A stretch of 33,410 bases of DNA from Prevotella sp. Its GTDB lineage: Bacteria > Bacteroidota > Bacteroidia > Bacteroidales > Bacteroidaceae. This document shows positions 1-33,410 of the stretch, piece after piece (within the stretch, counting starts at the first letter, position 1; each line of letters starts with the position of its first letter). Under the pieces are notes generated by a model. It did no database searches. It saw only the letters and a program-made list of their open reading frames with translations, and had not been told where the DNA came from. The stretch spans positions 1 to 33,410 of the forward strand of contig JAFWSS010000137.1 in the NCBI GenBank assembly GCA_017524385.1. The letters run 5' to 3'. A program made the position numbers and the translations under genes.

Positions 1-29
1 TAAGATGTTTTTACTTCCGAAACTTAAGT
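1..29. repeat. Left copy of a 29-bp inverted repeat
   Basis: Positions 1-29 are the reverse complement of 33271-33299 with one mismatch by eye. The shared core read at the right end is ACTTAAGTTTCGGAAGTAAA. The first ten bases (TAAGATGTTT) also recur inverted at 83-92, so the segment 1-92 has its own 10-bp terminal dyad. No gene lies in 1-150. Function is unknown. Confidence 0.8.
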
Positions 30-121
30 AGTAATTATATATTCATGACTTATATATCAGCGTTGCAGAACTATTTTTTTTGAAACATCTTAAAAATGAA
101 TGTTTTTTCATTGAAAACCAT

Positions 122-129
122 TACCTTTG
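122..129 (+). promoter_or_regulatory. Bacteroidetes-type -7 box for the lipoprotein/dockerin pair
   Basis: TACCTTTG matches the TAnnTTTG -7 consensus of the primary Bacteroidetes sigma factor. The -33 TTG is not clear; a T-rich TGTTTTTT run lies about 20 bp upstream. Transcription would start near 135, which rules out the TTG codon at 127 as the start of the first gene and favours the ATG at 151. Confidence 0.6.
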
Positions 130-150
130 CACAAATTTTTAATTTCGTTA

Positions 151-471
151 ATGAAAAGGTCACTTGTTGTATGTCTTGTTTCTGTGTTTTTGCTGACCAC
201 ATCGTGCAATACGGTGGTGGGCGATATTGCCAACTCCTTGCTCGAATCTGACTTGCAACAGGGGTTGGACTATATGGAGAAGAATAGTATGAAACCCCGA
301 CAAAGCAAGAAGGACACCAAGGAACTTCAGAAATTGGAGAGGGAGGGGAAATGCCTGATCTGTAGGGGTCTAGGTAAGACCATCGATGGGAAATACACCT
401 GTCCTAAATGCAATGGGACGGGAATGGCTCAACCTTCCAAGGTAGAAGACAATGGGCAACAGAGACCATGA
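151..471 (+). CDS. Small lipoprotein with a DnaJ-type zinc-binding motif pair
   Basis: This 106-residue protein starts with a lipoprotein signal (MKRSLVVCLV...LLTTSC), so the Cys at about residue 19 should be lipidated and the protein held at the outer membrane or in the periplasm. The C-terminal half carries CLICRGLG and CPKCNGTG. These are two CxxCxGxG motifs as found in the DnaJ zinc domain, here enough for only one zinc site. There is no J domain. A charged Lys/Glu segment lies between the signal and the zinc motifs. The start at 151 was chosen because the -7 box at 122-129 overlaps the upstream TTG start and because the signal peptide begins there. The dockerin gene follows after 28 bp and is probably co-transcribed. 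The specific role is not recognisable. Confidence 0.75.
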   Translation: MKRSLVVCLVSVFLLTTSCNTVVGDIANSLLESDLQQGLDYMEKNSMKPRQSKKDTKELQKLEREGKCLICRGLGKTIDGKYTCPKCNGTGMAQPSKVEDNGQQRP

Positions 472-499
472 CTGTGACTTCCAAGGAAATGTAATCAAT

Positions 500-1210
500 A
501 TGAGATATCTTCGTCGTTTGGCATGCTGCTTCTTGTGGGCGACCCTTTTGCCGCTTATGGCTCAAGGTGCCGTAATCCATAGGGACACCACGGTGGTGGT
601 ATCGACACCCTCTGTCAGGATGGTGCATGGTGGGACTGCCAACCTCAGCATACAAATGGAAAACAACGATGAAACGGAATATAATGGATATCAGTTCGAT
701 ATCCAACTGCCTCAGGGAGTGGCCATCGCAAAAAACGACTCAGACTTCATCTACTCCCTTTCTAAACGATACGATGAAAAAGCAAAGGTGAGAATACAGG
801 ACTACGAAGATGGCTGTTACCGCTTCATGGTGATCTCTCTTTCCGATTCCATCATTACAGGTACTGATGGTGAACTCATCTCTCTTGTCTTGCAGACTGA
901 CTCCACACTGGAAACAGGGACCTACCAGGGGACGGTGTTCAATTTCAAACTCAGCAGCAGGATTGGGGTCACGTTCATGGGTAACGATGCCGCTTTCGAC
1001 ATTCTGATACAAGACCAAGAGACCTTCTTGATGGGCGATGTCAATCATGATGGCATCGTCGACATCTCAGACGTGATGATGACGGTGAATTATTCCGTGG
1101 GAAAGAAATTGCTGGACTTCTACATCGAAGAGGCGGAAACCAATGACGACGGTGAAATCGACATCGTGGATGTCATGAACATCCTTAACATCGTGGTCAG
1201 GAAATATTAA
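500..1210 (+). CDS. Secreted protein with a cohesin-like domain and a C-terminal type I dockerin
   Basis: The 236-residue product begins with a signal peptide (MRYLRRLACCFLWATLLPLM, cleavage near AQG). Residues of about 30-165 form a beta-rich domain with a pattern typical of cohesin-like modules (NLSIQMENN, GYQFDIQLPQGV, GELISLVLQT). The C-terminus from about residue 180 has two dockerin calcium loops, GDVNHDGIVDISDV and TNDDGEIDIVDV, each followed by a helix. The ATG at 500 is preceded by AAGGAAA, a plausible ribosome site, and it is the point where the signal peptide starts; the upstream ATG at 452 would add unrelated residues and overlap the preceding gene. Having both a cohesin-like module and a dockerin in one small protein suggests self-assembly or display on partner proteins. 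This is inference. Confidence 0.75.
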   Translation: MRYLRRLACCFLWATLLPLMAQGAVIHRDTTVVVSTPSVRMVHGGTANLSIQMENNDETEYNGYQFDIQLPQGVAIAKNDSDFIYSLSKRYDEKAKVRIQDYEDGCYRFMVISLSDSIITGTDGELISLVLQTDSTLETGTYQGTVFNFKLSSRIGVTFMGNDAAFDILIQDQETFLMGDVNHDGIVDISDVMMTVNYSVGKKLLDFYIEEAETNDDGEIDIVDVMNILNIVVRKY

Positions 1211-1265
1211 AAGGGAGTTAAAAGGGAGTTAAAGGGGAGTTAGAAAGGAGTTAAAGAGACATATG
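1209..1265 (+). repeat. Purine-rich 11-bp tandem array after the dockerin gene, with GACATATG end
   Basis: Directly after the stop codon come about five units of the form AGTTAAAAGGG, then GACATATG at 1258-1265. Its reverse complement is nearly identical over about 40 bp to the array in the fhs leader (31384-31430). It lies in the convergent gap 1211-1438, which holds no gene. Confidence 0.85.
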
Positions 1266-1334
1266 TTCATTTTTTCTGCCATTTATGAAAGGTAATGATG
1301 CACACGGTTTGTCGCACCGGCATCCTTGGCGGTT

Positions 1335-1440
1335 TCAATCTTCAATCTTCAATTTTCAATTTTCAATCTTCAATCTTCAATCTTCAATTTTCAATCTTCA
1401 ATTTTCAATCTTCAATCTTCAATCTTCAATTTTCAATCTT
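1335..1440. repeat. 7-bp tandem array (CAATCTT/CAATTTT), about 15 units
   Basis: Fifteen 7-bp units alternate between CAATCTT and CAATTTT. The array ends exactly on the stop codon (1439-1441) of the minus-strand gene, so on that gene's coding strand it is a purine-rich AAGATTG array just after the stop. Open frames through it are products of the repeat. Confidence 0.9.
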
Positions 1441-2104
1441 ATTGCTTCTTTTTCATGACGCCAAACTCCACCTTGTATTTCCCGACGACGGCGGGGATTT
1501 CCATATTGGCTTCGTCGGCTTCTTTCACTTTGACAGGTGTGTCGACATTCACCCATTTGAAGACGGAAACGGGGTGTGAACGATTGGACATTCCACCATA
1601 CACCTTGTCACGGTTGAGAGGGATGCCCGCGTTGCGGACGTCGGCAACCAAGTGGTTGTAGAATTGGTCGGCCTCTGCCTTGGTGTCAAAATAGAAATGA
1701 TACCATGTCCTGTTGTCATACCAGTCATAATAGCACATGCCGATGGGTACGCCACGGTAGGTGAAGTCGAAAGTGCCGCCGGCGTGGAGGCCGGGGTACC
1801 CGTTGATTTGCTCACAGGCGCCAAAGGTGTCCATCACCTCTTGTTGGGCTATTTCCCGAGTGGGCATGTAGGCGTTCAAACAACTGAAAGGGAAATACAA
1901 CAGGTCCTTGATGGTGCGCTCCGTGTCACCTACCGGCGTGGGGGTGGCGGGTGCTTTCAACGTCGTCCTGTTGGTGGTTGTCGTGCGCCTCGTGGTCGTC
2001 GTGCGCCTCTTCCCCCTGCTCTGTGCATCGACGGGAGTAGTGGACAAGAGCAGGAAGGCGCCGAGCAGCAATGGCCATAAACGAAGAGATAAATGATTTT
2101 TCAT
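1439..2104 (-). CDS. Secreted hypothetical protein with Thr/Arg-rich linker
   Basis: The 221-residue product has a signal peptide (MKNHLSLRLWPLLLGAFLLL, cleavage near VDAQ). A low-complexity segment rich in Thr and Arg follows at about residues 29-50 (RTTTTRRTTTTNRTT), probably a flexible linker. A folded domain of about 160 residues rich in aromatic residues comes next (YDWYDNRTWYHFYFD). I do not recognise the family. The ATG at 2104 is the first that gives a signal peptide. Upstream lies a 250-bp leader with an AT-rich repeat, a 30-bp motif shared with the fhs leader, and a large inverted repeat that separates it from recA. Confidence 0.7.
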   Translation of the reverse strand: MKNHLSLRLWPLLLGAFLLLSTTPVDAQSRGKRRTTTTRRTTTTNRTTLKAPATPTPVGDTERTIKDLLYFPFSCLNAYMPTREIAQQEVMDTFGACEQINGYPGLHAGGTFDFTYRGVPIGMCYYDWYDNRTWYHFYFDTKAEADQFYNHLVADVRNAGIPLNRDKVYGGMSNRSHPVSVFKWVNVDTPVKVKEADEANMEIPAVVGKYKVEFGVMKKKQ

Positions 2105-2107
2105 AGG

Positions 2108-2150
2108 GTGATAAATAATTAATAATTAACAATTAATAATTTATAATTTA
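2108..2150. repeat. AT-rich short repeat (AATTAATAATT type)
   Basis: Imperfect AATTAATAAT units lie immediately upstream of the minus-strand start codon at 2104. Such A/T tracts may help ribosome access in Bacteroidetes leaders, which seldom use a Shine-Dalgarno sequence; that role is inference. Confidence 0.6.
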
Positions 2151-2190
2151 CAAGTTTCGCATTCGCCTTCTTCATACCTCATTTTCCTTT

Positions 2191-2220
2191 GCTTGCGAAA
2201 GTTGAGTTATCAAATTTGGC
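2191..2220 (-). other. Leader motif shared with the fhs leader
   Basis: Read on the minus strand, GCCAAATTTGATAACTCAAC followed by TTTCGCAAGC matches the first 30 bases of the fhs transcript leader (31293-31322) with only small differences. Both copies lie in 5' leaders, about 90-140 bp before a start codon. Confidence 0.6.
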
Positions 2221-2254
2221 AATAGATGTTCCAAATGATTGCTTTATCATTGAT

Positions 2255-2337
2255 TATCCCGAATTATAGAATTAGAGAAATGCAGTCATCCTTGTCATTG
2301 ACAACCAAATAATTCTCTAATTCTCTAATTCGGGATA
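2255..2337. repeat. Large inverted repeat of short tandem units between recA and the next gene
   Basis: The arms 2255-2281 and 2311-2337 are 27 bp each and pair with two mismatches by eye (TATCCCGAATTA then AGAATTAGAGAA). The loop is 29 bp and contains the dyad TTGTCATTGACAA. Each arm is itself a short tandem array (AATTAGAG). It lies just past the recA stop codon and could fold in the recA transcript as a terminator-like or processing hairpin. There is no clean T tract. Confidence 0.85.
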
Positions 2338-2354
2338 AAAACCAAGATTCGCGG

Positions 2355-3383
<1,029 letters not shown>

Positions 3384-3398
3384 TGTTTGTAGTTGTTT

Positions 3399-3489
3399 CG
3401 TGATGATGTTGTTTCGTGATGACGGTATAACGATATAACGGTATAATGGTATAACGTGATTACGATATTTTGTGATGTCGTTATTACGT
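3399..3489. repeat. Short tandem repeats (GGTATAAC and CGTGAT words) upstream of recA
   Basis: The gap between recA and the dehydrogenase holds GGTATAACGATATAACGGTA-type units of 9-10 bp at 3422-3456, flanked on both sides by CGTGAT and ATTACG words. It extends the recA reading frame artificially. Confidence 0.8.
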
Positions 3490-3501
3490 GCTTCCCTTCT
3501 C

Positions 3502-4740
3502 TTACAATTCCAGGTCTCCGTCGAACACTTCGTGCCAGGGAAGTCCTTTCTCGTTGAGCAGGGCCATGAAGGGGTCGGGGTCGAATTCCTCCACATTCCA
3601 CACGCCGGGCTTGCACCAGATGCCTTTCACCAGGAGCATGGCGCCGATCATGGCTGGCACGCCGGTGGTGTAACTCACGCCTTGCATGCCGGTTTCTTCG
3701 TATGCTGCGCGGTGCGAACAGTTGTTATAGACGTAGTAGGTGCGCTCCTTGCCATCCTTGATGCCACGGATGCGGCAGCCGATGCTCGTTTCGCCCTCGT
3801 AGTTCTCACCCAGGTTCTGCGGGTTGGGCAGCACGGCCTTGAGGAACTGCAAGGGTACGATTTTCACCTTGACGGTTTGTGTGGGGTCATCGGCCAGCGG
3901 TGCCTCGTAGGTGATTTCGTCGATGCGGCTCATACCGATGTTCTGGATGACGTCGAGGTGCTTGATGTATTGCTCTCCAAAGGTCATCCAGAAGCGTGCC
4001 TGGCGGATGGTGGGGTAATTCTTCACCAGACTCTCCAACTCCTCGTGGTGTAGAAGGTAACTCTCCCTCGGTCCGATGTTGGGGTAGGTGAGTGGCTGGT
4101 GTATCTCCAGTGGCTCCGTCTCAATCCATTGGCCATCCTTGTAGTAGAGGCCCTTCTGTGTGATTTCGCGGATGTTGATTTCAGGGTTGAAGTTGGTGGC
4201 GAAAGCCTTGTGGTGGTCGCCGGCGTTGCAGTCCACGATGTCGAGGTAGTGCATCTCGTCGAAGTGGTGCTTGGCGGCATAGGCGGTGTAGATGCCGCTG
4301 ACGCCCGGGTCGAAGCCGCAGCCAAGGATGGCGCAGAGGCCAGCCTGCTCGAAGCGCTCCTTGTAGGCCCATTGCCAGGAATACTCGAAATGCGCCTCGT
4401 CCTTCGGCTCGTAGTTTGCAGTGTCGAGGTAGTGGCAGCCGCACGCCAGGCACGCCTCCATGATGGTGAGGTCCTGGTAGGGCAGGGCGAGGTTGATGAC
4501 CAGTTCGGGTTGGTAACTGTTGAACAGCACCTTCAGTTGCTCCACGTCATCGGCGTCCACCTGCGCGGTCTTGATATCGAGGTCGTAGCCCGCCTTGTGG
4601 ATGGCGGCGACGATGTTGTCGCATTTCTTCTTCGTGCGGCTGGCAATCATGAATTCTGTGAACACGTCGGCGTTCTGTGCGATTTTGAACGCGGCAACGG
4701 TGGCAACGCCACCCGCACCAATCATCAATACTTTGCTCAT
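3502..4740 (-). CDS. Carboxynorspermidine/carboxyspermidine dehydrogenase (saccharopine dehydrogenase family)
   Basis: The enzyme joins aspartate semialdehyde to a diamine using NADPH, giving carboxy(nor)spermidine, the step before NspC-type decarboxylation in the alternative polyamine pathway. The 412-residue product opens with a Rossmann fold ([20 protein letters not shown]) and then SRTKKKCD, as in the Vibrio enzyme. Other family blocks are [28 protein letters not shown] and [15 protein letters not shown]. The substrate (diaminopropane or putrescine) cannot be told from sequence. No nspC homologue is in the window. It lies about 120 bp upstream of recA on the same strand, separated by a tandem array. 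Family confidence is high; the exact substrate is inference. Confidence 0.85.
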
Positions 4741-4780
4741 GTCTTGTGCTTTTTAGTTTGAGGTATTTTACTGTAGTTGA

Positions 4781-5374
4781 TCATGTCATGGGGATTTCCT
4801 CGCTCCTGATGCCCAGTGCGCTCATCAGCGAGTAGCCCAGGATTTCAGACTTGAAGTCGCCGCCGCCGGTGGGTTGCATCGACAGCAGTGTGACGCGTTT
4901 GTCGTCGTCCACCTTTCGCAGGGCGTGTCGCACTTGTGAAATGCTATCGTCATCGGGGACGACGACGATGCGCTTGATGTTCTTGGAGCCTAGAGCGACA
5001 TGGAGGAGGTCGAGCAGCACGTCTTCACGAGAGACGATGTTTTCCTCGCTGACCGTGTTGAGGACGAATTCGCCGAGTGAGTCGCGGAAGGCTTGTCCGT
5101 CGATGTCGTCTTTCAGTCCGCCGGGTGTGAAATGCTCCAATTGCTGCTTGTCGCGGCTGTGGATGAACACCACCTGCGTCACCTCGTCGCCCTCCCTGAT
5201 GCCTCCGTCGAGCGCCACGCAGTCCAACCATCGTGGCAGGTCGGCGTTGGGGATGCGCCGCCCTATCATACGTTCGAAATTGACAATCAGGTCGAAGGCC
5301 ACGCGGTCGATGTGGTCGGCATCAACGATGACGATGTTGTCGCATGTCACCTCAGGGGTGGGAAAATCATTCAT
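4781..5374 (-). CDS. Bacteroidales hypothetical protein, possibly a diverged NYN/PIN-like domain
   Basis: The 197-residue product is soluble and acidic. It begins IVIVDADHIDRVAFDLIVNF and has a late block IKRIVVVPDDDSISQVRHAL followed by RVTLLSMQP. An N-terminal strand-Asp, a central helical part, and a late strand-DDD-helix-strand order resemble NYN/PIN nuclease folds. This is pattern-based inference only. I recall similar Bacteroidales proteins listed under a domain of unknown function (perhaps DUF6621). The start at 5374 is preferred over 5392 because the -7 box at 5380-5387 is so close that the transcript would begin at or near this ATG. A perfect 14-bp palindrome covers the promoter. Confidence 0.65.
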   Translation of the reverse strand: MNDFPTPEVTCDNIVIVDADHIDRVAFDLIVNFERMIGRRIPNADLPRWLDCVALDGGIREGDEVTQVVFIHSRDKQQLEHFTPGGLKDDIDGQAFRDSLGEFVLNTVSEENIVSREDVLLDLLHVALGSKNIKRIVVVPDDDSISQVRHALRKVDDDKRVTLLSMQPTGGGDFKSEILGYSLMSALGIRSEEIPMT

Positions 5375-5379
5375 AGGTA

Positions 5380-5414
5380 CAAAGATAAGCATATTTTTGC
5401 AAATATGCTTATCT
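5380..5414 (-). promoter_or_regulatory. -7 box overlapped by a perfect 14-bp inverted repeat
   Basis: On the minus strand TATCTTTG (5387-5380) fits TAnnTTTG, five bases before the ATG at 5374, which implies a nearly leaderless transcript. AGATAAGCATATTT (5383-5396) and its exact complement (5401-5414) are separated by TTGC, so the dyad covers the upstream half of the promoter. It is a candidate operator. No convincing -33 TTG at normal spacing was found. Confidence 0.55.
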
Positions 5415-5442
5415 CCATCTTTTTTTTCGGATTTTTTTTGGG

Positions 5443-5556
5443 GTGATAGGATTGATAGGATTTTCTAGATTTTCTAGATTCTCTAGATTTTCTAGACTTT
5501 CTAGACTTTCTAGACTTTCTAGATTCTCTAGATTTTATATATCCTCCTATCTCCTC
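5443..5556. repeat. 9-bp TTTCTAGAN tandem array flanked by inverted GATAGGA units
   Basis: Nine or so units containing TCTAGA fill 5461-5535. They are bracketed by GATAGGATTGATAGGA on the left and TCCTCCTATCTCCTCC on the right, which pair with each other. The array ends at the stop codon of the porin gene (5557-5559). On the porin's coding strand the part next to the stop is purine-rich and the distal part pyrimidine-rich. Confidence 0.85.
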
Positions 5557-6642
5557 CTAGAACCTGAAGTCTAGCTCCACATCCACGAAGTTGTAGTTTT
5601 GGTTGTCGTGGTCGGCGATGGCACGGTCGTTGACGCGGGCGTATTCGGCGGTGATTTCCAGGTTCTTGTTGATGAAGTAATTCATGCCGACCTCATACAT
5701 GCTCTTTGAGGAGTCCATGTCTTTTGTCGGGCGGTAGCATTGGTAACGTGCCTTGGCATGCAGTTTCGACTTGATGACAGGCACGATGCCGAAGACATAC
5801 CAGCCATCGGCCTTGTCGCCGAGGGAGTAGTCTATGGTGGTGCTGCCGCTTCCGGGACTCGACACGCCCCATCCTTGGCTGTTGACGTACTCTGTGCGGA
5901 AGGTGTACTCGTCCTTGTCCCATTCAGCGGAGAGACAGTAGCGGTTGAGGGTGACGCTCTCGTTGGTGCCTTTCAGGGTGGTCATGCCGCCATGGCTGCC
6001 GTTCCATCCGAAAGCACCGATGCGGAGACCTTTGACGGGTGACACCCAGATGCCGCCGATGATGTCTTTGCGCTCGTCCTTGTCCTTGCGGTTGACACCC
6101 TCGCCGTTGTAGACACCTACTTGATAGTGGAGGAAGCGATGGCCGTCGGAGGCGGGGAAGAGGTCGCCTTGCAACTGAATGCCGATGTCGCGGCCGCCGG
6201 ATGATTTCTCACCGGCGCGGTCGCCGAAGCCCGAGAGGCGGTTGATGACGTCGGCATAGGAATACCAGCCTTGGGTGATGGGGTGCGTGGGATTCTCGAA
6301 GGTGAAGGCGCGCTTGAACTGTCCTACTCTCAAGCGGGCTTCCTTGTATTTCACCCATTCGGCATAAAGGTCAACGAGTTGGACGGTGGGTTCGGCCGGA
6401 CCTTTGGCGTTGGTGCCTTGGATTTGGGCACGCCAGTCCCAGTCGCCAATCTTTCCGTCGAGAATCAGACGCATCAGGCGGAGGTTGAACTCGTTGTGTT
6501 CGGAGCCCTCCTTGTCGTCGCCTTGGTACTGCAGCATGCCATAGCCGCTGAGTTTGAAGTTGTCATACCACTTCTTGTCTTGCTGGGCGCTCATGCTCAC
6601 CGCTATGAGGGTCAGCAGGCAGGTAATGAATAATTTTTTCAT
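5557..6642 (-). CDS. OprO/OprP-type outer-membrane porin
   Basis: The 361-residue product starts with a signal peptide (MKKLFITCLLTLIAVSMSAQ). The mature part alternates polar and hydrophobic or aromatic residues as in a beta barrel, and it ends in Phe (VDVELDFRF), the usual outer-membrane barrel signature. Blocks such as LRLMRLILDGKIGDWDWRAQ, VGQFKRAFTFENPTH and GRDIGIQLQGDLF are typical of the phosphate-selective porin O/P family. Family members in Bacteroidetes are often annotated as phosphate porins, but selectivity cannot be read from sequence here. The start at 6642 is the only ATG giving a signal peptide. It lies downstream of rlmD, separated by a 9-bp tandem array. Confidence 0.8.
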   Translation of the reverse strand: MKKLFITCLLTLIAVSMSAQQDKKWYDNFKLSGYGMLQYQGDDKEGSEHNEFNLRLMRLILDGKIGDWDWRAQIQGTNAKGPAEPTVQLVDLYAEWVKYKEARLRVGQFKRAFTFENPTHPITQGWYSYADVINRLSGFGDRAGEKSSGGRDIGIQLQGDLFPASDGHRFLHYQVGVYNGEGVNRKDKDERKDIIGGIWVSPVKGLRIGAFGWNGSHGGMTTLKGTNESVTLNRYCLSAEWDKDEYTFRTEYVNSQGWGVSSPGSGSTTIDYSLGDKADGWYVFGIVPVIKSKLHAKARYQCYRPTKDMDSSKSMYEVGMNYFINKNLEITAEYARVNDRAIADHDNQNYNFVDVELDFRF

Positions 6643-6690
6643 AGTTGTTTGTTGAGGTTAGTGATTGATGGCTTTTTGGGGAGGAGGCTC

Positions 6691-6780
6691 TAAGGTCTTT
6701 AGGGTCTTTGGGGTCCTTAAGGTCTTTAGGGTCCTTGGGGTCCTTAAGGTCTTTAAGGTCCTTGGGGTCCTTGGAGTCTC
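6691..6780. repeat. 9-bp tandem array (GGTCCTTNN), about ten units
   Basis: Units of GGTCTTTAG, GGTCCTTGG and GGTCCTTAA repeat with a 9-bp period and end at the rlmD stop codon (6781). Because the period is a multiple of three, all frames stay open and give artificial Lys-Asp-Pro or Val-Leu repeat peptides, which I do not call as genes. Confidence 0.9.
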
Positions 6781-8202
6781 TTATGTCCTTCTTTTGAGTA
6801 GCACCACGTTTTCCACGTGTGGTGTGTGGGGGAACATGTCCACCGGTTGGACGGCATCCACCCGGTAGGCGGTGTCGAGGTCGGCAAGGTCGCGTGCCTG
6901 TGTGGCAGGGTTGCAACTGACATAGACGATGCGGTTTGGCTGTGCGCGGAGTATGGTCTGCACCACGTCGGGATGCATGCCGGCTCGCGGTGGGTCTGTG
7001 ATGAGCACGTCGGGGCGCCCGTGCTCGCTGATGAATTCGTCGGTGAGGATGTCTTTCATATCACCGGCGAAGAAGAGGGTGTTGTCGATGCCGTTGAGGG
7101 CGGAGTTCACCTTTGCATCCTCGATGGCTTCTGGCACATATTCGATACCGATGACCTGGCGTGCCTGGCGTGCCACGAAGTTGGCGATTGTCCCGGTGCC
7201 GGTATAAAGGTCATAGACCAGTTCGTTGCCTGTGAGTGCGGCAAACTCCCGTGCCACGGAGTAGAGCACGTGGGCCTGGTCGGTATTCGTCTGGTAGAAA
7301 CTTTTCGGTCCCACCTTGAAACGCAGGTTTTCCATCGTCTCGAAGATGTGGTCGCTACCTTTGTAGGTCACCACTTCGAGGTCGCCGAAGGTGTCGTTGC
7401 ACTTCTGGTTGTCCACGTAGAGCAGCGAGGTGATTTGCGGGAAGCGTCCGGCCAGGTGGTCGAGCAGAGCCTCGGCGCGTTGCTTGTCGCCTTCTTCCTC
7501 GAAATGGAACTGCACGAGCACCATCCACTCGCCCGTGTTGGAGTTGCGGATCATGATGTCGCGGAGCAGGCCTTTTTGTTGCCGGATGTCGAAATAGGGC
7601 ATCCCTGTGGCGTCGGCATGGTCGCGCACGGCATTGCGGATTTGGTTCTGGAGGTCGTCCATCAGCAGGCAGCGCTCGATGGGCAGCACCTTGTCGAAGG
7701 CTCCGGTGATGTGCAGCCCGATGGCGTTCATGTTGTCATACACCACGCCGCTGGCCACCTCCTCACGGGTGAGCCACCTCTTGTTGCAGCACTCGAACTC
7801 CATCTTGTTGCGGTATTCGCGTGTCTTTGCCGAACTCAGGATAGGCCGCATTTCGGGCAAATCCACCTTTCCGATGCGTGTCAACTGGTCATAGACTTGC
7901 TGCTGCTTCATCTTGAGTTGCTCGGGGTAGGGGAGGATTTGCCATTTGCAGCCGCCGCAGACACCGAAATGAGGGCACATCGGCTCCTGGCGCATGCTGC
8001 TGGGGGTTACCAGTCGCACGACCTCGGCCTCGCAGTAACTCTTGCGCTTCTTCCGCACTTGCAAGTCCACTATGTCGCCAGGCACCACGAAGGGCACGAA
8101 GACGACTTTCTCGTCGACATGGGCGATGCACTTGCCTTCTGCGGCGCATGCCTCTATTTCCACGTTCTCGTAGATGGGGAGCGGTTTCTTGTTCTTTGCC
8201 AT
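6781..8202 (-). CDS. rlmD: 23S rRNA (uracil-C5) methyltransferase, RlmD/RumA family
   Basis: The enzyme methylates C5 of a 23S rRNA uridine (U1939 for RlmD) with S-adenosylmethionine. The 473-residue product has an N-terminal TRAM domain (about residues 10-65). Four Cys of the family's iron-sulphur site can be placed: C76, C82 and C85 in CPHFGVCGGCKW, plus C178 in PIERCLL. The SAM-binding motif is VYDLYTGTGTIANFVA, the DPPRAGMHPD block is present, and the catalytic Cys lies in YVSCNPATQARDL. It could modify a second site as RlmCD does in some bacteria; sequence alone does not separate these. The gene lies 23 bp downstream of the HD-domain gene and is probably co-transcribed with it. Confidence 0.9.
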   Translation of the reverse strand: MAKNKKPLPIYENVEIEACAAEGKCIAHVDEKVVFVPFVVPGDIVDLQVRKKRKSYCEAEVVRLVTPSSMRQEPMCPHFGVCGGCKWQILPYPEQLKMKQQQVYDQLTRIGKVDLPEMRPILSSAKTREYRNKMEFECCNKRWLTREEVASGVVYDNMNAIGLHITGAFDKVLPIERCLLMDDLQNQIRNAVRDHADATGMPYFDIRQQKGLLRDIMIRNSNTGEWMVLVQFHFEEEGDKQRAEALLDHLAGRFPQITSLLYVDNQKCNDTFGDLEVVTYKGSDHIFETMENLRFKVGPKSFYQTNTDQAHVLYSVAREFAALTGNELVYDLYTGTGTIANFVARQARQVIGIEYVPEAIEDAKVNSALNGIDNTLFFAGDMKDILTDEFISEHGRPDVLITDPPRAGMHPDVVQTILRAQPNRIVYVSCNPATQARDLADLDTAYRVDAVQPVDMFPHTPHVENVVLLKRRT

Positions 8203-8225
8203 TTCTTGGTTTGTTGTTGTGACGG

Positions 8226-8852
8226 TCAGAGTTCGTCGAGTTCTTCGCCGGTACGTTCCATGATACTGGCGGCGAGGGAGTCGGCCGTTTGTATGATGGA
8301 GACAAGGGGATAGAGTTTCCGGGCAACGTCGTAGCTGCGCGTCTCCTCGAGACTTGCCATGTTCACCCCCCAGGCTCCCATGTGCCAGCGGATGGCGAGC
8401 ATCTCGTCATCGTTGAGGATGAGGCCGCTGCAAAGGAGAAGCACGAGCGACTTCTCGCCATGGCCCATGGGGAATTTCTTGTAGGTCACCTTGTAGCCTT
8501 CGCAGTCCTCCCATGTGCCGATGGGGGTCTTGCGGCGTTTCACCGTGGGTTTGTAGATATCGCTCTTGCACACGTCGTGCAGCAGGCTCGCGATGATGAT
8601 GCTGTCACGGCGCACCTCTTTGGCAAGGGTGGGCTCCAGCACCTTCATGGCATCGTAAATGGCAAGTGCTGCCTTGCAAGTGTTTAGCGAATGGAGCACC
8701 AACCCACCTTTCTTGTTAAGGTGATGCCCGGCGGAGGCGGGGGATTCGAAAAATCCCAGGCTCTCCAGGTCTTCTATCGTCTCTTCCACACCTTCCCTCT
8801 TGGTGGAGCGGAGGAGTTCAAGAAATTCGGCTTTGTTCTTTGATATGTCCAT
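8226..8852 (-). CDS. HD-domain protein (putative metal-dependent phosphohydrolase)
   Basis: The 208-residue product carries the HD motif in IIIASLLHDVCKSD, with an upstream His in AGHHLNKKGGLVLHSLNTCK and a downstream His/Asp region (AIRWHMGAW). This order is typical of single-domain HD phosphohydrolases. The substrate is unknown. The start at 8852 (MDISKNKAEF) was chosen because the promoter at 8894-8924 lies about 40 bp upstream and would be inside the longer open frame that begins at 8927. The gene therefore begins a new unit after the sugar operon terminator, together with rlmD 23 bp downstream. Confidence 0.8.
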   Translation of the reverse strand: MDISKNKAEFLELLRSTKREGVEETIEDLESLGFFESPASAGHHLNKKGGLVLHSLNTCKAALAIYDAMKVLEPTLAKEVRRDSIIIASLLHDVCKSDIYKPTVKRRKTPIGTWEDCEGYKVTYKKFPMGHGEKSLVLLLCSGLILNDDEMLAIRWHMGAWGVNMASLEETRSYDVARKLYPLVSIIQTADSLAASIMERTGEELDEL

Positions 8853-8893
8853 GTCTATGGTTGGTCGTTTGGGGCTAACACGGGTTGTGAGTG

Positions 8894-8924
8894 CAAATAT
8901 AATGAAAAAATGTGAAAAGCGCAA
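8894..8924 (-). promoter_or_regulatory. Bacteroidetes-type promoter for the HD-domain/rlmD unit
   Basis: On the minus strand TTG (8924-8922), a 20-bp spacer and TATATTTG (8901-8894) match the TTG/TAnnTTTG consensus exactly. It lies between the rpiB terminator and the HD-domain gene. Confidence 0.75.
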
Positions 8925-9005
8925 CAAAACCCCAAGTTTTTGCTGTGATTATTGAAAATCCATAAATGACAGAAACTTCGGAACCACAGTATTCTCCATG
9001 GTCGA

Positions 9006-9046
9006 TAAAAATCGCCGCGCTCCGAAAAAATGGGGCGCGGCGATTT
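9006..9046 (-). terminator. Intrinsic terminator of the arabinose operon (after rpiB)
   Basis: A perfect 12-bp stem, AAATCGCCGCGC (9009-9020) with GCGCGGCGATTT (9035-9046), encloses a 14-base loop. On the minus strand it is followed by a short T run. It lies 19 bp past the rpiB stop codon. Confidence 0.85.
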
Positions 9047-9064
9047 GTGTAGATGGTTGTTCCG

Positions 9065-9520
9065 TCAGCAGACAGACGGTTTTTTCAATGGAATCTTGTC
9101 GATGCGGGCCTGATGGCGACCACCCTCGAACTCCGTGGCGAAGAACTCGTCCATGATGAGCGAGGCAGTGTCTTCGTCGATGAAGCGCCCGGGCATCACC
9201 AGCACGTTGGCGTTGTTGTGTTGGCGGATGAGATGCGCAATCTCTGGAATCCAGCACAGGCCGGCGCGGATGCCCTGGTGCTTGTTGAGCGTCATGCTGA
9301 TGCCCTCGCCGCTGCCGCAGATGGCGATGCCGGGATAGACCTCGCCTTTCTCGATGCCCTCGGCCAATGCATGTCCGAAGTCGCTGTAGTCGCAGGAGGC
9401 CTCGGAGTAGGTGCCGTAGTCCTTGTAAGGATAACCGTTCTCGTCAAGATATTTCTTAACAAACTGCTTGAGCGCGTAGCCGGCGTGGTCGCTGGCTATC
9501 CCTATGGTCTTCACTTCCAT
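9065..9520 (-). CDS. rpiB: Ribose-5-phosphate isomerase B
   Basis: RpiB interconverts ribulose 5-phosphate and ribose 5-phosphate in the cytosol. The 151-residue product has the family features: IGIASDHAGYALK near the start, DYSDFGHALAEGI, the active-site Cys in GIAICGSGEGISMTLNK, and the late GRFIDEDTA block. The ATG at 9520 fits the usual start of the family. A GTG at 9547 is also in frame and would overlap the tkt stop codon by three bases, so translational coupling with tkt is possible. It is the last gene of the arabinose operon, just before a strong terminator. With transketolase it connects arabinose carbon to the pentose phosphate pathway. Confidence 0.92.
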   Translation of the reverse strand: MEVKTIGIASDHAGYALKQFVKKYLDENGYPYKDYGTYSEASCDYSDFGHALAEGIEKGEVYPGIAICGSGEGISMTLNKHQGIRAGLCWIPEIAHLIRQHNNANVLVMPGRFIDEDTASLIMDEFFATEFEGGRHQARIDKIPLKKPSVC

Positions 9521-9539
9521 GACAGGCTGGTTTGAGGGT

Positions 9540-11555
9540 TTACTCACTCAACAGTTTCTTCACCTGCTCGTAGACGTTCTGGCCGTTGTAGCCCAGTTTC
9601 TCGTCGAGCACCTTGTAGGGAGCGGAGAAGCCGAAACTGTTCAAGCCCCATACCACGCCGTCGCCACCAACAAGTCCTTCGAGGGTGACGGGTAGTCCGG
9701 CGGTGAGACCGAATTTCTTCTTCCCTGCGGGGAGGACGCTCTGCTGGTACTCCTTCGGCTGTGTGCGGAAGAGCCCTTCGGAGGGTACGCTCACCACGCG
9801 CAGCTTCACGCCGTCGGCGCGCAGCAGTGCTGCCCCGGCTTCCAGGGTGGAAACCTCAGAACCGGAGGCAAGGAGGATGACGTCGTAGTCCTCGTCGGAA
9901 CCAGCCACCACGTAAGCACCCTTCGTTGCCTGGCTGTAGTCGTTGCCTTCCGGCAGCATGTCGATGTTCTGACGTGAGAAGATGAGAGCGGTGGGCGTCT
10001 CGGTGTTCTCCATGGCCATGCGCCAGCAGACGGTGGTCTCCTCGGCGTCGGCGGGACGGACGACGAGCATGGAGTTCTTCCCATGATGGTTCTTCAGTTT
10101 CTCCATCAGTCGGATTTGTGCCTCTTGCTCCACAGGCTCGTGGGTGGGGCCGTCCTCGCCTACACGGAAGGCGTCGTGTGTCCAGATGAACTTCACTGGC
10201 AGCTCCATCAGGGCGGCCATGCGCACGGCGGGTTTCATATAGTCGGAGAAAACGAAGAAGGTGCCGCAGGCGGGGATGACACCACCGTGGAGTGCCATGC
10301 CGATGCAGCAGCATGCCATGGTCAACTCGGCGACACCAGCCTGGAAGAAGGCACCGGTGAAGTCGCCGCGCACGATGTCGTGGGTCTTCTTCAGGAAGCC
10401 GTCGGTCTTGTCGGAGTTCGACAGGTCGGCAGAGGCGCAAATCATGTTGGGCACTTGCTCGGCGAGGGCGCCAAGAACGGTGGCGGAGGCACCGCGGGTG
10501 GCGGCACCGGCCTTCTGCTGCACCTTGCTCCAGTCGATGACGGGAGCCTTGCCGCTGAACCACTCCTCAAGCTGCTTGGCCTGCACGGGATGTCCGGCAG
10601 CCCACTCGGCTTTCTCGGCATAGCGCTCGGCACAGATTTTCTTCAACTCTTCGGCGCGGCGGGCATACAGCTCCTTCACCTCGGGGAAGATCTGGAAGGG
10701 GTCGGCGGGGTCGGCGCCCAGGTTCTCCATTGTCTTGACGAAGTTGTCGCCTCCAAGGGGAGCACCGTGGGTGGCGCAGTTGCTCTCATAACTCGAGCCG
10801 TCGGCCTTGCGGGCACCCTTGCCCATCACGCAGTGGCCGATGATGAGGCTGGGACGCTCCTTCTCGGCTTGTGCCTTCTTGATGGCCTCGCGGATTTGGT
10901 CAACGTCGTTGCCGTCGATTTTCTGCACAAACCAGCCCCAAGCCTCGTATTTCTTGGCGGTGTCCTCGCAGGTCACCACCTCGGTCTTGGTGGAGAGCTG
11001 GATGTCGTTGGCGTCGTAGAACATGATGAGATTGTCGAGTCCGAGGTTGCCGGCGATACGTCCTGCACCTTGAGAGATTTCCTCTTGCACGCCACCATCT
11101 GAGATGTATGCGTAGATGGTCTGGTTCATCACATTGCCCAGGCGAGCCTTGAGGAATTTGGCTGCGATGGCGGCACCCACGGCGAAGGTGTGTCCTTGGC
11201 CGAGCGGTCCGGAGGTGTTCTCGATGCCACGGGCGATTTCGCGCTCGGGGTGGCCAGGAGTCACCGACCCCCATTGGCGGAGGTTCTTCAGGTCCTCGAG
11301 GTCATACTTGCCGATGAGGCAGAGCTGCGAGTATAGCATCGGGGCCATGTGTCCGGGGTCGAGGAAGAAGCGGTCGCGGCCTTCCCACTCGGGGTTCTCC
11401 GGGTCATAGACCAGGAACTCGCTGTAAAGGGTGTTGATGAAATCGGCTCCACCCATGGCACCGCCCGGGTGACCCGACTTGGCTTTCTCTACCATTGCGG
11501 CAGCCAGGATGCGGATGTTGTCGGCTGCCCTGTTCATTACTGTGTTGTCGTTCAT
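9540..11555 (-). CDS. tkt: Transketolase
   Basis: Transketolase moves two-carbon ketol units between sugar phosphates with thiamine diphosphate. The 671-residue length is normal. N-terminal features are KSGHPGGAMGGADF, DRFFLDPGHMAPMLYS and the cofactor region ISDGGVQEEISQGAGRIAGN. The pyrimidine domain has QAGVAELTMACCCIGMALHG, with the cofactor-activating Glu, and later HDAFRVGEDGPTHEPVEQ. The canonical GDG of the cofactor motif reads SDG here. Its place in the arabinose operon between the arabinofuranosidase and rpiB indicates a role in using the xylulose 5-phosphate made by AraD. Confidence 0.95.
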   Translation of the reverse strand: MNDNTVMNRAADNIRILAAAMVEKAKSGHPGGAMGGADFINTLYSEFLVYDPENPEWEGRDRFFLDPGHMAPMLYSQLCLIGKYDLEDLKNLRQWGSVTPGHPEREIARGIENTSGPLGQGHTFAVGAAIAAKFLKARLGNVMNQTIYAYISDGGVQEEISQGAGRIAGNLGLDNLIMFYDANDIQLSTKTEVVTCEDTAKKYEAWGWFVQKIDGNDVDQIREAIKKAQAEKERPSLIIGHCVMGKGARKADGSSYESNCATHGAPLGGDNFVKTMENLGADPADPFQIFPEVKELYARRAEELKKICAERYAEKAEWAAGHPVQAKQLEEWFSGKAPVIDWSKVQQKAGAATRGASATVLGALAEQVPNMICASADLSNSDKTDGFLKKTHDIVRGDFTGAFFQAGVAELTMACCCIGMALHGGVIPACGTFFVFSDYMKPAVRMAALMELPVKFIWTHDAFRVGEDGPTHEPVEQEAQIRLMEKLKNHHGKNSMLVVRPADAEETTVCWRMAMENTETPTALIFSRQNIDMLPEGNDYSQATKGAYVVAGSDEDYDVILLASGSEVSTLEAGAALLRADGVKLRVVSVPSEGLFRTQPKEYQQSVLPAGKKKFGLTAGLPVTLEGLVGGDGVVWGLNSFGFSAPYKVLDEKLGYNGQNVYEQVKKLLSE

Positions 11556-11590
11556 GTTTTTTTATGAGTTTTTTGTCTGGATGTTTATAG

Positions 11591-11632
11591 TCTTTTCTAG
11601 TTTTCCTAGAATTTCCTATAATCTCCTAATAG
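11591..11632. repeat. Short TTCCTAGA-type tandem array after the arabinofuranosidase gene
   Basis: Imperfect 10-11-bp units (TTTTCTAG, TTTCCTAGAA, TTTCCTATAA, TCTCCTAATA) lie just past the stop codon at 11637. On the coding strand the array is purine-rich (TAGGAAA). Confidence 0.7.
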
Positions 11633-11636
11633 TTGA

Positions 11637-13232
11637 TTATTTGATTTCCAATACTACGAGGCTCTTGGCGGGGAGCTGCACGGTGAGCTGGTCTTTCTTC
11701 AGCTTGGCGTCTTTGAAAGGCACGGGCTTCACGCGGTCGGGATGCTCGAAGTCGTTGTAGTCGGCCACGCTCTTGCTGGTGAGTATGCGTCCCTCCACGG
11801 TCTTGGCGTTGAAGCCAGCCAGGTTGACGTTGATTTCACTGGCTTTGTCGAGGCTGACGTTTGTCAGAGAGATGACGATGCTTCCTGATGTCGTGCGTGC
11901 CGCCGAAGCGCTCACCAAGGGGAGTGTGCGGTAGCCGTCGGCCTTCGTTGCATCCATGGCGGTGTTCATCTCATGGCGCACCCTCATCTGTCCGCATTGC
12001 AGCACGGTGGGGATGAAAGTAGCCTCTTGGAAGGGCTTGTACATCTCGAACACGTGGTAGGTGGGGGTGAGGACCATGTGGCCTGGGCCTTTGGTGTCGG
12101 TGAGTATCATCGACTGCAGCACGTTGACCACCTGTGCGATGTTGGCCATCCTGACACGGTCGGTGTATTTGTGGAAGACGTCGAGTGATAGCGATGCGAC
12201 GAATGCGTCGCGGAGGGCGTTCTGCTGGAAGAGGTGGCCGCTGATGGTGCCGGGCTCCTCATCCCACCATGTTCCCCACTCGTCAACCAACAGGCCGATG
12301 TTCTTGTAGGGGTCTTTCTCATCCATGATGGCGCAGTGCTTCTTGATGACGTCCTCGATTTCCAGGCATTTGCCCAGCGTCCAATAGTACTGGTCGTTGT
12401 CAAACTTCGTAGCAGAGCCTTTCGAACCGTTCCAGCCAGAGACGGTGTAGTAGTGGAGGGACACGCCGTCCATCTGCGAGCCGATGTTGTCCATCAGCAC
12501 CTTCGTCCAATTGTAGTCGTAGTCGCTGGCGCCGCTGGCGATTTTATACAGCTTGTTGCCATCGTAGTTGCGGCAGTAGATGGCGTAGCGGCGATAAAGG
12601 TCGCTGTAGTACTCCGGACGCATGTTGCCGCCGCAGCCCCAGCTCTCATTGCCCACGCCGAGGAATTTCACCTTCCAAGGCTTCTCGCGACCGTTTTCCT
12701 TGCGGAGTTTGGCCATCGGGGTGCCTTCTTCGCTCGTCATGTATTCCACCCATTTTGCCAGTTCCTCCACGGTGCCGCTGCCCACGTTGCCGCTGATATA
12801 GGGTTCGCAGCCGAGCATTTCGCAGAGGTTGAGGAACTCATGGGTGCCGAAGGAGTTGTCCTCGATGGTGCCACCCCAGTTGTTGTTCTTCAGCGAGGGG
12901 CGTTGCGAGCGTGGTCCGATGCCGTCGCGCCAGTGGTATTCATCTGCGAAGCATCCGCCGGGCCAGCGCAGCACGGGGACCTTGAGGTCCTTGAGGGCTT
13001 GCAGCACATCGTTGCGGTAGCCGTTGGTGTTGGCGATGGATGACTCGGGACCCACCCACAGTCCGCCGTAGATGCAGGTGCCGAGGTGCTCGGCAAATTG
13101 TCCGTAGATTTCCTTGTGAATCTTCTGGCTGCCGTTGGTGTCCATCAGGGTCAGCGTGGCGTCTTGTGCGAGAGAGGGCAGTGTGACGGCCATCCCTAAG
13201 GCCACGACCAGGTGTCTTGCAAATATTCTCAT
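11637..13232 (-). CDS. Exported alpha-L-arabinofuranosidase, GH51
   Basis: The enzyme releases terminal L-arabinofuranose from arabinan or arabinoxylan fragments. The 531-residue product has a signal peptide (MRIFARHLVVALGMAVTLPS, cleavage near LAQ), so it should act in the periplasm. GH51 features are PVLRWPGGCFADEYHWRDGI, the acid/base Glu at 196 in GVGNESWG and the nucleophile Glu at 318 in LLVDEWGTWW. The block HLFQQNALRDAFVASLSLD is also typical. A C-terminal beta domain ends in SLVVLEIK. It is encoded inside the operon with araA/B/D, consistent with supplying the pathway's substrate. There is no lipobox, so it is probably soluble. Confidence 0.93.
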   Translation of the reverse strand: MRIFARHLVVALGMAVTLPSLAQDATLTLMDTNGSQKIHKEIYGQFAEHLGTCIYGGLWVGPESSIANTNGYRNDVLQALKDLKVPVLRWPGGCFADEYHWRDGIGPRSQRPSLKNNNWGGTIEDNSFGTHEFLNLCEMLGCEPYISGNVGSGTVEELAKWVEYMTSEEGTPMAKLRKENGREKPWKVKFLGVGNESWGCGGNMRPEYYSDLYRRYAIYCRNYDGNKLYKIASGASDYDYNWTKVLMDNIGSQMDGVSLHYYTVSGWNGSKGSATKFDNDQYYWTLGKCLEIEDVIKKHCAIMDEKDPYKNIGLLVDEWGTWWDEEPGTISGHLFQQNALRDAFVASLSLDVFHKYTDRVRMANIAQVVNVLQSMILTDTKGPGHMVLTPTYHVFEMYKPFQEATFIPTVLQCGQMRVRHEMNTAMDATKADGYRTLPLVSASAARTTSGSIVISLTNVSLDKASEINVNLAGFNAKTVEGRILTSKSVADYNDFEHPDRVKPVPFKDAKLKKDQLTVQLPAKSLVVLEIK

Positions 13233-13260
13233 GGGTTGTTCTCTTCTTGCTTTTCAAAAA

Positions 13261-13306
13261 CGTCCTCTCGCCTCCCGCCGCGATGGGTGGGAAGCGAAAG
13301 GCGACG
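13261..13306 (-). other. Hairpin-forming sequence between araB and the arabinofuranosidase gene
   Basis: CGCCTCCC (13269-13276) can pair with GGGAAGCG (13289-13296), and CGTC with CGCCT can alternatively pair with AGGCGACG near 13299-13306. No T tract follows, so it may be a processing or stability element of the operon mRNA, not a full terminator. Confidence 0.35.
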
Positions 13307-13309
13307 TTG

Positions 13310-14902
13310 CTATTTCTTGCATGTCACGGCAGCCTGTTCGATGCCCAGGCAAGCCTTGTAGTTCTCGATATACTTGTTGAATCCTGCCACGTCCTCCGGC
13401 GTCGGGGCGATTTCCACGCCAGTGTTGCCGGCGAACACCACTTCGTCGAGGAAATCGGCGAGTGTGAGGTTCTTGGGATTGTTCACCAGGAAGGCACCGA
13501 GGAGCGCCATGCCCCATGGGCCACCTTCACCGGCAGTCTCCATCACGGAGATGGGGGAGTCGATGGCGGCTGCGAGGATGCGCTGTCCCACACCTTTGGT
13601 CTTGAACAGTCCGCCGTGTCCTGTGATGCGGTCCACCTTGACATTCTCCTTCTTGAAAAGGATGTCGTTGCCAATCTTCAACACGCCGACAGAAGCGTAG
13701 AGGTGTGCGCGCATGAAATTGGCCAGGTTGAAACGGTCGTTGGCGGAACGGACGAAGAGCGGTCGTCCTTCCTCCATGCCGGTGACAGGCTCGCCTGAGA
13801 TGTAGTTGTAGGAGATGAGGCCGCCGCAGTCGGTGTCGCCATTGAGGGCGTTGTTGTACAACTTGCCGTACACCTCGTTCATGTCGACAGGAATGCCGAG
13901 CAACTGCTGGTACTCCTTGAACAGGTTCACCCAGGCGTTGAGGTCGCTGGTGCAGTTGTTGCAGTGCACCATGGCCACGAGGCTGCCGTCGGGAGTGGTC
14001 ACCATGTCAATCATCTCGTAGGGTTGCGACAGGTCTTTCTCGAGGACGATCATCGAGAACGACGAGGTGCCGGCGGAGACATTGCCTGTGCGCTGCTTCA
14101 CGGCGTTGGTGGCTACCATGCCCGTGCCGGCGTCGCCCTCGGGAGGACAGACGGGGATGCCGGGTTTCAGGTGGCCGGAGACATCGAGGCGCTTGGCTCC
14201 CTCAGGAGAGAGGAAACCGGCGTTCTCGCCCGCGTTGAGCGACTTGGGCAGGATGTCGAGGAGTTTCCATCCGAATCCCTTCGGTTCGATGAGTTCGTCA
14301 AACTTGCGCACCATCTCTGCATCGTAGGTCTTGGTCTTCGGGTCAACGGGAATCATGCCAGAGGCATCGCCCACGCCGAGGACGAACTGTCCTGTCACCT
14401 GCCAGTGTACATATCCTGCGAGGGTGGTGAGGAACTTGATGCTGGCGACGTGCTCCTCGTTGTCGAGGATGCATTGGTAGAGATGTGAGATGCTCCAACG
14501 GAGCGGGATGTTATAGTTGAACAGTTTGGAAAGCTCTGCTGCAGCCTTGCCGGTGTTCGTGTTGCGCCAGGTGCGGAAGGGCACCAGGATTTCTTGTTTC
14601 TCGTTGAAAGCCATGTATCCGTGCATCATGGCACTGAAGCCGATGGCGGCGAGGCTCTCGATTTCGCAGTCGTATTGCTTGAGGACGTCAGCACGGAGGT
14701 TGGCGTAGCAGTCTTGGAGTCCATACCAGATGGCTTCCACGCTATAGGTCCACAGACCGTCCACCAGTTGGTTTTCCCACTCGTGGCTTCCTTGCGCGAT
14801 GGGCTTGTTCTCTTCGTCGATGAGAACGGCCTTGATGCGTGTGGAGCCAAACTCTATTCCGAGTATGGCTTTTCCTGATTCTATCGTTTGTTTTGCGGTC
14901 AT
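13310..14902 (-). CDS. araB: L-ribulokinase (FGGY family, Bacteroidetes type)
   Basis: The kinase converts L-ribulose to L-ribulose 5-phosphate with ATP. The 530-residue product has the FGGY fold: N-terminal GIEFGSTRIKAVLIDEENKP phosphate loop, IGFSAMMHGYMAF, and PPEGDAGTGMVATNA. The second domain has GNVSAGTSSFSMIVLEKDL and the ATP-site motif DRITGHGGLFKTKGVG. It is flanked by araA upstream and arabinofuranosidase downstream, which supports ribulokinase over other FGGY kinases. The upstream gap carries a pyrimidine-rich array that can pair with the array after araA, so its translation might depend on the structure of this gap. Confidence 0.9.
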   Translation of the reverse strand: MTAKQTIESGKAILGIEFGSTRIKAVLIDEENKPIAQGSHEWENQLVDGLWTYSVEAIWYGLQDCYANLRADVLKQYDCEIESLAAIGFSAMMHGYMAFNEKQEILVPFRTWRNTNTGKAAAELSKLFNYNIPLRWSISHLYQCILDNEEHVASIKFLTTLAGYVHWQVTGQFVLGVGDASGMIPVDPKTKTYDAEMVRKFDELIEPKGFGWKLLDILPKSLNAGENAGFLSPEGAKRLDVSGHLKPGIPVCPPEGDAGTGMVATNAVKQRTGNVSAGTSSFSMIVLEKDLSQPYEMIDMVTTPDGSLVAMVHCNNCTSDLNAWVNLFKEYQQLLGIPVDMNEVYGKLYNNALNGDTDCGGLISYNYISGEPVTGMEEGRPLFVRSANDRFNLANFMRAHLYASVGVLKIGNDILFKKENVKVDRITGHGGLFKTKGVGQRILAAAIDSPISVMETAGEGGPWGMALLGAFLVNNPKNLTLADFLDEVVFAGNTGVEIAPTPEDVAGFNKYIENYKACLGIEQAAVTCKK

Positions 14903-14917
14903 GGTTGTTACATTTTT

Positions 14918-15490
14918 GGAGTTAAAGAGAAGTTAAAAGGAAGTTAAAGAGGAGTTAAAGGGACAATAGTACATTTAGTCTCGCAATCCATTGTTTTCGA
15001 TGATACCTTTGCAATAGGCATTTAAATAGAAACTTGTTCCTTCAATGCTATAAACCATAGTGTTGTATGTTTCTTCAGAGACATAACCTAAATCTTTGGA
15101 TAGCATGATGTAACATCTGCATTCTTCAAGGCTGCCTTGTGCAATATTCAGCATCCTCAACTTGTCTGCTTTGCTCAGTTTTTTATAGCCTTCTGCAATG
15201 TTGGCTACGATGGATACCGCTGCTCTCTGAAATTGGGAGGATAAACCAAATTTCTCAAATTCAGGGAAATTGGCAGTGACTTTATATGTCATCAGCACAA
15301 AGTCATATGCTTTCTGCCAAGCAACGATGTCCTTAAAGCTGAACGTCATATTTGTTGTTGTATATGCTATATAAGATGAACATTAGTCTATGAATTACCT
15401 TTGTAGGTATGTATATAGAGAACTGTTAGGAGAAGTAATGTCCCTTTTACTCCCTTTTAACTCCCCTATAACTCCTTTTTAACTCCTTTT
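14918..15490 (-). mobile_element. Candidate IVS-like element: S23-family gene between inverted tandem arrays
   Basis: The left arm (14918-14966) is a GGAGTTAAAG array ending in GGGACAA. The right arm (15438-15490) is ATGTCCC followed by TTTTAACTCC units. The arms are inverted copies with the GGGACA ends facing the gene; the innermost 23 bp match at about 20 positions by eye, and the whole at roughly 80 percent. In the operon transcript the arms would form a stem of about 45 bp with the S23-family gene in the loop, as in 23S rRNA intervening sequences. It lies between araA and araB, an unexpected place in a pathway operon. Calling it mobile is inference. Confidence 0.45.
14975..15349 (-). CDS. 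S23-family four-helix-bundle protein
   Basis: The 124-residue protein opens with FKDIVAWQKAYDFVLMTY, and continues with FGLSSQFQRAAVSIVANIAE and GYKKLSKADKLRMLNIAQGS. This is the pattern of the 23S rRNA intervening-sequence protein family, to which the Avd accessory proteins of diversity-generating retroelements are also related. The molecular role of standalone members is not established; Avd-type members bind nucleic acid and a reverse transcriptase. No rRNA or reverse transcriptase is near. It is encoded between araA and araB and enclosed by inverted tandem arrays. A/T content appears higher than in the neighbouring genes, which suggests separate origin. Confidence 0.85.
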   Translation of the reverse strand: MTFSFKDIVAWQKAYDFVLMTYKVTANFPEFEKFGLSSQFQRAAVSIVANIAEGYKKLSKADKLRMLNIAQGSLEECRCYIMLSKDLGYVSEETYNTMVYSIEGTSFYLNAYCKGIIENNGLRD

Positions 15491-15492
15491 CC

Positions 15493-17031
15493 TTACTTAA
15501 GCGCTTTATTAAGCATGTAATACACCTCGTTCATCTGGAGCTCATGCTTGAACTCGCTGGTCTTGGTGTCCTTGTTGATGCGGACATACTCGATGCCAAG
15601 CATTTCGGCGAAGTCTTCCCAGTACTCCTCGGTGATGTCGTAAGAGAATGCGCTGTGGTGAGTGCCACCGGCGAGGATCCAAGCACCGGCGCCAATCTCG
15701 AATGTGGGCTGCGGCACCCAGAGTGCGGAGGCGACGGGCAGGTTGGGCATGGGTTTCGGCTCGATGCACTCCACCTCTTGTGAGATGAGACGGAAGCGGT
15801 TGCCGAGGTCGACGACAGTCGCCTTGATGCCACGTCCCACCTTCGATGTGAACACGAGGCGTGCTGTCTGCTGCTTGCGGATGCCGATGCCGAGGAAGTG
15901 TACCTCAAGTTTGGGCTTGTCGGAGGCGATGAGCGGACATACCTCGAGCATGTGGCTCTGGAGGCAGGAACTGCGGTCGCCGGCGAAGTTGAGGGTGTAG
16001 TCCTCGAGGAAGGAGCAACCGGTGGGCATGCCTTGCTGGATGACCCATAGCGTGCGGTAGAGGCAAGCGGTCTTCCAGTCACCTTCGGCTCCGAAGCCGT
16101 AGCCTTCTTCCATCAGGCGCTGTGAGGCCAGGCCGGGGATTTGGTCGAAACCGACGAAGTTCGGGTCGTCGATGTCGGCGTCGCCGAGGTCGTCGAAGTT
16201 GGTGGTGAATGCTGTGGCTCCTTCGTCCTTCAGCACACGGCGGAGGGCGATTTCTGCCTTGGCGGAGTTCTTCACCTTCTCCCAGTAAACCTCTTCACCG
16301 CTCTCGTCAATCTTGATGGTGTAAAGTTTCTTGTACTCCTCTACAAGTGCGTCGGCCTCAGCGTCTGTCACTTTCTTGTAGTATTCCATCAGGGAGGAGA
16401 CGGGGTAGTAGTCGACATGGTAGCCCAGGCGCTGCTCAAACTCCACACGGTCGCCATCGGTGACGGCCACGTTGTTCATGTTCATGCCGAACATGAGGCA
16501 GCGTACGTTCTTGGCATCAGCGACACCTGCTGCCACGCGTGCCCATACGGCAATCTTCTTCTGTGCCTCTTCGCTCTTCCAGTAGCCGCAAACCACCTTG
16601 CGGGGAACGCGCATGCGAGTGCAGATATGGCCGAACTCGATGTCTCCGTGAGCACTCTGGTTCAGGTTCATGAAGTCCATGTCCATCGTCTCCCATGGAA
16701 TTTCGGCGTTGTATTGTGTGTGGAAGTGGAGCAGCGGCTTCTGGAGAGCCTGCAACCCCTTGATCCACATCTTGGCGGGGGAGAAGGTGTGCATCCAGGT
16801 GATGATGCCCACGCACTTCTCGTCGTTGTTGGCGGCTTTCATCACGTCTTCCACTTCCTTGCTGCTGTTGGCTGTGCCTTTGTAGACCACCTTGATGGGG
16901 AGGTTGCCACTGGCGTTGAGGCCTTCAACCATCTCCTTGGAGTGTCCGTCTACTTGTACCACGGCGTCGCCTCCGTAAAGAAGTTGTGCACCGGTTACCC
17001 ACCAAATTTCATAATTCTCGAATGCTTTCAT
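15493..17031 (-). CDS. araA: L-arabinose isomerase
   Basis: AraA interconverts L-arabinose and L-ribulose in the cytosol, with a divalent metal. The 512-residue product matches the family in length. Features are EIWWVTGAQLLYGGDAVVQV at the start, KCVGIITWMHTFSPAKMWIK, LLHFHTQYNAEIPW, and the active-site region EEGYGFGAEGDWKTACLYR. Later blocks are GDRSSCLQSHMLEVCP and GGTHHSAFSYD. The gap to araD is 102 bp, and the stop codon is directly followed by a purine-rich array that starts the S23-type element. Position between araD and araB fits the usual Bacteroidetes arabinose locus. Confidence 0.97.
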   Translation of the reverse strand: MKAFENYEIWWVTGAQLLYGGDAVVQVDGHSKEMVEGLNASGNLPIKVVYKGTANSSKEVEDVMKAANNDEKCVGIITWMHTFSPAKMWIKGLQALQKPLLHFHTQYNAEIPWETMDMDFMNLNQSAHGDIEFGHICTRMRVPRKVVCGYWKSEEAQKKIAVWARVAAGVADAKNVRCLMFGMNMNNVAVTDGDRVEFEQRLGYHVDYYPVSSLMEYYKKVTDAEADALVEEYKKLYTIKIDESGEEVYWEKVKNSAKAEIALRRVLKDEGATAFTTNFDDLGDADIDDPNFVGFDQIPGLASQRLMEEGYGFGAEGDWKTACLYRTLWVIQQGMPTGCSFLEDYTLNFAGDRSSCLQSHMLEVCPLIASDKPKLEVHFLGIGIRKQQTARLVFTSKVGRGIKATVVDLGNRFRLISQEVECIEPKPMPNLPVASALWVPQPTFEIGAGAWILAGGTHHSAFSYDITEEYWEDFAEMLGIEYVRINKDTKTSEFKHELQMNEVYYMLNKALK

Positions 17032-17087
17032 AATGTTTGTTTTTTTTATTGATGTTGATGATAGTTGTGATAGATTTTTTATTTTTC

Positions 17088-17122
17088 CCCTGGCATTCCT
17101 AGTGTTTCCTGGTATTCCAAGG
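17088..17122. repeat. Short TTCCTNG tandem array after araD
   Basis: GGCATTCCTAGTGTTTCCTG and GTATTCC form imperfect 10-11-bp units just past the araD stop codon. On the coding strand they read as purine-rich GGAA-type units. Confidence 0.6.
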
Positions 17123-17133
17123 GGCTTTAGATT

Positions 17134-17832
17134 TTAGTGCTTTTTTTGTCCGTAGTAGGCGTTGGGGCCATGCTTGCGGCTGAAGTGCTTCTCGATGAGC
17201 AGCGGGTTCATCGTTGTCTCGGGGTTGACGCAGAAGGATACGAAGGCCATCTTGGCCACTTGCTCCATCACCACGGCGTTATAGACGGCGTTGTCGGCGT
17301 CCTTGCCCCATGAGAAGGGACCGTGGTTCTTCACCAATACGCCAGGGGTGTGGACGGGGTTGATGTTGCCTGCCTTGATGCGGTCTACGATCACCACGCC
17401 AGTCTCTTTCTCATATTCAGCCATCTGGCTCTCCACCATGTCGCCCGTGCATGGGATGGCATCGTGGAAGTAGTCGGCATGTGTGGTGCCGATGTTGGGG
17501 ATGTCTTTTCCCGCTTGCGCCCACGCAGTGGCGTAGGTTGAATGTGTGTGCACGATGCCGCCCAATTCAGGGAAGGCACGGTATAGTACGAGGTGTGTGG
17601 GTGTGTCGGATGATGGGTTGAGGTCGCCCTCCACCACCTTGCCTGTCTCCAAGTCGACCACCACCATGTCTGAGGCTTTCATCACGTCGTAGTCCACGCC
17701 GGAGGGTTTGATGACTACGAGGCCTTTCTCACGGTCGATTCCCGACACGTTGCCCCAGGTGAAAATCACCAGGTTGTGTTTCACCAAGTCGAGGTTGGCT
17801 TTGAATACTTTTTCTTTCAGTTCTTCTAACAT
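17134..17832 (-). CDS. araD: L-ribulose-5-phosphate 4-epimerase
   Basis: AraD converts L-ribulose 5-phosphate to D-xylulose 5-phosphate by a retro-aldol mechanism with zinc. The 232-residue product has the class II aldolase/epimerase blocks [18 protein letters not shown] and [15 protein letters not shown]. Zinc-site His residues are H95 and H97 in [11 protein letters not shown] and H170 in [12 protein letters not shown]76 is the conserved acid in PSSDTPTH. It lies between araR and araA. Confidence 0.95.
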
Positions 17833-17861
17833 GTTGTCTTTCTTTTGTGTTTTTGTGGTTT

Positions 17862-17908
17862 TTTCTAGTATTCCTAGGGATTCTAGTGTCTCCAGTATTC
17901 CTAGGACT
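17862..17908. repeat. Short CTAGTATTC tandem array after araR
   Basis: Imperfect 10-11-bp units (TCTAGTATTCC, TAGGGATTC, TAGTGTCTCC, AGTATTCC) lie against the araR stop codon at 17909. On the coding strand they are purine-rich. Confidence 0.7.
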
Positions 17909-18586
17909 TCATAATTTGAATGTAGGTTCTTGGTCGTATGCGTTTTTGTTGAAGCGGTAGAGACTGGCTCCTCGCTTGGAGGTGAGTTTGTCGATGTGCT
18001 CAGTCTTTTCGATGAAGTCGATGCTCTTGATGCGCTTGCGGAAGTTGCGTTTGTCTATTTGCTCGCCAAGGATGGCTTCATAGACATGTTGCAACTGGGT
18101 GAGCGTGAAAAGTTCTGGAAGGAGGTTGAAACTCAGTGGCTCGGTGCTGATGCGTCGTCGTAGGAGTGTGACAGCCTTGCGCACCATCTCGTTGTGGTCG
18201 GAATAGAGTTTGGGCATCTCATTGATGCTCACCCATTCCACACCATGCTCTTTGCGCAACTCGTCATCGTAGTCCTTCACGTTGATGAGGGCGCAATAGG
18301 CGACGGTGATGACACGCTCGCCTGGGTCGCGGTCGATGGCACCGAACGCACCCACTTGCTTCATATAGATGTCTTTTAATCCTGTGAGGGTGTACAATAC
18401 GCGGTTGGCGGCTTCCACCAGGCTTTCGTCTTCACGGACGAAACCTCCGTAGAGCGACCATTCGCCACGCCCGGGGTCCATCTGACGGCGGCCAATCAGA
18501 AGTTTCAGCTTGTCGTTGTCGAAACCGAAGACAATGCAGTCTACCGATACAAAAACTTTTGAATGCTCACCATAGAATCTTGTCAT
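17909..18586 (-). CDS. araR: AraR-type transcriptional regulator (degenerate NUDIX domain plus winged helix)
   Basis: The 225-residue product has an N-terminal NUDIX fold (about residues 8-140) and a C-terminal NrtR-like winged helix (about 150-225, [19 protein letters not shown] and [12 protein letters not shown]). In the NUDIX box [20 protein letters not shown] the catalytic REUxEE glutamates are missing, so the domain should sense a ligand and not hydrolyse one. A family of this architecture is known to control arabinose genes in Bacteroides, with L-arabinose as the effector. Its place among araA/B/D supports the same job here. It is preceded by a hairpin that may reduce readthrough from the transporter gene. 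Candidate operators are at 21770-21792 and 26089-26111. Confidence 0.88.
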
Positions 18587-18664
18587 AGCGGCTATTTCTT
18601 CTTTTTTATAATAATATAGGTGTGCTTTGGAAAAGCGTCTGATGCTGATTGATGAGTTTTGAGG

Positions 18665-18701
18665 AAAAGGGTGGGGGGAAGGACTCCCCCCTGGCCCTTT
18701 T
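18665..18701 (-). terminator. Strong hairpin between the symporter gene and araR
   Basis: AAAAGGG (18665-18671) pairs with CCCTTTT (18695-18701), and inside it a run of six G (18673-18678) pairs with six C (18686-18691). The hairpin ends in a short T run on either strand. It starts 20 bp past the symporter stop codon. Because araR and araDAB follow on the same strand, it may act as a partial terminator that lowers downstream expression; araR may also have its own promoter, but I could not find one. Confidence 0.7.
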
Positions 18702-18721
18702 ATGATTGTCTGCTGGGTAGT

Positions 18722-20467
18722 TTACCAGAAGTAAGCGTAGAAGCAGCCGCAAAGGATGATCACGCCAAGAGTGGCAACGATGTCCCCGATGCTCCAGCTC
18801 TCACGAATCTGCTTGCGATAGTCGCCAGTGAAGGTGATGGCAGCCACTTGCTCTTTGGAAGGTGCGGGTGTGAAGAACGACACCACCACCATCAGCACCA
18901 CGATGAACAACAGCAGCCAGCACTCGAACACCAACCAATTGGTCTGCCAGAACCACGTAGTGTTCTCCCAGAACCCACCGCTCATCGTCGCTTTTCCCGA
19001 CTCTGTGAGCACGTTGGTCACCAGGCGAAGCATACCGATGAGGAAGCCGCCGATAAGGCCCCATTCACCAGCCTTCGGAGTGATTTTCTTGGAGAAGATA
19101 CCCAGTGTGAACACGGCCACCATGGCAGGTGCAATGAGCGACTGGATGTCTTGCAGGTAGCTGTAGAGATTGCCCATGCCCATCATGATAGGCATCCATG
19201 CCAAGCCAAGGAGCACCACCACCACAGTGGCGATACGGCCGACCAGCACGTAGTGAGACTCGCTCATGCCTTTCTTCATCGGTTTGTAGAAGTCCTCGGT
19301 GAAGAGGGTTGCGCAGCTGTTGAAGAATGCGGCGAGAGAGGCCACGAGGGCGCAGATGAAGCCGATGGTCACGATGCCTTTCACACCGGCGGGGAGGATG
19401 TTCTTCACCATCATGGCGAAGGCACCGTCGGTGTCGTGTGTGTTGGTGATGTCCATCTCGATACCGCTGCCGGTTTTCAGCGACAGGGCGTAGGCCACCA
19501 TACCGGGGATGAGGAACATGAACACGGGGAGCAGTTTGAAGTAGCCGGCGCAGATGGTGCCGCGGCGTGCGCGCTTCATCACTACAGCGTTGTCCTCGCC
19601 TTTGGTCTGTCCGAGCACACGTTGCACGATGTGCTGGTCGGTACACCAATACCAGAAACCGATGATCGAGGCGCCCAGGAACACCACGTAGCCCGGGAAT
19701 TGGGGATACATCGGGTCGCCGGGGTTGGTGTGGAACATATGGGTTGTTCCGTAGCCTTCGTGTGCTTGCCTGCAGACGTCCATCATGTTTGACCAGCCTT
19801 GCGAGATGCTGCCATCGCCCAGCATGTGCAAGCCGAGGAAGAGCACCAGGAAGGAACCGATGATGAGGATGGGGGTCTGGATGGCAGAAAGGGTCATCAC
19901 ACCCTTCATGCCGCCGAAGACGGTGAAGATGGCGGTGATGACAATCAGACCGATGGCTCCATACCAGAATGGCAGGCCAAGCAGGTATTCGAAGAAGATG
20001 CCACCGGTGAATGCCGTCACGCTCACCTTGGTCAGCACATAGGCAATCAGTGTGATGATGGACAGCCATGAACCCGTGCGTTGGGTGTAGCGGAACTTGA
20101 GGAAGTCGGGCATGGTGATGATTTTGCCCATCTTGTTGTTGAGCAGTTGGTAGAAGGGTACGAAGAGCCAGCCGAGGATGAGAATCATCCAACCTTGCAT
20201 CTCCCAGTGGGCCATGCCCACGCCGTCCTTGGCACCTGTGCCTGCAAGACCTACGAGGTGCTCAGAACCGATGTTGGCAGCAAAGATGGCAGCACCAATG
20301 ACATACCAAGGCTCACCTTTTCCGAAGAGGTAGTCTTGGCTGTCGGCGCCTTTCATCTTCTCTTTGTCTTTCTTGATGGCGCGATACACCGCCCACACGA
20401 TACATAGGACTCCGACGGCCAACACCGTCCAGTCGAGCCACTGAAACTCATTTAAACTCCAATTCAT
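18722..20467 (-). CDS. Sodium/solute symporter (SSS/SGLT family), probable arabinose transporter
   Basis: The 581-residue product is an integral inner-membrane protein with about 14 hydrophobic segments. It has the SGLT-type features FAANIGSEHLVGLAGTGAKD, LFVPFYQLLNNKMGKIITMP and DFLKFRY, plus FWYWCTDQHIVQRVLGQTKG. A cytosolic loop and a final hydrophobic segment lie at the C-terminus. SSS members of this type import sugars with sodium. The gene follows galM and precedes araR, which supports L-arabinose as the substrate (inference). The C-terminal tail ends a few bases before a strong hairpin. Confidence 0.88.
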   Translation of the reverse strand: MNWSLNEFQWLDWTVLAVGVLCIVWAVYRAIKKDKEKMKGADSQDYLFGKGEPWYVIGAAIFAANIGSEHLVGLAGTGAKDGVGMAHWEMQGWMILILGWLFVPFYQLLNNKMGKIITMPDFLKFRYTQRTGSWLSIITLIAYVLTKVSVTAFTGGIFFEYLLGLPFWYGAIGLIVITAIFTVFGGMKGVMTLSAIQTPILIIGSFLVLFLGLHMLGDGSISQGWSNMMDVCRQAHEGYGTTHMFHTNPGDPMYPQFPGYVVFLGASIIGFWYWCTDQHIVQRVLGQTKGEDNAVVMKRARRGTICAGYFKLLPVFMFLIPGMVAYALSLKTGSGIEMDITNTHDTDGAFAMMVKNILPAGVKGIVTIGFICALVASLAAFFNSCATLFTEDFYKPMKKGMSESHYVLVGRIATVVVVLLGLAWMPIMMGMGNLYSYLQDIQSLIAPAMVAVFTLGIFSKKITPKAGEWGLIGGFLIGMLRLVTNVLTESGKATMSGGFWENTTWFWQTNWLVFECWLLLFIVVLMVVVSFFTPAPSKEQVAAITFTGDYRKQIRESWSIGDIVATLGVIILCGCFYAYFW

Positions 20468-20497
20468 TGTTTACGGTTGTCTTTAATAGGTTTGATA

Positions 20498-21676
20498 TTA
20501 TTTAGTTGAGAATTTGTACACTGCGTGGCTGTAGTATTTCTCACCTGGCTTCAGTGTGGGTTGCACCCAGTCCTTCTTGTTGGGTGAGTCGGGATATTTC
20601 TGGCTCTCGAGACATACGCTCACCTGCCTTGGATACTTCACGCCATGCTTGCAGGTGATGCCGTTGCCTTGGAAGTTGCCGGTATATACTTGCACGCCGG
20701 GTTCGTTGGTGTACATCTCCAGGAAGATGCCGGTCTTGGGTGAGTAGAGGGAGGCGCATACGGTGTTGTCGTCGCCTTTGCCGTCCTTGTAGGTGTTCAG
20801 ACACCAGTTGTGGTCATAGCCGGTGGCGTTCTTGATATAGATATAAGAGGTGTCCATCTTCTCCTTGATGACGCTTGGTGTGGTGAAGTCCATCGGAGTG
20901 TCTTTCACAGGTTTGATTTCTCCTGTGGTCATGTAGGAAGCGTCGGAAGGAGTGAAGTTGTCGGCGTTCACATAGAGCACCATGTCCATACCGTCTTTCG
21001 AGAAGTCGCCGTTGAGGTTGTAGTAGTTGTGGTTGGTCATGTTGACGATGGTCTCCTTGTCGGTGGTGGCTTCGAAGGTGATGTCGAGGCAGTTGTCTTC
21101 TGTCACCTTGTAGGTCACGGTAGCGGTCACCGTGCCGGGGAATCCATTCTCGCCGTCGGGAGCGACAAGGGTGAGTTTCAAGGTACCTTCGTCCACTTGC
21201 TCTGCGTCATACACCTTGTTCATCCAACCGGTGTTGCCGCCGCCATGGAGGCAGTGCTTGGCGCCGTTGCCTGTGTCGTTCTGGCGAAGTTGGTATTCCT
21301 TGCCATCGACGGTGATTTTTCCGTCGTTGATGCGGTTGGCATAGCGGCCCACAGCTGAACCGTAGTCGCTAGGGCTGTTCAGCGTGTCGGCATACTGGTC
21401 GATGTTGTCATAACCAAGAACCACGTCGGTCATATTGCCGTCCTTGTCTGGCACCATCAGGGAGACCACGCGTCCACCGTAGTTGGTGATGCATGCCTCC
21501 ATGCCTTTGCTGTTCTTCAGCACGTAGAGTTTCACCGGTTTGCCGTCGATGGTTTTTTCGAACTTTGCCGGGTCGAGTTTGGATACTGTGAGATTGCTTT
21601 CTTGGCTTGTCGTGCAAGCGGAGAGCATGGCGATGGCCAGTCCTGCTCCCAGAATAATACCTTTAAAACTTTTCAT
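20498..21676 (-). CDS. galM: Aldose 1-epimerase, lipoprotein form
   Basis: Mutarotases interconvert alpha and beta anomers of aldoses. The 392-residue product begins with a lipoprotein signal (MKSFKGIILG...AMLSAC; Cys 21), so it should be anchored in the periplasm or outer membrane. Family residues: the first His in AKHCLHGGGNTGW, the second in NMTNHNYYNLNGD, and the catalytic Glu in VSVCLESQKYPDSPN. The start at 21676 gives the best signal peptide; 21685 is also possible. It is the first gene of the arabinose operon, 30 bp before the symporter, so it probably converts the free sugar to the anomer the transporter takes. Confidence 0.9.
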   Translation of the reverse strand: MKSFKGIILGAGLAIAMLSACTTSQESNLTVSKLDPAKFEKTIDGKPVKLYVLKNSKGMEACITNYGGRVVSLMVPDKDGNMTDVVLGYDNIDQYADTLNSPSDYGSAVGRYANRINDGKITVDGKEYQLRQNDTGNGAKHCLHGGGNTGWMNKVYDAEQVDEGTLKLTLVAPDGENGFPGTVTATVTYKVTEDNCLDITFEATTDKETIVNMTNHNYYNLNGDFSKDGMDMVLYVNADNFTPSDASYMTTGEIKPVKDTPMDFTTPSVIKEKMDTSYIYIKNATGYDHNWCLNTYKDGKGDDNTVCASLYSPKTGIFLEMYTNEPGVQVYTGNFQGNGITCKHGVKYPRQVSVCLESQKYPDSPNKKDWVQPTLKPGEKYYSHAVYKFSTK

Positions 21677-21714
21677 AAAAATCATTGGTTTTTCGTGATG
21701 TTGCGTTTTGGGTG

Positions 21715-21744
21715 TAAAAATACAATTTATTTTCCAAACCACAA
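21715..21744 (-). promoter_or_regulatory. Promoter of the arabinose operon (upstream of lipoprotein galM)
   Basis: On the minus strand TTG (21744-21742), a 19-bp spacer and TATTTTTA (21722-21715) match the TTG/TAnnTTTG consensus except for the last base. A leader of about 35 bases would result. Confidence 0.55.
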
Positions 21745-21769
21745 GCGTTTTTCTTATGTTTTACAACAT

Positions 21770-21792
21770 AAAAGTGTAATTATAACACTTTT
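21770..21792. promoter_or_regulatory. Candidate AraR operator 1
   Basis: AAAAGTGT (21770-21777), seven bases, and ACACTTTT (21785-21792) form a perfect dyad 25 bp upstream of the -33 box of the arabinose operon. A near copy (19 of 23 by eye) precedes the second sugar operon. A second dyad, TATGTT-TTAC-AACATA, lies beside it at 21755-21770. Confidence 0.55.
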
Positions 21793-21858
21793 TAAGGATT
21801 TGTAGCCGTGCTTGTCTTGTTGGATAGGCTTGAAAGGTTGCTTTTCTGTCTTGTTTGT

Positions 21859-21899
21859 CAAAAAAAGAAAAATCGGCGGGAAAGCGTTTTCCCGCCGAT
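21859..21899 (-). terminator. Intrinsic terminator after galK
   Basis: ATCGGCGGGAAA (21872-21883) and TTTCCCGCCGAT (21888-21899) form a perfect 12-bp stem with a four-base loop. On the minus strand a long T-rich tract follows (21871-21859). It lies 16 bp past the galK stop codon and ends the galM-MFS-galK operon. Confidence 0.92.
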
Positions 21900-21914
21900 G
21901 ATGTCATGAGATGT

Positions 21915-23078
<1,164 letters not shown>

Positions 23079-23089
23079 GATATTTAGTT

Positions 23090-23155
23090 TTTAGTTTTGA
23101 GTTTTGATAATTGAGATTTTATTTGATTTGAGATTTGAGAATTGAGATTTTATTT
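23090..23155. repeat. Left arm of the inverted array around the broken S23-family gene
   Basis: Units such as TTTGAGTTTTGA, GATTTGAGATTTGAG and AATTGAGATTTTA repeat at 7-8 bp. GATTTGAGATTTGAG recurs inverted in the right arm at 23535-23555. The arm lies between the pseudogene stop and the galK start codon at 23078. Confidence 0.75.
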
Positions 23156-23525
23156 CTGAGATTTTGTGGTTTTTACAATTTTCGTGAGAACAGCATATAT
23201 ATGATTCCAATCTCTATACAACGAATTGTATTCCTTGTCATCAACATAATCTGCCTTATGTAAAAGATTTATCCAGAATCCCGTTTCTCCTGCTTCTTTG
23301 AGTGCTATGCCCATTTTTGAATGTAAAATCATCCCTGCTATAAGCATTTTTCCCCTCAAAAGTGTTCGCGCCAATACTGGTTCCTGAACGAAATAGTTGT
23401 TTGGATATAACCCATTCTTTCTTTTCCTCAGTGAGATATTGATTGAGTTTGACAATGCGTAAAGCAAAATTACTCGTTAAGTCATAGACATTACTTTCAG
23501 TAATATGATTTGGTGCCATTGTCAT
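23150..23525 (-). pseudogene. S23-family four-helix-bundle gene, frameshifted
   Basis: Two overlapping frames together make one family member. The first half (MAPNHITESNVYDLTSNFAL to SGTSIGANTFEGKNAYSRDD) reads from about 23519-23525. The second half (KMGIALKEAGETGFWINLLH to TKIVKTTKSQK) continues in the next frame. The switch lies at a run of five T on the plus strand (23314-23318); removal of one base restores FTFKMGIALKEAGET, which fits the family. It could be a true null allele, a slipping homopolymer switch, or an assembly error. It lies between the MFS transporter gene and galK and is enclosed by inverted short arrays, as the intact copy in the arabinose operon is. Confidence 0.85.
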
Positions 23526-23529
23526 ATTC

Positions 23530-23555
23530 AAACCTCAAACCTCAAATCTCAAATC
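23530..23555. repeat. Right arm of the inverted array around the broken S23-family gene
   Basis: AAACCTCAAACCTCAAATCT and CAAATCC are 7-bp units that are the reverse complement of the GGATTTGAGATTTGAG type in the left arm (23090-23155). It lies just past the MFS stop codon. Confidence 0.75.
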
Positions 23556-23559
23556 CATT

Positions 23560-24834
23560 TCAGTCTACAGGGATGTCCTTGTTGACGTTCTTGCAGCCGA
23601 TGAGGGCGTAGTAAAGGATGTAGGCGAGCATGGCGATGACCAGCCAGTAGCTGGCGATGGGGCCTGCGCTCTTGGCGATGGATTCTTGTATGAGTGGCAT
23701 GATGCCTCCACCCACCACCATGGTCATGAAGATGCCCGAAGCAGCCTCAGTGTATTTGCCAAGTCCTTCAACGGAAAGGTTGAAGATGCCACCCCACATG
23801 ATGGATGTGCAGAGACCGCAGGCGGCGATGAAGATGGTCTTGACAGGCACTTCGTGGCCGCTGACATTGAAGGTGGATGACTCAGGCAGGAATATGGCGA
23901 TTAACAGCAAGACGATGGCTACTGAGGATACCACGGTCAATTGCAGTTTGGTGGAAATCTTTCCTGAAAGGAAACTGGAACTGGCACGTCCTACGAGCAT
24001 CATCAGCCAATAGCTTGCAGCGAGTGTGCCACCGATGGCAGCCGACCCCTCGAAGCCGAGGTTGGTGATGTAGAAGTTAAGCTCCATGGGGATGCCGATT
24101 TCGATACCCACATAGAAGAAGATGGCGATGACCCCCAGCAGGCAGTGGCGGAATGCGATGGGGCTGTGCTCATATTGGGGCTTTTCCTTGCCAAGGGTAG
24201 GCTCGGGAATGTCTACGCGGCTGATGATGAAGAAGGAGATGGCAAATACGGCCATGCCGATGAAGAGCAATGGTGCTACCTCGCCCATGTTGGTTTTTGC
24301 CGTCACGGTGCCCACGAGGAGGCCTGTCAGCAGCGGGGTGAGTGTGGCGGTCAAAGAGTTCATCGTGCCACCGATTTGTATGAATTGGTTGCCTCTGTTG
24401 CCACCACCACCAAGGATGTTGAGCATCGGGTTGACCACGGTGTTCAGCATGCAGACGCAGAAGCCGCAGATGAATGCGCCGAGAAGGTAGATGATGAGGT
24501 TCAGTGCAACGGGAATTCCGTCATATTTGAACACAAAAGTGCCTGCTCCTGCAATGCTCGAGAGATACTGCAGTGCAAGGCCCACGATACCCACGATGAG
24601 GGCGATAAGGGCGGTTTTCTTGTAGCCATACTTGATGAGCATCTTGCCGGCAGGTATGCCCATGAACAGGTAGGCGGCAAAGTTCATCAGGTTACCCCAA
24701 GCTTTGGCGAATGGATAGGTGAATCCCCAGATGTTGCCGAACGGTGCACCCATGTTGGTTACGAAACTGATCATCGCGAAGATGAAACACATGGTGACAA
24801 TGGCAACAATGTTGGTTTTCTTTTCTTGACTCAT
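23560..24834 (-). CDS. MFS sugar transporter, FucP/GluP type
   Basis: The 424-residue product is an inner-membrane protein with about 12 hydrophobic segments. Features such as FVTNMGAPFGNIWGFTYPFA, the Gly-rich ILGGGGNRGNQFIQIGGTMN and SIMWGGIFNLSVEGLGKYTE occur in proton-sugar symporters of the FHS group (fucose, glucose/galactose). The gene is between galM and galK, which suggests galactose or glucose/galactose as substrate (inference). A 9-bp stem hairpin lies in the short gap after galM. Confidence 0.87.
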   Translation of the reverse strand: MSQEKKTNIVAIVTMCFIFAMISFVTNMGAPFGNIWGFTYPFAKAWGNLMNFAAYLFMGIPAGKMLIKYGYKKTALIALIVGIVGLALQYLSSIAGAGTFVFKYDGIPVALNLIIYLLGAFICGFCVCMLNTVVNPMLNILGGGGNRGNQFIQIGGTMNSLTATLTPLLTGLLVGTVTAKTNMGEVAPLLFIGMAVFAISFFIISRVDIPEPTLGKEKPQYEHSPIAFRHCLLGVIAIFFYVGIEIGIPMELNFYITNLGFEGSAAIGGTLAASYWLMMLVGRASSSFLSGKISTKLQLTVVSSVAIVLLLIAIFLPESSTFNVSGHEVPVKTIFIAACGLCTSIMWGGIFNLSVEGLGKYTEAASGIFMTMVVGGGIMPLIQESIAKSAGPIASYWLVIAMLAYILYYALIGCKNVNKDIPVD

Positions 24835-24873
24835 GTTGTCGTTTTAAGTTTGATGGTTGATAATGGGTTGAAT

Positions 24874-24896
24874 AGGCGATGGCTGAACCATCGCCT
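24874..24896 (-). other. mRNA hairpin between galM and the MFS transporter gene
   Basis: AGGCGATGG and CCATCGCCT form a perfect 9-bp stem with a five-base loop. No T tract follows, so it is more likely a processing or stabilising hairpin than a terminator. Confidence 0.65.
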
Positions 24897-24923
24897 GCTA
24901 AGAATGGTTAAGTTTACTTTTCC

Positions 24924-26012
24924 TTATTTCTTCACGCCGAATTGGTAGATGGTTTTTTGCTTGTAGCGGCGGCCTGGTTTCAGCACCACTGAGGGGAAAT
25001 AGGGATGGTTGGGGGTGTCGGGGAAGTGCTGTGCCTCGAAGCAGATGGCACTGCGGCGGGGGAATGTGGCGCCGTTTTGGCCCTTCTCTCCTTGGCCGAA
25101 GTTGTCGGTGTAGACTTGCACGCCTGGTTCGGTGGTGTAGACATCCATCGTGCGGCCGCTCTTCGGGTCGTGAATACGTGCTGCGAAACTCAATTCGCCT
25201 TCCTCACGCTTATTGAGCACATAGCAGTGGTCGTAGCCCGAGCCGTTGCGGATTTGCTCGTTGTCGGCATCGATGTCCTGGCCGATGGTTTTCGGGGTGC
25301 GGAAGTCGAATGGTGTGTCCTTCACGAAGCGTATTTCGCCGGTGGGGATGGAAGTCTCGTCGATGGGGAGGTAGTAGTCGGCGTTGATTTCGCATTCCAG
25401 GTCCTCGATGGTGGGGGTGGGGTCGGCGATGCCTGCAAGGCTGAAGAATCCGTGGTTTGTCAGGTTGATGATGGTCATCTTGTTTGTCGTGGCAAGATAT
25501 TCAATCATCAATTCGTTCTCGTTGGTCCAGGTATAGACCACCGTCACCTTCACCTCGCCGGTGTATCCTTCCTCGCCATAGGCGGAGATGAGTTCGAGCA
25601 CCAGCGACTGGTCGTTCATCTGAACGGCGTCCCACACACGGGAGTGGAAACCTTTAGGACCGCCGTGGAGGGCGTTGGGACCGTTGTTGATGGCCAACTG
25701 GTAGTCCTTGCCGCGCAGGCGGAACTGTCCTCGGCAGATGCGGTTGCCAAATCGTCCGATGAGGGTCGACAAATAAGGTTGTGGTGATTCGAGGGCTTCT
25801 TTGATGCTGTTGTAGCCTTGGATGACGTTGGCGTAGTTGCCGTCTCTGTCGGGTACCATGATGCCTACGATGGCGCCGCCATAATTGGTGATGGCCACTT
25901 CGTTGCCAAGGCTGTTCTTGAGGATATACAAATCGGTCTGCTTACCGTTGATGGTGGTCTGGAAGTTCTCTCTTCTCAGGCCACAAAGATTTTCTGTTTC
26001 GGTTGTCTTCAT
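24924..26012 (-). CDS. galM: Aldose 1-epimerase, cytoplasmic form
   Basis: The 362-residue product has no signal peptide. Family residues: the first His in NALHGGPKGFHSRVWDAV, the second in NLTNHGFFSLAG, and the catalytic Glu in AICFEAQHFPDTPNHP. The start at 26012 (MKTTETENL) follows a promoter-like sequence at 26046-26076; the frame is open to 26048, but that would cover the promoter. It is the first gene of the operon with the MFS transporter and galK, so it probably supplies alpha-D-galactose to GalK. It pairs with the periplasmic form at 20498-21676. Confidence 0.92.
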   Translation of the reverse strand: MKTTETENLCGLRRENFQTTINGKQTDLYILKNSLGNEVAITNYGGAIVGIMVPDRDGNYANVIQGYNSIKEALESPQPYLSTLIGRFGNRICRGQFRLRGKDYQLAINNGPNALHGGPKGFHSRVWDAVQMNDQSLVLELISAYGEEGYTGEVKVTVVYTWTNENELMIEYLATTNKMTIINLTNHGFFSLAGIADPTPTIEDLECEINADYYLPIDETSIPTGEIRFVKDTPFDFRTPKTIGQDIDADNEQIRNGSGYDHCYVLNKREEGELSFAARIHDPKSGRTMDVYTTEPGVQVYTDNFGQGEKGQNGATFPRRSAICFEAQHFPDTPNHPYFPSVVLKPGRRYKQKTIYQFGVKK

Positions 26013-26045
26013 AATACTTAGCGTTGTTAGTAATATAGTAGTCCG

Positions 26046-26076
26046 CAAAATAAGTAAAAAAAAACGAGAACCGCAA
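26046..26076 (-). promoter_or_regulatory. Promoter of the galM-MFS-galK operon
   Basis: On the minus strand TTG (26076-26074), a 20-bp spacer and TTATTTTG (26053-26046) resemble the Bacteroidetes consensus with one mismatch in the -7 box. Confidence 0.45.
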
Positions 26077-26088
26077 ACGAAACAAAAA

Positions 26089-26111
26089 AAAAGTGTAATT
26101 CTACAACTGTT
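26089..26111. promoter_or_regulatory. Candidate AraR operator 2
   Basis: AAAAGTGTAATT followed by CTACAACTGTT is the same as operator candidate 1 at 19 of 23 positions by eye; the left half and spacer start are identical, the right half is degenerate. It lies 12 bp upstream of the proposed -33 box. Confidence 0.45.
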
Positions 26112-26140
26112 AAAAACTCTTAAAGGCCGTTTTTCGGGGT

Positions 26141-26184
26141 GGAGGGATAGGAGGTGATAGGAAGCAATAGGATGTTCTAGGAGT
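26141..26184. repeat. GATAGGA-type tandem array after folC
   Basis: GGGATAGGAGGTGATAGGAA and GCAATAGGATGTTCTAGGAG form 9-10-bp units that end at the folC stop codon (26188). Here the coding strand is pyrimidine-rich, unlike most other post-stop arrays. Confidence 0.75.
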
Positions 26185-26187
26185 TTG

Positions 26188-27480
26188 CTATGACTTTCTA
26201 TAAAATCCTAAAAAATCAGCCACTACGTAGCTGCTGCCTCCGACGAAGATGAAATCGTCGGGTGAAGCATCGCGTCGTGCGGCCTCGAAGGCATCCTTCA
26301 CGGAGTGGAAGGCTTGGCCGTGTAGGCCTTTGCGCTCCCCTGTCTCTCGCACCTTTTCCTCGTCGATGGCTCGGTGGCTGCTGGCCCGGGTGAAATAGTA
26401 TTCGGCGTCGGGGGGTAGAAGGCTCATCACGGTGTCGAGGTCTTTGTCGTCCACCATTCCGAAGACGATGCGCATCCGCCGGCATTCCTGTTCACGCAAC
26501 TGCTGTGCCAACCACTGCCATCCTCCCACGTTGTGTCCGGTGTCGAGCATCACGGTGGGTTGCTCGTTCACTTGTTGCCATCTGCCCATCAGCCCCGTAT
26601 TTTTGCATACGTTGCCAAGGCCTCGCCGGATGTCTTCAGTGGTGATGGGATAGCCCATGTCTTTGAGGAGGGAAATGGCGTGGAGGATGGTGTCGGTGTT
26701 GCGGGTCTGGTAGTGTCCGCCGAGGTCGCTGTCGATTTCGCCGTAGGGGTCGGTGAGGTAATGCCGGGTGTGGCGGGCGCTGTCGTTGGCGGCGACGACG
26801 AAAGGATGGTCTTCTGCGAAGGTGATGGGTGCTCCCACCTCGGCAGCCTTCGCTTCGAATACGGGACGTGTTTCCGTGGTGGCCTCGCCGATGACCACGG
26901 GGATGCCGGGTTTGATGATGCCGGCCTTTTCTGCGGCAATCTTGGCTGGGGTGTCGCCCAGGAACTGCGTGTGGTCCAGACTGATGTTGGTGATGACGCA
27001 GAGATCGGGGGTGATGATGTTGGTGCAGTCGAGACGTCCTCCAAGGCCCACTTCTATCACTGCGACATCAACCGCCTGCATGGCGAAATAGTTGAATGCC
27101 ATCGCCGTGGTCAACTCAAAGAACGACGGGTGGAGGGGTTCGAAGAAGTCACGATGTTGCTCCACGAAATCCACCACGTATTCCTCGCCGACGCATTCAC
27201 CATTGATGCGGATGCGCTCGCGGAAGTCCACGAGGTGTGGCGAGGTGTATAGTCCCACGCGCATGCCGGTTTCTTGTAGGATGGAAGCGATGGAGTGCGA
27301 TACAGACCCCTTTCCGTTGGTGCCTGCCACGTGGATGGTTTTAAAATGTCGGTGAGGGTGCCCGAGATGGGCGTCGAGGGCGTGGGTGTTGGATAGGCCC
27401 TCCTTGTAAGCACCAGCCCCGATCTTCTCAAAGACCGGGGTGCTGTTGTATAAATATTCCACCGTTTCTGCGTAGGTCAT
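26188..27480 (-). CDS. folC: Folylpolyglutamate synthase/dihydrofolate synthase
   Basis: FolC adds glutamate to dihydropteroate and to folates with ATP. The 430-residue product has the Mur-ligase-like fold: IHVAGTNGKGSVSHSIASIL (ATP loop), GLYTSPHLVDFRERIRING, the central VIEVGLGGRLDCTN block and TNISLDHTQFLGDT. The C-terminal domain has TVMLDTGHNVGGWQWLAQQL, typical of FolC. The ATG at 27480 is used; the frame begins with a TTG six bases earlier. It is preceded by a pyrimidine-rich 9-bp array. fhs, another folate enzyme, lies 4 kb away. Confidence 0.93.
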   Translation of the reverse strand: MTYAETVEYLYNSTPVFEKIGAGAYKEGLSNTHALDAHLGHPHRHFKTIHVAGTNGKGSVSHSIASILQETGMRVGLYTSPHLVDFRERIRINGECVGEEYVVDFVEQHRDFFEPLHPSFFELTTAMAFNYFAMQAVDVAVIEVGLGGRLDCTNIITPDLCVITNISLDHTQFLGDTPAKIAAEKAGIIKPGIPVVIGEATTETRPVFEAKAAEVGAPITFAEDHPFVVAANDSARHTRHYLTDPYGEIDSDLGGHYQTRNTDTILHAISLLKDMGYPITTEDIRRGLGNVCKNTGLMGRWQQVNEQPTVMLDTGHNVGGWQWLAQQLREQECRRMRIVFGMVDDKDLDTVMSLLPPDAEYYFTRASSHRAIDEEKVRETGERKGLHGQAFHSVKDAFEAARRDASPDDFIFVGGSSYVVADFLGFYRKS

Positions 27481-27489
27481 GGGCAAGGA

Positions 27490-27675
27490 TTAATCTGAGT
27501 GATCGGAGTAATCGGAGTGGTCGGAGTAATCGGAGTAATCGGAGTAATCGGAGTGGTAGGAAATTACGACATTAGTATTGTCATTCGCGGAGTAATGTCT
27601 TTAACTTCGAGCGTAGCGATAACTTCTCTAACTTCTCTAACTTCTTAATTCTATCTTCTCTCCCTTCTCTCCCTT
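27490..27675. repeat. Inverted arrays with GACATTA/TAATGTC centre between dnaJ and folC
   Basis: Left part: nine-bp TCGGAGTAA units (27491-27560). Centre: GACATTA (27568-27574) and TAATGTC (27593-27599), exact inverted copies 18 bp apart. Right part: TAACTTCTC and CTTCTCTCC units (27600-27675) against the dnaJ stop codon. On the coding strand it is purine-rich next to the dnaJ stop and pyrimidine-rich next to the folC start. The order is that of the S23 element, without the gene. Confidence 0.8.
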
Positions 27676-27682
27676 CTCAACT

Positions 27683-28834
27683 TCAATTATTGAAATAGTC
27701 CTTGAAACGTTGGAAGATGCTCTGCTTCGTGGTTTTGTCGCTTTTGAAATTGTCGCTTTTCTGCATTTTCTCCAAAGCTTCGCGCTCTTCACGGGTGAGT
27801 GTCTTCGGCACATAGATGCTGATGTTGACGATGATGTCGCCCGTCCCATGGCCGTAGCCTTGTACGGCGGGGAGGCCTTTGCCGCGCAGTCGCTTTGTGG
27901 TGCCGGGCTGGATGCCGGGTTCGAGGTTGATTTTGAGGTTCTTGCCATCGACGGTGGGGATTTTCACCTCGCCGCCGAGAGCAGCCGTGGGGAAGTCGAG
28001 CAAGAGGTTGTATATCAAGTCGTTGTCTTGGCGTACGAAGGTGCTGTTCTCTTCTTCGGAAATAAATACCTGGATGTCGCCGGGCACACCGTTGTGAATG
28101 CCGGCATTGCCCTTTCCTTGCATGGTGAGCACCATGCCGTCGGCCACGCCTGCGGGGATTTTGACTTCCACCACTTCCTCGCCTTTCACCACGCCGTCGC
28201 CCCCGCAGTGAGTGCACTTGTTTTTGACGATAGTGCCTTCACCATGGCAGTTGGGGCATGGGCCTTGCGACTGCATGATGCCGAAGAGAGTCTGCTTTGT
28301 CTGCACCGTGTAGCCGTTTCCGTGGCAGGTGGGACATGTCTCGGGGGCTCTGCCACCCTCGCAGCCCGTACCGTGGCAGTCGGGGCAGGTGATGTCTTTC
28401 TTCACGCGGAATTTCTTCGTCACGCCGCTGGCCACCTCTTGGAGGTCCAACTTCACTTTCAGCCGCAAGTCGCCGCCGCGGTATTTGTGCTGGCTGCTCC
28501 TTGCCTGTCCTCCTCCGAAACCTCCGAATCCGAAACCACCTTCGAAAACGCTGCCGAACATCGAGAAGATGTCCTCCATGGAGAATCCCGCTCCACCGAA
28601 GCCACCTCCGGGGGCGTTGAATCCGAACTGGTCGTATTGCTGGCGTTTCTGGGGGTCGTGAAGCACGTCGTAAGCCTCGGCGGCTTCCTTGAATTTCTCT
28701 TCGGCCTCCTTGTCGCCTGGATTGCGGTCGGGGTGGTATTTGATGGCGATCTTGCGATATGCTTTCTTGATCTCATCCTCGCTGGCGTTTTTCGACACGC
28801 CAAGCACCTCGTAATAGTCTCTCTTCTCTGCCAT
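27683..28834 (-). CDS. dnaJ: Chaperone DnaJ
   Basis: DnaJ is the Hsp40 co-chaperone that stimulates DnaK ATPase and delivers unfolded proteins. The 383-residue product has all domains: J domain with HPD in [10 protein letters not shown], Gly/Phe-rich region ([20 protein letters not shown]), and four zinc motifs [24 protein letters not shown] and CTHCGGDG. The C-terminal substrate domain follows. It is nine bp downstream of grpE, in one operon. The gap before folC holds an inverted array. Confidence 0.97.
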
Positions 28835-28843
28835 TGCGATTGC

Positions 28844-29446
28844 TTATTGTCCTACTGCCACTTTGGCATAACGGATGACTTTGCCGTTGAGCGTGTAGCC
28901 CGTCTGGACACAGTCGATTACTTTGCCTTTCTTGTCGTCTCCCATACCTGGAACCATGGCGATGGCCTCGTGGTAGTCGGTGTTGAAGTCCTCGCCGACG
29001 GTGGCTACCAATGCCACGCCCTCGCCTTCAAGGATTTTCAGGAATTTCTTGTAAATCAATTCCATACCTTCACGAAGGGTGGCCACGTCATCGGTGTTCT
29101 TTCCATTGGCGATGGCTCGCTCCATGTCATCGATGATGGGGAGGATTTTCGTGATGGTCTTCTCTCCGCCATTGAGGATGAGTTCGGTCTTTTCCTTGAG
29201 TGTGCGCTTGCGGTAGTTGTCGAATTCAGCCACCTTGCGCATGTATTTGTCGTTCAGCTCTTCGATTTTTTTGTTGGCCAACTCCAAAGGGTCGCATTCT
29301 TCCACCACTTCTACCTCTACATTGTCTGCCGAGGTGTCATCAGCGGCTTCCTCTTCTTGTGGATTCTCCACGTTGCTGCTTTCCTTTTCTTGTGCGGTCA
29401 ATTCCTCTTCCAGCTCTTCAGCCTTTTTTTCTTTATTCTCGTCCAT
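28844..29446 (-). CDS. grpE: Nucleotide exchange factor GrpE
   Basis: GrpE releases ADP from DnaK. The 200-residue product has an acidic, Glu-rich N-terminus, a coiled-coil region (LANKKIEELNDKYMRKVAEF, DNYRKRT) and the conserved C-terminal beta domain with MVPGMGDDKKGKVIDCVQTG and YTLNGKVIRYAKVAVGQ. The ATG at 29446 is preceded by AAGAAAGGAAAAG, a plausible ribosome site. dnaJ follows after nine bp. Confidence 0.95.
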   Translation of the reverse strand: MDENKEKKAEELEEELTAQEKESSNVENPQEEEAADDTSADNVEVEVVEECDPLELANKKIEELNDKYMRKVAEFDNYRKRTLKEKTELILNGGEKTITKILPIIDDMERAIANGKNTDDVATLREGMELIYKKFLKILEGEGVALVATVGEDFNTDYHEAIAMVPGMGDDKKGKVIDCVQTGYTLNGKVIRYAKVAVGQ

Positions 29447-29514
29447 GATGTTGTTGTTTTTGGTCTTTTCCTTTCTTTTAGCAAAAACCTTGCCAAAATG
29501 ACGATTTCGTTTGC

Positions 29515-31290
<1,776 letters not shown>

Positions 31291-31292
31291 CA

Positions 31293-31322
31293 GCCAAATT
31301 TCGATAGTCAACTTTCGCAAGC
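31293..31322 (+). other. Leader motif shared with 2191-2220
   Basis: GCCAAATTTCGATAGTCAAC and TTTCGCAAGC at the start of the fhs leader is a near copy of the leader of the secreted hypothetical at 1439-2104. Confidence 0.6.
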
Positions 31323-31351
31323 GAGGAAAAATCAAGGTGTAAAGTAAGGTT

Positions 31352-31411
31352 ATGAAGATGTATGGATGGCCTCTTTGTAAGTGTACATATGTCCCTTTAA
31401 CTCCTTTTTAA
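31352..31411 (+). CDS. Possible 19-codon leader ORF of fhs
   Basis: ATG at 31352 opens a short frame ([19 protein letters not shown]) that stops at 31409-31411, 22 bp before fhs. Its last third is encoded by the tandem array. AAGG lies two bases before the ATG, too near for a normal ribosome site. It may be chance; a role as a leader peptide is speculative. Confidence 0.2.
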
Positions 31412-31430
31412 CTCCCCTTTAACTCCTAAA
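31384..31430 (+). repeat. TTTAACTCC tandem array with CATATGTC head in the fhs leader
   Basis: TACATATGTCCC is followed by about four TTTAACTCC-type units and ends three bases before the fhs start codon. It is the inverted counterpart of 1209-1268. Confidence 0.85.
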
Positions 31431-31433
31431 AAA

Positions 31434-33104
31434 ATGACAGACATAGAAATAGCACGTGCGACGAAACTGGCTCCCATCACAGAGGTAGCCGAGAAAATGG
31501 GCATCCCTCAAGAGGGTGTGGAGAACTATGGCAATCACATCGCCAAAATCGATGAACGGTTGATAGACGAGAAGAAAGTAGCCAAGCATAAACTGATATT
31601 GGTCACCTCCATCAGTCCCACAAAGGCCGGCATTGGCAAGACCACCGTCAGCATTGGCCTCTCGTTAGGACTTGCCAAAATCGGCAAGCGCGCCACCGTG
31701 GCATTGCGTGAGCCATCTCTTGGCCCCTGCTTTGGCATCAAGGGAGGTGCTGCCGGAGGAGGCTATGCACAGGTGCTGCCCATGGAGAAAATCAACCTCC
31801 ACTTCACTGGTGATTTCCATGCCGTCACTTCTGCTCACAACACCATTGCGGCTCTGCTCGACAATTACCTTTTCCATCACAGGGGCGAGGGGTTGCTCAG
31901 GGAAATCTATTGGAAACGTGTGCTCGATGTCAACGACCGCTCGCTGCGCAACGTGACCATCGGACAGCAGGGCGAGGGTGTGGAGAGACAAACAGGATTT
32001 GACATCACGTCTGCCTCAGAACTCATGGCCATCCTTTGCCTTGCCAGCAGCATCGATGACCTGCGCCGTCGCATAGGCAACATCATCCTGGGCATCACTC
32101 GAGACTCACGGCCCTTTACCGTCAACGACCTGAATGCCACGGGTGCGGTCACTGCACTGCTGCTCGACGCCGTGCACCCCAACCTCGTCCAGACTACGGA
32201 ACAGACACCGGCACTCATTCACGGAGGACCGTTCGCCAATATCGCCCACGGATGCTCGTCGGTGCTGGCCACCAAGGTGGCCCTCACCTATTGCGACTAT
32301 GTCGTGACGGAGGCTGGATTCGGTGCCGACCTCGGGGCGGAGAAATTCTTCGACATCAAATGCCGGAAAGCAGGGTTGCAACCCGCCCTCACCGTCATCG
32401 TGGTCACCACCCAGGGCCTGAAAATGCATGGCGGAATCCCTATCGACCGCATCAAGGAACCTAATATGAAAGGACTTGAGACAGGATTCCTCAATATGGA
32501 CAGACACATCCGCAACCTGTGGTCATTCGGGCAGAGGGTGGTTGTGGCCATCAACCATTTCGACTTTGACAGGGAAGAGGAAATCGACTGCATACGCCGC
32601 CATTGCAAGGAGTTGGGTGTCGACTGCGCCATCAACAACGCGTTTGCAGAAGGTGGCGAAGGAGCCCGCCAACTCGCACAAATGGTGGTCGACAACATCA
32701 GTCGCAAACCATCGCAGCCGCTTCGCTACGCTTATAGCGACAAGGACGACATCACCACGAAGATAGAAAAGGTGTGTAAGAACATCTATGGAGCCGCCAC
32801 CGTCACCTACAGCGAGAAGGCAAAGGCGCAGCTTCATGAGATGCAACTCATTTTCGGAAAAGACGGTGATGTGTGGAAATACCCTGTTTGTATCGCCAAG
32901 ACGCAGTTCTCCTTCTCGGCCGATGCCAAGCAATATGGAAGTCCCGAGGGCTTCGACATCTTCATTCGTGAAATCATCGTCAATGCCGGTTCAGAGATGA
33001 TTGTGGCCATTGCAGGCAAGATGATGCGCATGCCAGGACTCCCCAAGACACCACAAGCCGAGAATGTAGATGTGGTTGACGGCCATATCGTGGGGCTATC
33101 GTGA
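31434..33104 (+). CDS. fhs: Formate-tetrahydrofolate ligase
   Basis: The enzyme makes 10-formyltetrahydrofolate from formate, tetrahydrofolate and ATP. The 556-residue product has the normal length. Features: P-loop region [75 protein letters not shown] and, at the C-terminus, [17 protein letters not shown]. It is the only major plus-strand gene in the right two thirds. The A-rich stretch AAAAAA directly before the ATG, and not a Shine-Dalgarno sequence, fits Bacteroidetes initiation. Confidence 0.96.
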
Positions 33105-33112
33105 CATTTCCT

Positions 33113-33221
33113 TTTCGAAGTTAAAGAAGTTAATGAAGTTAATGAAGTTAATGAATTAATGAATTAATGAAGTTATCGAAGTTAATGAAGTTATCGAAGT
33201 TAATGAAGTTATCGAAGTTAA
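33113..33221 (+). repeat. 9-bp GAAGTTAAT/GAAGTTATC tandem array after fhs
   Basis: About twelve 9-bp units begin a few bases past the fhs stop codon and end in GACATATG (33221-33228). The gap 33105-33410 otherwise holds the right 29-bp inverted repeat and a short open frame that runs off the window. Confidence 0.9.
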
Positions 33222-33270
33222 TGACATATGATTTGCCAATGGCATCTCCTTTCCCCGACAATTGTCTCTA

Positions 33271-33299
33271 ACTTAAGTTTCGGAAGTAAAAACACCTTA
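33271..33299. repeat. Right copy of the 29-bp inverted repeat
   Basis: ACTTAAGTTTCGGAAGTAAA followed by AACACCTTA is the reverse complement of 1-29 with one mismatch. Confidence 0.8.
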
Positions 33300-33320
33300 C
33301 AAAACTAGGATTTATCTTGT

Positions 33321-33410
33321 ATGGCTACCGGTTGTGAAGTGAAGCCCGAAGGGCTGGGACGACCACAGGCAGGTGGTGGAGCGAAGCGTAACCCCTGCTT
33401 GACGATGATA
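33321..33410 (+). CDS. Possible short ORF, cut by the window end
   Basis: ATG at 33321 opens 30 codons (MATGCEVKPEGLGRPQAGGG then AKRNPCLTMI) without a stop. The DNA also forms hairpins, AGCCC-GAA-GGGCT and CCAC-AGGCAG-GTGG, so it may be a structured repeat and not a gene. No ribosome site or promoter was seen. I cannot assign a function. Confidence 0.25.
   Translation, partial: MATGCEVKPEGLGRPQAGGGAKRNPCLTMI

Follow-up and report, generated by a model that had tools for sequence, protein, structure and literature searches.

Array-flanked S23 genes in Prevotella and other bacteria as a probable kind of small mobile DNA element

Why should an intact gene for an S23 protein lie in an arabinose operon, and why should the sequences on its two sides be inverted copies of a single tandem array? 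The question is posed by a stretch of 33,410 nucleotides from a Prevotella sp. (contig JAFWSS010000137.1, genome of 5.05 Mb), here called the window. S23 proteins are known from the intervening sequences (IVSs) of 23S rRNA, from solved structures and from across the bacteria, with no established function (PMC4990558). In the window the host is a protein-coding operon and not a 23S rRNA gene. Its araA (15493..17031, minus strand) clearly encodes L-arabinose isomerase (NF002795, E 1e-227). The gene on the other side (13310..14902, minus strand) encodes an FGGY kinase whose top NCBIfam matches, to XylB and ribulokinase, are both below the curated cut-offs, so that it is called araB by position. 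The open reading frame between them (14975..15349, minus strand) specifies 124 amino acids and belongs to the S23 family by two profiles, PF05635 (E 7e-35; 119.9 bits, cut-off 33.8) and TIGR02436 (E 4e-31; 107.6 bits, cut-off 24), which bears out the initial annotation of an intact four-helix-bundle gene at this position. It is the sole likely gene between the arms. No recognised transposase is present in the element, the Pfam and NCBIfam matches of the protein being to S23, to Avd-like proteins and, weakly, to unrelated families.

The arms are built from a unit of about 11 nt of the AGTTAAAGGG type. The operon-upstream arm (15436..15490, minus strand) begins 2 nt past the araA stop codon and has the inner end GGGACATTA; the operon-downstream arm (14918..14968, plus strand), which lies 15 nt ahead of the kinase start codon, is an inverted copy of the upstream array with the inner end GGGACAATA. 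Complementarity between 14918-14968 and 15436-15486 is 82% across 51 nt, and the GGGACA ends of both arms, as had been noticed at the outset, point inward. When RNA of the 590-nt araA-araB gap is folded, 46 pairs join arm to arm, close to the approximately 45 that had been foreseen with the S23 gene in the loop. The minimum free energy is −167.4, as against −125.0 ± 6.1 for 100 dinucleotide shuffles (z −6.93), and the lack of a stable long stem, one of two outcomes named in advance as speaking against the proposal, is not what folding gives.

A stem of this kind could signify an RNA processing device: the arms would pair in the araA-araB mRNA, RNase III would cut the stem, and the S23 message would be freed and the cistrons separated. 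The strength of the predicted fold favours it, and there is a precedent in the Coxiella 23S IVS, which is excised by RNase III (PMC4990558). Conservation in a sister species (G062, kinase 97% identical to that of the window) also favours it, the upstream end of the gap being identical at 56/56 nt and the downstream end at 45/46, as compared with 72/87 for the 5′ spacer (15/87 differ). Between these two species the S23 gene has dN 0.017 and dS 0.165, and from the ratio of approximately 0.10 it is judged to be under purifying selection.

The distribution of the element points the other way. Among 30 araB loci, 19 have araA upstream, and an S23 gene lies in between at only two of the 19, those of the window genome and G062. 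The other 17 gaps, of 0-153 nt with one of 575, have no S23 match, and a solo array with a different unit is present in two of them. Comparison of this gap in relatives had been suggested initially, and it yields sites both with and without the insert; it is not the case that every relative keeps the gene there between unrelated flanks. Absence from 17 junctions argues against an RNA device, as do the many unrelated contexts of S23 elements and the several phage and plasmid loci in which S23 is oriented opposite to its neighbours. The arm mismatches of 73 elements from the genus, 79 of them sense- and 95 antisense-compatible, have no sense G-U excess. The idea that the locus is a device for separating araA from araB thus finds no support and is very unlikely; since the stem would form in RNA, RNase III cleavage may occur as a by-product.

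Do the arms belong to the site or to the gene? Were the site primary, arrays would arise by slippage in intergenic DNA and S23 genes would be chance passengers among them. Arrays are common enough for this, with 44 TRF rows of many different units in the window, and they occur also in S23-free genomes, a finding that counts against the mobile-element reading. The bearing evidence is the orientation of the flanks, for which the upstream 200 nt of each gene were compared with the reverse-complemented downstream 200 nt, at a threshold score of at least 30. The genus set had 96 S23 ORFs, 92 from genus relatives and four from the window genome; its loci were the best 90 by score of a longer match list, selected blind to flanks, plus four of the window's own genome, with the broken second gene of the window (L004/L005) and one locus with a flank of less than 100 nt (L017) left out. 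In these best-scoring loci the flanks are inverted for 73 of the 96 ORFs and direct for six. For control ORFs from the same loci the counts are 9/226 inverted and 12/226 direct, and 5.3% of 947 cross-locus flank pairs reach the threshold. The 23 S23 ORFs below it are counted against the mobile-element reading. S23 matches, with fragments and longer relatives included, are found in 52 of 60 genus genomes at 0-15 each.

The same anatomy extends well beyond the genus. In the best 80 loci of a scan of GTDB species (by record title Bacteroidota, Acidobacteria, Planctomycetes, Proteobacteria, Clostridia, Omnitrophica and others; ORFs whose flank was shorter than 100 nt were left out), arms are inverted for 46 of 83 S23 ORFs and direct for five, as against 9/212 and 3/212 for control ORFs. 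The 37 under the threshold are again counted against mobility, and no rRNA match was obtained at any of the 80 loci. The genome search proposed in the initial annotation, for S23 genes between inverted short arrays, has therefore been productive both within the genus and outside it. In viral contigs, near-identical ones included, the counts are 26 of 42 for inverted and two of 42 for direct arms. Plasmid records with an S23 match number 33, and 12 from high in the list, all of them from cyanobacteria, were compared; seven have inverted arms scoring at least 45, and in one of the seven (L648) the direct score is higher still. Some of these S23 genes separate the genes of ribonucleotide reductase subunits, and others lie between cas6 and cas4 or among transfer and hypothetical genes; S23 is also carried on conjugative plasmids. 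(The inverted arrays of one Terriglobia S23 gene, L198, are very long, of the AGTTCTC unit with a score of 310 and about 155 matching nt, and perhaps mark a recent element.)

The unit of the arms is not constant. Of the 73 arms in the genus set, 61 have a clear period, which is 7 or 14 in 31, 8 in 22 and 9–12 in eight, and the units, AGTTCAT, AGTGAGA, ATTGAAA, AGTAAAA, GGTACGA and others, vary among elements and also within one genome. The two arms of an element nevertheless share one unit, and that unit follows the S23 lineage: arm similarity correlates with S23 protein similarity (Spearman 0.29) over 2546 pairs without shared surroundings, a value as high being reached in 0 of 1000 permutations. 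That this holds at unrelated sites means that the arms travel with the gene. Together with the excess of inverted over direct flanks, and a target duplication that, where the site is best resolved, encloses arm, gene and arm together, it makes a chance origin of the arrangement at slippage-prone sites very improbable.

Evidence for insertion comes from cyanobacterial plasmids. In plasmid C of Trichormus variabilis (L651), where it is 423 nt long, and in a plasmid from Scytonema (L727), an S23 element lies between two copies of GTAAT, and four related plasmids (L717, L725, L726, L728) have a single GTAAT and no element, these four being among six element-free plasmids at 97.5–98.1% identity. 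Between L651 and L717, identity in the 300 nt on either side of the site is 99.7% and 99.0%, and a 5-nt match has a chance probability of approximately 1 in 1000. At a second plasmid site, compared with an empty record of 94.7% identity, the overlap is 3 nt, and at a third (94.6%) there is none. That the clean duplication is confined to one site counts against the mobile-element reading, and its length may vary; at two further plasmid sites (L646/L720 and L653/L719) the junctions were not readable. Viral sites located through a neighbouring gene carry S23 at 3/80, 2/80 and 1/80; the empty phage junctions are clear, but their edges are too divergent for a sure target duplication. Of three features by which transposable elements in general are recognised, occupied and empty homologous sites and terminal inverted repeats are both present, and the third, target duplication, is clean at one plasmid site. 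At the GTAAT site one more plasmid (L721, 935-1090) has what appears to be a decayed S23 element, with an arm and an apparent gene start, and at the plasmid site of L652 another plasmid (L724, 915-1190) has two GGGAAC-type array-like arms without S23 between them.

The window itself holds a second S23 element, which the initial annotation missed and whose arm unit differs from that of the araA-araB element. Its gene, recognised by profile matches, is a decayed copy split by a frameshift into two ORFs (23150..23531, minus strand). The tandem-repeat listing gives one arm of a TTTGAGA-type unit (23078..23155, plus strand) and its inverted partner (23528..23559, minus strand), which reads TCAAACC/TCAAATC on the plus strand. 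The element lies between what we take, from their translations, to be galK and a fucP-like transporter gene. Among 30 galK loci the window's own is the only one with S23. G062 is without it and has instead a 51-nt gap holding array remnants, which can be read either as the scar of a deletion or as an older array.

Arrays without a gene are also present. The unit of the araA-araB element recurs in solo arrays without S23 at 1207..1255 (plus strand), where it is followed by GAGACATATGTTCA, and at 31387..31427 (minus strand; GGAGTTAAAGGGACATATGT). Synteny between the window and G062 stops near two solo AGTTAAAGGG arrays (window positions ~1207-1407 and 31214-31427), which suggests rearrangement at dispersed arrays. 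Further short tandem arrays without S23 are at 1334-1440, 5459-5536, 6691-6772, 27487-27561 and 33117-33224, and some such arrays in the syntenic part have another length in G062 or are missing there. Elsewhere in the window genome there are two more intact S23 genes (L001 and L003), each between arrays of other units; the flanks of L003 reach the inverted threshold and those of L001 do not. The same genome has a larger Avd-like relative of 182 aa (L006, 706-1254) with same-direction arrays, and a longer one of about 237 aa (L282, 1423-2136) lies among short tandem arrays; these two may constitute a related class.

How far arm sequences have spread was followed with four arm motifs, picked for their distinctive inner ends and not at random, in 150 genomes. 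Their dispersal is genome-specific, clearly so for two of the motifs and in part for the two others. The inner arm motif of the araA-araB element, GGAGTTAAAGGGACA, has 170 copies in the window genome and 43 in G062, with 6, 4, 2, 1 and 1 in five other genomes and 0 in the remaining 143; the reversed pattern has a single match in all 150. An inverted partner is found within 150 nt for one of 28 distinct copies (L285-L312, mostly from the window genome and G062). The dispersed copies are therefore mostly solo arrays, which is a further argument against a device working through paired arms in RNA. The second motif, GGTACGAGGATAGAC, from the arm of an S23 element (L092) in genome G034, has 38 copies there and 0 in the 149 others. 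All 12 copies read (L333-L344) are two-arm hairpins with a shared, conserved centre of approximately 36 nt. By eye no such centre is visible in L092, and on that account the hairpins are not simple deletion derivatives of it.

For the third motif, GTAGAGTTTGCTACCGC, the picture is mixed. It is present in 15 of the 150 genomes with up to 20 copies, many as plus/minus pairs 30–45 nt apart, and by coordinates it adjoins an S23 match in six of these genomes, four of which have it on both sides of the match; the nine without an adjacent match are counted against the mobile-element reading. Of 20 genomes queried around it, 19 have an S23 match. At 13 of 20 loci read it lies within an ORF of at least 120 aa, or at 11 when an S23 element (L320) and a repeat of L314 (L329) are subtracted. 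Hairpins without a gene were seen inside open protein genes (L331, 388-2199; L332, 1105-2292; L372-L391), and in a fucosidase-like gene a single linker holds different hairpins in different species. The inner end of the hairpin in the G031 version of that linker (L374) resembles that of the S23 element of the same genome (L096). The fourth motif, of 13 nt, occurs in 36 of the 150 genomes and is specific only in part: four genomes whose S23 arms bear it have 39, 13, 13 and 5 copies, but G052, G064 and G028 have 59, 28 and 25, which counts against mobility. Array density and S23 number are not significantly correlated (Spearman 0.43, p 0.14; 13 genomes, 40–100 kb each), which likewise counts against mobility.

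What, then, does the protein do? The structure model of the window S23 (pLDDT 94.8) matches the solved S23 structures 2gsc and 2rld, which gives it the fold of the family, and matches Avd more weakly. Six polar residues, Q39, R42, S46, N50, E53 and E76, each show at least 98.8% conservation across 241 aligned rows (the window protein counted twice, near-identical copies included) as against 86.7% for the next column, with the conservation of S46, N50 and E53 partly built in for the wide set, which was retrieved by a peptide pattern fixing them; the six are likewise invariant in a 32-sequence alignment of the genus. This polar site is a candidate for catalysis of strand breakage. Against S23 as the mover stands that no known nuclease or recombinase motif was found in it, and against the mobile-element reading that it has the fold of Avd, a protein that is no transposase. 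In the PADLOC search for defence functions the window S23 has no match and another S23 protein one weak match to REase_II (E 0.003). The S23 protein of X. campestris is a homopentamer of four-helix bundles (PMC4990558).

Two explanations would have S23 act in other ways. It could be a regulator, a host protein that binds arrays genome-wide, as DNA or RNA, and controls expression or the nucleoid, the elements spreading by ordinary recombination. That S23 arms match many dispersed arrays in a genome-specific manner, and that the gene is under apparent purifying selection, would suit a regulator. A patchy distribution, from no match to 15 per genome, different units inside one genome, carriage by viral contigs and conjugative plasmids, and target duplication do not, and the explanation has very little probability. 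Or the element could be a retro-element, the arm-S23-arm transcript being copied by a host reverse transcriptase with S23 as its partner, in the manner of Avd in diversity-generating retroelements (DGRs). An RVT_1 match is absent, however, from seven of 15 near-complete S23-bearing genomes, among them the one with most S23 matches (G028, 15), and the arm mismatches show no strand bias; dependence on reverse transcriptase accordingly looks unlikely from the sequences compared.

The explanation that is quite probable is that array, S23 gene and array together constitute a mobile DNA element with MITE-like and solo relatives, and that S23 recognises its own arms. One unit would be an S23 gene with two inverted arrays, some 0.4–0.6 kb in all. 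Its arms, each a small number of tandem units, mostly of 7–8 nt and of approximately 11 in the window element, would serve as terminal inverted repeats, and each S23 lineage would have its own unit. Elements would enter at the junctions between genes and duplicate a short piece of the target, 5 bp long where best resolved. The gene-less relatives in the same genomes would be two-arm hairpins with a short centre, MITE-like and in some cases within ORFs, and solo arrays. The four-helix bundle, with its six near-invariant polar residues, would most likely recognise the arms of its own element and mediate or assist movement; we infer that S23 acts on the arms, drives their movement and is the recombinase. 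The earlier alternative of a travelling IVS-type element is supported by the occupancy of just two of 19 junctions, the match of arm to lineage, the dispersed arm motif and the 5-bp duplication between near-identical plasmids. A bolder proposition, which we hold only tentatively and at somewhat less than an even chance, is that S23 proteins are DNA recombinases of a new class, in which a four-helix bundle bearing a polar site of six residues recognises short tandem arrays as terminal inverted repeats, and that they founded a superfamily across bacteria, phages and plasmids, which was the source of at least part of the heptamer arrays of cyanobacteria, Xanthomonas and Bacteroidota and of S23-bearing IVSs. 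Since none of the element families known fits the units described here, they are rated as a class of their own, with IVSs as probable members.

Among the nearest known systems, the 23S rRNA IVS shares the plan of the element, with an S23 ORF between inverted arms, a long RNA stem and a length of approximately 0.43 kb. The initial annotation had drawn this parallel while noting the protein-coding host, and so it stands: inverted arms and stem are found in the window, and location in 23S rRNA is not. In the Coxiella IVS, heptameric repeats in variable number precede the S23 ORF, and mobility of IVSs was proposed long ago (both in PMC4990558). Two-sided inverted arrays, MITE-like relatives and target duplication are not described for IVSs in the accessible portions of the sources. 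IVSs with S23 ORFs would probably be the rRNA-resident form of the element. REP/RAYT systems also have a gene between inverted short repeats that are dispersed in their own genome and in few others. RAYT belongs to the Y1 HUH transposases and REPs have GTAG/CGTC tags, whereas the S23 four-helix bundle is an unrelated protein and its repeat a tandem array that varies by element. Avd of DGRs shares the S23 fold and weak sequence similarity, but around the window S23 the neighbours identified are genes of sugar metabolism. MITEs and Rickettsia palindromic elements are similar in being gene-less, with inverted arms and insertions inside ORFs (reported for the latter in PMC10969869); they differ in that S23-related arms are short tandem arrays whose proposed partner is an S23 element.

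Heptamer arrays have been described as GGGAATC in Xanthomonas, GGGGA(C/T)T in Nostoc and TAACTGA in Beggiatoaceae; they are dispersed and mostly intergenic, as S23-related arrays are, and many of those in Xanthomonas are convergent inverted pairs (PMC4692102, PMC4679880). They were generally without mobile-element association according to PMC4692102, and the term "S23" has a count of 0 in both papers; Xanthomonas campestris encodes an S23 protein, Xcc0516 (2gsc). Further related literature is in PMC11270868, PMC10910872 and PMC4596501. A description of S23 genes with inverted tandem arrays as mobile elements was not found in the accessible parts of the openly licensed literature, a weak negative.

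The comparisons indicate that array-S23-array units are probably a widespread and previously unrecognised kind of tiny mobile element. S23 genes have been reported in cas loci (PMC3936711), and a mobile S23 element could explain their association with cas/CRISPR loci. (On two cyanobacterial plasmids, L648 and L654, S23 lies between cas6 and cas4 with inverted arms at both; direct array similarity is even stronger than inverted in L648, and the arms of L654 are 178 and 69 nt from the gene.) If S23 is the usual sole gene of an array-flanked mobile element, S23 proteins gain a role that can be tested, such elements would be a possible source of the short tandem arrays scattered through many bacterial genomes, and the long-standing idea of mobile IVSs would become directly testable.
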